Source of the DNA: Dyella sp. EPa41
Lineage (GTDB): Bacteria; Pseudomonadota; Gammaproteobacteria; Xanthomonadales; Rhodanobacteraceae
Reading direction: 5' to 3'
DNA: 53,940 bases
Assembly: GCF_016586165.1 (NCBI RefSeq)
Contig: NZ_BCPR01000030.1
Location: forward strand, 1 to 53,940
How positions within the stretch are numbered: the stretch's first letter is position 1; each line of letters opens with the position of its first letter. A program made the translations under genes and the position numbers. This document shows, in pieces, positions 1 through 53,940 of this stretch. The notes under the pieces were generated by a model. That model saw only the letters and a list, made by a program, of their open reading frames with translations, made no database searches and was not told where the DNA came from.

Positions 1-249
1 GTGATCGCGGGAGTCCAACGGGAAATCATCGCGGGCGCTGAACGACGGCTCGTCCACGGCGTCGCCTTCGTCGCCGAAGGTCGGCTCGCGGCGCTCGCCC
101 GATGCGCCGGGCACGATACGCCGCCTGCCCTGCTCCTTCTTCGGCTGGCCGAACAACCAGATCAGCGCGAGCACGATCAGGCCGACGATCAGCAACGGAA
201 TGCCCACGGCGGGATTCCAGGCGAAGGCGAGCACGGGTTGTGGGGTCAT
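1..249 (-). CDS. zipA: Cell division protein ZipA, N-terminal part (cut by window edge)
   Basis: Only the first 83 codons lie in the window. ZipA is an inner-membrane protein that ties the FtsZ ring to the membrane. The visible part has one N-terminal hydrophobic segment (about residues 14-35, with the run GIPLLIVGLIVLALIWLFG). A basic and then acidic, low-complexity linker follows, which is the ZipA arrangement; the FtsZ-binding C-terminal domain is outside the window. The start is 10 nt after the smc stop on the same strand, the usual smc-zipA order in this group. The call rests on topology plus this neighbour. Confidence 0.8.
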   Translation of the reverse strand, partial: MTPQPVLAFAWNPAVGIPLLIVGLIVLALIWLFGQPKKEQGRRRIVPGASGERREPTFGDEGDAVDEPSFSARDDFPLDSRDH

Positions 250-259
250 GTCGAATTCC

Positions 260-3200
260 TCAGGCTGCGCCCGCGAGTTTAGCGGCTTCTGCCAGGTCCA
301 CCTGCACCAGTCGCGACACGCCGGCTTCGCGCATGGTCACTCCGCACAGCTGCGAGGCGGCTTCCATCGTGGCCTTGTTGTGGCTGACGAAGATGAACTG
401 CACCTTCTCGCTCATCTCCTTCACCATGTTGGAGAAGCGGCCCACGTTGGCCTCGTCGAGCGGCGCGTCCACCTCGTCCAGCAGGCAGAACGGCGCGGGA
501 TTCAAGCCGAAGATGGCGAACACCAGCGACACCGCGGTGAGCGCCTTCTCGCCGCCGGAAAGCAGCGTGATGTTGGATACGCGCTTGCCGGGCGGGCGCG
601 CCATGATGGCCACGCCGGTGTCGAGCAGGTCGTCGCCGGTCAGTTCGAGATACGCGTGGCCACCACCGAACAGGCGCGGGAACAGCTCCTGCACGCCGGC
701 ATTCACGCGGTCGAAGGTTTCCTTGAAGCGCTGGCGCGTCTCGCGGTCGATCTTCTTGATCGCCGCCTCCAGCGTTTCCATCGCGCTGGTCAGGTCGGTG
801 AGCTGGTTGTCGAGATAGGTCTTGCGCTCGCTCTGCTCGGCGTGCTCCTGGATCGCGGCGAGGTTCACCGGCTCCAGGCGGGTGATCTTCTGGCCGATCT
901 CGGTGAGCTGCGTGCGCCATTGGCTGGCGTCGGCGTCTTCCGCTAGTTCGGCCAGCAGCGGTTCGAGTTCGAGACCGGACGCCGTGATGGCCTCGGCCAG
1001 CTGCTCGGCGCGCAGCTGCAGCGCCTGCGCGGCGAGGCGCTTCTGCGAAAGGTTTTCGCGCAGGCCGCCGAGCACCTGCTCGATGCGCTGGCGTTCCTGC
1101 TCCAGGCGACGGAATTCGCTGTCGCAATCTTCCAGCGCGCGACGCGCATCGACGAGTTGCTTGTCCACCAGCAGGCGCTGGTCGAGATAGGTCTGGCGCT
1201 CGGCTTCGAGTTCGGCGATGGGGTCGGAACCGGCGGCGAGTTGCTCGGCGATTTCGCTGCGGCGCGCCTCGATCTGGCGCAACTGGGTTTCCATGCGCGC
1301 CAGCGCCTGTTCCAGCGAGGTGAGCGAGGAACGCTTCGACTCCATCGACAGCGCCAGCGCATGCGCCTGGTCCGCGGCCTCGCGCGCGTTCATGCGCGCC
1401 TCTTCGCGCGCCTCCAGCAGGGCGCGGCGTTCGTTCTCCAGTTCGCGGCGCTCGTCTTCCAGGTCGCCCATGTGGCCGACGGATTCGTCCAGGCGCGCGC
1501 GCGCGTCGCGCGTCTGCGTCTGCAGTTCGTCCAGCTGGGTGACCAGTTCGCTGATTTCACCCGCGACCTTCTCGGCACGCGCACGCGCGGTTTCCATCTT
1601 GCCGCGATGGCTCTGCAGCTGGCCGGCCAGCTCGGACTGGCGGCGATGCGCGTTGTACAGCTCGCGCTGCGCGTCGTCGCGCGCGCGCTCGGCTTCGAAC
1701 TTGCGCGTGCGCAGGTCGTCCAGCGTATTCGTGGCTTCCTCGATGCGTTCTTCCAGCGCGAGGATCTGCTCGGCCAGCGTGCGCATCTCGCGTTCGCGCG
1801 CGAGCACGCCCACCTGGTTGCCCTGCGCGCGACGCACGCGGGCCCAGCCCGGGCCGATCCATTCGCCGTTGCGCGTCATCACCGACTGGTAAGGCGCCAG
1901 CGCGGACAGGCCGGCCACGACCTGATGCGCGTGCTCGATCGTTTCGGCCGTGAGCACGTGGCTGAGTATCGACATGGCCGCCGCCGGGCCGCGCACGTGC
2001 GCGGCCAGCGTGCCGGCCGTGTTGGCGCCGCCTTCGACGCCGTCGACCAGCGCGACGTCGGCGTTCTCCAGCGAGGCGAATTCGCCCGCGAGGCGATGGG
2101 CGTCATCCACCAGCACGGCATCGAGATAGCCTGCGAGCACGGTTTCCACGGCGGTTTCCCAGCCGGCTTCCACCTGCAGCGATTCGCCGAGGCGGCGCGA
2201 CTTGTCCAGGCCCAGGCGGCTGAGCCAGCCACTGGCGGCGCTTTCTTCCTGGCCCAGCGCGGCGTGCTGCAAGGCTTCCAGCGAGGCCTGGCGGCCGCGG
2301 GCGGTCTGCAGTTGCTGGCGCGCCTCGTTGAGCGAGGACTGCACCTGGCGTTCTTCGTCGATGACCTTCTCATGGGCCAGCTTGTGCTGGTCGAGCAACT
2401 GGCCCAGCGACTCCACGCGCTCGCGCTGCGTGTCGTGTTCCTCGTTCAACTGCTCGGCGGCGGCGTCGAGCGAGGCGATGTCGGTGGCCTTCTGCTCGGC
2501 TTCCAGCACTTCGCGGCGGCGCGACAGGTCGATGCCCTGGCGGTCGAGGTAGTTGAGCTTGGTGCGCTCCACTTCGGCGGCACGGCTGGACTCGCCCGCG
2601 GTGCGCGTGTGAACGTCCCAGCGCTGCTGCCAGTCGGCGAGCTTGGTTTCGGTTTCGCGCAGCGATTCGGCGGTGTCGTCCTGCATCTGCTGCAGCGACT
2701 CCAGCCTGGGCTCGCCTTCGGCCAGCGCCATGCGCAGCGTTTCCACCTGCGTGCGGTCGTTGGCGATGTGTTCGGCCAGCTCGGCGTGTTCGCGCTCGGC
2801 CTCGCCCTGCGCGCGCTGCAGGCGGTCGGCCGTCTCGCGGTTGAAACGCACCTGCTGCTCCACGCGGGCGATCTCGGCGCCGACCTTGTACACCTCGGCC
2901 TGCACCGTGTTCAGGTGCTCGGTGGCCTCGGTGTGGCGCTCGCGCACCGTTTCCATCTGCGCCTCTTGATGGCGCTGCATGGCGACGAACTTCTCGATCT
3001 CGACTTCGGCCGCGTTGAGGCCGGAACCTTCGTTGTCGTGCTGGCTCTTGAGGCCGCGGTATTCGAGCGCGCGCAATTCGGCTTCCTTGCGCACCTGCTC
3101 TTCCTTCAGTGCCTTCCAGCGCTCGGCGGCGCGGGCCTGGCGGTTCAGGTGCTCCAGCTGCTTGTCCACTTCGTCGCGCACGTCGCGCACGCGGTCGAGG

Positions 3201-3769
3201 TTTTCGCGGGTGGACTTGATGCGGCTCTCGGTTTCCTTGCGGCGCTCCTTGTACTTGGAGATGCCGGCGGCCTCTTCCAGGTGCGTGCGCAGCTCGTCGG
3301 GCGCGGCCTCGACGATCTGGCTGATCATGCCCTGCTCGATGATCGAGTAGCTGCGCGGCCCCAGGCCCGTGCCCAGGAACAAGTCGGTGATGTCACGACG
3401 ACGGCAGCGCGCGCCGTTGAGGAAATAGGCCGACTGCCCGTCGCGCGTCACCTGGCGCTTCACCGAAATCTCGGCGTATTGGCCGTACTCGCCCTGGATG
3501 GTGCCGTCGCCGTTGTCGAAGATCAGCTCGACCGTGGCCTGGCCCACCGGCTTGCGCGCGTTGGAGCCGGAGAAGATCACGTCGGTGAGCGAGTCGCCGC
3601 GCAGGCGGCTGGCCGCGCTTTCGCCCATCACCCAGCGAATGGCATCGATGATGTTGGACTTGCCGCAGCCGTTGGGCCCCACCACGCCGGTCATGTTGGT
3701 CGGCAGATGCAGGGTGGTCGGGTCCACGAAGGACTTGAAACCGGCGAGTTTGATCGTGGTCAGGCGCAT
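260..3769 (-). CDS. smc: Chromosome partition ATPase SMC
   Basis: Structural maintenance of chromosomes protein, 1169 residues, the normal length for bacterial SMC. It organises and segregates the nucleoid as a dimeric ATPase. The N-terminal head has a Walker A motif (GPNGCGKSN, about residue 32). Two long Glu/Gln/Arg-rich coiled-coil arms flank a hinge near residues 510-650. The C-terminal head has the ABC signature LSGGEKAL and a Walker B followed by the D-loop (FCLLDEVDAPLDEANV). I chose the ATG at 3769 because the product then begins MRLTTIKLAGFKSF, the conserved SMC start; an upstream in-frame start would add 27 residues of unlike sequence. It is followed by zipA. Confidence 0.97.
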   Translation of the reverse strand: MRLTTIKLAGFKSFVDPTTLHLPTNMTGVVGPNGCGKSNIIDAIRWVMGESAASRLRGDSLTDVIFSGSNARKPVGQATVELIFDNGDGTIQGEYGQYAEISVKRQVTRDGQSAYFLNGARCRRRDITDLFLGTGLGPRSYSIIEQGMISQIVEAAPDELRTHLEEAAGISKYKERRKETESRIKSTRENLDRVRDVRDEVDKQLEHLNRQARAAERWKALKEEQVRKEAELRALEYRGLKSQHDNEGSGLNAAEVEIEKFVAMQRHQEAQMETVRERHTEATEHLNTVQAEVYKVGAEIARVEQQVRFNRETADRLQRAQGEAEREHAELAEHIANDRTQVETLRMALAEGEPRLESLQQMQDDTAESLRETETKLADWQQRWDVHTRTAGESSRAAEVERTKLNYLDRQGIDLSRRREVLEAEQKATDIASLDAAAEQLNEEHDTQRERVESLGQLLDQHKLAHEKVIDEERQVQSSLNEARQQLQTARGRQASLEALQHAALGQEESAASGWLSRLGLDKSRRLGESLQVEAGWETAVETVLAGYLDAVLVDDAHRLAGEFASLENADVALVDGVEGGANTAGTLAAHVRGPAAAMSILSHVLTAETIEHAHQVVAGLSALAPYQSVMTRNGEWIGPGWARVRRAQGNQVGVLAREREMRTLAEQILALEERIEEATNTLDDLRTRKFEAERARDDAQRELYNAHRRQSELAGQLQSHRGKMETARARAEKVAGEISELVTQLDELQTQTRDARARLDESVGHMGDLEDERRELENERRALLEAREEARMNAREAADQAHALALSMESKRSSLTSLEQALARMETQLRQIEARRSEIAEQLAAGSDPIAELEAERQTYLDQRLLVDKQLVDARRALEDCDSEFRRLEQERQRIEQVLGGLRENLSQKRLAAQALQLRAEQLAEAITASGLELEPLLAELAEDADASQWRTQLTEIGQKITRLEPVNLAAIQEHAEQSERKTYLDNQLTDLTSAMETLEAAIKKIDRETRQRFKETFDRVNAGVQELFPRLFGGGHAYLELTGDDLLDTGVAIMARPPGKRVSNITLLSGGEKALTAVSLVFAIFGLNPAPFCLLDEVDAPLDEANVGRFSNMVKEMSEKVQFIFVSHNKATMEAASQLCGVTMREAGVSRLVQVDLAEAAKLAGAA

Positions 3770-4037
3770 GCGGGCGTCGGCAGCCAAATAGGTGAAGCCC
3801 GATGCGGTCGGGCGATGGGTCACTGTGCCAAACGCAGGCCCCAGCCGCAATGCGTTTTGGCTCGATGTTTCACTTTAACACCGAAACGTAAGTCGATGTT
3901 GTAAAAGAATTTATATGGCGAAGCCGTCTCACGGATTCGCGGACGGGCGCGAGCGCGGCGGCGGGGGTGGCCCGAGTGGCGAACAAATCACCGGCGCCAC
4001 CGGCCGCCCGGCCCGGGCGGGGAGCGAAGGCGCGGGC
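3770..4037. other. Intergenic region between smc and the bolA-like gene
   Basis: About 270 bp without a supportable gene. It must contain the smc promoter, near an AT-rich stretch around 3865-3915, and the end of the lysS-yciI-bolA transcript. No clear terminator hairpin with a T-tract is visible. Confidence 0.4.
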
Positions 4038-4301
4038 TTACTCGCCCGGCGCCCTGGCGTCGATGGAGAGCGCGTGGATGCCGTTGTCCATCAGGCCCTG
4101 CAGGGCCGCGTACACCAGCCGGTGACGCTTGATCGACAGCTGGCCGGCGAACGCCGCGCTGACGATGCGCACGTGGAAATGCCCCTTCCCTTCGTTGGCA
4201 TGCCCGGCGTGCTTGTAGCCTTCGTCCAGCACCTCGAGGGCCACGGGATCGAGCGCCTGCTGCAGGCGCTCGCGGATCTGTTCGGCGACGGGCATGCCCA
4301 T
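4038..4301 (-). CDS. BolA family protein
   Basis: A small protein of 87 residues with the BolA-like fold. It has an N-terminal helix (AEQIRERLQQALDP), the strand region LEVLDEGYKHAGH and the conserved FHVRIVSAAFAG...RHRLVYAAL core. BolA proteins work with monothiol glutaredoxins in Fe-S cluster trafficking, or act as stress-linked regulators; which role applies here cannot be told. The conserved histidines in YKHAGHANEGKGHFHV are typical. It lies 3 nt after the YciI-like gene in the lysS operon. A second in-frame ATG two codons downstream is an alternative start. Confidence 0.85.
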   Translation of the reverse strand: MGMPVAEQIRERLQQALDPVALEVLDEGYKHAGHANEGKGHFHVRIVSAAFAGQLSIKRHRLVYAALQGLMDNGIHALSIDARAPGE

Positions 4302-4304
4302 GGC

Positions 4305-4604
4305 TTACGGCAGCGCCTTGCGGAACGGCTGGATGGCCACGCTGGCATAGACGCCGGCCGCCACGTACGGGTCGGCCTGGGCCCAGGCCTCGGCTTCGGC
4401 CTGCGAAGCAAACTGGGCGAGGATCATGCTGCCGGTGAAACCGGCCGGGCCCGGGTCTTCCGATTCGATGGCCGGGAATGCGCCCGCGACGAACAACCGG
4501 CCTTCATCGAGCAACTTCTGCAGGCGCTCGATGTGCGCGGGACGCACGGACTTACGCCTCTCGAGCGAATCGGGCACATCCGTGCCAATGATGGCGAACC
4601 ACAT
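4305..4604 (-). CDS. YciI family protein
   Basis: 99 residues, the usual YciI-like size (dimeric alpha-beta barrel fold). It starts [13 protein letters not shown]. It carries the family features: an R-x-H (RPAHI) after an Arg/Lys-rich stretch near residue 20, a '[11 protein letters not shown]' strand and the '[25 protein letters not shown]' end. YciI-like proteins have a conserved His-Asp pair and uncertain, possibly hydrolase-like, activity. It is tightly packed between lysS (2 nt upstream) and the bolA-like gene, so it is very likely cotranscribed with lysS. Confidence 0.85.
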
Positions 4605-4606
4605 GA

Positions 4607-6127
4607 TCAGGCCTCCGGGCGCATATAGGGGAACAGCAGCACGTCGCGAATCGACACCGAGCCGGTCAGCAGCATCACCAGCCGGTCGATGCCGATGCCC
4701 AGGCCACCCGTCGGCGGCAGGCCCACTTCCAGCGCGCGGATGTAGTCCGCGTCGAAGTGCATGGCCTCGTCGTCACCGGAAGCCTTGGCTTCCACCTGCG
4801 CCATGAAGCGCGCGGCCTGGTCTTCCGGGTCGTTCAACTCGGAGAAGCCGTTGGCGAGTTCCTTGGCGTTGATGAACAGCTCGAAGCGGTCGGTGATGCC
4901 CGGGTTGGTGTCGCTCTCGCGCGCCAGCGGCGAGACCTCCACCGGATGATCGGTGATGAAGGTCGGCTGGATCAGCGTGTGCTCCACCGTCTTCTCGAAG
5001 ATCTCCAGCAGCAGGCGGCCCCAGCCGAATTCCTTCTTCACCTGGCAACCCAGGCGCTTGGCATGGGCAGCCATCGCCTCGCGGTCGCGCAGTTCCTCGC
5101 GGCGGATCTCCGGGTTCAGCTCGAGCACGGCGTCTTCCATGCTCCAGCGGCGGAACGCCGGGCCGACGTCGATCTCGTTGCCTTCCCAGTGGAGCCTGGT
5201 GGTGCCGATGACGTGCTTGGCGGTGTCGCGGATCACTTCCTCGGTGAGGTCCATGATCTCGGTGTACGTGGCGTAGGCCTGGTACAGCTCGAGCATGGTG
5301 AATTCGGGGTTGTGGCGCGTGGACACGCCTTCGTTGCGGAAGTTGCGGTTGATCTCGTACACGCGGTCGAAGCCGCCGACCACCAGGCGCTTGAGGTACA
5401 GCTCCGGCGCCACGCGCAGGTAGAGGTCCATGTCCAGCGCGTTGTGGTGCGTGACGAACGGACGCGCCGTGGCGCCGCCCGGGATCACGTGCATCATCGG
5501 CGTTTCCACTTCCATGAAGCGGCGCGGCTCGGCTTCCAGCCACTTGCGGATGTGGCCGATGATCTTCGAGCGCAGCGCGAAGGTGCGGCGTGCCTCTTCG
5601 GTGACGATCAGGTCGACGTAGCGCTGGCGATAGCGCTGCTCCACGTCGGCCATGCCGTGGTGCTTGTCCGGCAGCGGGCGCAGGCTCTTGGTCAGCAGGC
5701 GCAGCGATTCCACCTTCACCGACAGCTCGCCGGTGCGCGTGCGCATCAGCATGCCCTCGGCGCCGACGATGTCGCCCATGTCCCAGCCCTTGAACGCCTT
5801 GTAGGTGTCTTCGCCCACCGTGCCCTGGTGGATGAACAGCTGGATGCGTCCGTTGAAGTCCTGCATCTGCACGAAGGCGACCTTGCCCTGGTCGCGCTTG
5901 AGGATGATGCGGCCGGCCACCTTCACGCGGCGGCCCAGGGCCTCGATGGCCTCGGCGGTCCACTTCTCCGCATCGGCGAATTCGGCTTGCAGGTCGCCCG
6001 CAAACGCATCCATCTTGAAGTCGTTCGGAAACGCCACGCCCTGCCCGCGCAACGCCTTGAGTTTCTCGCGGCGCTCGGCGATCAGCTTGTTCTCGTCGAC
6101 GGGCTGGATATCGTTCGGTTCAGTCAT
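4607..6127 (-). CDS. lysS: Lysyl-tRNA synthetase, class II
   Basis: 506 residues, the standard LysRS length. It charges tRNA-Lys with lysine in the cytoplasm. An N-terminal OB-fold tRNA-binding domain (about 60-170, with [15 protein letters not shown]) is followed by the class II catalytic core with motif 2 ([26 protein letters not shown]) and motif 3 ([32 protein letters not shown]) at the C-terminus. The start at 6127 gives [23 protein letters not shown]; an upstream in-frame start adds only 15 unlikely residues. It heads the lysS-yciI-bolA cluster and lies downstream of prfB, a common gammaproteobacterial neighbourhood. Confidence 0.97.
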
Positions 6128-6233
6128 GGGGTTTCCGTAGCTTCCGGCGCCCGCGCCGTTCGGCGGACGCATCTGTGTATTTGTCTTGCGATCATCGGTC
6201 GGGCGGGACCGTGCTTTGCCGCCGCGCCGACCG

Positions 6234-6591
6234 TCAATCGTCCTTGCCGACCGCGTGCTTCACCGCGTTCTTGGTGGCGTTCCAGCCATCGCGCGCGCCA
6301 TGGCCGATCTTCAGGCCGACGTCCTTCGCGCCGTGGCCGATCTCCACGCCGGCATCGCGCGCGCCATGCCCCACTTCCACGCCGGCATCCCCGTGCGCCA
6401 TGGCCGACCTTGACGGCCGTGTCCCTGGTGGCATGGCCGACGTCGCGTCCGGCGTCGCCGACCGCATGGCCGGCCGCCTTGGCGTCCTGCTTGATGCCCT
6501 GGCCGGCGCCGTCCTGCGCGCTGGCCAAGCCAATGCCAGCCACCAGCACCGCACAGGCGACCAGTATCCGGGAGATCTTGCTGCGGTTCAT
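6234..6591 (-). pseudogene. Small secreted 11-residue-repeat protein interrupted by a +1 base frameshift
   Basis: The ATG at 6591 opens a signal peptide (MNRSKISRILVACAVLVAGIGLASA). The mature part is made of 11-residue repeats of the form GHGARDAGVEV (GHAVGDAGRDV, GHATRDTAVKV, GHGA..., GHGAKDVGLKI, GHGARDGWNAT) and ends VKHAVGKDD. The repeat register changes frame at the C-run 6389-6392: the repeat DNA elsewhere has one C fewer, and removing one restores a single frame from 6591 to the stop at 6234. Eleven-residue amphipathic repeats recall LEA-like or apolipoprotein-like proteins, but no function is assigned. It is either a sequencing/assembly error or a recent inactivation; the rest of the frame is intact, which favours an error or a very young mutation. 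Confidence 0.65.
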
Positions 6592-6635
6592 GCGGGCACC
6601 TCGTCGGTGATCAGGTGGTTGCGCCGACCTGGCGC

Positions 6636-7761
6636 TTACGCGTCCACGCGCTTGGCGCCCGCGTCCAGGCCCGACTTCAGGCTGGCCTCGACGAATTCGT
6701 CCAGGTCGCCGTCGAGCACCTTCTGCGTGTCCGAACGCTCGATGCCGGTGCGCAGATCCTTGATGCGGCTCTGGTCCAGCACGTAGTTGCGGATCTGGCT
6801 GCCCCAGCCGATGTCGGACTTGGAAGCTTCCAGCGCATCCTTCTCGGCGTTGCGCTTCTGGATCTCCAGTTCGTACAGCTTGGCGGCCAGCATCTTCATG
6901 GCGCGGTCGCGGTTGGCGTGCTGGCTGCGTTCGGTCTGGCAGGCCACCACCACGCCGCTCGGGATGTGCGTGATACGCACGGCCGATTCGGTCTTGTTCA
7001 CGTGCTGGCCACCGGCGCCGGACGAGCGGTACACGTCGGTCTTCAGGTCGGCCGGGTTGATGTCGATGTCGATGTCGTCATCGACTTCGGGCGACACGAA
7101 CACCGAAGTGAAGCTGGTGTGGCGACGGTTGTCCGAGTCGAACGGGCTCTTGCGCACCAGGCGGTGCACGCCGATCTCGGTCTTCAGCCAGCCGTAGGCG
7201 TAGTCGCCTTCCACGCGGAAGGTGGCGGACTTGATGCCGGCCACTTCGCCGCCGGACACTTCCAGCAGTTCGGTCTTCCAGCCGCGCGACTCGGCCCAGC
7301 GCAGGTACATGCGCAGGAGGATTTCCGCCCAGTCCTGCGCCTCGGTGCCGCCGGCGCCGGCCTGGATGTCCACGAAGGCGTTGTTGGCGTCCATCTTGCC
7401 GGAGAACATGCGCTGGAATTCCAGCTTGGCCACCTTGGCCTCGAGGCCGGCCAGGTCGGCCACCACGGAGTTGACGGTGTCCTCGTCGCCGTCGGCGGCG
7501 GCCATGTCCAGCAGTTCACCGGCGTCGTTGAGACCGGCGGTCAGCGAGTCGATGCCGCTGACGATGGTGTCCAGGCGGGCGCGCTCGCGACCCAGTTCCT
7601 GCGCGCGCGGCGGGTCGTCCCACACGGTGGGGCTCTCCAGTTCGCGGCTTACTTCTTCGAGACGCTCACGCTTGGTGGCGTAGTCAAAGATACCCCCTAA
7701 GCGACTCGACGCGGCCCTTCAGGTCCGCGATCTGCGCAAGGATCGGATTGGTTTCGATCAT
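6636..7761 (-). CDS. prfB: Peptide chain release factor RF2 (programmed +1 frameshift)
   Basis: RF2 releases finished proteins at UGA and UAA stops. The first 25 codons ([10 protein letters not shown]...ESLRGYL) end at an in-frame TGA at 7686-7684. The minus strand there reads CTTAGGGGGTATCTTTGACTAC, the classic RF2 shift site: an internal Shine-Dalgarno-like AGGGGG, then CTT TGA C. A +1 shift continues the protein as ...DYATKRE to the stop at 6636, for 374 residues in all. The SPF stop-codon-reading motif ([11 protein letters not shown]) and the catalytic GGQ ([10 protein letters not shown]) are both present. The frameshift is autoregulatory in known bacteria: low RF2 favours the shift. Confidence 0.96.
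7676..7700 (-). promoter_or_regulatory. prfB: prfB programmed +1 frameshift site
   Basis: The minus strand shows AGGGGG three bases upstream of TAT CTT TGA C. This internal SD plus slippery CTT and in-frame UGA is the conserved recoding signal of RF2 genes. Confidence 0.95.
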
Positions 7762-7925
7762 GGATGGGAAATCATGGGAAAACGGCCCTCCATGGTAGCA
7801 GAGCGCGGCTCGGCAAGGAGGCCCGCGCGGCCTCGCGGCGCAAGGAGCCGCGAAGCGCCCGCAAGAAAACGACATGCCCGGCTGCCTATACTCCACGCTC
7901 CTCAAAAACGCAGGGAAGCGACGGG

Positions 7926-9221
7926 ATGGCACGATGGACCGCGGGATTCGGCCTGATCATGGCGCTGGCGACTTCGAGCGCAGTGGCCGGGCAGGCGGCG
8001 CCCATGGCGCCATCGGTCGACGTGCCGCCCGCCCGGATGACCGCCCTGCAGGCGGCCGACGCCATCAACCGGGCGCTGGTCAAAGTCGATCTGCCGCTGC
8101 TGCTGGAGATCTATCAGCACAACCCCGACCCCATCGCGCACGTGCTGGCTGCCGTGGCGCTGGAGCGCGTGCGGTTCAACCTCGACAAGGCCGTGGAAGA
8201 CGCCCGGCTCTGCGAAAAGGAGCTGATCAGCCAGCGGCCAGGCATTGCCATGTACTGCGCCCGCCTGGCCAACGGCGCCGTGCGCCTTGCCCAGGGCGAC
8301 AAGGCGGGGGAAGCCGATGAGCTGGACATCGTCAAGCGATTTGCCGGGCACGCGCCCGCATCCGTATTGAACGATATGACGGCCTTTGTCGACGCGCGTC
8401 GCGATATCCCGCCATTTCGCCTGACCAAGCCCGACGGCAATGTCTCCTTGCCGCTGCTGAAAGCCTCATACGACCAACGCGGCGCGGTGACGCTGGAAGC
8501 GGCCAACGGCGAATCGGCCCGCATGACGCTCGACACGGGCGCCGGCGCGATGGTCATGGACCAGGACACGGCCGAGCGACTGGGTGTGCGTGCCGTCGAC
8601 ATCCACGGGCACACAAACGGCATATTGTCCAAGAATATTCCCACCGGGCACGGCTTTCTCGAAAAGGCGCGCATCGGCGACATCACGCTGGAGAACGTGC
8701 CGGTGGAAATCGTGCCGGCGTCACGGCACCTGATCGGCATGGACATCCTGCGATGGCTGGGCGCGTTCCGCTTGACCGGGCGCGAACTGCTCGTCTACGG
8801 CAAGGATGCCCAGCGGCCAACCTGCAACGAGCCCTTGCTGGTGTCGACCAACGTGTGGGGCAGCAGCGTGCGCGTGGTCACCAACCTCTCCATTGACGGC
8901 ACGCCGTGTACGACCCTGCTCGACAGCGGCAGTGCTTACTACCTCACCGGCAGCCAGGCCGCGATGGACGAAGTCAAGGTGGCCTACAACCGCCGCATGC
9001 GCATACGCGACGTGGGCGCCACTCGCCTCGCGCGCGTCAGCCAGGCCACCGCTGAAGTGATCGTTTCCGGCCAACCCATCCAGATGACCTTCGGCGTGCT
9101 GCCCGACGCGGACCTCCAGTGGAGCTATGTCCTGGGCAGCGGCTCGCTTGGCGACATGGATTACTTCTTCGACTTCGACCAGCGCCACGCCTGCATGCTG
9201 TTGCACGACAACCTGCGCTGA
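7926..9221 (+). CDS. Secreted retropepsin-like aspartic protease family protein with two protease lobes
   Basis: 431 residues. I chose the ATG at 7926 because it opens a signal peptide (MARWTAGFGLIMALATSSAVAG); the frame is open upstream but without such a signal. An N-terminal helical region (40-150) precedes two aspartic-protease-like lobes, each with the catalytic triplet: DTGA (Asp203, in MTLDTGAGAMVMDQDTAERLG) and DSGS (Asp333, in TLLDSGSAYYLTGS). Each is followed by a hydrophobic-Gly strand (HLIGMDILRWLG; YVLGSGSLGDMDYFFDF). A periplasmic or extracellular role is inferred. Whether it cleaves proteins is unknown. It is transcribed divergently from prfB. Confidence 0.75.
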   Translation: MARWTAGFGLIMALATSSAVAGQAAPMAPSVDVPPARMTALQAADAINRALVKVDLPLLLEIYQHNPDPIAHVLAAVALERVRFNLDKAVEDARLCEKELISQRPGIAMYCARLANGAVRLAQGDKAGEADELDIVKRFAGHAPASVLNDMTAFVDARRDIPPFRLTKPDGNVSLPLLKASYDQRGAVTLEAANGESARMTLDTGAGAMVMDQDTAERLGVRAVDIHGHTNGILSKNIPTGHGFLEKARIGDITLENVPVEIVPASRHLIGMDILRWLGAFRLTGRELLVYGKDAQRPTCNEPLLVSTNVWGSSVRVVTNLSIDGTPCTTLLDSGSAYYLTGSQAAMDEVKVAYNRRMRIRDVGATRLARVSQATAEVIVSGQPIQMTFGVLPDADLQWSYVLGSGSLGDMDYFFDFDQRHACMLLHDNLR

Positions 9222-9246
9222 CGCCGCCGTCCGGCCGGTTTTAGCT

Positions 9247-9412
9247 TGTAGGAGCGCCCCCAGTGCGCGATGGCGGGGGCGAAAGGTTCGCTTTGCGCCA
9301 ATCGCGCACTGGGTGCGCTTCTACAAAAGAGCCGTGCCATCGATGGGATACGTGACCACGCAACGGCCTACACCTTCGCTTCGTCCTGTCGCGCACAGGG
9401 TGCGCTCCCACA
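9247..9412. repeat. REP-type palindromic elements (pair plus one single)
   Basis: Between the protease-like gene and asnB, TGTAGGAGCGCCCCCAGTGCGCGA (from 9247) faces its inverted partner TCGCGCACTGGGTGCGCTTCTACA (ending near 9325). A third copy, TGTCGCGCACAGGGTGCGCTCCCACAG, sits at about 9387-9412. The same motif recurs at 34308, 45659, 45939 and 53566-53940, so this is the genome's dispersed extragenic palindrome. Confidence 0.8.
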
Positions 9413-9434
9413 GGGAAAGCACGCAGGTCGTTCT

Positions 9435-11108
9435 TCAGGCCAATGCCTGCTGGTGCACCCCTCGTACCGCGCGACCCGACGGATCAGCCGCCGATGCAAA
9501 GGCCGGGTCCCACGCCAACGCCGCCGGTGAGGAACACGCGATGGATTTGCCGCCCGGCACTGTTTCCGCGCAGGCCTGCCCCGGATAGAACTTCTCGAAG
9601 ATGCGGCGATACAGGTACGCCTCCTTGGTGGCCGGCGTATTGTGCGGGTAGCGCGTGGCCGCCGCCGCAAACTCGCGATCGCTCACCGCCTGTTCCGCAT
9701 GCGCCTTCAGCCCATCGATCCAGCCATAGCCCACGCCGTCGCTGAACTGTTCCTTCTGCCGCCACAGGATCTCGTCGGGAAGCGCACCCTGGAACGCCTC
9801 GCGCAACACGGCTTTCTCGATGCGCCCCTGCCCGGCCATCTTGTGCCGCGCATCCATGCCCATGGCGACGTCGAGGAATTCGAGATCGAGGAATGGCACG
9901 CGTGCTTCCACGCCCCACGCCATCATCGACTTGTTCGCACGCAGGCAATCGTAGCTGTGCAGCGCATCCAGCTTGCGCACGGTTTCCTCATGGAAGGCCT
10001 CGGCCGAAGGCGCCTTGTGGAAATACAGGTAGCCGCCAAAGATCTCGTCCGAGCCCTCGCCGGACAGCACCATCTTGACGCCCATGGCCTTGATGCGGCG
10101 TGCGAGCAGGTACATCGGCGTGGAGGCACGGATGGTGGTGACGTCGTAGGTCTCGATGTGGCGGATCACTTCCGGCAGCGCATCCAGGCCTTCCCAGAAG
10201 GTATAGACAAAGCCATGGTGCACCGTGCCCAGCGCATCCGCCGCCACCTGCGCGGCGGCGAGATCGGGCGAGCCTTCCAGGCCGATCGCGAAGGAATGCA
10301 GCCGGGGCCACCAGGCCTCGGCCTGGTCATTGTCCTCCACGCGCCGACGCGCGAATCGTGCAGCGCACGCGGCCACCAGCGACGAATCGAGGCCACCCGA
10401 CAGCAACACGCCATACGGCACGTCGGTCATCAGCTGTCGATGTACCGCCTGCTCGAACGCTTCGCGCAACGCCTCCGGCGCCACGTCGTGGCCCTGGGTC
10501 TGCGCGTAGTCCCGCCAATCCTTTCGGTAGTACCGCCGCAACTCGCCATCGGCGCTGTCATAGACCTGGCCCGGAGGAAACGGCGCGACGTCGTTGCAGA
10601 TGCCCACCAGCGCCTTCATCTCGGAAGCGACGCACAAGCGGCCCTCGCTGTCATGCCCCCAATACAGCGGACAGACGCCGATCGGATCACGCGCGATGAT
10701 GTAGCGCGCGCTTTCGCTGTCCCACAAAGCGAAAGCGAAGATGCCGTTGAGCCGCCCCACCCATTCCACCGGCGACGCCACTTCGCGATACAGCGCATTG
10801 ATCACCTCGCAGTCCGAGCCGGTGGTGAAGTCGTAAGCGCTGGCGGCACGCAACTGGCGATGGTTGTAGATCTCGCCGTTCACGGCCAGCGCCAGGCCGC
10901 CGTCCCGCGAACGCAGCGGCTGCGCGCCACTGGCCGGGTCGACGATGGCCAGGCGCTCGTGCACGAGGATGACACCGGCGTCGACGAAGACACCGCTCCA
11001 GTCCGGACCACGATGGCGCTGGCGCTGGGAAAGCTCCAGCGCCTGCTGCCGCAGGGCGGCGAGATCATCGCCAGGCTGGAGGTCGAACATGCCGAAGATC
11101 GAACACAT
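9435..11108 (-). CDS. asnB: Asparagine synthase B (glutamine-hydrolysing)
   Basis: 557 residues. It makes asparagine from aspartate, glutamine and ATP. The start at 11108 gives MCSIFGMFDL, placing the catalytic Cys as residue 2 after Met removal, which fixes the start. The N-terminal Ntn glutaminase domain (1-about 200, with RLAIVDPASGAQPL and NGEIYNH) is followed by the synthetase domain with the ATP-binding SGGLDSSLVA motif and GEGSDEIFGGYLYFH. It is preceded by an Asn-rich leader peptide and an intrinsic terminator that look like an attenuator. The stop is close to the REP elements. The last 30 or so residues are poorly typical and may be variable. Confidence 0.96.
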   Translation of the reverse strand: MCSIFGMFDLQPGDDLAALRQQALELSQRQRHRGPDWSGVFVDAGVILVHERLAIVDPASGAQPLRSRDGGLALAVNGEIYNHRQLRAASAYDFTTGSDCEVINALYREVASPVEWVGRLNGIFAFALWDSESARYIIARDPIGVCPLYWGHDSEGRLCVASEMKALVGICNDVAPFPPGQVYDSADGELRRYYRKDWRDYAQTQGHDVAPEALREAFEQAVHRQLMTDVPYGVLLSGGLDSSLVAACAARFARRRVEDNDQAEAWWPRLHSFAIGLEGSPDLAAAQVAADALGTVHHGFVYTFWEGLDALPEVIRHIETYDVTTIRASTPMYLLARRIKAMGVKMVLSGEGSDEIFGGYLYFHKAPSAEAFHEETVRKLDALHSYDCLRANKSMMAWGVEARVPFLDLEFLDVAMGMDARHKMAGQGRIEKAVLREAFQGALPDEILWRQKEQFSDGVGYGWIDGLKAHAEQAVSDREFAAAATRYPHNTPATKEAYLYRRIFEKFYPGQACAETVPGGKSIACSSPAALAWDPAFASAADPSGRAVRGVHQQALA

Positions 11109-11149
11109 GGGTGAGAGGTTCCTTGTTGTCTTTCGCGGAGCGGAAAAAC

Positions 11150-11178
11150 AAAAAGGCCCGCGGTGAGCGGGCCTTTTT
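11150..11178 (-). terminator. Intrinsic terminator in the asnB leader (attenuator stem)
   Basis: A perfect 12-bp stem, AAAAAGGCCCGC / GCGGGCCTTTTT, with a 5-nt loop. On the minus strand it is followed by TTTTTGTTTTT. It lies between the Asn-rich leader ORF and the asnB start (41 nt before the ATG), so it would stop transcription before asnB. The stem also reads as a terminator on the plus strand. Confidence 0.85.
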
Positions 11179-11203
11179 GCGTGTGTATGTCGAGCTTTGC
11201 TGC

Positions 11204-11332
11204 TTACACGCCGGCCCACCCGTCGATGCGGGTATTGTTATTGGCGTTACGGTTGTTCAGCGCGCGCAGCTGCTCGTTCGCCAGCGCGGAGGCAGCGGCC
11301 ATGGCAATCATGCGGGCGTGAACGGAACTCAT
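11204..11332 (-). CDS. Asn-rich leader peptide of asnB (42 residues)
   Basis: The ORF starts at an ATG (11332) with GGTGA about 10 nt upstream and stops with TAA at 11204. The product begins MSSVHARMIAMAAASALANE and ends TRIDGWAGV. Seven of 42 residues are Asn, and six fall in the eight-residue stretch 26-33 (NNRNANNN), encoded by AAC AAC CGT AAC GCC AAT AAC AAT. This clustering directly before an alternative hairpin and a terminator, upstream of asparagine synthase, is what an amino-acid attenuation leader looks like. It probably has no function as a protein. Confidence 0.75.
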   Translation of the reverse strand: MSSVHARMIAMAAASALANEQLRALNNRNANNNTRIDGWAGV

Positions 11333-11383
11333 GCCAACGACTTCACCACAGGCCGCGCGCCGTGGCAAGCGGTAGAAAAGGTT

Positions 11384-11776
11384 TCATTTGTTTCCTTCCT
11401 CGTCCGCCGGGCGCGCTTCGCTGATCCAGGCCACTGCATCGTCGAACTCGATGTTGCGGAAAAGCTTGAACTGGGCCGGGACGGCAAAGCCCATGGCCAG
11501 GGCGGCGACGCGAAGCCATTGCACATCGCTCACCAGCGCCACGCGCTCCCAGCCGCTGAAGTGCCGGAAGCCCAGCATGGCGTCTTCCCACATCGCGCCC
11601 GGATCGAAACCGGTGAAGTCCGGGCCTACGTGATAAAGCAGCCGAAGCTTGCGATTGAGCGCAAACGCTGCCTCCACGTCGGGCACCAGCACACGCTCGT
11701 AGTCTTGTGCCGTCACCTGCCCGCTTGCGCGAAAACCAAGCGCACCGGGCGGCAATCCACTGATCTGCTCGATCAT
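11384..11776 (-). CDS. SpoIIAA-like (STAS-fold) protein
   Basis: 130 residues resembling the SpoIIAA-like/DUF3478 family. It begins MIEQISGLPPGALGFRASG and has the family features: a GxxAL/DYE segment (VTAQDYERVLVPDVEAAF), LRLLYHVG, the acidic helix AMWEDAMLGFRHFSGWERVALVSD and a C-terminal 'FRNIEFDDAVAWI'. Cytoplasmic; the family has a STAS-like fold but no fixed function. Its TGA (11384) lies 51 nt before the asnB leader ORF, so readthrough into the leader is possible. Its stop overlaps the ATG of a 14-codon ORF (11388-11343, MKPFLPLATARGLW) that ends just before the leader's SD. Confidence 0.7.
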   Translation of the reverse strand: MIEQISGLPPGALGFRASGQVTAQDYERVLVPDVEAAFALNRKLRLLYHVGPDFTGFDPGAMWEDAMLGFRHFSGWERVALVSDVQWLRVAALAMGFAVPAQFKLFRNIEFDDAVAWISEARPADEEGNK

Positions 11777-11873
11777 GTCCGGCCTCCTGACAGCAGTCGC
11801 AAGCTGTATCTCAAAACAACCGTTACGGAGGCGTCACGGATGCCCGGCCATGCGCGGGATCGCGCACTTCGCC

Positions 11874-12164
11874 TCAGCCCTCGCCCTCTTCGGCCTTGCG
11901 CTTCGCGCGGCGCTTGCGAACGCCGGAAGGCGCCGCTTCCGCCGCGGCGATAAGACCCTGCAGATAGGCCACGCCTTCTTCCTCGGGAAAGAAGGCAATG
12001 ACGTCCGCCACGCTTAGCGCGTAGCGATCACGCAACGCCAGGAACTCGCGCCTGGCGCTGTCCATGGGCGATTCCTTCGCATGTTGGCGACGCTGTTCCT
12101 GTGCCTTGTCGAGTGCGGCCAGCTCTTCCTGGAACTGACGATAAGCGTCTTTGCTGATAGTCAT
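11874..12164 (-). CDS. Small hypothetical protein with basic C-terminal tail
   Basis: 96 residues, starting MTISKDAYRQFQEELAALDK. The N-terminal half is predicted to form a charged helix. The middle (DSARREFLALRDRYALSVADVIAFFP) looks like a short helix-turn-helix-like or H-NS-linker-like segment, and the tail GVRKRRAKRKAEEGEG is strongly basic. This layout suggests nucleic-acid binding, but I recognise no family. The frame extends upstream by 28 codons; the ATG at 12164 is preferred because the extension looks unlike protein sequence. Confidence 0.5.
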   Translation of the reverse strand: MTISKDAYRQFQEELAALDKAQEQRRQHAKESPMDSARREFLALRDRYALSVADVIAFFPEEEGVAYLQGLIAAAEAAPSGVRKRRAKRKAEEGEG

Positions 12165-12391
12165 CGCAGCGCATGATGGCGATGGGGGGCCGGCATTGTC
12201 GCATGACGGAAACCGATAACGCACAGACTCGACGACGGATCGGGGCAACCTTGCATCGCGTGCATGACCAGGCCGACATCGACCGGCTCTTCCATAAGTT
12301 TTGCGTTGCTTCCGGCGCGCAAAAAACTTAACCGGTCCCGAACAAGCAGCCCTATAGGCTGATCTTCCAACGACAGCATCGAGGAGCGCCT

Positions 12392-12568
12392 ATGGATCCC
12401 ACGACCCTGGATACGCCGTTCGCAAGCGAGGAGCAGGTTGCGCAGGCCCAGCGCACCTCCGCCGAGCCGGTTGAGGGCTATGTGCTGGACCCGTGGTCCG
12501 GCCTTTATCGCGAAACCGAAGCGGCCTACCGCCATCGCCTGCAGTCTTCCCAGGCCACGCCATCCTGA
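12392..12568 (+). CDS. Small hypothetical protein (58 residues)
   Basis: ATG at 12392 with a strong SD (GAGGAG, 5 nt spacing) and stop TGA at 12568, followed 5 nt later by a strong intrinsic terminator. The product begins MDPTTLDTPFASEEQVAQAQ and contains GYVLDPWSGLYRETEAAYRHR. The aromatic- and charge-rich centre and the complete gene signals support a real gene. No family is recognised; it has no signal peptide or membrane segment. Confidence 0.65.
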   Translation: MDPTTLDTPFASEEQVAQAQRTSAEPVEGYVLDPWSGLYRETEAAYRHRLQSSQATPS

Positions 12569-12573
12569 TTTCC

Positions 12574-12598
12574 AAAACCCCGCTTCGAGCGGGGTTTT
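12574..12598 (+). terminator. Intrinsic terminator after the 58-residue gene
   Basis: AAAACCCCGCT / AGCGGGGTTTT, an 11-bp stem with TCG loop ending in TTTTCTTT. It also serves as a terminator for the convergent GFA gene on the minus strand. Confidence 0.9.
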
Positions 12599-12608
12599 CT
12601 TTGCGCGC

Positions 12609-13022
12609 CTAATCCGCGTGCTCCAAGAACTGCGGCAGATCGTCGGTGATGGTGAACCATGCCGCCTTCGAGCCGACGAAGATGTGCTTGTCCGGCCGTA
12701 TGGATGGCGCGCTGTCCAGCGTGCCCAGCGTGACGTGCACGTACTCGCCGTTTCGAACCACCGAATACAACAGCGAGCCGCAACGGCCGCAATGCACGTC
12801 GTGCGCCTGATGGTCTCCGAAGCGCATGACGTCATCCTCGCCATGCGCCAGCGATAGCTTGTCGCGCTCGATGCCCGCAAAGGGCTTGAAGGCGGAACCG
12901 GTCGCACGGCGACACTGCGAGCAATGGCAGTTGGCCGCGTAGACAAACGCATCCAGCACCAGGTAACGCACGGCGCCGCACAGGCACTGCCCGGCCAACG
13001 GACGCGGTTCTTCGTTGCGCAT
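12609..13022 (-). CDS. GFA (glutathione-dependent formaldehyde-activating/CENP-V) domain protein
   Basis: 137 residues covering one GFA domain. The zinc-binding cysteines are in place: GQCLCGAVRY (Cys13, Cys15), NCHCSQCRRATGSAF (Cys32, Cys34, Cys37) and VHCGRCGSLLY (Cys78, Cys81). Family members are zinc proteins sometimes linked to glutathione adduct handling; the substrate here is unknown. I chose the ATG at 13022 because GGAAGG lies 9 nt upstream; an ATG three codons earlier has no proper spacing. Confidence 0.85.
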   Translation of the reverse strand: MRNEEPRPLAGQCLCGAVRYLVLDAFVYAANCHCSQCRRATGSAFKPFAGIERDKLSLAHGEDDVMRFGDHQAHDVHCGRCGSLLYSVVRNGEYVHVTLGTLDSAPSIRPDKHIFVGSKAAWFTITDDLPQFLEHAD

Positions 13023-13735
13023 CGCTTTCATCCTTCCATCTATCGCATCGGCTGCGAGACACGGCTCGCTCCACACCAGTCTAGGCGATGGCGTTCAGGC
13101 GCCTGCCAACGCTTGAGCTCCTTCACGCGGGTGAAGCCAGGCTTCACGCCATGACCTTGTCAGAAGCGACATGCGAGCACGTATCCCAGAGCTCATCGCC
13201 GCCGATTCTCGTCGAATGCCAGCGGGGTCGCAGAGTGCGCGAGCGTACGGAAACCCCCGGTTTTTTCTTGCGTCAGGCCTACGGTCGCGTCTGCAAACAC
13301 GGTTCGATCACAAAAAATCGACAGATATAACCAAAATTTGATCAACGCTTAGATCGATTCGCTAGACTCACTCCCCGCCAGCGATCGCCCCGTGCGTCAT
13401 TACCGGGAGCGCGCGATCCACCCCCGCCCTGGAAGGCGGTATCGACCGGAACCGGCTGCTTTTTCCGCCGGGCCCGCGCCGACCATCCGCGTGGTACGTC
13501 ATCGTCGCTGGCTACCCAAACGGTTCTCCGCTCTCCACCTCTTGCCTCGTGCACAGGGGAAGGGGAGGCCGTGCTACGGACGATCTTCACCAGTGCTCGG
13601 AGGAGCACGACACAACCCGATGCCACCGACTTTCTACGTGGCGTCGCCGTCATGTCGTGGCGCCAACACCTGCATGCGCGCCACTCATTCCAATTCCGGG
13701 TAGGGATCGCCCACGTACGCGAAAAAACTTAATCA
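13023..13735. other. Long intergenic region upstream of the glycosidase-like gene
   Basis: About 710 bp with no supportable gene. It has a small hairpin (CTTCAC/GTGAAG near 13121-13136). The AT-rich stretch 13305-13370 holds a possible promoter: TTGATC at 13338 and GCTAGA at 13361, 17 bp apart. If that promoter serves the gene at 13736, the 5' UTR would be about 360 nt. The long open frames here lack SD sites and look like GC-rich noise. Confidence 0.4.
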
Positions 13736-14713
13736 ATGAAGAAATTCGCCATTGCCGCAAAGAAGTTCCTTGTACCCGTCGCCGTCTCGGCAGCGCTTTA
13801 TGCCGCGTCGGCTCCCCTGTCGCTGAGCGCCAACGCGCAGGCGGCCGCCACGATCAAGGCACCGATCTACGGTGTCACCCTGGACGATGTGTCCAACATC
13901 AACGCGATCGTCACCTCGCTCACCAAGCTGCCGTACAAGCCCACCGTGCGCGTCGTGTTCGATCCGGGCACGACGGCCGCCGAGTACTACCCTGCCCTCG
14001 TCAAGCTGCACACCGTCGCCTACGTGATGGGCGAGATCATGGACTCGTACTACTTCCCGACGGACATCAACACGTACACCGCCCGCACCAAGGAGCTGGT
14101 GAACGGCCTGAACGGCACGGTTGACGTGTGGGAGATCGCCAACGAGATCAACGGCGAGTGGCTGCGCGCGAATCCGAATGGCAGCAACACCACGGTCAAC
14201 GCGCAGGAAACCGCCATTGGCCAGATGGTCGCCGCTGCGCACTCGATCGTGAAGGCCGCGGGTGGCAAGACCGCCGTCACGCTGTATTACAACCAGGATC
14301 CCAAGGGCAACAACTGCTGGGAGAAGACCGTCGACAACTGGCGCACCTGGCCCACGACCTTCCTGCCCAGCAACGTGCTGCAGAACACCGACTACGCGTT
14401 GTTCAGCTATTACCCGTACCAGGACTGCCCGGGCCTGACGCCCAACTGGACGACGGACTTCGCCGCCCTCGAGGCCATGTTCCCCAATGCCAAGGTCGGC
14501 TTCGGCGAGATCGGCACGTCCAGCATCAATGCGCCGGTGTCGGTGCAGAACAACCTGATCACCACGTACTACCCGATGGTCAACACGATGAAGGATCCCA
14601 AGTTCATCGGTGGCGTGTTCTGGTGGAACTACGCCGAGCAGATGGTTCCGTACACCAAGTCGTACTTCACCACCCTGAAGAACACCATTGCTCCGCTGAA
14701 GGCTCCGCAGTAA
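13736..14713 (+). CDS. Secreted glycosidase-like TIM-barrel protein
   Basis: 325 residues. A basic start and hydrophobic segment (MKKFAIAAKKFLVPVAVSAALYAASAPLSLSANAQA) is a signal peptide. The mature protein has the hallmarks of clan GH-A hydrolases: WEIANEINGEW, where Glu137 after Asn matches the acid/base position, and VGFGEIGT, where Glu258 matches the nucleophile position, ending with GGVFWWNYAEQ. This supports a retaining glycosidase or transglycosidase; the substrate is not visible. Its position beside the nfrA/nfrB-like operon suggests it acts on that exopolysaccharide. A terminator follows. Confidence 0.7.
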   Translation: MKKFAIAAKKFLVPVAVSAALYAASAPLSLSANAQAAATIKAPIYGVTLDDVSNINAIVTSLTKLPYKPTVRVVFDPGTTAAEYYPALVKLHTVAYVMGEIMDSYYFPTDINTYTARTKELVNGLNGTVDVWEIANEINGEWLRANPNGSNTTVNAQETAIGQMVAAAHSIVKAAGGKTAVTLYYNQDPKGNNCWEKTVDNWRTWPTTFLPSNVLQNTDYALFSYYPYQDCPGLTPNWTTDFAALEAMFPNAKVGFGEIGTSSINAPVSVQNNLITTYYPMVNTMKDPKFIGGVFWWNYAEQMVPYTKSYFTTLKNTIAPLKAPQ

Positions 14714-14793
14714 CGCGGATCGGGTTTCCGCCGGAAGGTGGTGCGAAACCCGCTGTCGCCGCCGCCAGGCGACAAGGCCCTTGCACCGCCATC

Positions 14794-14820
14794 GAAACGC
14801 CCCGCAAGGGGCGTTTCTTC
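14794..14820 (+). terminator. Intrinsic terminator after the glycosidase-like gene
   Basis: GAAACGCCCC / GGGGCGTTTC with GCAA loop and TTCTTTT tail, 80 nt after the stop; it may also serve the convergent ybcH-like gene. Confidence 0.85.
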
Positions 14821-14845
14821 TTTTCGGCCATGGCAACCGTCTCTT

Positions 14846-15751
14846 CTAGCGTTGCAGGATCCCGCCAGCGGCAGGGAGATAGCGCAATTCGAAGAAGACG
14901 CTGTCGCCCTGGCATGGCGCACGCTGCGCGAGTACTTCACCGGCGTCCGCAGGAGACAGCGCCGTCGCGGTGAAAGCCTTGTCGCTGCCGGTCTGGCGGA
15001 ACAGCTCATAGACGAAGCCCTGGGCATGCGATTGCGCACACCGCCCGGCCGCCGCCATGTAAAGCTGCCTTGCGCCCTGCTCCAGCCGCTGCGTGCCCGC
15101 GCCGTCCTGCACCCATGTACGCACGCCGCTGCGCTGCACGTCTTCCACCAGGTCGGCGTAACGGTCCGGCGTCATATGCCCCGCGAAGAAGGACGTCACA
15201 TAGATGGGCCTCGATACGATGCCATCGAGCTGCCGCTGTTCTTCGACCAGATAATCGCGCAGCTGCGCGCGGGCCTTGGGATCGTTCCAGCGGACGTCAT
15301 CGATCTCCATCGGCAGATACCAGCCTGCGATCGCCGCTCCCCCGAGATCGCCGGCCCATCGATGGGCGACCTCGGCGTTTCGCCGCGACAACGTGCGCAG
15401 GTAGTCGGCCATGTCCTGGCCTTTCTTCTGGTCCTGCAGGGTGAAGAAAGCCGGATCGCTGCCCAGCCCCAGCACGATATGCAGCCCGGCGGCATGCGCA
15501 TCACGCACGCGCTGCAACAACCACGCATGTTCATCGGGCGCCGCGAACGCATCGCCGTACTGCGTCCATTGCACGACCAGCGTGTCGAAGCCCTGCTGGC
15601 GCACCTCGGCGAACAGCTTGGGCCATTGGTCCTGCGCGACGTCGCGGTCGCGACGCTGCGGCTGGTAGATGATCGCGGTCGTTGCCGAGGCCCACAGCGG
15701 GACGACGACGAGCAGCACGGCGGCAAGCCAGCGCAGCGATGGCCTCACCAT
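14846..15751 (-). CDS. YbcH-like DUF4434 protein, periplasmic
   Basis: 301 residues with a signal peptide (MVRPSLRWLAAVLLVVVPLWASA). The mature part looks like a TIM-barrel glycosidase-like DUF4434 domain: TTAIIYQPQRRD, GFDTLVVQWTQYGD, LHIVLGLGSDPAFF, IAGWYLPMEIDDVRW, RPIYVTSFFAG and VRTWVQDG. The WYLPMEIDD segment holds acidic residues at the position expected for catalysis. Its ATG overlaps the nfrA stop by 7 nt, so it is the last gene of the wecB-nfrB-nfrA-ybcH operon. E. coli has ybcH next to nfrA, which supports the name. A role in polymer trimming or release is inferred. Confidence 0.75.
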   Translation of the reverse strand: MVRPSLRWLAAVLLVVVPLWASATTAIIYQPQRRDRDVAQDQWPKLFAEVRQQGFDTLVVQWTQYGDAFAAPDEHAWLLQRVRDAHAAGLHIVLGLGSDPAFFTLQDQKKGQDMADYLRTLSRRNAEVAHRWAGDLGGAAIAGWYLPMEIDDVRWNDPKARAQLRDYLVEEQRQLDGIVSRPIYVTSFFAGHMTPDRYADLVEDVQRSGVRTWVQDGAGTQRLEQGARQLYMAAAGRCAQSHAQGFVYELFRQTGSDKAFTATALSPADAGEVLAQRAPCQGDSVFFELRYLPAAGGILQR

Positions 15752-18699
15752 TGCGTCCTCACGATCAGGAACACCACGTTGGTTTCCCTCAGGTAGCTCG
15801 TAAAGGCGTGCTGGCCTTCCAGCGCCAGGCTAAGCCGATGCGGGTAGGCGTCGTAGCGGGTTTCACCGAACCACAGGTTCCACTGCAGGCCGATGCCCAT
15901 GCGGCCATCCTTTTCGTACCCCAGGCCATGCGCGCGATCGATGCCCGTGTACTGGAGGTGCACGTAGGGTTCGAGCGCCTGGCCCTCGACCAGCTTGTGC
16001 TCCCAGCCCAGCGTGTAATCCAGGGTGGCCACGGTTTCCTCTGCGCGAAGGTAGTAGGCGAGATCGACATAGAAGTTCTGCGTGATCCAGCTTCGCCCGG
16101 GCGCATGCCAGTCATCGCTGAACTGCGTGCCGAACGCCCACGACCCGCTCGCGCGCAGCATGGTGTCGTTGTGCGTATCGCGATTGTTGCTCAACGGCGT
16201 CTGCTGTTCCGCGGTCAGCACGATGTTCTGCGAGCGCAACGGCTTCCAATGCAGGCCGACGCCCAGCATGGGCGCATTCACCGGCCAGAAACCGCCGTTG
16301 GCGCCGCTTCCGGCGAACACGCGCGCATAGGCCGCCAGGGTATTGATGTCGCCGCCGGTCAAGGCGGGATCGAACCGGTACTGCCCCTCCAGCTGCAGGT
16401 AGCTGCGATACGACACGCCGGGCGCCGCCGCATTGGCGGCCGATGACACCGAGTCACCCAATGACATGTCCGCATTGAAGCGCCATTTGCGGCCGAGGTC
16501 CTCATGCAGGCGACGCAGGTTGTAGAGCTGCGCGTCGTCGTCTTCCTGCGCTCCACGGCCCGCCGTGTTGCCATCGGTCGCCGGGCCAAGCTGGTCGATC
16601 GCCCTCGCCGCATAGGCCTGGGCCTGCGCGTTGTCGCCCAGCTGCTGGTGCACGTACAGCAACTGCCTGGTAAGCGCTGGGTCGTCGGGATTGGCGCGGC
16701 TCGCGCGCTCGAACTGCGTTTGCGCCTTGGCCGGTTCGCCAGCCTGCAGGTAGGCGTACCCCAGCGACGCCGCAAGCGCCGCATCGTCGGGCGACAGCAC
16801 GCTCGCGCGCTGCAGGGAGACCAACGCCGCCTGCGATTCCCCTGCCTGGGTCTGCAGTGCCGCCAACCGCTGGTAATAGCGCGGATCGGGATGCAGGGCG
16901 ATGGCGTTTTCCAGATCGGCGCGTGCCAGCGCCGGATCGCGAGGCTCATCCGCCTGCGCGAGCAACCACCAATAGTTGTGGTCCTTGGGCCCGCCCTGGG
17001 CGGCGTAGGTGTCCAGCCAGGACCGCGCGATCGCCGGCTCATCGGCGATGATCGCCGTATTGGCGGCGGCCATGAGGTCCACCGGTTTCATGTGGGCCGC
17101 CGGCACTTGCTGCCATGCCTGCAAGGCCGTGGCGTAATCCTTCGCGCTATAGGCCTGGTAGGCCAGCGCGCGCGTCACGTCGCTGTCCGGTTGGCGGCGG
17201 CTGGCTTCGGCATACGCGTATTCGGCCAGCCCCGGACGATCACCGCTGTAGCAGTCGCCGAGCTGCCGCCACATGTCGGCTGGATACTCGGACGAGAAAT
17301 CCGACATCACCGCGCGAATGCCATCGCAATCATGCAGCGCGCCAAGAACGCGTACCTGCGCCATCCTCAATGGCACGCTCTCCAGCGGGCGGCGAAGGCG
17401 ATCACGATCATCGGCCGATGCGAACAAAGCCGGTTGCTCACCGGCAAGTACGGCCAGCCTTGCGAACATGGAGGCGGAGCCGGGATTTCCGGCGAACGGA
17501 TAAGACGCCATCAGCAGGTCCTTGGCATCCTGCGGAGAACCCGCCTCCATCAGGCGGTAGCTGAGCGGATCGAGCAGGCGATAGCCTTCCGGCTGCGCAA
17601 TCAACGCCTCGGCCTGTTGCCTGGCGTCCGCATAGCGGCCTTGCTCGAGCGCCAGCGTGAAGCGCTCTTCGCGGAAGCTGTCCGCGGGAACCCGCGCGAG
17701 CATGCGTTGCGCCGTTGCATGATCACCGCGCGCCATCGATTGCGGCACCACCAGCCGCGCCTGGAACATCAGGTTGGCGGGATAGCGCGGCGCATAGCCG
17801 GCCAACAGCGCCGGCTGCACGCGCCCGGTCTGCGACATCAGATAGATCCACTGCCGTTCGTCCGCCTCCTTGTCGAACGCCGGACGACGCGAAGCGAGGT
17901 AGCCGGCGAGTTGCGCCCGATCGCCGCTGTTGGCGATCGCCTGGGCAAAGGCGAGGTCCTGCGCGGGTCCATCGAGCCCGCCACGCGACTGCAGCTGGCG
18001 CGCCTCGTCCCACTTGCCGAGCTTCAGCAGCAACTGGAACCACTGCCCGCGCTCGTCCGCGCTGAGCTTGTCCTCGCGATCCAGTATGCCCAGCTGTGTT
18101 TCGGCACGACGGTCATCGCCCAGGTAGATCGCACGCTGGACCAAGGCATGGCGCAGCGCCCGCCCTTCCGTCGTGCGCGCGAAATCGGCGGCGGCGAGTT
18201 CCGCTTCGGCCTTGGCAAGATCACCCTGCTTGAGGGCGTCAAAGCCGCGCTGCGATCGGCAGACCGGCCCCGGGTCATGCCGGCAGTCCACGGCAGGCGC
18301 GGACGTGCTCGCCTCCCATGCGCGCACATCCGCATCATTCGGCGTGTAACGTCGCTGCGTTTCCACCACCTGTCTTGCGCGGGCCTCCTGCCCCGAACGC
18401 CGGTAGGCCTCGGCAAGATCGAGCGCCGTGCGGACGTTTTGCGGCGCCAGCTCGCGGGCGCGCTCGAACGCCGCCACCGCCTTCGCTTCCTCGGCCGCGG
18501 CCTTGGCCTTGTCGCCCGCCTTGGCCGCTTCCTTGGCCGCCGCCAAGGCGGCATAGCCGGCCTGCTGATGCGGATACACCACGAACTGTTGATAGCGGCT
18601 CGCCTCGGCGCTGGACGTCTGCCCAAGCGCGCACGTCCACCATGTCGGCGCCATCACGAACAGCGCCACCGCACAGCCGGCGGGCCAACGCCTTTTCAT
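15745..18699 (-). CDS. nfrA: NfrA-like outer-membrane exopolysaccharide export protein
   Basis: 984 residues, close to the length I recall for E. coli NfrA (about 990). A signal peptide (MKRRWPAGCAVALFVMAPTW...CALG) is followed by a long TPR-rich periplasmic part (about 30-700; repeats such as AALAASLGYAYLQAGEPAKAQTQFERASRANPDD). The C-terminal part (about 725-984) alternates short aromatic strands and ends in ...VVFLIVRTQW, with the terminal aromatic residue of an outer-membrane beta-barrel. NfrA in E. coli is the outer-membrane part of the phage N4 receptor and exports the glycan made by NfrB. It overlaps nfrB by 4 nt (ATGA), which indicates translational coupling. Confidence 0.85.
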   Translation of the reverse strand: MKRRWPAGCAVALFVMAPTWWTCALGQTSSAEASRYQQFVVYPHQQAGYAALAAAKEAAKAGDKAKAAAEEAKAVAAFERARELAPQNVRTALDLAEAYRRSGQEARARQVVETQRRYTPNDADVRAWEASTSAPAVDCRHDPGPVCRSQRGFDALKQGDLAKAEAELAAADFARTTEGRALRHALVQRAIYLGDDRRAETQLGILDREDKLSADERGQWFQLLLKLGKWDEARQLQSRGGLDGPAQDLAFAQAIANSGDRAQLAGYLASRRPAFDKEADERQWIYLMSQTGRVQPALLAGYAPRYPANLMFQARLVVPQSMARGDHATAQRMLARVPADSFREERFTLALEQGRYADARQQAEALIAQPEGYRLLDPLSYRLMEAGSPQDAKDLLMASYPFAGNPGSASMFARLAVLAGEQPALFASADDRDRLRRPLESVPLRMAQVRVLGALHDCDGIRAVMSDFSSEYPADMWRQLGDCYSGDRPGLAEYAYAEASRRQPDSDVTRALAYQAYSAKDYATALQAWQQVPAAHMKPVDLMAAANTAIIADEPAIARSWLDTYAAQGGPKDHNYWWLLAQADEPRDPALARADLENAIALHPDPRYYQRLAALQTQAGESQAALVSLQRASVLSPDDAALAASLGYAYLQAGEPAKAQTQFERASRANPDDPALTRQLLYVHQQLGDNAQAQAYAARAIDQLGPATDGNTAGRGAQEDDDAQLYNLRRLHEDLGRKWRFNADMSLGDSVSSAANAAAPGVSYRSYLQLEGQYRFDPALTGGDINTLAAYARVFAGSGANGGFWPVNAPMLGVGLHWKPLRSQNIVLTAEQQTPLSNNRDTHNDTMLRASGSWAFGTQFSDDWHAPGRSWITQNFYVDLAYYLRAEETVATLDYTLGWEHKLVEGQALEPYVHLQYTGIDRAHGLGYEKDGRMGIGLQWNLWFGETRYDAYPHRLSLALEGQHAFTSYLRETNVVFLIVRTQW

Positions 18700-20933
18700 G
18701 CGGCCCTCTCCTCGGGCGCGTCCTGGGATATCGACGCCCCGACATCCGTTGCCAGCAGGCTCAACACGTTCGGCTGCAGCGAAACCTGCAAGGCAAGCGC
18801 GCGCTCCAGCGTTTCATGCGTGATCACGCCCTGCCCGACGAGAAACTCCCCCAGGGGCTGCCCGCTGCGCGAATGACTCAGCAGCAGGGCCCGGAAGGCA
18901 ACCTCGTCGAGATGGCCTTGCGCCACCAGGATCTCGCCGAGCATCACCTGGCGCGACACATAGCTGGACCAGAGCCTGGACCAGCGGTCGCTGCCCGGGC
19001 GCATGCAACGCGAAGCCACTTCGAGCAGCAGGTGTCTTTGGGCCTCACTGCCCCGCAGATGGGCATAGCAGCAACGCAGGCCCACGATGACCTGTCCCTT
19101 GTGCGCGAGCACGTACCTCACCCGTCGCTGCAATTGGCGCGCGATGGCTGCCAGCGACACCGGGTCGATGTACGACTCGCTGGCGAGGACCAGCGTGCCG
19201 CCTTCCGTGCGAAGCGGGAGCACGGCGTAATGCAGGGCGATGTTTGCCGGCACCGAATCGAGCAGCTCTTGCGATATCCCGGCGATATTGACCGACTCGC
19301 AAGGCACCCCGATCTGTTCCGCCATGGGCTGCGCGAGCTGCTCGGCCGTGACCCTCCCCTCATGGATCAGCGAGCTGCCGATCTGCAGGCCTTCGATGCG
19401 ATGCTGCCTGGCTTCGCTCATCTGCGCCGCGGAAACCACGCCGTTGGCGATGAGTATCTCGTCCAGTGAACGCTTCACCCGGTTTTCGCCGCCGATGCTG
19501 GGGAAGTCGTGCGTGGTCTTGTCCCATGCCACCCGGCGTGGATCGCCCGTCTTGATGATCTGCCGGATCGCGCGCCAATTGGCGAGGAAATTGACCAGGT
19601 TGCCCCACAACAGCCTCGGCACGGACAGCAGGCCCTGCTTCACGCCGTAATACCCCGACACGAAGACGATGCGCTGCAACACCCGGTTGCACATGAGCAG
19701 GATGTTCGCCGTCAGGACGAAGTTGAACCACGGGCGACCTTCGAAAATCGAAACGAAGCGCGGCGCCTCCGTCCACACCTGCTGGATGGCCCAGGTGGCC
19801 ATCAACTGCAGCAGGATGAGCATGGCGGCGAAGCTGACGAAGTTGTTGATCGCACCCTTGCGATCGCGCCAGAGGAAATAATTGAGCACCGGCCCACGCG
19901 TCCAGCCGTGGGTCCGGTATCCCTGGTAAACGATGCCGATGATCCAGCGCGACTTCTGCCGCACCGCCGTTTCCAGTCGGTCGGGGAAATACTCACGCAC
20001 GCAGATGACGTTGCAGTCCCTTGCGTTCTGCCCGAGGTGGCTGGTCTGCGGGTGATGGCGCTGGTAGCGCAGCACCGGAAAGCGCACGAAGATCTCGGCC
20101 ATGCCCCATTGCTTGAGGCGCAGGCCGATGTCGTAGTCCTCGGTGAGGCTCTGCACGTCGAAGGCCACGCCGTTTCCCGCATCGATCAAGGCCAGGATGG
20201 CGCGGCGGCTGAAACACGTGCCCACGCCCGCGCTCGGCACCTGCCCCGCCAGCGCTTCGCGCACGGGGATGTCCTTGCCATGCAGCTCGGCGAACTCGTC
20301 CAGGTAATGCAGGCTGGTGAAGTTGTTCCACTGCCGCTCGAACGGGTATACGGGAATCTGGATCAAATCCTTGCGCTCGACCAGGAAGTTGTACAGGCGC
20401 AGTTCGAGTTCGCACACCACGTCCTCGGCGTCATGCAGGATGAAGCCCTCGAACGTCACGCGCGCGCGGCGCTCGAACTGCAGGATGGCGTCGAGCACGT
20501 TGTTGAGGCAGTCCGCCTTGCTGGTGGGCCCGGGGCGCGCGCATACCACCTTATGCACGTTGGGAAAGCGCGCGCACACTTCGTCGACGTCGCTCTGCGT
20601 ATCCGGATCGTTCGGATAGGTGCCGACGAAGATGTGGTAGTTCTCGTAGTCCAGCGTGGTCGCCGCCAGCTCCGCCATATGGCCGATGACGCCGGTCTCA
20701 TGCCACGCCGGCACCATGATCGCCAACGGCCGTTCGGCCGGCCGATACAGGTCGTAGTAGCAGGCGCGCCGCTGCTTGCTGTAGATGAAGAGCGACTTCC
20801 ACAGCCGGCGGATCCAGAAGACGGTATCGATGAAGAAGTCGTCCAGGCCGCTGATGAGCATCAACACGGCGATCACGCTGACGACGACGCTCAGTCCGTA
20901 GAGGTAAACCGAGAATGCATCCAGCAGCCACAT
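18696..20933 (-). CDS. nfrB: NfrB-like membrane glycosyltransferase with MshEN-like c-di-GMP-binding region
   Basis: 745 residues, the length I recall for E. coli NfrB. An N-terminal membrane segment (7-30) is followed by a GT2 domain with HDAEDVV (DxD-type, Asp168-Asp171), TEDYDIG (264-270) and QKSRW (QxxRW, 326-330). Membrane helices follow at about 360-450. The C-terminal half (485-620) carries the MshEN pattern twice: LDEILIANGVVSAAQM, then IGSSLIHEGRVTAEQLAQPMAEQIGVP. A second pair of similar half-motifs lies at 664-715. E. coli NfrB is a c-di-GMP-controlled exopolysaccharide synthase. The start is 14 nt after the wecB stop with SD GGTGGAG. Confidence 0.88.
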   Translation of the reverse strand: MWLLDAFSVYLYGLSVVVSVIAVLMLISGLDDFFIDTVFWIRRLWKSLFIYSKQRRACYYDLYRPAERPLAIMVPAWHETGVIGHMAELAATTLDYENYHIFVGTYPNDPDTQSDVDEVCARFPNVHKVVCARPGPTSKADCLNNVLDAILQFERRARVTFEGFILHDAEDVVCELELRLYNFLVERKDLIQIPVYPFERQWNNFTSLHYLDEFAELHGKDIPVREALAGQVPSAGVGTCFSRRAILALIDAGNGVAFDVQSLTEDYDIGLRLKQWGMAEIFVRFPVLRYQRHHPQTSHLGQNARDCNVICVREYFPDRLETAVRQKSRWIIGIVYQGYRTHGWTRGPVLNYFLWRDRKGAINNFVSFAAMLILLQLMATWAIQQVWTEAPRFVSIFEGRPWFNFVLTANILLMCNRVLQRIVFVSGYYGVKQGLLSVPRLLWGNLVNFLANWRAIRQIIKTGDPRRVAWDKTTHDFPSIGGENRVKRSLDEILIANGVVSAAQMSEARQHRIEGLQIGSSLIHEGRVTAEQLAQPMAEQIGVPCESVNIAGISQELLDSVPANIALHYAVLPLRTEGGTLVLASESYIDPVSLAAIARQLQRRVRYVLAHKGQVIVGLRCCYAHLRGSEAQRHLLLEVASRCMRPGSDRWSRLWSSYVSRQVMLGEILVAQGHLDEVAFRALLLSHSRSGQPLGEFLVGQGVITHETLERALALQVSLQPNVLSLLATDVGASISQDAPEERAA

Positions 20934-20947
20934 ACAGGCTCCACCGA

Positions 20948-22060
20948 TCAGACCGCTTCGCGCTGGCGTTCGTCGCCCATCAACGCGTCATGGAGAAAGT
21001 CGACGATGCGATCGCAGGCATGCCCGTCACCGAACGGGTTGCCGGCATGTGCCATCGCCTCGTACGCCGCCGGGTCGTCCCATAGGCGCTCCACCTGGTT
21101 GACGATCGACGCGCGCCGCGTGCCCGCCAGCCGTGCGCAACCCGCCTCGATGGCCTCGGGCCGCTCGGTTTCCGTGCGCAGTACCAGCAGGGGCACGCCG
21201 AAGGTAGGCGCCTCTTCCTGCAGCCCGCCGGAGTCGGTGAGCACCAGCCATGCATCCATCAAGGCCTGTTGCATCTCCAGGTAGTCGAAGGGAGGCGTCA
21301 GGCGCACGTTGCCCAGCCCACCGAGAATCGCATGCACCGGCTTGCTCACCACCGGGTTGAGATGCACGGGAAAAAGCACCTGCAACTCCGGATGGCGGGT
21401 GGCGATATCGGCGACCGCGTAGCAGATCTCACGCAGGTCAGCGCCCCAGTTCTCGCGCCGGTGCGACGTCACCAAGAGATGGCCCTTGCCTTCGGTGCGG
21501 CGCGTGATGTGGTGGCGTCGCGTGGTCCAATGCTGTGCGTCGATCACGGTATTGCCCGTGACGAATATCCGATCCTCCGGAATGGCTTCCACATTGAGTG
21601 CGGACGCCGCGCGGCTCGTGGGTGCCAGATGGAAGCGCGTGATGCGGCTCACCATCTGCCGCAAGCCTTCCTCGGGAAATGGCCGGTCGAGGTCGTACGT
21701 GCGCAGCCCCGCTTCCACATGCGCTACCGGAACGCGATGGTAGAACCCGGTCAGCGCGCCAAGGAAGGTGCTTTCCGTGTCGCCCTGCACGACCACCAGC
21801 GACCAGGACGCATCGGTCATCACGCCGTCGAGCAGCGAGCGGCAGCGCACGCTGAACTCGGCCAGGCCATCGCCGCCGCGATCGAGCACGATGTCGGGCG
21901 TGATGTCGAAACAGTCGAGCATCTGGCGCGCCATGTCCCCGTGCTGCCCGGTATGTAGCCAGCTTGGGTGCGCCCAGCCGCAGGCGTTGAGGGAATGGTA
22001 AAGGGGCGCCAGCTTGATGATTTCCGGGCGCGTGCCGCAGATGATCAGGATGTCCAACAT
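20948..22060 (-). CDS. wecB: UDP-N-acetylglucosamine 2-epimerase (non-hydrolysing)
   Basis: 370 residues. It interconverts UDP-GlcNAc and UDP-ManNAc. Family motifs are present: CGTRPEIIKLAPL at the N-terminus, VVQGDTEST, HVEAGLRT, RPFPEEGLRQ, TSHRRENWG, LTDSGGLQEEAPTFG and TERPEAIEAG. It is the first gene of the wecB-nfrB-nfrA-ybcH-like operon. In E. coli the NfrB glycan depends on WecB, which there is encoded elsewhere; here the precursor enzyme is linked, which supports a ManNAc-containing polymer. The polymer composition is inference. Confidence 0.93.
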   Translation of the reverse strand: MLDILIICGTRPEIIKLAPLYHSLNACGWAHPSWLHTGQHGDMARQMLDCFDITPDIVLDRGGDGLAEFSVRCRSLLDGVMTDASWSLVVVQGDTESTFLGALTGFYHRVPVAHVEAGLRTYDLDRPFPEEGLRQMVSRITRFHLAPTSRAASALNVEAIPEDRIFVTGNTVIDAQHWTTRRHHITRRTEGKGHLLVTSHRRENWGADLREICYAVADIATRHPELQVLFPVHLNPVVSKPVHAILGGLGNVRLTPPFDYLEMQQALMDAWLVLTDSGGLQEEAPTFGVPLLVLRTETERPEAIEAGCARLAGTRRASIVNQVERLWDDPAAYEAMAHAGNPFGDGHACDRIVDFLHDALMGDERQREAV

Positions 22061-22463
22061 GAGCTTCCCCGCATGGTCGCGACGGCTCTGCTACCCGGGC
22101 ATCCCATCCCTATCCCAAGGCAAGACAAGACCCTGGTCGCCGGCGCCCACCCTGGCAGCGCCCGCGGTCGATCAAGCATCAGGAGTGAAACTCTCGTTCG
22201 AATGTTCAGTTACGAGACATTGACGTTAAGTTTAGGGAAATTAATGACACAGATTGTGCCAATCCGCACTTGACTAGAAGGCATATTTCGAGAAGCGGAA
22301 TTCCGCCCAGGAGTGGCGCGAGCGTAAGCTCACCGACGGAAAGCGAGGCTTCCCCACTGCGGGATCAGGGGCCTGGGCAATCGGGATGTGAATCGCGTTC
22401 TCGGCCATGCGCGTGTGTACCCAACGACCGCGCATCGATTCCGTCTCACAGCGAGGATTCGCC
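22061..22463. other. Divergent promoter region between wecB and the DUF2334 gene
   Basis: About 400 bp that must hold promoters for both the exopolysaccharide operon and the deacetylase-like gene. An AT-rich core lies at 22190-22275 with TTGACG near 22220; no convincing -10 partner is evident. I saw no clear c-di-GMP riboswitch or operator. Such a shared region would allow joint control. Confidence 0.45.
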
Positions 22464-24266
22464 ATGACCAGGTTCGCGCCTTTTGCGCCGCGCGCACTCG
22501 GGTCCCTCGTGGTCAGCGCCATGCTGGCATTTGCCGCGATTTCAGACCCGACATCCACAGCCAACGCAACGCCCCCGGCGCGGCGGACGGCCGACGCCAC
22601 ACAGTTGCCCGCACCACCACCGCCGCCAAGCGCCGCATTGCCCACCAAGAAGGCGACCGCGGCTTCGTTGATAACCCGGACGTCCGCATCGGCAAACCTG
22701 AGCGTCGCACCCGCCAAGGCCCTTGCGCCGGCGACGGTGACACCAACGAATGCATTCGCAGGCGCGCCGGGCTCCAATGCAAACCAGAACACGCTGGTTC
22801 TATACGACAGCACCGGTCAATGGGGCTGGCTTGGCGAGGACTACGGCATCATGGCCGCCAATCTCGTCAGCCACGGCAGCAAGTTCACCGTGCACGCGGC
22901 GGTCAACTACGTCGCCGGCGAGATCAATGGTTATACCGGGCTTGTCTACATCGGCTCGACCTACGACGAGCCGCTTCCCACGGCGCTGCTTGATGACGTC
23001 CTGGCAACGACCAAGCCCGTGCTGTGGATGGGCGACAACATCTGGCAGCTTTCCGCGCGCGCGGCGAATTTCGCCACGCAGTACGGCTTTACGCCGATGT
23101 TCTTCGACTTCACCAATACGCTGACGGTGACGTACAAGGGCGTGGCACTGCAGCGCAATTCGCTGGCCGTGGCGTCGGGGCTGCTGCAGACGGTCATCAA
23201 CGATTCCACCAAGGCGCAGGTGCTGGCCGCAGCCACCAATGACGTCGGCGGCACGGTGAACTGGGCCACCAAGGGTGCCAACCTCACCTACATCGGCGAG
23301 GTTCCTTTCAGCTACACCGGCCCCAACGATCGCTACCTTGCAGCCATCGACCTGCTCGGAACCGTGTCCAATCCCGCTATGCCGGCACGCAAGCGGGCGC
23401 TGGTGCGCATCGAGGATGTGAGCGCCGACGACAGCCCCGCGCAGCTGCGGGCGATCGCGGACTACCTCTTCAGCAAGAACGTGCCATTCACCGTCGCGGT
23501 GATTCCGTTCTACGTCGACCCGAACGGCTACTACAACAATGGCGTACCCGTGTCACTGCACCTGCGCCAGGTATCCGGCGTCGTCAGCGCCCTGAAGTAC
23601 ATGCAATCCAAGGGTGGAACGCTGATCATGCATGGCTACACGCACCAGTATTCCAATGTCGCCAACCCGTACAGCGGCGTCAGCGCCGATGACTTCGAGT
23701 TCTATCGCTCGCACATCAGCCCGGACAACTACGTGCTCTATGACGGCCCCGTCACCGAAGACACCATGTCATGGACACAAGGGCGCATCCAGAAGGGCCT
23801 GCAGGAGTTCGCCAACGCTGGCCTCCAGGCGCCGACGATCTTCGAGCCGCCGCATTACGCCGCATCGGCCATCGACTACCAGGTGTTCAACGCCTCGTTT
23901 ACCGCACGCTACGACCGCGGCCTGTATGCCACGGGATGGTGCCCCAACGGCGTCTGCGGCACGGGAACGCCGAATTACACGCAGATCTACGGCCAGTTCT
24001 TCCCGTACCTCGTGCGCGACATCTACGGCACGGTGGTCATACCCGAACAGCTAGGCAACGTCGAACTGGTGGCGTTCAACAATAATCCGCCGCGCCTCCC
24101 TGCCGACATCCTGTTGAGCGCCCAGAACAATACGGTGATCAAGGACAGCGTGATGAGCTTCTTCTTCCACCCCTACCTCAACATCAGCTACCTCAAGCAG
24201 ATCGTGCAGGGACTGCAATCCATGGGCTACACCTTCGTGCCCGCCAACACCGTCAAGCAGGGTTGA
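22464..24266 (+). CDS. Secreted DUF2334 (polysaccharide deacetylase-like) protein
   Basis: 600 residues. I chose the ATG at 22464: it has GAGGA 6 nt upstream and opens a signal peptide (MTRFAPFAPRALGSLVVSAMLAFAAIS); the frame starts 19 codons earlier. A Pro/Ala/Thr-rich linker (35-105) precedes a first domain (110-300, TLVLYDSTGQWGWLGEDYG). The DUF2334 domain follows, with metal-site candidates in RIEDVSADD (Asp318), MHGYTHQ (His390, His394) and FFFHPYL (His569). These fit the NodB-like Asp-His-His deacetylase plan. Its divergent position beside wecB-nfrB suggests it deacetylates that polymer. Exact activity is not shown. Confidence 0.75.
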   Translation: MTRFAPFAPRALGSLVVSAMLAFAAISDPTSTANATPPARRTADATQLPAPPPPPSAALPTKKATAASLITRTSASANLSVAPAKALAPATVTPTNAFAGAPGSNANQNTLVLYDSTGQWGWLGEDYGIMAANLVSHGSKFTVHAAVNYVAGEINGYTGLVYIGSTYDEPLPTALLDDVLATTKPVLWMGDNIWQLSARAANFATQYGFTPMFFDFTNTLTVTYKGVALQRNSLAVASGLLQTVINDSTKAQVLAAATNDVGGTVNWATKGANLTYIGEVPFSYTGPNDRYLAAIDLLGTVSNPAMPARKRALVRIEDVSADDSPAQLRAIADYLFSKNVPFTVAVIPFYVDPNGYYNNGVPVSLHLRQVSGVVSALKYMQSKGGTLIMHGYTHQYSNVANPYSGVSADDFEFYRSHISPDNYVLYDGPVTEDTMSWTQGRIQKGLQEFANAGLQAPTIFEPPHYAASAIDYQVFNASFTARYDRGLYATGWCPNGVCGTGTPNYTQIYGQFFPYLVRDIYGTVVIPEQLGNVELVAFNNNPPRLPADILLSAQNNTVIKDSVMSFFFHPYLNISYLKQIVQGLQSMGYTFVPANTVKQG

Positions 24267-24279
24267 TCCACCCGACCTG

Positions 24280-24303
24280 CCGGTCGCCAGGGACGGCGAC
24301 CGG
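24280..24303 (+). terminator. Hairpin downstream of the DUF2334 gene
   Basis: CCGGTCGCC / GGCGACCGG, a 9-bp stem 13 nt after the stop. There is no T-tract, so it may be a weak or Rho-assisted terminator. Confidence 0.45.
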
Positions 24304-24480
24304 TCACGGAGTACACCGCGCATCACCGTCGCCCACTCAAGAACTCGTCTTCCACCAGCACTTCCTGCCTAAACCGCACAAGGGGCAAGGCCCAAGCCGG
24401 AAGCAGCCATCAGCCACCGGGCTGGTGCAACCTGCCGAGACGGCCGTAGCTCCTTTTGCGAAACGGAAAGGAAAGTGTTC

Positions 24481-24894
24481 ATGTCCCCGCCCTTCTCCAT
24501 GAATCTCCCGGTGCTGCGCTCGGGGCACCCGGGAACGTTCATTCATGTCGAAGGGGACCGCTCGCCCGCGGGCATCTGCAGCCTTGCCGTCACCGACAGC
24601 GGCCGCTGCTACATATGCGCCGCCAGGGACTTCTTCGACGCGCTCAGGGCGATTCGCCTCATCCTCGAAGCCCGAGATGTCCAGGTGCTATGCAACGGAT
24701 CGAGGGAGGACGTGTGGCCTTCGCCCAAGTCGCGACGGAAGAACTCCGGCCTGCTGGCTTATGTATGCAAACCCGGCCAGTTCGCCACCGAGGAAGTGGA
24801 GATCTTCGATGACGCCACCGACACCGCGCATGTCTCCGTCTCCGCGCAGGAGGCCTATGCGAGGCAATGGCTGGCGTCGGCCGGCGGCCGATAG
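24481..24894 (+). CDS. Hypothetical protein
   Basis: 137 residues starting MSPPFSMNLPVLRSG; an SD-like AAGGAA precedes, and a GTG two codons upstream is an alternative start. The sequence has a compact alpha/beta look (LAVTDSGRCYICAARDFFDALRAIRLILEARDVQVLCNGS), a conserved-looking GLLAYVCKPG and an acidic EEVEIFDDATDT near the end. No signal peptide or membrane segment. I recognise no family. It lies after the exopolysaccharide region, but no link is evident. Confidence 0.55.
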   Translation: MSPPFSMNLPVLRSGHPGTFIHVEGDRSPAGICSLAVTDSGRCYICAARDFFDALRAIRLILEARDVQVLCNGSREDVWPSPKSRRKNSGLLAYVCKPGQFATEEVEIFDDATDTAHVSVSAQEAYARQWLASAGGR

Positions 24895-24903
24895 TGACAC
24901 TCG

Positions 24904-24940
24904 CCCCCCCCCAATTCGGGGCTCTTGCCAGCAGAGCCCC
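24904..24940 (+). terminator. Hairpin after a C9 run, downstream of the hypothetical gene
   Basis: A nine-C run (24904-24912) followed by GGGGCTC / GAGCCCC (24918-24924, 24934-24940). It lies between convergent genes and probably ends transcription, although the T-tract is poor. Confidence 0.45.
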
Positions 24941-24964
24941 TATCGTCTATCCGCTGATGACGAC

Positions 24965-26053
24965 TTAAGCGCCGAAGTCGACAATCACTTTCATCGCCTT
25001 CTCGTCAGCGGCATGCTTGAAGACGTTGTAGGCCTTCTCGATCTCGGAGAACCTGAAGTGATGCGTCGCCAACTTGTCCATCGGCAGATGTCCAGAACAA
25101 CAGGTCTTCATCAGCATGCCGGTGGTATTCGCGTTGACCAGGCCGGTCGTAATGGTCAAGTTCTTGATCCACAGCTTCTCCAGCGCAAAGGTGACGGGCT
25201 TGCCATGAACGCCGACGTTGGCCAGGTGCCCACCCTCTTTCACTACATGCTGGCAAATGTTCCAAGTCGGCTCGACACCCACGGCCTCGATCGCGCAATC
25301 AACGCCCCGACCGTTCGTCAGCGCCAGTATCCGCGCGATGGCATCTTCGTTGGCCGAGTTGACCAGATCGGTCGCCCCCACTTCTTTGGCCATGGCCAGG
25401 CGATGGGGATCCATGTCTACGACGATGATCTGGCTTGGGGAATAGAGCTGGGCCGTGAGAACACAGCTCATGCCCACCGGACCGGCGCCAATGATCGCGA
25501 CCGTGTCTCCGGGCTTGATGTTGCCGTTCTGGACGCCGATTTCGTGCGCAGTGGGCAGCGCATCGGAGAGCAGCACGGCCACATCCTCGTTTAACTCCGA
25601 TGGCAAGAGATACAACGAAGTGTCCGCGAAGGGCGTGCGAACAAACTCAGCCTGCGTGCCATCAATCATGTAGCCCATGATCCAGCCGCCATTGTTACGG
25701 CAATGCGCGTAGAGCTGTTTCTGGCAGTTCTCGCAGGTGCCGCAGCGACTGATGCACGAGATGATGACTTTGTCGCCCTTCTTGAAATGCTTGACCGCCG
25801 GGCCCGTCTCTTCAACGATGCCGATGCCCTCGTGACCGAGAATGCGACCATCGAAGCGGCCCATTTTCCGCTGGGCGACTTCGGCGATTTCCGGGTTCTT
25901 CCCTTTCCAGATACCCAAATCCGTGCCGCAGATCGTTGTCTTGGTCATTCGAATAATGGCGTCCGTGGGCTCCAATATCCTGGGAACCTCGCGATCCTCG
26001 ACACGGATGTCGTTTTCGCCGCGATACACCATTGCCTTCATTGTCTGTGCCAT
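24965..26053 (-). CDS. Zinc-dependent alcohol dehydrogenase (MDR superfamily)
   Basis: 362 residues, the usual length for zinc MDR enzymes. It oxidises an alcohol with NAD(P)+ in the cytoplasm; the substrate is unknown. The catalytic zinc region has ICGTDLGIWKG (Cys) and ILGHEGIG (His, Glu). The structural zinc has four Cys in CGTCENCQKQLYAHC. The Rossmann motif is AIIGAGPVGMS. I chose the ATG at 26053, preceded by AGGAG. An FNR-type palindrome lies 171 bp upstream, and the FNR-type regulator gene is next to it, which suggests induction under low oxygen. The moderately lower GC content than the core genes and the island-like setting hint at transfer. Confidence 0.9.
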   Translation of the reverse strand: MAQTMKAMVYRGENDIRVEDREVPRILEPTDAIIRMTKTTICGTDLGIWKGKNPEIAEVAQRKMGRFDGRILGHEGIGIVEETGPAVKHFKKGDKVIISCISRCGTCENCQKQLYAHCRNNGGWIMGYMIDGTQAEFVRTPFADTSLYLLPSELNEDVAVLLSDALPTAHEIGVQNGNIKPGDTVAIIGAGPVGMSCVLTAQLYSPSQIIVVDMDPHRLAMAKEVGATDLVNSANEDAIARILALTNGRGVDCAIEAVGVEPTWNICQHVVKEGGHLANVGVHGKPVTFALEKLWIKNLTITTGLVNANTTGMLMKTCCSGHLPMDKLATHHFRFSEIEKAYNVFKHAADEKAMKVIVDFGA

Positions 26054-26223
26054 GGAAACTCCTTTTGGCCGAACCGAATGTGGGGGCTGGCAGACGGTTT
26101 GCGTGCACACGGATCGGCCCAGACCAAGAAGCTGAAACCACCAGCCTGCCGACGCGCCTTTACCAGGCAGCCTGCCGTCGCCGTCGCTTTTCGTAGTCTG
26201 ATCTCGTGGCCTGATGGATACTA

Positions 26224-26237
26224 TTGACCTGAGTCAA
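26224..26237. promoter_or_regulatory. FNR/ANR-type binding site upstream of the alcohol dehydrogenase
   Basis: TTGACCTGAGTCAA, a perfect TTGAC-N4-GTCAA palindrome that differs from the FNR consensus TTGAT-N4-ATCAA at one base in each half. It lies 171 bp before the adh start and next to the gene for an FNR-type protein. Confidence 0.65.
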
Positions 26238-26495
26238 TTGGGCCGCTGAAAGCCCATGGATAGCGAGGCCGCGGAACACCTCTCTGGGCGACGCCATGGA
26301 GACCGGAGGCCGACGATGGTCGCATTGACGTGAAGCTAGCCACGTTCCCCCGTCATGCCGCCGGCCGACAAGCTGCCGATAGCGCGACAGCCGCACGGCT
26401 CAGGCGCACAGGCCAAAGCGCTGTGTGGCTTATGCCAACCGAAAATTATCGATGCGGGCGAAGCAAATCGCGCCGGCGGATTCCAGGTAGACCGC

Positions 26496-27257
26496 TTACG
26501 ACACCTTCCTGGATGCCAGCCCGCCATCTACCAGTTCGCAAAGCTGCTGGAGCAAGTCCGGTCGAAGTACTCCCACGGACTTTCCCTGGACAGCCAGAGC
26601 ACCCATGTCCTCGAACCGGGTGAACAATCGGCTTACCGTTTCCACGGCCAGACCGAGGTAGCTGGCAATATCGTTTCGGGACATCGACAGCATGAGATGG
26701 TTGCTGTTGCGACGCAGGGCTTTATACCGGTCGGCCAAGCTCTTCAAGAAGATGGCCAGGCGCACCTGGGCCTGCTGTTGGCCCATCGTCACCAGGTGCT
26801 GATGCTCCTTGATCACCTCTCGGCTGATGACGCGAAGCAGTTGACGATGCAGCGCGGGAATCTGGCTGGTAATCCGCTCCAACTCCGAGAACGGCAGCTC
26901 GCAAATGCTGGTTCGCTCCAATGCCTGGGCCTGGCTCGCATGGTGCCCCGACGCAAGCGCATCGATGCCCACGATCTCTCCCGGCAGGTGAAACCCAATG
27001 ACCTGTTGCCCCATCGCTCCGTCCAGAACGAACGTCTTCAACGCGCCGGATCGCACTACAAAAAGCGAGTGGAACGTATCTCCGGCCCGATAGAGCGCCC
27101 GTCCGCGTTCAAGAACGCGCTTATCCCTGACAGCTGCGTCAAGGCGAGCAAGATCATCACCGTTGATGCCTGCGGGAAGACATAGCTCCTGCAGGCCACA
27201 ACTGGCGCAACTACGTCGTAGCTGGCTGATATCAGGTAAATCGGCGACAGGCGGCAT
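26496..27257 (-). CDS. fnr: FNR/ANR-family oxygen-sensing transcription regulator
   Basis: 253 residues from the ATG at 27257, chosen because AAGGG lies 9 nt upstream; an ATG three codons earlier is possible. The four Fe-S cysteines of FNR are present: CASCGLQELC (Cys17, Cys20, Cys26) and TSICELPF (Cys119). This is followed by the dimer helix and the CRP-type HTH (MSRNDIASYLGLAVETVSRLFTRFEDMG). The recognition residues match FNR's E-x-x-S-R (Glu207, Ser210, Arg211), which reads TTGAT sites. Such sites occur in front of adh and pntAA. It should activate these genes when oxygen is low. Confidence 0.92.
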   Translation of the reverse strand: MPPVADLPDISQLRRSCASCGLQELCLPAGINGDDLARLDAAVRDKRVLERGRALYRAGDTFHSLFVVRSGALKTFVLDGAMGQQVIGFHLPGEIVGIDALASGHHASQAQALERTSICELPFSELERITSQIPALHRQLLRVISREVIKEHQHLVTMGQQQAQVRLAIFLKSLADRYKALRRNSNHLMLSMSRNDIASYLGLAVETVSRLFTRFEDMGALAVQGKSVGVLRPDLLQQLCELVDGGLASRKVS

Positions 27258-27979
27258 ATAGCCCATCCCTTGAGGTCTGGATGTGCCATGGCATGCTAGC
27301 ACGGACACCCAAACCAGACGCAGCGGGCCCCTTTATATGACCAACTCAAGACAAGCGTGTCCCACTCCACCGTCGTTGGAAAAGTTGACTACCGCCAACA
27401 CGATGGACCGAAGAAAACACGGTTGAAGAGATTTCCCCGTACGAAACCAAGCCATGGCCGGCGTCTACACCATGCCCTCATGGCTCGTCGCATCGGGGCA
27501 TGCTTTACCTCTACCGGGCGATCATGTTTCACGCGTTTTTTTAAGACGGACCAGAGCTGTCTCGTCGCTCTGTCGACACTGGCATCGAACTGGCGAGTCG
27601 ACCCGGTGCCAGCGTCTTCGCGTTTCACGTGAGGGAGCCGTTCGCGTCGACGCCCTGTTTCACCGAGGTGATGATGCTCCACAGGATGTCCATGAAATGG
27701 TGATCCGTGAGGCGTTTGCCAACTTGCAGAGACCAGGCAAATTGCCGACGTCGACAAGGTCCATCTGGGATGGCCACCGATAATTCACTCATCGTCTCTA
27801 TGAAGCGATTGTGCGTGCCGCTCGCGGCATCACTGCCGGGCCAAGGTTTCGGGAGAAGCTCCTCCGCGAGTACCAGACCTTGTCCTGGCACCGACAGTTG
27901 CACGATTTGCATGAAGCCGCGGAGTGCGATGCGCCAGGCGCAGGAGCGCCTGGCGTGATCAGCGCTCAAGCCCTGGACG
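27258..27979. other. Intergenic region between fnr and the aldehyde dehydrogenase
   Basis: About 720 bp. Several frames of 90-120 codons are open on both strands, but none has recognisable domains or clear start signals. One minus-strand frame (27969-27625) ends ...FMDILWSIITSVKQGVDANGSLT and might be a decayed gene. I see no FNR-type palindrome here. It probably holds the fnr promoter and remnants. Confidence 0.4.
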
Positions 27980-29371
27980 TCAGAACGCGCCGTCGATATC
28001 CGTCACGGCGATCAGCTTGTGATTCACGAATTCCTTGATACCGAGACCCGTGAGTTCGCGCCCGTAGCCGGAGCGACGCACACCACCGAAAGGAAGATCC
28101 GCCGCTACGCCAGTGGGATGGTTGATGTAGACCATGCCGGTAGAGATCTTCTTTGCTACTTCGATACCGTGCTTGATGTTGGTGGTGAACACCGAGCCAC
28201 CCAGCCCAAAGGGTGAATCGTTGGCGATGCGGATGGCGTCAGCTTCATCCTTGGCGCGAATCACCTGTGAAACCGGCCCGAAGAATTCCCAGTAACGCGC
28301 CGGGTTGTCATCGCTGACATTGCTAAGAAGCACTGGGCGGAAGAACGCACCCTTTGATGGCACTTCCGCACCGATGACCTCGACCTTGGCACCGTGCGCG
28401 ACGGCCTGTTCGAGCTGCTTTTTCAGATCGTCCACAGCCCCCTGGGACGACAGTGGCGCCAAGGTTGTCGACGCCGCCATCGGGTCGCCCGCCTTGAGCT
28501 TGGCTACGCCGGCCTTGTACTTCTCCAGGAAGGCGTCATAGATCTCATCCACCACGATGATGCGCTTGGACGAACAGCACACCTGGCCGGCGTTCCAATG
28601 GCGGCCGGTAACGGCCCACTGCACGGTCTTGTCGAGGTCGGCGTCGGCCAGCACCACGAACGCGTCCGCACCGCCCAGTTCCATCGTGGACTTCTTCAGG
28701 GCGTTGCCTGCTTGAGCGGCCACGACTGCGCCCGCACCCTCCGACCCCGTCAGCGCCACGCCTTGCACGCGCGGGTCCTCGATGATGGCCTTGAGCTGGT
28801 CGCGGGTAGCGTAGAGGTTGGTGAAGCCACCCTGCGGCAGCCCGGCTTCACGGAACAGCCTTTCGAACGCGGCCGCGCATTGCGGCACATTGGAAGCGTG
28901 CTTGAGGATCAGCACATTGCCGGCGGCCAGCTGCGGTGCCGCGATGCGAACGATCTGGTAATACGGGAAGTTCCATGGCTCGACGGCCAACAAGATGCCC
29001 TGAGGCACATGCTCGACCCACGACTCCGTGTAGGACGCGTGCTTGCTCGACAACTTCTCTGGCGCCAGCAAGGACTCGGCATGCTCGACGTAGTACTCCA
29101 GGATCTGCGCGCACAATTCGACCTCGCCTTCCGCTTCGCCGATCACCTTGCCCATTTCCAGCGTAAGGATCTTCGCGTAGTCCGTATGACTCTTGCGCAG
29201 AAGGTCAGCGGCCTTTTGCAGGACCTTCACGCGCTCGGCGACGGGGACATCTTTCCATGTATGGAACATCGCTTGTGCCCGGTCGAGAGCCTGCGCGACG
29301 TCCGCGTCGGTGGCATTGGCGAAGGTCTTTACTGTTTCGCCGGTGTACGGATTGATGGTTGAGTAAGACAT
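27980..29371 (-). CDS. NAD(P)-dependent aldehyde dehydrogenase, succinate-semialdehyde dehydrogenase type
   Basis: 463 residues from the ATG at 29371, which has AGAGG 8 nt upstream; the frame is open 18 codons further. It oxidises an aldehyde to the acid. ALDH motifs: the N-terminal INPYTGE, EPWNFPYYQI, VALTGSEGAG, catalytic-base region MELGGADAFVV (Glu) and nucleophile NAGQVCCSSKR (Cys). The C-terminus has EFFGPV and PFGGVRRSGYGREL. The sequence is of the succinate-semialdehyde dehydrogenase subgroup; the true substrate is unproven. It follows pntB on the same strand (93 nt gap) and is likely part of the FNR-controlled unit, oxidising the aldehyde made by the neighbouring alcohol dehydrogenase. 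Confidence 0.92.
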   Translation of the reverse strand: MSYSTINPYTGETVKTFANATDADVAQALDRAQAMFHTWKDVPVAERVKVLQKAADLLRKSHTDYAKILTLEMGKVIGEAEGEVELCAQILEYYVEHAESLLAPEKLSSKHASYTESWVEHVPQGILLAVEPWNFPYYQIVRIAAPQLAAGNVLILKHASNVPQCAAAFERLFREAGLPQGGFTNLYATRDQLKAIIEDPRVQGVALTGSEGAGAVVAAQAGNALKKSTMELGGADAFVVLADADLDKTVQWAVTGRHWNAGQVCCSSKRIIVVDEIYDAFLEKYKAGVAKLKAGDPMAASTTLAPLSSQGAVDDLKKQLEQAVAHGAKVEVIGAEVPSKGAFFRPVLLSNVSDDNPARYWEFFGPVSQVIRAKDEADAIRIANDSPFGLGGSVFTTNIKHGIEVAKKISTGMVYINHPTGVAADLPFGGVRRSGYGRELTGLGIKEFVNHKLIAVTDIDGAF

Positions 29372-29464
29372 GGATGGCCTCTTGGGTGCGGCGCCCGCGC
29401 CTTCGGTAACCCGATCAGCGGGCATGGGGGAATGGGGGAAATGGGGAGTGCCCCAGGCTTTGTT

Positions 29465-30871
29465 TCAATGGGCGGGCAAGTCCTTGATGGCCTGCACCAT
29501 CGCCGTGAGTACGGCCAGTGCGTCGCCGTACACCATGCTGCAGTTGTCACCGTAGAACAGCAGGTTCTCCACACCGGCGTAGCCCTTGCCCTGCCCTCGC
29601 TTGATGACGTAGACCTGGTGCGCCTGGTCTACGTTGAGAATGGGCATGCCATAGATGGGAGAACTCTTGTCAGTGCGTGCGACCGGGTTCACTACGTCGT
29701 TGGCACCGATAACCAGCGCCACGTCGGTGCTGGCGAAACTGTCGTTGATATCTTCCATATCGAAGATCAGGTCGTAAGGCACACCAGCTTCGGCCAGCAA
29801 CACGTTCATATGCCCTGGCATGCGCCCAGCCACCGGATGGATGGCGAACTTCACATCCACATCCGCTGCCTGCAACACCTTCACGAACTCATACAACTTG
29901 GCCTGGGCCTGCGCGACTGCCAAGCCATAGCCAGGCACGATGATGACGCTGCCCGCATAGCGCATGGTGACGGCGGCATCCGCGGCGTCGGCCGCCTTCA
30001 TCTGCCCATGCACCTCACCCCCGCCCGAGCTCTCGCTCTCACCGAACCGGCTGAACAACACGTTGGCCAGTGACCGGTTCATCGCCTTGGCCATCAGCAG
30101 CGTCAGCAAGGTACCCGCCGAACCGACCACCATGCCGGCAATCATGAGGGCGGGGTTGTGCAAGGCATAACCTTCCAGACCCACGGCAAGGCCGGTAAAT
30201 GCGTTGTATAGCGAAATCACCACGGGCATATCAGCGCCGCCGATGGGCAGGGTCATCAAGACACCCAGCGCCAACGCACCGGCAAAGAACAGCCCCAGGT
30301 ACCAAGGCGTGGCGACACCCGCGACCACGGCACTGGCCAACCCCAGCGTAAACAGCAGGACCAGCGCATTGAGCGCGCTCTGGCCCTTGAACCGCCAGGC
30401 GCTCCGCATGCGCCCGTCCAGCTTGGCCCAGGCCACCAGCGAACCGGCCAACGAGACCGAGCCGATCAGTGCGCCCAGGGAGGTCACTCCCAGTTGCAAA
30501 CCATCGGTGCCATGCGGCCCCGTCAATTCAACCGCGGCGACCGCGGCGGCGGCACCGCCGCCCATGCCGTTGTACAGCGCCACCATCTGCGGCATGGCGG
30601 TCATCGCGACGTTCTTGCCACTTCGCCAAGCCCAACCTATGCCAATAGCGAGCGCCAACAGGGCCAGGCCCAGGTTCTCCAGACGATGCGGTCGAGCCGC
30701 CTCATCGACATCAGCCAGGTAGCCGAAGCTGGCCAGCACGGCTACCAGCATGCCGATGCCAGCCAATACGATGCCCCGCAGCGCGGTCGCCGGAGACGAC
30801 ATGCGCTTCAGACCCAGAATGAACAACAAAGCGGCCGCGAAGCCGCTCAGTTCGACCAGTATCGACAACAC
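29465..30871 (-). CDS. pntB: NAD(P) transhydrogenase subunit beta
   Basis: 468 residues, the usual PntB length. This membrane subunit carries the NADP(H)-binding domain of the proton-pumping transhydrogenase. Eight or nine hydrophobic segments fill residues 5-270, including YNGMGGGAAAAVA. The C-terminal dIII domain has the NADP motif IIVPGYGLAVAQAQ, FAIHPVAGRMPGHMNVLLAEA and GANDVVNP. The start is GTG at 30871 with GAAGGAG 6 nt upstream; the SD overlaps the end of pntAB, 3 nt away. It works with PntAA and PntAB to move hydride between NADH and NADP+ using the proton gradient. Confidence 0.95.
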   Translation of the reverse strand: MLSILVELSGFAAALLFILGLKRMSSPATALRGIVLAGIGMLVAVLASFGYLADVDEAARPHRLENLGLALLALAIGIGWAWRSGKNVAMTAMPQMVALYNGMGGGAAAAVAAVELTGPHGTDGLQLGVTSLGALIGSVSLAGSLVAWAKLDGRMRSAWRFKGQSALNALVLLFTLGLASAVVAGVATPWYLGLFFAGALALGVLMTLPIGGADMPVVISLYNAFTGLAVGLEGYALHNPALMIAGMVVGSAGTLLTLLMAKAMNRSLANVLFSRFGESESSGGGEVHGQMKAADAADAAVTMRYAGSVIIVPGYGLAVAQAQAKLYEFVKVLQAADVDVKFAIHPVAGRMPGHMNVLLAEAGVPYDLIFDMEDINDSFASTDVALVIGANDVVNPVARTDKSSPIYGMPILNVDQAHQVYVIKRGQGKGYAGVENLLFYGDNCSMVYGDALAVLTAMVQAIKDLPAH

Positions 30872-30874
30872 GCC

Positions 30875-31192
30875 CTACTCCTTCTTTGTTGCCGTGCCAG
30901 CCGTGGGTTTGAACATCGCCAGCATGCGATCTGTCACGACATAACCGCCGGCCGCGTTGCCGGCACCGAGCAGCACACCGATAAACCCAATCGCTTGACC
31001 GGCCACGGTCTGGGCGTTGAAAAGCGCGTGCAGCGCACCCACCACGACAATGCCGTGAACGAAATTCGATCCCGACATCAGCGGCGTATGCAGGATCGAT
31101 GGCACTCGACTGATCACCTCGTAACCGGTGAACGCGGCCAGCATGAACACGTATAGGCCAATCAGCCAGCTCATCGACAGATCGATGCTCAC
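30875..31192 (-). CDS. pntAB: NAD(P) transhydrogenase subunit alpha 2
   Basis: 105 residues, mostly hydrophobic, with three or four membrane helices and the family motif SRVPSILHTPLMSGSNFVHGIVVVGA. This is the small membrane part of the split alpha subunit (three-subunit, Rhodospirillum-type enzyme). The GTG start overlaps the pntAA stop by 4 nt (GTGA), and pntB follows 3 nt later. Confidence 0.95.
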   Translation of the reverse strand: MSIDLSMSWLIGLYVFMLAAFTGYEVISRVPSILHTPLMSGSNFVHGIVVVGALHALFNAQTVAGQAIGFIGVLLGAGNAAGGYVVTDRMLAMFKPTAGTATKKE

Positions 31193-32349
31193 GACTGCAC
31201 CTCCCTAGCGGTAGTGGAGTGAGATGACACGTCGGCGCCACGCTTGACGTCGGCATGGCGGATCTCGCCGGCATGGGTCAACAAGGTGCCGTCTATAACC
31301 GCGTCGTCCAGGTCCAGCGACACTGCCCCGTCCTTGACGATCAGCTCGAGTAGATTGAAGAGATTCTTTGCGTACAGTTCGCTGGCATGCTGGGCGAGCA
31401 GCGAAGGCACGTTGAAAGGTGCCAGGATGGTCACCGGCCCGACCGTCACCGTCTGCCCGGGTACCGCGCCTTCGCAGTTGCAACCGCTGTCCGCCGCCAG
31501 GTCGACGATCACCGAACCGGGTTTCATCCCGCTGATTTGCTCACGATCGATCAAGCGCGGCGCCGACCGGCCGGGAACATTGGCGGTGGTAACGATGAGG
31601 TCAGCCTGCTGGACGTGGCGGGTCAAGACCTCGCGCGCCCTGGCCTGCTCTTCAGGCGTCAAGGCTCGCGCGTAGCCACCCTCGCCACGCGCGTCCACCC
31701 CGGTGTCGACAAACTTGGCGCCGACAGACTGCGCCTGTTCCTTGGTCTCCGGACGCACGTCGTAGCCTTCCGTGATCGCACCAAGACGGTGCGCCGTGGC
31801 CAACGCCTGCAGACCCGCGACGCCCAAGCCCATCACCAACACGCGTGCCGCGCGCAATGAACCCACCGCAGTGGTCATCATCGGCAAGATGCGCGGCAAG
31901 TGCACCGCGCCAAGGAGCGGCGCGTAGTAACCAGCGAGTGCGGCCTGGCTGGACAGCGCATCCACGGCTTGCGCGCGGCTTATCCTCGGCACGGTCTCCA
32001 TGGCCAAGCTGCTGATCTTGCGATCAAGCAACTGCGCCACCAAGGCGGGCTCTTTATTCGCGTAAATGAAGCTGATCAATACGGCGCCGGGGCGCATGGC
32101 AGCAACGACGTCGGCCGACGGCGCCTGGATGGCAAGCACGACATCCGCGTCAGCCACCATGGCCGACGGGTCGTTTTCTACCGCTGCACCGGTGTAGTCG
32201 GTATCGGCATAGTGTGCGCCGAGGCCCGCTCCGGTCTGGAGCGTAACCGACGCCCCAAGTTTAGTTAGCCGAGGCAACATCGAGGGTGTGATCGCGACGC
32301 GGCGCTCGTCCGCTCCCCTCTCTCTCAGTACGGCGATCTTGATCGACAT
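31189..32349 (-). CDS. pntAA: NAD(P) transhydrogenase subunit alpha 1
   Basis: 386 residues from the ATG at 32349 (MSIKIAVLRERGADERRVAIT); a GTG four codons earlier is an alternative. It binds NAD(H) at the soluble dI domain of transhydrogenase and resembles alanine dehydrogenase: RRVAITP, RISRAQAVDALSSQA, VMGLGVAGLQALATAHRLGA (Rossmann), YDVRPETKEQ and VIVDLAADSGCNCE. First gene of pntAA-pntAB-pntB(-ald). An FNR-type box lies 55 bp upstream of the start, so expression probably rises when oxygen is scarce. Confidence 0.94.
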   Translation of the reverse strand: MSIKIAVLRERGADERRVAITPSMLPRLTKLGASVTLQTGAGLGAHYADTDYTGAAVENDPSAMVADADVVLAIQAPSADVVAAMRPGAVLISFIYANKEPALVAQLLDRKISSLAMETVPRISRAQAVDALSSQAALAGYYAPLLGAVHLPRILPMMTTAVGSLRAARVLVMGLGVAGLQALATAHRLGAITEGYDVRPETKEQAQSVGAKFVDTGVDARGEGGYARALTPEEQARAREVLTRHVQQADLIVTTANVPGRSAPRLIDREQISGMKPGSVIVDLAADSGCNCEGAVPGQTVTVGPVTILAPFNVPSLLAQHASELYAKNLFNLLELIVKDGAVSLDLDDAVIDGTLLTHAGEIRHADVKRGADVSSHSTTAREVQS

Positions 32350-32828
32350 CGCATGGCCCACGGAAAGTCAGCAGGGACTCTGACATTGGCGAAGAACCAG
32401 GATTTGATCTCAGTCAACTTTCGGTGGGAAAGCGACGGGTGCGGCGTTTTCAGCACGCCCTATAAGACCTTGTCCCATCGAACAAAAGCCTTGGCGCCTG
32501 ACGCGCTGGCGGGAGTCCACCGCGTGCCGGGCTTCTGTTGCCCAGCACCTCCGACTCGTTTCACAGCGTGCTCACCACTGATCTGCAACGGCCCTAGCCA
32601 TTCCACGGCGATAGCCTCGCCTTCCTCTAGATCGACACCCCAATACGGACCGGTTCCGCATCAGGCTCTTGGCCCAAGCTCCCACCCAACCATCTACACC
32701 CGGCAATACCTTGGGTGCCGCATAAACACGGACCATATACTCCCAATCAAAACTCGGCCATCTCGCTCGGACCCTTGTTTTGTTCGGTTCTTCCACGGGC
32801 CTGCGTCAGCGAGGGTGAACCCGTTCAT
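32350..32828. other. Intergenic region between pntAA and the acyltransferase
   Basis: About 480 bp. It contains the FNR-type box at 32404-32417; nothing else supportable as a gene. The plus-strand open frame over 32353-33039 has no recognisable protein features. Confidence 0.4.
32404..32417. promoter_or_regulatory. FNR/ANR-type binding site upstream of pntAA
   Basis: TTGATCTCAGTCAA matches TTGAT-N4-ATCAA with one mismatch. Its centre is about 61 bp from the pntAA ATG, compatible with an activating position near -41.5 if the transcript starts near 32369. I could not find a strong -10 element at the matching place. Confidence 0.65.
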
Positions 32829-33866
32829 TCAATCGAGGGGAACAGCGTCTGGTGCTCCCTTCAGTCGCTGGACCCGATATCGCGCGACCCATCGCTTTCC
32901 CAGCCGGTTGAAGGGAAGCTCCACGCCATGGTGTATCACGGCCGCCAGCGCGACGGTGGCAGGTATGCCCAGCAGGGCCGACGGGATCTCGCCAAGCGAG
33001 GGCATCAGCCCCACGATGATTTCCCGCACGGGCACATGAATCAGGTAGAGCGGATAACTGATGCTGCCGAGCCAGCAGAGGGCCGGCATCCGGATGTCCA
33101 GGCGCATGAACGCCATGAAGAGCCCGACACCGACGGCGTATCCCAGCACGAACCGCAGCGGGGTTTCGCCGAACCCCCAATCCCGGTGATACGCGAGAAG
33201 AAAGCAGCCCACCATCACCGCACCGACGCCTGACAGGATGCACCGCAGCCGCGTGCTCGACAAGAATCCCGCATGCCGGTGGTGATAGAACACAAAGCTG
33301 GCGAACATCACGACCAGGCTGAATGCCGGCGCGACCGGCGTCTTCACCAGCAGCACCGCGCGCGGGATCGCCAGCAGCAACGACAGTACACACGCCCCCA
33401 GCAGGCACCACAGGCTCGCGCGCGGGTCGGCGACCTTGCCGGCCAGCATCAGGACGGCCATGACCGCGTAAAAGATGATCTCGATCTGCAGCGTCCAGTA
33501 CACGCCCACGATGTCGTGCACGCCCATGAACCGCTGGGCCATCGTCATGTTCGCGAGCAAGACAGGCAGTGCAACAGGGGCGGCAACGACGGCGAGGATC
33601 AACGAAACCCAGTACGCCGGGTACAGGCGAAATGCCCGGGCGGTCGCAAACTGCAGCACGGTGGTCGGCGAGTGCAGCACCGACCAGGGGATGATGTATC
33701 CGCTGATGCAGAAGAAGGCGACGACACCCATCGTTCCAGGGTCGATATGAGTCGCCAGCGGCCCAAGCGCCGCAATCCTGAAGTAGTGCCGGATAAGGAC
33801 AAGGATCGCCGCCGCCCCGCGCAACGCATCCATCCATTCGAATCTCAGTTCCTTCGTACAGGCCAT
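32829..33866 (-). CDS. Acyltransferase 3 family membrane protein
   Basis: 345 residues. This OafA/YrhL-type multi-span protein transfers acyl groups to sugars of surface glycans. It opens with the family start MDALRGAAAILVLIRHYF; the His in IRHYF is at the active-site position. FFCISGYIIPWS, TARAFRLYPAYW (conserved Arg) and about ten membrane helices follow, ending ISYPLYLIHVPVREIIVGL. The ATG at 33866 is preferred over a GTG one codon earlier. Its substrate is unknown; acylation of lipopolysaccharide or exopolysaccharide is possible. It stands alone beside the heptanucleotide repeat, with no partner genes. Confidence 0.85.
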   Translation of the reverse strand: MACTKELRFEWMDALRGAAAILVLIRHYFRIAALGPLATHIDPGTMGVVAFFCISGYIIPWSVLHSPTTVLQFATARAFRLYPAYWVSLILAVVAAPVALPVLLANMTMAQRFMGVHDIVGVYWTLQIEIIFYAVMAVLMLAGKVADPRASLWCLLGACVLSLLLAIPRAVLLVKTPVAPAFSLVVMFASFVFYHHRHAGFLSSTRLRCILSGVGAVMVGCFLLAYHRDWGFGETPLRFVLGYAVGVGLFMAFMRLDIRMPALCWLGSISYPLYLIHVPVREIIVGLMPSLGEIPSALLGIPATVALAAVIHHGVELPFNRLGKRWVARYRVQRLKGAPDAVPLD

Positions 33867-33942
33867 CACCCTGCATCTTTTGAACGGCGAATCCTTGGAT
33901 TCTCTTCACCGTTAGATGAACGTAAGGTCACCATGGCGCATG

Positions 33943-34214
33943 TGATGGGTGATGGGTGATGGGTGATGAGCGGTGAGCAATGAGCGATGGGCGATGGGCG
34001 ATGGGCGATGGGCGATGGGCGGTGAGCGGTGAGCGGTGAGCGGTGAGCGGTGAGCGGTGAGCGGTGAGCGGTGAGCGGTGAGCGGTGAGCGGTGAGCGGT
34101 GAGCGGTGAGCGATGAGCGATGAGCAATGAGCAATGAGCAATGCGCAATGCGCAATGAGCAATGAGCGATGAGCGATGAGCGATGAGCAATGAGCGGTGA
34201 GCGATGGGTGATAG
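33943..34214. repeat. Heptanucleotide tandem repeat (about 39 units)
   Basis: Roughly 270 bp built of 7-bp units GATGGGT, GATGAGC, GGTGAGC, GATGGGC, AATGAGC and AATGCGC. A homogeneous block of GGTGAGC (about 13 copies) sits in the middle (about 34020-34110), with mixed variants on both sides. Because 7 is not a multiple of 3, each strand reads open in several frames as a repeated Ser-Pro-Leu-Thr-Ala-His-Arg peptide, but there is no gene signal. It is likely a variable-number locus. Confidence 0.9.
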
Positions 34215-34703
34215 GCAGCGATCATCATCGATCAACGCGACCGAACCACCGGCAGTCACCGGAAACACGCGCAAACACCCCACCCATGCAACGCCCCTCA
34301 CGTCCCTTTGTAGGAGCCCACCCAGTGGGCGACCGCAGCCCATCACCCTTCCCTCACCATCCGCCTGTCGCGAATAGACACCTCCCACCGAGTAACAAAT
34401 TTCGAAGCGGCACACGTAATGCACTGCCTGGAAAGACCACACCGATCCCCCGGCTTTGCGCCGGAAGACCCTGACATCTCACCAGCCCACCGCCGTCAGA
34501 CGCGCCCTCACCCAGGCGGACAGCCATCTCGCCCAACCCTGACAGACGATGCCAACCCTGCTTGTTAGGGTCTGGCGGTCACTCGCGCCGTCTTTCTGCA
34601 GGGCTTCGCGAATGACCATGACCACGATGTCATGAGGCGCGGGCCGCGAGTGCCGGAAACACCCACGACCCGCTAACCATCACCAACTTCGAGGCAGTTG
34701 ATC
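34215..34703. other. Intergenic region with REP element, no gene
   Basis: About 490 bp after the heptanucleotide repeat. Apart from the REP half-element I see only an imperfect hairpin near 34550-34575 (ACCCTGCTTGTTAGGGT). No supportable gene. Confidence 0.4.
34308..34336. repeat. REP-type element
   Basis: TTTGTAGGAGCCCACCCAGTGGGCGACCGC, a half of the REP family seen at 53566-53940, in the intergenic region beside the heptanucleotide repeat. Confidence 0.7.
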
Positions 34704-35048
34704 ATGGCTACCCACGATCATACGGTACGCATTCGCCCGTCCGTTCCCGCTGACGGCATCCTCACTCCTCCCCCTGGCGACTCGCCATCCACATCCGTGG
34801 CATGGCCCGAAACCCTGCGTCACGGCACGCGCGGTGACATCGCCCTGGCGCTGCTTGCCCTGACCCGCCTGCGTATCGACAGCGAGTGCTGTCGCATCGC
34901 ACAGGCCCGCGGTTTTCCCGGCAGGCCGCTGCCGTGGCCGCTTTCCAAGGCGGAAACGACCAGCCTCGGCACGGCCATCCACTGCCTCCGGCAGTACGCC
35001 AGCCTGCTCGGCCACGAGCCCCGAGTGAACCCACCACACGTCCGATGA
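34704..35048 (+). CDS. Hypothetical protein
   Basis: 114 residues from the ATG at 34704, with GAGG about 10 nt upstream. The N-terminal 40 residues are Pro/Ser/Thr-rich. A helical middle (TRGDIALALLALTRLRIDSECCRIAQARG) and C-terminal LGTAIHCLRQYASLLGHEP follow. No signal peptide, membrane segment or known domain. It lies upstream of a HigA-like gene on the same strand (139 nt gap) but does not resemble a HigB/RelE toxin. Confidence 0.45.
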   Translation: MATHDHTVRIRPSVPADGILTPPPGDSPSTSVAWPETLRHGTRGDIALALLALTRLRIDSECCRIAQARGFPGRPLPWPLSKAETTSLGTAIHCLRQYASLLGHEPRVNPPHVR

Positions 35049-35187
35049 TCGCCCTCGCGGCGCATCGGCCGGCATGGCGATGCGCCGCTCTCCGGCGATC
35101 ACCCACAAAGCCACTAGGCATTCACTGACACGGAGCGCTGTAAGCGCCTATCCGCTGCGCGGCCGTGCCCGACAGGGAAGACAACCC

Positions 35188-35493
35188 ATGGAACTGATCC
35201 AACTTTCACCGCGCATGGATGTGGACCCCTTACTACGCCTGCGCTCCCCCGGCGACGTGCTGCTGCTCGACTACATGCTCCCGGCAACGATGAATACCTC
35301 GCAACTTGCCCGCCGTACGGGTATCCGGGCACCACATCTCAGAGACTTCCTCACCGACGCCCGGCCCATGACTTCCCGCCATGCCAAACGGCTTGCCCTT
35401 GTGCTGGGCACGTCCCCGCTCTATTGGCTCGTGCTGCAGGCGCGCTACGACCTGGCACGTGAGGCGCACCGCGACGCCACACTCAATCGCTAG
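35188..35493 (+). CDS. HigA-like XRE-family HTH protein (orphan antitoxin-type)
   Basis: 101 residues from the ATG at 35188 (SD AGGGA). The core MNTSQLARRTGIRAPHLRDFLTDARPMTSRHAKRLALVLGTSPLYWLVLQARYDLAREAHR is that of HigA antitoxins: the helix-turn-helix, then the 'tsPxyWLxLQxxYDLxxA' pattern. HigA represses its own operon and neutralises the HigB RNase in typical modules. No HigB-like gene is next to it on either side, so it may be a solitary regulator or a decayed module. The first 30 residues carry a LLLDYMLPATM segment matching the usual 'eFLeplGLs' lead-in. Confidence 0.8.
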   Translation: MELIQLSPRMDVDPLLRLRSPGDVLLLDYMLPATMNTSQLARRTGIRAPHLRDFLTDARPMTSRHAKRLALVLGTSPLYWLVLQARYDLAREAHRDATLNR

Positions 35494-35643
35494 ATGTGGG
35501 CGCCCGGCAACAGCGCAGCGCGAACGATAAAGAGAAAATGTGCTATCAGGAGAACCTTCATTCCCTCCCATCGGCCAGCCGCTCAAGGCGATGGCCCGAT
35601 GGCATGACCCGATACCTACCGCCAAGTCTCATAAGGAAACTCT

Positions 35644-36009
35644 GTGACGTACAAGAAGTTCGCCATACTCACCTCTGCCCTGCTCGCCGGCTGCGCCAGC
35701 TCGGGCACGAAAGTGGATCCCCGTGTCGTCAGCACGTTCCAGCCCGGCATAACGACCATCGCCCAGGTGGAGGCCCAGCTTGGCAAACCGAATGTTTCCA
35801 CCCGATTGCCCGACGGCAGCATCCAGATCGTCTACGCCTACACGCATAAGCAAGGCAGCGGCAGCTGGATCCCCTTCGTCGGCGTGTTCCGAGGCCATGC
35901 CGATGCCAACACGGTGACCGAGTCCCTCACATTCGACCAGACCGGCCTGTTCGTCCAGGCCGCGTCATCCACCTCATCGACACAGTCGGACACGCTGTCC
36001 AGCAAGTAA
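35644..36009 (+). CDS. Small lipoprotein, BamE/SmpA-like fold
   Basis: 121 residues, starting with GTG (35644) after AAGGAA. A lipoprotein signal ends in LLAGC (Cys16), so the mature protein is lipidated. The following TFQPGITTIAQVEAQLGKPNVSTRLPDGSIQIVYAY matches the BamE-like pattern (G-x-T-x-x-x-V-x-x-x-LG-x-P then strands). The tail is Ser/Thr-rich. BamE-like proteins help outer-membrane assembly, but the family is broad. Function here is unknown; proximity to the borosin-type pair is not evidence of a link. Confidence 0.7.
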   Translation: MTYKKFAILTSALLAGCASSGTKVDPRVVSTFQPGITTIAQVEAQLGKPNVSTRLPDGSIQIVYAYTHKQGSGSWIPFVGVFRGHADANTVTESLTFDQTGLFVQAASSTSSTQSDTLSSK

Positions 36010-36247
36010 GCGAAAGCAAGCCCTGGCCCGCGAAGCCTGCCATCCAGGAAAACATCACCAGGGTCAGATTTCACTTTTTCAGGTCATCCCAGTGGCGTCG
36101 GAATGATCACTCAGGAAAGTGCGGTCTGGCCTGGGTTTTGGCGGTCATACCGAAGGGTCGACCGCATCAACGGCAGGAATGCGCATGACTTGTCACGGCC
36201 GCGATTGAACCGGCATCCTCTGCCGACAGCCAGGTCAAAGGAAGACA

Positions 36248-37084
36248 ATGAGCACGAGCCTAACGATTCCAACAGACGACCAGGGGCGAGGCAGCATCAC
36301 TTGCATCGGCCTGGGCATGACACTGGGTTCGCATCTCACCCCGCTTGCGCGCAGCCATATCGAACAGGCCGACGTCGTATTCATGGGGGTGTCCAACAGC
36401 ATTGTCGAGCAATGGCTGCAACGCATGCACAAGGACGTTCGCAGCCTGCAACCCTACTACGGCGAGGGAAAGCCGCGCTCCGAGACCTATCGCGAATGGG
36501 TCGATCTCATGATGACGGAGGTACGCGCAGGCAAGAAGGTTTGCGGCGCCTTTTATGGACACCCGGGCATTTTCGCCTGGTCGCCGCACAAGGTCATCGA
36601 AGTGGCGCGTGCGGAAGGCTATGACGCGCATATGGAGCCCGGCATCTCCGCCGAAGACTGCCTGTATGCCGATCTCGGCGTCGACCCGGGAAGCCACGGG
36701 TGCCAACACTTCGAAGTGAACCAGCTGGTTTTTTTCAAGCGACGGCTGGACCCGACGGCCTACCTGGTGCTTTGGCAGGTTGCCATGATCGCCAACGAAT
36801 CCATCTCCAAGACAGATGCCTCGGCAGCCTACAGGGAGCTGCTCGTCGATCGCCTCAGCCGCGACTATCCACTCGACCACGAAGTCATCGTCTATCGCGC
36901 CGCCACCTTGCCCATCGAAAGGCCACGCATCCGCAGGGTGCCGCTAAGCGATCTCGCCACGATGCCGATGACTGCGGAGGAAACGGTCGTTGTGCCTCCG
37001 GCAGAAGCACTCCAGCGGGATGAAGAATTCATCCGCAGAATGGAGGCGCTGCACGAACTGCAAGCAAAACGCGGCACGGCCTAG
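36248..37084 (+). CDS. Split-borosin-type peptide backbone alpha-N-methyltransferase (tetrapyrrole methylase fold)
   Basis: 278 residues. The start of the fold, SITCIGLGMTLGSHLTPLA (16-34), is a tetrapyrrole-methylase SAM site. It carries borosin-type marks: PYYGEGKPRSETY (69-81) gives Tyr71, Arg77 and Tyr81 at the spacing of the catalytic Tyr/Arg residues I recall for the omphalotin enzyme OphMA. It also has FYGHPGIFAWSPHKVIEVA (102-120) and PGISAEDCLYADLGVDPGSHGC (131-152). These proteins methylate backbone amides of a ribosomal peptide with SAM. The fused precursor found in fungal borosins is absent; a separate small ORF follows 115 nt downstream, as in the Shewanella SonM/SonA pair. Family assignment is from remembered motifs. 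Confidence 0.85.
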   Translation: MSTSLTIPTDDQGRGSITCIGLGMTLGSHLTPLARSHIEQADVVFMGVSNSIVEQWLQRMHKDVRSLQPYYGEGKPRSETYREWVDLMMTEVRAGKKVCGAFYGHPGIFAWSPHKVIEVARAEGYDAHMEPGISAEDCLYADLGVDPGSHGCQHFEVNQLVFFKRRLDPTAYLVLWQVAMIANESISKTDASAAYRELLVDRLSRDYPLDHEVIVYRAATLPIERPRIRRVPLSDLATMPMTAEETVVVPPAEALQRDEEFIRRMEALHELQAKRGTA

Positions 37085-37199
37085 CGAAGCCGGGGGCACA
37101 GGAAGCCAAACCCCGCCTGTGATATGTAAGCGAAGCGCCGGCTGTTGACAGATGGCTTGGCGCGCAAAATCCATCGACAACCAACGAAAGGAACGTCAC

Positions 37200-37433
37200 A
37201 TGGCTGACACCATAGAACTGCTGGAAGCAATCGGCCGCAACGCCTCCCTGCGACGTGCATCCCCGCAGGCGCTGGCTGCCGCTCTTGAAGGCGCCAAGGC
37301 GTCCCAAGCCTTGACGGCTGCAGCGGCAAGCGGCGACGCCTCGCACCTGAGCCAGGAATTCGGTGACATCGATCTCTTTCCGCCCCAGGTCACCCAGGGA
37401 ATCGCAGTGCAGCTTTTCGCGGTACAGCTTTAA
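37200..37433 (+). CDS. Putative split-borosin precursor peptide (77 residues)
   Basis: ATG at 37200 with AAAGGAA 7 nt upstream, stop TAA at 37433, then an intrinsic terminator. The N-terminal part (1-55) is Ala-rich and helical: MADTIELLEAIGRNASLRRA (1-20), then AAALEGAKASQAL and SGDASHLSQEFG. This resembles the helical borosin-binding domain of SonA: the spaced pattern 'L-x-x-(I/L)-G-x-(D/N)-A-x-L' and 'GD-x-x-x-L' both match what I recall. The C-terminus DIDLFPPQVTQGIAV (56-70) plus QLFAVQL is a plausible core rich in Val, Ile, Leu and Gln. AVQL occurs twice (69-72, 74-77). No other tailoring gene is next to it. Confidence 0.8.
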   Translation: MADTIELLEAIGRNASLRRASPQALAAALEGAKASQALTAAAASGDASHLSQEFGDIDLFPPQVTQGIAVQLFAVQL

Positions 37434-37945
37434 AGCAATCATTCGATGCACCGCCTAAAGAAGCCCGGAGCTATCCGGGCTTTTTTTGGACAACGCACGC
37501 CACCACCCCTGCCCCCGTGCATGGGGCATGGCTTCATCCGCGCACAGACTCAACGCATATTTCCGTACAAGTAACCACCCTCCTCATAGCCGCCGGACTC
37601 AACCCATTCTTTTTCAGGAGCCACCTGAAGCGGGCCATTCCCGATTGGGGCGTCGAAGATCCACGCGGACGCACAGGCCATCAGACCTGGCCCGGGGAGA
37701 ACCACCGACTAGCGATTGGCCTGAGTCGGGCGTTTCGCGAAAGGTTGTAACGAGTACAGACGGCAGCATCGCCGCCGTGACCCATGTCGCGCTTTCGATG
37801 ACTCGTACCTAGCCGTGCGAGCTATGACGTTTTTCGGGATTGTCCGTCCGTGATAGGTCATGCACGTTGGTACCAATCAACGATAAGCACCACCCAAAAG
37901 CGGCGACTCCTTAGTTGCGTAATCGCATAAAACCGGGGACAAATA
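37434..37945. other. Intergenic region between the precursor gene and the RHS gene
   Basis: After the terminator, about 450 bp without a supportable gene. I looked for a further small precursor with the Ala-rich leader pattern and found none. GC content falls towards the RHS gene. Confidence 0.45.
37461..37487 (+). terminator. Intrinsic terminator after the borosin-type precursor
   Basis: AAGCCCGGA / TCCGGGCTT, a 9-bp stem with GCTA loop followed by TTTTTTT, 28 nt after the precursor stop. It bounds the methyltransferase-precursor unit at its 3' end. Confidence 0.92.
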
Positions 37946-40900
37946 ATGAGCACCATGGGTATCGCAGGGATGCTTCCCTTTCGTACCGTCATAAGCTTTG
38001 TGCACGGAACGCTTAAACGTCTGAGCTTGAAGTTGAGGGTAAAGTCGAGAGAGTGCCTCGCGTGTCAATCGCCCCTTGATGACTCAACCTCTTCCTCCGG
38101 CGCACGGCTGGCAACTTCTCCTCTTTCTCGGCTACGACTATTACTTCCCCTATTTGTGGCTATCGGCCTCGCAACGGGTATCGCGCAAGCGCAGCACGCG
38201 CCGGTCATTTTCTACAACGTGCCTAATTGGACGTCCGATTATCTGCACGTCAGGTATGCGACACCGCTCGAAGCCATTGTGGTGCCATGGGACGCAAACC
38301 AATGGAAATGCCTTGACGGCGAGCCTGGTTGGGCCTTTGCCGGAATGTATGCAGAGCATGTATCAGGATACGAAGACGGCACCTTTTACAATGCGTATTA
38401 CTATCACAAGAACGAATTTACTTGCATCATAGACAGCGGGCCGTATCCAGATGGCGCCACGGCCCGAAGGTACGCCTACTGTGCTGGTACCGATGTGTGG
38501 GGAAACTCGGCAGATCAGTACGGGTATTCGGCGGACCAATTTCCGAACAGCATGTGTCCAAAGCCTGCCGTCGATCCCGATAAAAGTCGTGGCGTGCCCA
38601 CATGCCCATGTAAAGTGGAGGGTGACCCGGTCAACCCTTCCACGGGCAACAAGTTTGAGTCTGTGGAGATCTATCGCGGCTCCGGTGCTTTTCCGCTGTC
38701 GTTCTCTATTTCATATAACAGTCAACACGGCAACAGCAGCATTCAGGCGCCAAACGACCTTGTCGTGGGCGCACGCCGTGTGCACAACTATCTTCGAATA
38801 ATTCGACTGTATAGCAATACTGTCAGCGCCACAGCTTATGCGCTACGCCCCGACGGCAAAGTCCTTGGATTTAATCAGAGTGGCACGAGTTGGATCGCCG
38901 ATGCCGATGTCGGTGACACGCTGACTGCCATCTACGCCACTGATGGATCCATTAGCGGATGGATGTACACAACTGGAAATGGTGATCAGGAGCTGTACAA
39001 CAGCACCGGGCAGCTGATCGCCCTAACAGCCAAGGGCGACCTCACTCAGACGCTATTGTATAACGCTACCGGCACGTTAGCATCGGTCACCGACCCGGAG
39101 GGGCGCATACTTGCCTTTTCGTACGATGCCAACGGTCGTATCAGCGCCATGCAAGACCCAGGCGGGCTGGCCTATGGCTTTTCGTACGATTCGAACAACA
39201 ACCTCAAAACCATCACATACTCCGATTCAAGCGTTCTCACTCTCGTGTATGGAGAGAATGGAGCTGGCGCCAATGACCTGACGGGAGTGATCGACGAAAG
39301 CAGCAATCGTATCGATACCACGCAATACGACTCATCGGATCGGGCGACATCCACGTCCGGTCCCAATGGGATTGGGAAGACTAGCTTTGGTTATGCCTAT
39401 AACAGCAGCACTGCAACACCTACGTATACGGTTACTGACCCACTTGGCAAGGCACAAACAACCAGCACGGAATATCTCTTGGGTACCGTGCACCCACTAA
39501 ATGTCAGCCAAACTTGTGCAGGCTGCAATACGGTGTCCAAACAGTACAGCTACGACATCAACGGTTATCTTTCGTCGGCCAGCGACTTTAACGGTAACAC
39601 TACCAAGACAACCTACGATGCCAGCGGGTTGCTTAATCAGCAGATTGAAGCCTTCGGCCAAAGCAGCCAGCGAACCACGAACTTCACTTGGAATGCCACG
39701 CTTCGCGTACCCCTGACGCGCACTGTGTCCGGCGGTACGAACACTGTGGTCGCGAAGACATCATGGGCCTATAACGGCACGGGCCAAACCATTGGTCGAT
39801 GCGACGCCAACCCGAATGTTGCTGGCGCCACCAGTTATTCCTGCGGGTCCGGTACAAATGCACCCGCGGGCGTACGCCAATGGACCTACACTTACTGCAA
39901 TGCTGTGGACGGCATCCAGTGCCCATTGGCGGGTATCTTGCTGACAGTGGACGGCCCGCGTACAGACGTAGCGGACGTCACCCACTACAGCTATTACATG
40001 TCTACCGACGAATCAGGGTGCGGCACCTTGGGTGGGGCTTGCCATAGAGCTGGCGACCTTTACCAAGCGACGAACGCCATGGGTCAGGTCGTCACGATCA
40101 TGGCTTACACCAAGAATGGTCAGATCGCACGGCAGTCCAATTCCAATGGTGTCATCACCGACTTCACCTATCACCCGCGTGGTTGGCTGCTGATCCGCAC
40201 TGTGCGTGCCAATGCCGATGGTTCGTCTTCGGCTAGCGATGCGGTGGCCACCATCACCTACAAAGCCTACGGATCGGTCGAGTCGATTACCGATCCCGAC
40301 GGTGTCAAGGTGACTTACACATACGACGCCGCCCATCGCCTAACGGATATCACCGACGCTTTAGGTGATCGAATCCATTACACGCTCGATGCCGCGGGCA
40401 ATAAGACTAAGGAAGAGACCTTCGACCCCAGCGGCACGGTGCGTCGAACCTTGTCGCGCACGTACAACACACTTGGCCAGCTCACGCAGGTTACCGATGG
40501 CCTGACCAACGCGGTGTTCACCGCTGCCTACACCGATAGCTACGATGGGAACGGCAACCTGGTGCATAGCGTTGATGCGTTGGGCATTCAGCGCAAGCAA
40601 AGTTATGACGGCCTCAACCGACTGCAGACCACTATCGATAACTACAACGGCACAGACCAGGCAACCCAGAACACGCAGAGCACCTTCGCCTATGATGCGC
40701 TGGATCGACTTCAAGGGTTCAGCGATCCGGACAGTCTAAGCACGGCGTATGGCTACGACGGCCTGGGCAATGCCACATCGGTGCAAAGTCCGGATACGGG
40801 CAGTGTGACCAACCAATACGACTCGGCAGGCAATCTTACGCAGCATACGGATGCGCGCAGCGTGGTGACTCAATACACCTACGACGCGCTCAATCGTCGG

Positions 40901-42088
40901 AAGCAGATCATTTATCCCGCGCACCCGAATCTCAACGTTACGTACACGTACGACCAATCGGCCCCCATCGCCGGATGCCCTGGCAACTTCAACGTGGGTC
41001 ACCTCACGACGATGACCGATGCCTCGGGCACGACCTCGTGGTGCTACACCAATCAGGGCGATATCCGCGAGGTCAAACAGACCATCAACGGTGTCACTTA
41101 CTTGCACGGTTACGCCTACACGGCCGGTCGTCGCCTCAAGTACCTGCAATACCCGTCTGGGTTTGAACTCCTCTATGGCTTTGATGCCGCCGGCCGCGTC
41201 AACTCCATCGGCTATCTGCAGCAACCCGGACCATATGGCAGCTACACGAACAACACCATCACGCCACTGATCACCGGTGTGTCGTACTTCCCGTTTGGGC
41301 AAGTATCGGGCTATACCTGGGCGTCGGGCGGCCAGTCGGTCGCCCGCGCGATGGACGCCAATGGCCAAGTCACTGACGTCACCAGCGGGGCGTTAAACCT
41401 GCACTTTCGTCGCGACAATGCGGGCAACATTGCTGCGGCTGGTGTTTTACCCGGAGCCAATCCAGCGACCGAAAGTTATCAATACGATCCGCTCAGTCGC
41501 CTCAAAGAACTGGACGATGGCAGTGGCGCCGCCGAGCAGTCCTTTACGTATAACCGTACAGGCGACCGACTCAGTGCAACCATCGGCACATCGCCTGCTA
41601 TCGGCTACACGTATCAAACGAACTCGCATCGACTCAGCGCGGTCGGCGGCCTCTCGCGACCGCTGGATGCCAATGGCAACACGACGGCATTAACCGCACC
41701 CAATGGCCTACTGGTCGGACTCGGCTATGACGACCGCAACTTGTTGACCGCCGTCACCAACGGCAGTTCGACCATTGCCAGTTATCAGTATGACGGGCTG
41801 GGTAACCGGGTCTGGCGAACTATCACCTACCCTAGCGGCGGGCAGATGGCGGCGGTCTATGACCCCGCCGGAACGGGCAACCTTTATGGGGAATACTTCG
41901 CGGCGGACTATCGCGAATACGTGTACCTCAACGGCATCCCTGTCGCATCGGCCACTGATGCCGGTCTCGCCGCCCCTATCGTGAGCTACCTGCATGCCGA
42001 CCACCTAGGCACAGTCCGGTGTCATTCTGGTGTCGAGGGGTGCAGCTTGGTGCACATGCGCAATTTTGCGGCGCCAGAAACGACTTAG
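37946..42088 (+). CDS. RHS/YD-repeat protein, C-terminally truncated
   Basis: 1380 residues. The N-terminal 60 residues are unusual and precede an internal signal-like segment (LLLPLFVAIGLATGIAQA, about 67-84), so the true start may be a non-ATG codon downstream. DUF6531 (GDPVNPSTGNKFESVEIYRGSGAFPLSFSISYNS) leads into many YD repeats (YDANGRISAMQDPGG, YDAAHRLTDITDALGDRIHY, YDSAGNLTQHTDARS). The protein reaches the core-end motif YLHADHLGTVR and then breaks off into 22 unrelated residues. The usual continuation and variable toxin tip are missing. GC content is visibly lower than its neighbours. It is probably a foreign, truncated polymorphic-toxin gene without an immunity gene. Confidence 0.8.
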   Translation: MSTMGIAGMLPFRTVISFVHGTLKRLSLKLRVKSRECLACQSPLDDSTSSSGARLATSPLSRLRLLLPLFVAIGLATGIAQAQHAPVIFYNVPNWTSDYLHVRYATPLEAIVVPWDANQWKCLDGEPGWAFAGMYAEHVSGYEDGTFYNAYYYHKNEFTCIIDSGPYPDGATARRYAYCAGTDVWGNSADQYGYSADQFPNSMCPKPAVDPDKSRGVPTCPCKVEGDPVNPSTGNKFESVEIYRGSGAFPLSFSISYNSQHGNSSIQAPNDLVVGARRVHNYLRIIRLYSNTVSATAYALRPDGKVLGFNQSGTSWIADADVGDTLTAIYATDGSISGWMYTTGNGDQELYNSTGQLIALTAKGDLTQTLLYNATGTLASVTDPEGRILAFSYDANGRISAMQDPGGLAYGFSYDSNNNLKTITYSDSSVLTLVYGENGAGANDLTGVIDESSNRIDTTQYDSSDRATSTSGPNGIGKTSFGYAYNSSTATPTYTVTDPLGKAQTTSTEYLLGTVHPLNVSQTCAGCNTVSKQYSYDINGYLSSASDFNGNTTKTTYDASGLLNQQIEAFGQSSQRTTNFTWNATLRVPLTRTVSGGTNTVVAKTSWAYNGTGQTIGRCDANPNVAGATSYSCGSGTNAPAGVRQWTYTYCNAVDGIQCPLAGILLTVDGPRTDVADVTHYSYYMSTDESGCGTLGGACHRAGDLYQATNAMGQVVTIMAYTKNGQIARQSNSNGVITDFTYHPRGWLLIRTVRANADGSSSASDAVATITYKAYGSVESITDPDGVKVTYTYDAAHRLTDITDALGDRIHYTLDAAGNKTKEETFDPSGTVRRTLSRTYNTLGQLTQVTDGLTNAVFTAAYTDSYDGNGNLVHSVDALGIQRKQSYDGLNRLQTTIDNYNGTDQATQNTQSTFAYDALDRLQGFSDPDSLSTAYGYDGLGNATSVQSPDTGSVTNQYDSAGNLTQHTDARSVVTQYTYDALNRRKQIIYPAHPNLNVTYTYDQSAPIAGCPGNFNVGHLTTMTDASGTTSWCYTNQGDIREVKQTINGVTYLHGYAYTAGRRLKYLQYPSGFELLYGFDAAGRVNSIGYLQQPGPYGSYTNNTITPLITGVSYFPFGQVSGYTWASGGQSVARAMDANGQVTDVTSGALNLHFRRDNAGNIAAAGVLPGANPATESYQYDPLSRLKELDDGSGAAEQSFTYNRTGDRLSATIGTSPAIGYTYQTNSHRLSAVGGLSRPLDANGNTTALTAPNGLLVGLGYDDRNLLTAVTNGSSTIASYQYDGLGNRVWRTITYPSGGQMAAVYDPAGTGNLYGEYFAADYREYVYLNGIPVASATDAGLAAPIVSYLHADHLGTVRCHSGVEGCSLVHMRNFAAPETT

Positions 42089-42120
42089 GCCACCCTTTCG
42101 GATGGCCTAAGTCGTTGTTT
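42079..42120 (+). terminator. Strong hairpin covering the RHS stop codon
   Basis: AACGACTTAGGCCA / TGGCCTAAGTCGTT, a 14-bp perfect stem with a 10-nt loop and GTTTCTTC tail. The RHS stop TAG is inside the left arm. It works as a terminator and lies at the boundary of the foreign tail sequence. Confidence 0.75.
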
Positions 42121-42173
42121 CTTCAAACTCAACATTCCACCCTATGCAGGATTGAACGTTAAATTTATGTTAA

Positions 42174-42258
42174 TGGTGCCCAAGGGGGGACTCGAACCCC
42201 CACGCCTCTCGGCGCTACCACCTCAAGGTAGTGCGTCTACCAATTCCGCCACCTGGGC
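42174..42258 (-). tRNA. leuU: tRNA-Leu (anticodon GAG)
   Basis: 85 nt including encoded CCA. Acceptor GCCCAGG pairs with CCUUGGGC, the D-loop is GGCGGAAUUGGUAGACGC, anticodon stem-loop CTACC-TTGAGGT-GGTAG gives GAG. The variable arm is long, as in class II tRNAs, and the T-arm is GGGGGTTCGAGTCCCCC. E. coli also has tRNA-Leu(GAG) right after secG. Its 3' end faces the RHS region, so it could be an integration site. Confidence 0.95.
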
Positions 42259-42269
42259 AGGTGTCTTAC

Positions 42270-42716
42270 TTAATTTTTCTTCGGTTCCGTCGCGGGCGGC
42301 ACATCGCTGGTGGCCTTGGCCGGAGCGGTGGCTGCCGGGACGTCACCCTGGCTTGCCGGCTTCGTGGCCTGCGGGATTTCCGCGTTGGCCGGAGCGGCGG
42401 GCTGCGCATTCTGCGTTGCGGCCGGCTTGTTGGCAAGACCGGACATTACGCCGAGATCGCTGCCGTTGGAGCCCTGCGGTGCACCGTGATGGCCCAGGTA
42501 GATACCCATGCCAAGGCTGAGCGCAAAGAACAGCGCGGCGAGCACACCCGTGGTGCGGGTGAGGAAGCTGGACGAGCCGCGCGCACCGAACACGGTGGCG
42601 GAAGCACCGCCGCCGAAACCGGAGCCCGCGTCCGCGCCGGCACCGCGCTGCATGAGGATCAGCACGATCATCGCCGCGGCGATCAAGATGTAGAAGACGC
42701 TGAAGATGACGAACAT
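42270..42716 (-). CDS. secG: Protein translocase subunit SecG
   Basis: 148 residues. Two membrane helices (about 1-21 and 56-75) flank the Gly-rich loop GADAGSGFGGGASATVFGARGSSSFLTRTT, the SecG signature. SecG helps SecYE-SecA move proteins through the inner membrane. The C-terminal 70 residues are a long Ala/Pro/Thr-rich extension, longer than in E. coli SecG (110 residues) and probably periplasmic and disordered. It lies between tpiA and tRNA-Leu, the conserved order. Confidence 0.93.
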   Translation of the reverse strand: MFVIFSVFYILIAAAMIVLILMQRGAGADAGSGFGGGASATVFGARGSSSFLTRTTGVLAALFFALSLGMGIYLGHHGAPQGSNGSDLGVMSGLANKPAATQNAQPAAPANAEIPQATKPASQGDVPAATAPAKATSDVPPATEPKKN

Positions 42717-42740
42717 GGTTCTCTAAAGAGTCCGTAGCGC

Positions 42741-43490
42741 TTAGTGCGCCGCAGCGCAGATTCCCAGGAAATCGGCCGATGCCAATGAGGCGCCCCCGAT
42801 CAATCCTCCATCCACGTCCGACTGCGCGAACAAGTCCGCAGCATTCGCCGCTTTGACGCTGCCACCGTAAAGCAGCCGGGTCAGACGGGCAATCATAGCA
42901 TCTTCTTTTTCGAGTTGGCTACGGATGAATGCATGCACGTGCTGTGCCTGCTCCGGCGTGGCCGTGAGGCCGGTGCCAATGGCCCAGATCGGCTCGTAGG
43001 CGATCACGGCGGTGTCGAAACTGCCGATGCCGTTGTGCTCGATCACGGCCTTGAGCTGGCGGGCCACGACCGCTTCGGTGAGATTCGCCTCGCGCTCGGC
43101 CAGCGTCTCGCCCACGCACAGGATGGGCGTGAGCCCGCCAGCACGGGCCGCGGCGAACTTGTGCGCGACGATCCGGTCGGTCTCATGGTGGTACTGGCGG
43201 CGCTCGGAATGGCCGACGATCACCCACTGCGCGCCCACATCGGCCAGCATCGCGGCCGAGACGTCACCGGTATAAGCGCCCTGCCCGTCATGCTCGCTCA
43301 CGTCCTGCGCGCCAAAGCCCAGGCCGGAACCCGCGTGCTGGACCGCCAGTTCGCCCAGGTAGGGGAATGGCGGGAACACGGCCACGTCGATGGCGGAAGG
43401 CAGCGCGGCAACGATGTCGCCGACCAGGGCCATGGCCATGCTGCGGCTACCATGCATCTTCCAGTTGCCCGCGACGAGCTTCTTGCGCAT
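42741..43490 (-). CDS. tpiA: Triosephosphate isomerase
   Basis: 249 residues, the usual TIM length. It interconverts dihydroxyacetone phosphate and glyceraldehyde 3-phosphate. The start at 43490 gives MRKKLVAGNWKMHG, the family N-terminus with the catalytic Lys; upstream in-frame codons are not used. Catalytic His lies in IVGHSERRQYHHE and Glu in AYEPIWAIGTG. LYGGSVKAANAADLFAQSDVDGGLIGGASL is the phosphate-binding loop region. It is followed 24 nt later by secG. Confidence 0.97.
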   Translation of the reverse strand: MRKKLVAGNWKMHGSRSMAMALVGDIVAALPSAIDVAVFPPFPYLGELAVQHAGSGLGFGAQDVSEHDGQGAYTGDVSAAMLADVGAQWVIVGHSERRQYHHETDRIVAHKFAAARAGGLTPILCVGETLAEREANLTEAVVARQLKAVIEHNGIGSFDTAVIAYEPIWAIGTGLTATPEQAQHVHAFIRSQLEKEDAMIARLTRLLYGGSVKAANAADLFAQSDVDGGLIGGASLASADFLGICAAAH

Positions 43491-43612
43491 ATCGCTATTC
43501 CGTTGCGTGTAAACCCGAAAGCATAGCGAGCGGCCCTGCCGCCGGCAATGCCAGCATCGACAACCCATTGCCTGACGGGCAAAAATCCACCAAACCACAA
43601 GGAGACCAGTTG

Positions 43613-44428
43613 ATGCCGCCAGCCCGCCCACTCACCCTCGTCACGGGCGCATCCGCCGGTATCGGCGCCGCCTTCGCCCGCGATCTCGCGGCGCGCGGGC
43701 ACGATCTCATACTGACAGCCCGGCGCGCCGAACGCCTGGAATCACTGGCCGGGGAACTGCGGGCACGGCACGGCTGCACGGTGACGGTGCTCCCGGCCGA
43801 CCTGGCCGACCCGCAGGCCGTGCACGCGCTATGCGACGCGATCGCGCAACGTGGTCTGGCGGTGGACTGGCTGGTCAACAATGCCGGCTACGGCGTGCCG
43901 GGGACGTTTGAGGCGAACGAATGGGCCACGCACGAGGCCTTTATCCGCGTACTGATGACTGCGCCGGCCGAACTGGCGTGGCGCCTGCTGCCCGGCATGC
44001 GCCAGCGCGGCTACGGTCGCATCATCAACGTGGCTTCACTCGCCGGCCACGTGCCCGGGTCTGCCGGGCACACGCTATACGCGGCGAGCAAGGCCTACCT
44101 GATCAAGTTCTCGCAGTCGCTTGCGCTGGAGAACCGACACCTGGGCGTGCACGTCTGCGCGCTGTGCCCCGGTTTCACCTGGTCGGAGTTCCATGACGTG
44201 ACCGGCACGCGCGAGCTGATGAACAAGCTGCCGAAGTTCATGTGGCAGACCGCTGAGGATGTGGTGCGCGAAGGTTACGACGCGGTTGAACACGGCGATA
44301 TTGTGCACGTGACCGGCGGCGTCAATCGCTTCATCAAGGCGCTGACCAAGCTGCTGCCCGACCGATTGGCGCTTTGGCTGTCGGCGCGCGAATCAAAGCG
44401 ATATCGCGCGCTGGAGGCCACTCACTGA
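43613..44428 (+). CDS. Short-chain dehydrogenase/reductase
   Basis: 271 residues from the ATG at 43613 (AAGGAG 9 nt upstream). Classical SDR marks: TGASAGIG (11-18), NNAG (89-92), Ser142 in NVASLAG, and YAASK (Tyr156, Lys160). NAD(P)H-dependent; the substrate is unknown. The C-terminal part (TWSEFHDVTGTRELMNKLPKFMWQTAEDV) is typical of DltE/YqjQ-like oxidoreductases. It diverges from tpiA and converges on the next gene, overlapping its end by 7 nt. Confidence 0.9.
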   Translation: MPPARPLTLVTGASAGIGAAFARDLAARGHDLILTARRAERLESLAGELRARHGCTVTVLPADLADPQAVHALCDAIAQRGLAVDWLVNNAGYGVPGTFEANEWATHEAFIRVLMTAPAELAWRLLPGMRQRGYGRIINVASLAGHVPGSAGHTLYAASKAYLIKFSQSLALENRHLGVHVCALCPGFTWSEFHDVTGTRELMNKLPKFMWQTAEDVVREGYDAVEHGDIVHVTGGVNRFIKALTKLLPDRLALWLSARESKRYRALEATH

Positions 44429-44922
44429 GCCGTGCCGCGGCGGGAGCAGTGCAGCGTATCGCCGATCGCGAAGGCTCCGTCGCGTGCCACTTCCCAGTCG
44501 ATGCGAAGGCCCTCGTGGCCTTCGCGCACATAGGTGAAGCGCTGGGCTGGCTTTACATCCGGTGCCGAGGCCCAGACCAGTCGATCATCCTTCCAGCCCG
44601 CGGACGAAAACAGGCGCGCGCCGCCGAAACTGTCGAGGATGGTCGCGTTGTAGCGCTGGTTTCTGGCGTCGAAGCCCCAGGCCTCGAGTGCGTGATAGAG
44701 CGCCGGTGACGACGTGTCGTCGTGATGTTTGACGAGCGCCTTGCCGTCGAGGTCGAACGCGAAGCGCACGGTGGAATCGATCGTCTTGCCGCTCGCGGGA
44801 AACACGCCATGGCACGTCCACTCGCCTTGCAGGTCGGTGAAGTCGCGCAGCGAGTCGGTGGTCGACGCGTAGGCGCTGCTGGACAGAACGACCAGGGCAT
44901 ACAGGAAAGGCTTGAGGCGCAT
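44422..44922 (-). CDS. Small secreted protein, DUF1579-like
   Basis: 166 residues with a signal peptide (MRLKPFLYALVVLSSSAYAS). The mature part starts LRDFTDLQGEWTCHGVF and continues with strands typical of a lipocalin-like or DUF1579-like beta-barrel: FAFDLDGKALVKHHDD, YHALEAWGFDARNQRY and ATILDSFGG. The start ATG at 44922 has AAGGAG upstream; the frame extends 59 codons further but without a signal. Function unknown. It overlaps the end of the convergent SDR gene. Confidence 0.65.
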   Translation of the reverse strand: MRLKPFLYALVVLSSSAYASTTDSLRDFTDLQGEWTCHGVFPASGKTIDSTVRFAFDLDGKALVKHHDDTSSPALYHALEAWGFDARNQRYNATILDSFGGARLFSSAGWKDDRLVWASAPDVKPAQRFTYVREGHEGLRIDWEVARDGAFAIGDTLHCSRRGTAQ

Positions 44923-45408
44923 GGCGGGCTCTCCTTGGCGGAAAGCGGAGCGTAGTGCCGCTCGCCACCCGGCGGATCGACCACAAGTCATGGGGAGCTG
45001 GCGGGAACGGAGGGAAGCCTCAACCATCGCCTGATGGAACTGCTTTAATCCTCTTGGCATCCGCGCATTGCGGGCTAGCCGCCACGTTTGACGTAGCAAG
45101 CGGCCGATCCAGCTGGTGTGCGCTTTTCGCTAGATTGTCCCCTCACCCCAGCCCTCTCCTCGCTCCTCAAAGCCGCGGCCATCCATGGCCGCTCCCCGCG
45201 TGCCCCGGAGGGGAGAGGGAGAAAGGGTGCCGCGCCCCATGGGCTTCATCACGGCTTAGCGAAGTGGCTTTAAGTCCTCTTCGCATCGGCGCGTTGCGGT
45301 GTGGCGGCTCCGTTCGAGGTAGTAACGAGCGCATCACGGCTGGCCTCGCTCGTCCGACGCTTCTATCCCGCATATCGCTAAGAGCCTTGGCTTTGAAGGC
45401 CATTTTCT

Positions 45409-45520
45409 TTGGGTTACTTTTCTTTGACTCCGGGCATCCTGCCCTCCGCCCTACGGGCCGGCTTCGCCGTTCGCACGCGCTCCTGCGCGTGCGTGGGCCA
45501 GCAAAAGAAAAGTGACTCGG
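45409..45520. repeat. Inverted-repeat intergenic element
   Basis: TTTGGGTTACTTTTCTTTGA at the left faces CAAAAGAAAAGTGACTCGG at the right, enclosing GC-rich DNA with smaller palindromes (CGCACGCGCTCCTGCGCGTGCG). Elements with such TTACTTTTCTTTG ends are common between genes in related GC-rich proteobacteria. Confidence 0.6.
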
Positions 45521-45658
45521 CGGTCCCACGGGACTAGCTTCGCGTCGCCGGCAGGACGTCGAAACGCCCGCTGCGTAAGCGGCAACCTGACGGCAACATG
45601 GCAACCGAAGGCAATAGCCGCTCTCAAGAAAGAGAACTATGTAGCCCACCGCGAAAGG

Positions 45659-45687
45659 CTGTCGCGCACAGGGTGCGCTCCTACAGG
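45659..45687. repeat. REP-type element
   Basis: CTGTCGCGCACAGGGTGCGCTCCTACAG, a reverse-oriented copy of the REP motif. Confidence 0.75.
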
Positions 45688-45938
45688 GAGAGCATCGGTG
45701 CTTTTTGCAACAACCGAAAACTGCGGTGACGCCGAACAAGAGGCGATTCGACCCTAACAGACCATTCCTCTATGGCGGGAGGAATAAACGAGCTGCCGGC
45801 ATGGCGACGAGTGAAGGCTGACGCTGCTGGATGACTCGCTACGCTCGCCCTTCGGGGCCGCCCTACGGGCGTTCTGCGCGCTGCGTGCTTGTCCGGCCTG
45901 CGCCGGGATGACGGGAATTGGAGGCTCGGGCGAAAGGC

Positions 45939-45966
45939 TGTCGCGCACAGGGTGCGCTCCTACAGG
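45939..45966. repeat. REP-type element
   Basis: CTGTCGCGCACAGGGTGCGCTCCTACAG, identical to the copy at 45659; both are preceded by GCGAAAGG. Confidence 0.75.
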
Positions 45967-46038
45967 AGGGGAGCATCGGCGCTTCTACCGGCAACCAAAA
46001 CTGCGGTATCCGCCAGCAGAAAAAGTGTACGGCACGCC

Positions 46039-46066
46039 ATTCCTCTCCCCGGTCGGGGAGAGGAAT
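46039..46066 (-). terminator. Palindrome downstream of the oxygenase gene
   Basis: ATTCCTCTCCCC / GGGGAGAGGAAT, a perfect 12-bp stem with GGTC loop, 10 nt beyond the oxygenase stop. No T-tract; it may be a terminator or a repeat element. Confidence 0.45.
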
Positions 46067-46076
46067 GAAGCGGCTA

Positions 46077-47012
46077 TCAGATCAGCTTGATCTCGCGCAG
46101 GCGCTGTAGCAGGTACTCGTGCGAGGTGATGCTGGTGTCGTAGCGGCTCGGGTTGTCGGCCGTGACGGTCTGCGGCAGCGGGTCTAGCACCACGTCCGGG
46201 TTCGGATGCAGGAAGTACGGTACCGAGTAGCGCGGCTTGCGGGCGTTCTCGTTCTGCGGGTTCACCACGCGATGCGAGGTGGAGGGATACACGTGGTTGG
46301 TCAAGCGCTGCAGCATGTCGCCGATGTTCACCACGATGGCGTCGCCTTCGGTGGTGATGGGCAGCCACTTGCCTTCACGCGTCAGCACTTCCAGGCCTTC
46401 GGCGCTGGCGCCGACCAGCAGCGTGATGAAGTTGATGTCTTCATGCGCGCCGGCGCGGACGTTGGGAATGTTGTCCTCGGTGATCGGCGGATAATGGATC
46501 GGGCGCAGGATGGAGTTGCCCTGGTCGATCTTGTCGTCGAAGAAATGCTCGGGCAGCTCGATGTGCAGCGCGAGCGCGCGCAGCACGCGCGAGCCGAGCT
46601 GGTCCAGCGCCTCGAACAGGCCGTAGCCGTTCTGCTTGAAGTTGGAGATTTCTTCCGGCCAGATGTTGGGCGGCATGACCTCCGCGAACTTCGAATCACG
46701 CGGGATCTCGCGACCGATGTGCCAGAACTCCTTGAGGTCGGCGTGCTTGCTGTCCTTCGCCGTCTCCACCTTGTAAGGCGTGTAGCCGCGCGCGCCGCCG
46801 GAGCCGGCCACGTGGTACTTCATCTTGGTTTCGGTAGGCAGCGCGAAGAAGCGCTGGAACGCGTCGTAGGCACCGTCGATCAGTTCGCGCGGGATGCCGT
46901 GGCCACTGATGCAGCAGAAGCCGAATTCGCGATAGGCATGGCCCAGCTCGGCGACGAAAGCAGCGCGGTCGGTGTCATATCGACGGATGTCGAGGGTTGG
47001 AACTTTCTTCAT
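46077..47012 (-). CDS. 2-oxoglutarate/Fe(II)-dependent oxygenase (isopenicillin-N-synthase family)
   Basis: 311 residues from the ATG at 47012 (MKKVPTLDIRRYD). It has an N-terminal DIOX_N region (FVAELGHAYREFGFCCISGHGIP). The jelly-roll core has the iron ligands His190, Asp192 (GAHEDINFITLL) and His247 (STSHRVVNP). The cosubstrate Arg261-x-Ser263 (KPRYSVPYFLHP) is also present. Substrate unknown; bacterial members oxidise small molecules or make ethylene-type products. It lies between the core genes glmM and tpiA, with a long inverted repeat upstream. Confidence 0.9.
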   Translation of the reverse strand: MKKVPTLDIRRYDTDRAAFVAELGHAYREFGFCCISGHGIPRELIDGAYDAFQRFFALPTETKMKYHVAGSGGARGYTPYKVETAKDSKHADLKEFWHIGREIPRDSKFAEVMPPNIWPEEISNFKQNGYGLFEALDQLGSRVLRALALHIELPEHFFDDKIDQGNSILRPIHYPPITEDNIPNVRAGAHEDINFITLLVGASAEGLEVLTREGKWLPITTEGDAIVVNIGDMLQRLTNHVYPSTSHRVVNPQNENARKPRYSVPYFLHPNPDVVLDPLPQTVTADNPSRYDTSITSHEYLLQRLREIKLI

Positions 47013-47054
47013 GGCTTGTCCACAGGGAGTGCGTGCGGTCCACTTGGAGGCTGC

Positions 47055-47116
47055 TCGACATCTCCATGTAGCCCCCGGGGCCAACCTTCCCGGCGCGGGC
47101 TGCATGGAGATGTCGA
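47055..47116. repeat. Long inverted repeat between glmM and the oxygenase gene
   Basis: TCGACATCTCCATGTAGCCC (47055-47074) pairs with GGGCTGCATGGAGATGTCGA (47097-47116): a 20-bp stem with a single mismatch (G·U in RNA) and a 22-nt GC-rich loop. No T-tract. It could be a terminator for glmM, an RNA structure in the oxygenase leader, or a repeat element. Confidence 0.7.
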
Positions 47117-47202
47117 CAGACTCGCTAATCCGCCACCGCAGGGGCGGGGCACGTCGGGCCAATCCCTGGCGACCTGGGTGTAGAGCTCAGGCTCTTACAG
47201 GC

Positions 47203-48555
47203 TCACGAGCGTTCAGCGGCGGATTTTACGACATCGGCCAGCCTTTCGGCCAACTGTCGAACCTCGCCCTCGTCGGCGGCCTCCACGGTAACGCGCACCA
47301 CCGGTTCGGTGCCGGAGGCACGCAGCACCACGCGGCCACGCCCGGCCAGGGCCAGCTCGATCTCGGCCAGCGCCTCGCGCACGGCGTTGCCGTCCAGTGC
47401 TTCGCGGGCGCCGTCGGCGCGCACGTTGATCATGGTCTGGGGCATCTTCTGCATGCCCTGGCGGGCCTCGGTGAGGCTCTGGCCGGTCTGCTTCAGCGCT
47501 TCCAGCACGGCCAGTGCGGCCACGATGCCGTCGCCCGTGGTGGCGCGGTCCAGGCACAGGATGTGGCCGGAGGTCTCGCCGCCGAGGTTGCCATTGTTCT
47601 GCTTGAGCTGTTGCAGCACGTAGCGGTCGCCCACGTTCGCGCGGATCAGCGGTACGTCCAGCTTGCTCAGCGCCAGTTGCAGGCCGTAGTTGCTCATCAG
47701 GGTGCCGACCACCGGGCCTTCGAGCTGGCCGCTGGCATGCCAGGCGTTGGCCAGCACGTAGAGGATGTCGTCGCCGTCCGCCAGCTCGCCGTTGCGATCC
47801 ACCAGTTGCACGCGATCGCCGTCGCCATCGAAGGCGATGCCGATATCCGCGCCCTGCTCCAGCACCGCGAGCTGCAGCGCCTGCGGATGGGTGGAGCCAA
47901 CGTCGCGGTTGATGTTGAAGCCGTCCGGCTTGTCGCCGATCGTGGCCACCTGCGCGCCCAGTTCGGTGAACACCTTGGGCGCAACCTGGTAGGTCGCTCC
48001 GTTGGCGCAATCGAGCGCGATCTTCATGCCGCGCAGGCTGAAGTCCTCGGCGACGGTGGACTTGCAGAACTCGGCATAGCGCGTCACCGCGTCGGCCACG
48101 CGGATGGCCTTGCCCAGTCGCTCGGAGGCTACGGTGGTGAACTCCAGCTCCAACTCCGCCTCGATGGCGAGCTCGATCTCGTCGGAGAGCTTCTCGCCGT
48201 CGGCGGAAAAGAACTTGATGCCGTTGTCGTGGTGCGGATTGTGCGAGGCGCTGATGACGATGCCCGCATCCGCGCGCAGCGAACGCGTCAGGAAGGCCAC
48301 GGCCGGCGTCGGCATCGGGCCGAGCAGGCCCACGTCGGTTCCCGCGGCAACCAGGCCGGCTTCCAACGCGGCTTCGAACATGTAGCCCGACACCCGGGTG
48401 TCCTTGCCGATCAGCACCTTTGGCCGCGGATGGCCCTGGCGTGAAAGCACCACGCCGACGGCACGTCCCAGCTTCAGCATGAAGTCCGCGCTGATCGGCC
48501 ATTCGCCGACCAGGCCGCGAATACCGTCGGTTCCAAAATACTTGCGTTGCGTCAT
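47203..48555 (-). CDS. glmM: Phosphoglucosamine mutase
   Basis: 450 residues, the normal GlmM length. It converts glucosamine 6-phosphate to glucosamine 1-phosphate for UDP-GlcNAc, the precursor of peptidoglycan and lipopolysaccharide, and here also of the WecB substrate. Motifs: [10 protein letters not shown] at the N-terminus, the phosphoserine loop [15 protein letters not shown] (Ser104 before HNP), metal-binding [11 protein letters not shown] and GGETSGHI. The C-terminus has [15 protein letters not shown]. Downstream of folP on the same strand, the conserved folP-glmM order. Confidence 0.97.
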
Positions 48556-48613
48556 GGCTGCACTCCAAAGGCTCGCGCAGTCGCCGCGCGTTCCTTGCCT
48601 TTATCCAGTCGAA

Positions 48614-49522
48614 TCATTCGTCGTCCGGCCAACGCGGCGCGGACGGCTTGGTATCCCGGCGTGCCGGGGTATCCCCAGCCTGTACTGCATGCCACACGGC
48701 CAGCGCGTCGACGGTGGCCGCCACGTCATGAACGCGAACCATGCGCGCGCCACGCTGAACCGCGACAAGCGCCGCGGCCACCGAACCGGCCGCCCGTTCA
48801 GCGGGCACTTGGCGTCCGGTGATCGCGCCGATCATCGACTTGCGCGATAGACCCACGTACACACCGCTGCCGAGATTGGCGAACCGCTCCAGCGCGCGCA
48901 GCAGCGCGAGGTTGTGTTCCAGCGTCTTGCCGAAGCCAAAGCCCGGATCGACCATCACCTTGCGGCGATCGATGCCCGCCAGCTCGCAGGCAAACAGACG
49001 ATCCGTCAAGAAACGGTGGACGTCTCCCACCACGTCGTCGTACTGGGGATCGTCCTGCATGCCGCGCGGCTCGCCCAGCATGTGCATCAGGCACACCGGC
49101 ACGCCCAGCTCGGCGACGGCATCGAGGGCGCCTTCGCGCCGCAACGCGTAGACGTCGTTGATCATGCCGGCGCCGGCTGCCACGGCGGCACGCATCACCT
49201 CCGGCTTGGAGGTATCGATGGCCAGCGGCACGGTGGTCTTCGCCGCCAGCTGCTGCAGGACCGGCACCACGCGGGACAGTTCTTCCTCCACCGACACGTC
49301 GCCAGCGCCGGGGCGGGTGGACTCGCCCCCGATATCCAGCATGTCGGCGCCCTCTTCCACCATGCGCAGGCCATGCGCGACGGCCTCGTCGACGCTGCCG
49401 TGGCTGCCGCCGTCGGAGAAGGAATCGGGGGTGACGTTGAGGATGCCGACCACGCGCGGCCGGTCGAGCTTGAGCGGGCGACCGGCGCAATCGAGCACGG
49501 GAGCGAACAGATCAAGGGACAT
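48614..49522 (-). CDS. folP: Dihydropteroate synthase
   Basis: 302 residues. It joins p-aminobenzoate to dihydropterin pyrophosphate in folate synthesis and is the sulfonamide target. TIM-barrel motifs: VVGILNVTPDSFSDGG, ADMLDIGGESTRPGA, PLAIDTSKPEVMRAAV, MINDVYAL, VCLMHMLGEPRGMQ, MVDPGFGFGKTLEHNLALLR, YVGLSRKSMIG and RVHDV. It starts 24 nt before orn's stop codon boundary on the same strand and is followed by glmM after 58 nt. The C-terminal tail past residue 275 is longer than in E. coli. Confidence 0.96.
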   Translation of the reverse strand: MSLDLFAPVLDCAGRPLKLDRPRVVGILNVTPDSFSDGGSHGSVDEAVAHGLRMVEEGADMLDIGGESTRPGAGDVSVEEELSRVVPVLQQLAAKTTVPLAIDTSKPEVMRAAVAAGAGMINDVYALRREGALDAVAELGVPVCLMHMLGEPRGMQDDPQYDDVVGDVHRFLTDRLFACELAGIDRRKVMVDPGFGFGKTLEHNLALLRALERFANLGSGVYVGLSRKSMIGAITGRQVPAERAAGSVAAALVAVQRGARMVRVHDVAATVDALAVWHAVQAGDTPARRDTKPSAPRWPDDE

Positions 49523-49546
49523 GATGACTCCCGTGGGTGAAGCGGA

Positions 49547-50107
49547 TCAGGATTCGCCGCCCAGCGGCCCCATGAACTGGCGGTAATAGCGCAATTCGTC
49601 GATGGAATCGCGGATGTCCGATAGCGCCGTATGCGCGGATTCCTTGGAGAAGCCCTTGCCGATCGCCGGGGCCCAACGGCGCGCCAGTTCCTTGAGGGTG
49701 GACACGTCGAGGTTGCGGTAATGGAAGTAGCGCTCCAGCCGCGGCATCTGGCGATGCAGGAAGCGGCGGTCCTGGCAAATGGAGTTGCCGCACATCGGTG
49801 ACTTGCCGGGCGGCACCCAGTCCTTCAGGAACTGGAGCGTGGCCTGTTCGGCCGCGGCATGATCGTCGGCGGACGCGACCACCTGTTCCCACAGGCCGGA
49901 ACGGCGATGCTGGTTGCGGTTCCATGCATCCATGCCTTCGAGGCGGTCCAGCGGATGATGGATCGCAAACACCGGCCCCTCGGCCAGTATGCGAAGGTCC
50001 TTGTCGGTGACGATGGTGGCGATCTCCAGGATGGAGTCGTTGTCCGTATCGAGCCCGGTCATTTCCAGATCGATCCAGATCAGATTGTCGTCGTTCGCTT
50101 GGCTCAT
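49547..50107 (-). CDS. orn: Oligoribonuclease
   Basis: 186 residues. A DEDDh 3'-5' exonuclease that degrades 2-5 nt RNA, including the pGpG left from c-di-GMP breakdown. The active-site residues are in [12 protein letters not shown] (Asp, Glu), [13 protein letters not shown] (Asp) and [19 protein letters not shown] (His, Asp). Essential in many gammaproteobacteria. It lies upstream of folP on the same strand, 24 nt apart, and diverges from sbcB. Confidence 0.97.
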
Positions 50108-50198
50108 GCGCCCTCCTGGCGGCGAAGTCTAGCAGCAGGCCTGCGGTCCGGCCCCTTTTTTGGGCAACCGCCGCGAGGCCCTGTGCGATGATCGGCAA

Positions 50199-51647
50199 AT
50201 GCAGACCTTCTTCTGGCACGACTACGAGACCTTCGGCGCCGATCCCTGGCGCGATCGTCCGGTGCAGTTCGCTGGCATTCGCACCAACCTCGACCTGGAG
50301 ATCGTCGACGAGCCGGTGATGTTCTTCGGCAAGCCTCCCCGCGAAATGCCGCCGCACCCGGAGGCCTGCCTGATCACGGGCATCACGCCCCAGCAGGCCG
50401 AGCGCGAAGGTGTGATCGAGGCGGAGTTCGCCGCCCGCGTGCACGAGCAGCTGGCCCAGCCCGGCACCTGCGGCGTGGGCTACAACTCGCTGCGCTTCGA
50501 CGATGAAGTCACCCGCCAGCTGCTGTACCGCAACATGTACGAGCCCTATGGCCGCGAGTGGGAAAACGGCAACTCACGCTGGGACCTGATCGACCTGGTG
50601 CGCATGTGCCAGGCGCTGCGCCCCGAAGGCATCGTGTGGCCGACGCGCGAGGACGGCACGCCCAGTTTCAAGCTGGAACATCTCGCCGCGGCGAACCATC
50701 TGCAGCAGGAGCGCGCCCACGACGCGCTCTCGGACGTGCACGCCTTGATCGACCTCGCCCGCCTGATCCGCGTGCGTCAGCCACGCCTGTGGGATTGGTA
50801 TTTCGGGCTGCGCCGCAAGCAGCGCGTGTTCGAGCTGCTGGACTTCGCCACGATGACGCCCGTGGTGCACGTGTCCTCGCGTTACCCATCGAGCAGGCAC
50901 TGCCTGACGGTGGTCGTGCCGCTGGCGGCGCATCCCACCCGGCCGGCCGAGATCATCGTGTACGACCTGACCTGTGATCCGTCCGAATGGCTTGCGCTGG
51001 ATGAAGAGGACATCGCCGACCGCGTGTTCACCGCGCGTGCGGACCTTCCCGAGGGCGTCACGCGCATTCCGCTGCGCACCGTGCGCGCCAATCGCGCACC
51101 CGCGCTGGCGCCGCTATCCGTGCTCCAGGGCGTGGATCTGGATCGCCTGCAGCTCGACCTGGCGCAGATTGAGGCCCATCGCGACAGGCTGGCCAGCGCC
51201 GATGGACTGGCGGCGAAATTGCGCCGCGTGTTCCAACGGGCTGCCGACCTGCCGCCGCCCGGCGATCCGGAGCTCGCCTTGTACGGCGGCTTCCTGCCCG
51301 ATGCGGACAAGCGCCTGCTGGCCGAGGTGCGCGGCACCCCGCCTGCGGAACTGGGGCAGCGCGCGTTTCCCTTCCGCGACCCGCGTTACGCCGAGCTGCT
51401 GTTCCGCTACCGTGCGCGCAACTGGCCCGACACCCTGAGCGACGACGAGCAGGCACGCTGGCTGGCGTTCCGTCGCGATCGCCTGCTCAAGCCCACGCCG
51501 TTGACCAACCTCACCCTCGACGAATACTTCGCGCGCATCGAAGCCTTGCGAGCCGATCCGACCCGCCAAGCCAAGCTCCCCTTGCTCGACCAGTTGCAGC
51601 TTTGGGGAGAGCAGCTCGCCGGCGACATTGCCATCCTTCCCGCCTGA
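50199..51647 (+). CDS. sbcB: Exodeoxyribonuclease I
   Basis: 482 residues from the ATG at 50199. It digests single-stranded DNA 3' to 5' in recombination and mismatch repair. The DEDDh motifs are present: FFWHDYETFGADPW (Asp, Glu), VGYNSLRFDDE (Asp) and RAHDALSDVHALIDLARLI (His, Asp). The C-terminal SH3-like and helical domains (about 200-482) are typical, with FPFRDPRYAELLFRYRARNWPDTL near 400. It diverges from orn, and the next gene follows 8 nt later, so they probably form one unit. Confidence 0.95.
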   Translation: MQTFFWHDYETFGADPWRDRPVQFAGIRTNLDLEIVDEPVMFFGKPPREMPPHPEACLITGITPQQAEREGVIEAEFAARVHEQLAQPGTCGVGYNSLRFDDEVTRQLLYRNMYEPYGREWENGNSRWDLIDLVRMCQALRPEGIVWPTREDGTPSFKLEHLAAANHLQQERAHDALSDVHALIDLARLIRVRQPRLWDWYFGLRRKQRVFELLDFATMTPVVHVSSRYPSSRHCLTVVVPLAAHPTRPAEIIVYDLTCDPSEWLALDEEDIADRVFTARADLPEGVTRIPLRTVRANRAPALAPLSVLQGVDLDRLQLDLAQIEAHRDRLASADGLAAKLRRVFQRAADLPPPGDPELALYGGFLPDADKRLLAEVRGTPPAELGQRAFPFRDPRYAELLFRYRARNWPDTLSDDEQARWLAFRRDRLLKPTPLTNLTLDEYFARIEALRADPTRQAKLPLLDQLQLWGEQLAGDIAILPA

Positions 51648-51655
51648 CCACCACC

Positions 51656-52342
51656 ATGCCGACTGCCTATTTCACGCCCGCCACGTTCCGCTTCCTGCGC
51701 TCGCTCGATCGCAACAACAACCGCGAATGGTTCCAGGCCCACAAGGACAACTACGAGCGCGATGTGCGCGAGCCGTTCCTTGCGCTCATCACCGACCTGC
51801 AGGCGCCACTGAAGAAGATCAGCCCGCATTACCGCGCCGATCCGCGCAAGAACGGCGGCTCGTTGTTCCGCATCTATCGCGATACGCGTTTCTCCAACGA
51901 CAAGCAGCCCTACAAGCCATGGCAGGGCGCGCGCTTTTTCCACGAGCGGCGCAACGAAGTGCACGCGCCGTCGTTCTACATGCACCTGCAACCGGGCGAC
52001 AGCTTCGCCGGCGGTGGCATGTGGCATCCGCAGTCCGATGCGCTCAAGCGCATCCGCGACTTCCTTGCCGACAATCCGGAAGCCTGGAAGCGCGCGACGC
52101 GAAGCAAGGCGTTCCGGGATCACTTCGAGTTCTGGGGCGAGTCGCTGAGCCGGCCGCCGCGCGGCTTCGATGCGAACCATGAGCTGATCGACGATATCAA
52201 GCGCAAGGATTTCGCCTGCGGCGAAGGCTTCGACGAGAAGCTGGCGTGTTCGTCGGAACTGCTGCCGTGGCTCGTGGAGACATACAAGCGGGTGGCGCCG
52301 ATGATCGATTACCTGTGTGCGTCGCAGGAGCTGGATTTTTAA
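51656..52342 (+). CDS. DUF2461 family protein
   Basis: 228 residues, matching TIGR02453/DUF2461. It begins FTPATFRFLRSLDRNNNREWFQAHKDNYE, followed by DPRKNGGSLFRIYRDTRFSNDKQPYKPWQGARFF, and ends with the family helix. Function unknown. It starts 8 nt after sbcB, so a joint transcript is likely. Confidence 0.92.
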   Translation: MPTAYFTPATFRFLRSLDRNNNREWFQAHKDNYERDVREPFLALITDLQAPLKKISPHYRADPRKNGGSLFRIYRDTRFSNDKQPYKPWQGARFFHERRNEVHAPSFYMHLQPGDSFAGGGMWHPQSDALKRIRDFLADNPEAWKRATRSKAFRDHFEFWGESLSRPPRGFDANHELIDDIKRKDFACGEGFDEKLACSSELLPWLVETYKRVAPMIDYLCASQELDF

Positions 52343-52515
52343 GAGGCCATCGCAAGCATCATCGTGCGCCCATCTCTCTTGGGAGAAGATGGCGGCAATC
52401 GGACCAGGCACCTCGGGGGGTGAGGGTTCGGGTGGAGCGGATGATGAAAGCTTGCGCGAGCCCCGCACCCTCTCCCCAACCCCTCTCCCGGCGCGAGAGG
52501 GGCTGAAGAGCCGGG
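52343..52515. repeat. Intergenic inverted repeat of the CCCTCTCCCC type
   Basis: GCACCCTCTCCCCAACCCCTCTCCCG faces CGCGAGAGGGGCTGAAG between DUF2461 and the LysR gene. Similar CCTCTCC / GGAGAGG pairs occur at 45122-45215 and 46039-46066. They may be terminators or repeat elements. Confidence 0.5.
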
Positions 52516-53427
52516 CTAGGCGGCCTCGTCAGCCAGCTTGAGTCCGGGACGCTGCCTGGCGAGCTTCCGCAGCAGCAAGGCGAAGTTCTGCAGGTCCGCA
52601 TGCCAGGGTGAAGCTTCGCGCCAGTACAAGGCGATCTCGCGCCCCGGCTGCTCGCCCTTGAGCTTGGCCAGCACCACATTGGGCATCGACGCCAAACGGT
52701 CGTGTGCGAGCGCGGGGACCAGTGCATAGCCGCCACGCAGTTCCACCAGTGCAGCGAGGCTTTCCAGGCTGACGTCCTGCACGTGGCCGCCGCCGAGGAT
52801 GTCCTCGCAGTGGCTTTCGGTCATCAAGGTGGCGTCGCCTGCTTCCAACTGGTCCAGCGACACGCTGCGCTTGCCCGCGAGCGCATGGTCGGCGCGGAAC
52901 ATCACTTCCCACGGCTCGAAGAACAGCGGCCGCGTCGCCACGCCGCTCACCGGCGTCACGCGAGGTGCAAGCACGGCGTCGAGTTCGCCCTCGTTGAGGC
53001 GACGCAGCAGGCCGCGCGGCTTGCCTTCGGAGAGGCTCAGGCGCGTACCCGGAAAATGCTGGGGAAACGGACCAATCAGGTGCGGCAGCAGATAGGGACC
53101 CAGCGATGCGGGCACGCCGAGGCGCAGTTCGCCGCCGAAGGCGACTTCGCCGGCACGCGCTACCTGCTGCAGGTGTTCAGCGGCGGCGAGCACGGCGTCG
53201 ATCTGCTCCAGCAATCGCTGGCCGCCCGCCGTCGGCACCACGCGACGGCCACCGCGCTCGAACAGCGGCGCTCCCAGCGCCTGCTCCACCTTCTGCACCT
53301 GATGCGAGAGTCCCGACGGACTGATGTGCATCGCCCGCGCCGCGCTGTTGAAACTGCCGTGCCGATGCACGGCCTGAACCAGCATCAGGTCGCGCAACGA
53401 GACTACCGAGAGATGGCTGGAGATCAT
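52516..53427 (-). CDS. LysR-family transcription regulator
   Basis: 303 residues. The N-terminal winged HTH (SLRDLMLVQAVHRHGSFNSAARAMHISPSGLSHQVQKVEQALGAPLFERGGRRVVPTAGG) is followed by the LysR ligand-binding domain, whose LRLGVPASLGPYLLPHLIGPFPQHFPGTRLSLSEG and LMTESHCEDI segments resemble the OxyR branch. Only the Cys in ESHCED is at an OxyR-like position; the second redox Cys is not evident, so peroxide sensing is not supported. Target genes are unknown; the neighbours on the same side are REP repeats only. Confidence 0.88.
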   Translation of the reverse strand: MISSHLSVVSLRDLMLVQAVHRHGSFNSAARAMHISPSGLSHQVQKVEQALGAPLFERGGRRVVPTAGGQRLLEQIDAVLAAAEHLQQVARAGEVAFGGELRLGVPASLGPYLLPHLIGPFPQHFPGTRLSLSEGKPRGLLRRLNEGELDAVLAPRVTPVSGVATRPLFFEPWEVMFRADHALAGKRSVSLDQLEAGDATLMTESHCEDILGGGHVQDVSLESLAALVELRGGYALVPALAHDRLASMPNVVLAKLKGEQPGREIALYWREASPWHADLQNFALLLRKLARQRPGLKLADEAA

Positions 53428-53565
53428 GCACGGCCTGCAGGCGATGGGACGGCGAAAGCATAAACGACGGAAGGATGCGTGGGTTGTTCACCCTCGCCTC
53501 GCCTCATGGCCCCGAGGCCCCGGGCGCACAAATACACGCAACGCCCCATTGGCGCGATGTCTCTT

Positions 53566-53940
53566 TGTAGGAGCGCACCCAGTGCGCGACAAGCCAACGA
53601 AGCGGTGACGCCGATGCGCCGCGGTCGCCCACTGGGTGGGCTCCTACAAATGCAGGCATCGCCCCATCTAGGCGATATCCCTCTGTAGGAGCGCACCCAG
53701 TGCGCGACAAGCCAACGAAGCGGTGACGCTGATGCGCCGCGGTCGCCCACTGGGTGGGCGCCTACAAATGCAGGCAGCGCCCCAATTGCGCGATGTCGTC
53801 TGTAGGAGCGCACCCAGTGCGCGACAAGCCAACGAAGCGGCGACACCGATGCACCGCGGTCGCCCACTGGGTGGGCGCCTACAAATGCAGGCAACACCCC
53901 AATTGCGCGATGCCCTCTGTAGGAGCGCACCCTGTGCGCG
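53566..53940. repeat. Tandem array of REP elements (3 full units and a partial)
   Basis: TGTAGGAGCGCACCCAGTGCGCGAC begins at 53566, 53684, 53801 and 53918, a period of 117-118 bp. Each unit holds this head, a common middle (AAGCCAACGAAGCGGTGACG...GATGCGCCGCGGTC), the inverted tail CGCCCACTGGGTGGGCGCCTACA and a short variable part. The head and tail form alternating palindromes. The array runs past the window end. Confidence 0.9.

Follow-up and report, generated by a model that had tools for sequence, protein, structure and literature searches.

Organization of the locus

The window, by which we mean the whole stretch of 53,940 nucleotides analysed here from Dyella sp. EPa41, carries two neighbouring genes, for a methyltransferase and for a small peptide, that had been predicted from the sequence alone to form a split borosin locus (Table 1). 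The 278-aa and 77-aa open reading frames are present as predicted, both on the plus strand and spaced by 115 nt, and the methyltransferase translation contains all three motifs that had been named (PYYGEGKPRSETY, FYGHPGIFAW and SAEDCLYADLGVDP). The good Shine–Dalgarno sites correspond to an AAAGGAA stretch ahead of each of the two ATGs, and the terminator said to close the unit is a hairpin of 13 pairs running into a T-run. The hairpin is strong: a 62-nt piece folds at -26.4 kcal/mol (z -5.7), a value equalled by 0 of 200 shuffles. A consensus terminator scanner did not list it, for which we suspect pairing between stem and T-run as the reason, and a scan of positions 35900-38000 found no sigma-70-like promoter. 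An alternative, longer precursor would start at the ATG at 37152 (93 aa), but the conserved part starts only at 37200.

Table 1. Features of the two-gene unit, in positions of the window
Feature	Position	Strand	Basis
Borosin-type peptide backbone alpha-N-methyltransferase, SonM homologue, 278 aa	36248..37084	+	Translation, PDB search, SonM alignment
Split borosin precursor peptide, 77 aa	37200..37433	+	Database relatives, locus profile search, SonA links, selection
Leader, residues 1-53: putative borosin binding domain (BBD)	37200..37358	+	Predicted helices; boundary from SonA 1-53
Putative linker and core, residues 54-77 (DIDLFPPQVTQGIAVQLFAVQL region)	37359..37430	+	Register inferred from ungapped SonA alignment; selection
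Terminator-like hairpin with T-run	37457..37486	+	13 pairs

On the 5' side of the unit are a BamE-like ORF, which scored under the Pfam cut-off, and a HigA-like gene. On its 3' side, at 37946-42088, lies the gene for an RHS/YD-repeat protein of 1380 aa, which occupies the place of the diguanylate cyclase in sister units. When neighbouring genes were clustered, no family recurring in at least six loci was found at the window besides the enzyme, the precursor and their overlapping frames. Upstream, at 33944-34216, there are 39 copies of the 7-base unit GATGGGC, an array that reads as SPLTAHR-like peptides in minus-strand ORFs. Among the related loci, a protein of about 190 aa that resembles a GNAT acetyltransferase by eye is encoded on the methyltransferase strand at 11 (L065, L067, L069, L073, L074, L075, L077, L079, L082, L083 and L085), immediately 3' of the methyltransferase in those inspected. 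At the betaproteobacterial loci L084, L087 and L094 the methyltransferase is followed by a small protein that starts like a signal peptide and has a VD-S-DGIF-ALT pattern common to all three.

The methyltransferase is of the borosin type

The assignment of the enzyme to the borosin methyltransferases is borne out: no tetrapyrrole methylase aligns with it nearly as well as SonM and OphMA do. In a sequence search of the entire PDB its best solved relatives were the SonM chains (E 2.1e-70), with 110 of 246 aligned residues identical; OphMA-type fungal chains came next (E 1.2e-45 to 1.6e-43, the latter about 2e-43), and the top match outside the borosins was a precorrin-2 methylase (E 1.2e-3). The enzyme scored above the Pfam cut-off for TP_methylase and did not reach that of any curated cobalamin, siroheme or YabN model (53 bits vs 525 for YabN; at most 18.4 bits for six others). 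Homology with SonM extends to residue 260 of the 278, and the enzyme is not fused to a clasp or core.

Core holding, SAM binding and the closure of two locks have been assigned to particular residues of SonM (PMC8429565). Eight of these are conserved in the window enzyme: SonM Y58, R67, Y71, Y93, F99, E146, W166 and Q167 correspond to Y71, R77, Y81, Y103, F109, E156, W176 and Q177. The first four, SonM Y58, R67, Y71 and Y93, are those that hold the core peptide. In an 80-row alignment of SonM with 79 segments taken from the loci, E146 is identical in 78 rows and the other seven in all 80. SonM E173, in the top lock, is replaced by N183 in the window; of the same rows, 68 have D at this position, 6 have E, 5 have N and 1 has I. 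Relatives of the enzyme are numerous in the protein database (5851 at E <=1e-3 among 7318 candidates), and the word borosin occurs in none of the names of the 120 matches listed.

The small ORF is a conserved precursor gene

The 77-residue peptide has 11 database relatives besides itself, and the expectation that such an ORF would be conserved beside the enzyme was confirmed. An iterative profile search of 76 named loci, the two paralogous loci of the same genome and the window recovered 89 precursor-family ORFs among 6308 ORFs on both strands. All 89 lie on the strand of the methyltransferase, so the pair is no chance arrangement, and of the 76 named loci 69 have at least one next to the enzyme. 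The profile found no match at the other seven (L068, L070, L082, L083, L085, L086 and L094), of which L068, L070 and L094 are truncated where their contigs end; small ORFs are present at L085 and L086 and may be divergent precursors. Searched alone, the window precursor had no relative of note in Pfam, NCBIfam or the PDB, and it matched no NCBIfam family at E 0.1, those of the NHLP/Nif11 leader type included. Among 50 members of the precursor family there were weak NCBIfam matches to NH_RiPP_Os17 (six), NHLP-related (six) and Nif11 (one) models.

The ORF is a conserved gene under purifying selection. Differences between the precursors of the window and L022 number 10, 5 and 27 at codon positions 1, 2 and 3 (dN 0.087, dS 0.71, dN/dS ~0.12), and the corresponding enzymes are constrained to a similar degree (dN 0.106, dS 1.09, dN/dS ~0.10). 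Over the last 24 precursor codons dN/dS is no higher than for the whole precursor (dN 0.12, dS 1.37, dN/dS ~0.09), so that in this one pair, and over these few codons, constraint on the C-terminus appears to be no weaker than on the peptide overall. PQ(V/I)(T/I)Q is kept in all eight peptides when the window peptide is set beside its seven nearest database relatives (P0122-P0128), and seven of the eight have AVQL at the end, either once or within the near-repeat IAVQLFAVQL; the precursor of Dyella silvae (L023) has a different ending. At this D. silvae locus, just 5' of the methyltransferase (L023:4338-4874), a longer ORF with a signal-peptide-like stretch has a BBD-like domain at its C-terminus.

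The proposed resemblance of the leader to SonA held only through intermediate sequences. A profile with SonA-like members and a profile-profile comparison both join the two, but the relation is remote, and direct searches, with the window precursor and with the DTI-only profile A3, did not reach SonA. Judged by these intermediates alone, the leader can be regarded as homologous to the SonA BBD. Helices are predicted at residues 2-13, 15-18, 22-31, 36-44 and 48-54 of the precursor, followed by predicted disorder; SonA has been described as five helices followed by disorder, with a leader of residues 1-53 (PMC8429565). A structure model of the precursor reached a pLDDT of 66-67 with 50 as with 88 alignment rows, and in a Foldseek search with this low-confidence model the sole PDB chains at E <=10 were two SonA chains, as weak, non-significant matches. 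An ungapped profile alignment would place PQVTQ (62-66) in register with the methylated stretch of SonA, taking the methylation sites from PMC8429565. Of 369 genomes sampled from the class, 3 contained SonA-like precursors themselves.

A diguanylate cyclase accompanies most related units

A sensor-GGDEF diguanylate cyclase is present at 72 of 79 loci, which amounts to 72 of the 76 loci not cut by contig ends. The protein, of about 590 aa, combines TPR-like repeats with a GGDEF domain that was matched in all five cyclases tested (E 1.3e-37 or better); by eye, both copies in the Dyella genome have a signal-peptide-like start, a hydrophobic stretch ahead of the GGDEF domain and a GGEEF sequence. 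The cyclase is absent at the window, L021, L022 and L023 and at L068, L070 and L094, the last three ending at contig edges. As the first four form one clade in the enzyme tree (SH-aLRT 99, quick tree), their missing cyclase is most simply explained by one event; one more is counted for a second enzyme copy, that of Rhodanobacter panaciterrae (L040). The precursor is followed by the cyclase in Undibacterium and Ferrimonas loci as well, and at L207, in a gammaproteobacterium of another family, the order is enzyme, precursor and TPR-like protein, the last truncated by the end of the locus ahead of any GGDEF region.

The window genome encodes three enzymes and three precursors, each pair adjacent, together with two full-length cyclase homologues. 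Its sister units L097 and L098 are complete, and the window unit alone lacks the tail and the cyclase. No borosin enzyme besides that of the window-type unit was found in [Pseudomonas] boreopolis JCM 13306, and matches to the cyclase query in this genome are confined to the GGDEF end of other proteins (from query residue 368 on). With a sole borosin enzyme and no full-length cyclase homologue found, this species seems, to the extent that the assembly shows, to retain the window form with no cyclase as partner.

In DTI-type precursors the tail mirrors an adjacent cyclase

Tails were compared in a pool of 171 different precursor peptides out of 199 sequences. A tail was scored as acidic if it had five or more D/E in 12 residues, and a precursor as cyclase-adjacent if it lay at most 100 nt upstream of a cyclase; peptides of less than 60 aa were dropped from the analysis of the 120 DTI-type peptides. 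Ninety-five of these 120 are adjacent, 93 having an acidic tail and two (L180, L183) a poly-proline tail, and none of the 25 non-adjacent peptides has an acidic tail. Tail and adjacency thus agree in 118 of 120 different DTI-type precursors by the acid criterion alone, and in 120 of 120 if a tail is defined as acidic or a length of at least 84 aa, a threshold that is partly post hoc, having been introduced after the L180 and L183 exceptions were seen, and under which the 83-aa precursor of L172 counts as tail-less. A quick tree of the 120 gave seven changes of the tail, seven of cyclase adjacency and one starred pair. A careful tree of 80 precursors, built without the SonA-like loci, gave three and eight changes respectively, its four starred pairs usually comprising one concordant, none discordant and three without difference. 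Such tree-aware tests have little or no power here; independent switches are few and branch support is weak.

The rule is not fully followed by precursors of other types, among which 30 are adjacent and acidic, seven non-adjacent yet acidic and five non-adjacent and non-acidic. The exceptions include six MRDTV precursors (L130, L132), two being scored acidic though only 77 aa long, and none of the eight SonA-like precursors that adjoin a cyclase has an acidic tail. The Luteibacter-like genomes G170 and G178 have in L130 (2878-4706) and L132 (2642-4378) a second borosin locus, at which another methyltransferase is flanked on both sides by precursors, three in number, that begin with MRDTV; no cyclase was found in the 8 kb covered. 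Tailed and tail-less precursors can occur in a single operon. In Luteibacter the enzyme is followed by six (L131) or nine (L129) tail-less precursors, then a tailed one and the cyclase, and precursor matches, tailed ones included, number 11 at L129 (G170 C1:1820500-1829000) and seven at L131/L032 (Luteibacter sp. dw_328). Leaders are nearly constant in these arrays and the short cores vary around PQxxQ; only the last precursor has an acidic tail and a following cyclase.

Discussion

We propose that the two genes very probably constitute a type IV (split) borosin pathway, of a free-standing branch without cyclase or tail. On sequence grounds the enzyme and precursor have the hallmarks of such a pair. 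The methyltransferase, probably a homodimer like SonM, would bind the helical N-terminal leader of the separate precursor, whose C-terminal segment would enter the active site and, with SAM, be methylated on its backbone amides in the N-to-C direction. We take P61-P62-Q63-V64-T65-Q66 as the likely target, with methylation expected at residues 63-66 and perhaps also in the hydrophobic near-repeat IAVQLFAVQL that follows; the register of SonA would make Q63 and T65 the first candidate amides, then V64. The sensor-GGDEF cyclase and long precursor tail that its sisters have may have been lost from the unit, or may never have been part of it. Our best guess for the product, presumably released from the precursor, is a small hydrophobic backbone-methylated peptide acting outside, on the membrane or as a signal.

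The Pfam TP_methylase match, and the naming of homologues as precorrin methylases in many sources, might suggest a small-molecule methylase of the tetrapyrrole type next to an unrelated small ORF. We find this hardly credible: the fold is common to borosin enzymes, SonM (240 bits) and OphMA (~157 bits) far outscore the best precorrin methylase (22 bits), scores with the cobalamin and siroheme models stay far below the cut-offs, and the precursor is conserved beside the enzyme. On the curated-model scores and the PDB ranking we rejected an ordinary tetrapyrrole methylase, and on the relatives of the peptide, its conservation beside the enzyme and purifying selection a spurious ORF. A pair of true borosin genes could still be a decaying paralogue that lost its cyclase and tail and makes nothing any more, for it is the only one of the three units in its genome without them, and an RHS gene stands at the cyclase's place. 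Yet both frames are intact and kept in L021, L022 and L023; we rejected decay, which we consider very unlikely, on the dN/dS of ~0.1 for both genes, precursor C-terminus included, and on the sole borosin enzyme found in [Pseudomonas] boreopolis being of this kind.

Another explanation is that the window precursor is methylated here but feeds a cyclase unit elsewhere in the same genome, where two full-length cyclase homologues are available. The retention of the window-type unit in [Pseudomonas] boreopolis, where no full-length cyclase homologue was found, argues against such a partner, as does the missing tail that otherwise accompanies the cyclase, and we judge it unlikely. A free-standing split borosin pathway is the reading that we favour.

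A broader and more tentative suggestion, which we would call possible and somewhat doubtful, is that Rhodanobacteraceae split borosins exist in two coupled states. In one, a long and mostly acidic tail would follow the core and a periplasmic-sensor cyclase would be encoded next to it, the methylated precursor serving c-di-GMP signalling. The second state would comprise precursors that have no tail and a short core of varied sequence, either one alone, as in the window, or arrays of as many as about ten behind one enzyme, and would yield released peptides. The tail could then serve the cyclase pathway as a module for docking or retention, and the window unit could be an offshoot that makes a product with no cyclase involved.

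The original prediction knew of no split borosin described in this bacterial group; such enzymes and precursors prove to be common there. The enzyme query matches in 64 of 101 genomes, a count that includes the Dyella genome itself, G033 and G091 matching only at E above 1e-4, and the precursor query in 123 of 233 genomes of the family Rhodanobacteraceae. Given these numbers, and a review that describes type IV clusters as widespread in bacteria (PMC11285071), the window unit is no rarity. Type IV split borosins are already known as a kind; what is worth following is the form that lacks both cyclase and tail, and the way it contrasts with the sister units. Literature searches, whose scope left out the two main genome-mining papers, found no paper on this contrast and none that gives a natural role of a bacterial borosin. 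Nothing was found on borosins with diguanylate or with Dyella, and borosin with GGDEF returned PMC11395268 only, where the Figure 1 legend has a GGDEF symbol among borosin architectures; some borosin–GGDEF link is therefore already in print. With units with and without the cyclase in one family, and even in one genome, the question of natural role becomes testable. The tracking of the cyclase gene by the precursor tail offers a handle on that role, and the cyclase-free units can serve as controls for a part in c-di-GMP signalling. The window unit and its [Pseudomonas] boreopolis relative are minimal two-gene systems that should be useful for finding a mature bacterial borosin.

Comparison with known systems

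The closest characterized system is the type IV pair SonM/SonA of Shewanella oneidensis (PDB 7ltc, 7lte; PMC8429565), in which enzyme and precursor are likewise separate. The proteins are of similar size (263 aa in SonM and 278 in the window enzyme; 71 aa in SonA and 77 in the window precursor), both precursors have a helical leader and a short C-terminal core, and the core-holding enzyme residues are the same. The window pair differs in the remote similarity of its leader, in its core and in having N instead of E at SonM position 173. The fused borosins OphMA and dbOphMA have a homologous methyltransferase domain, with the core fused to it rather than encoded separately as in the window. Within the Rhodanobacteraceae, the sister units (the paralogues L097 and L098, L024-L067 and others) share a homologous leader and the order of enzyme then precursor, and their enzymes are about 59-71% identical to that of the window; unlike it, they have long, mostly acidic precursor tails and a sensor-GGDEF diguanylate cyclase directly after them. 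The Luteibacter-type arrays (L032/L131, L129) resemble the window in their tail-less precursors with a PQxxQ-type core, and differ in having several of these per enzyme, with one tailed precursor and a cyclase at the end.
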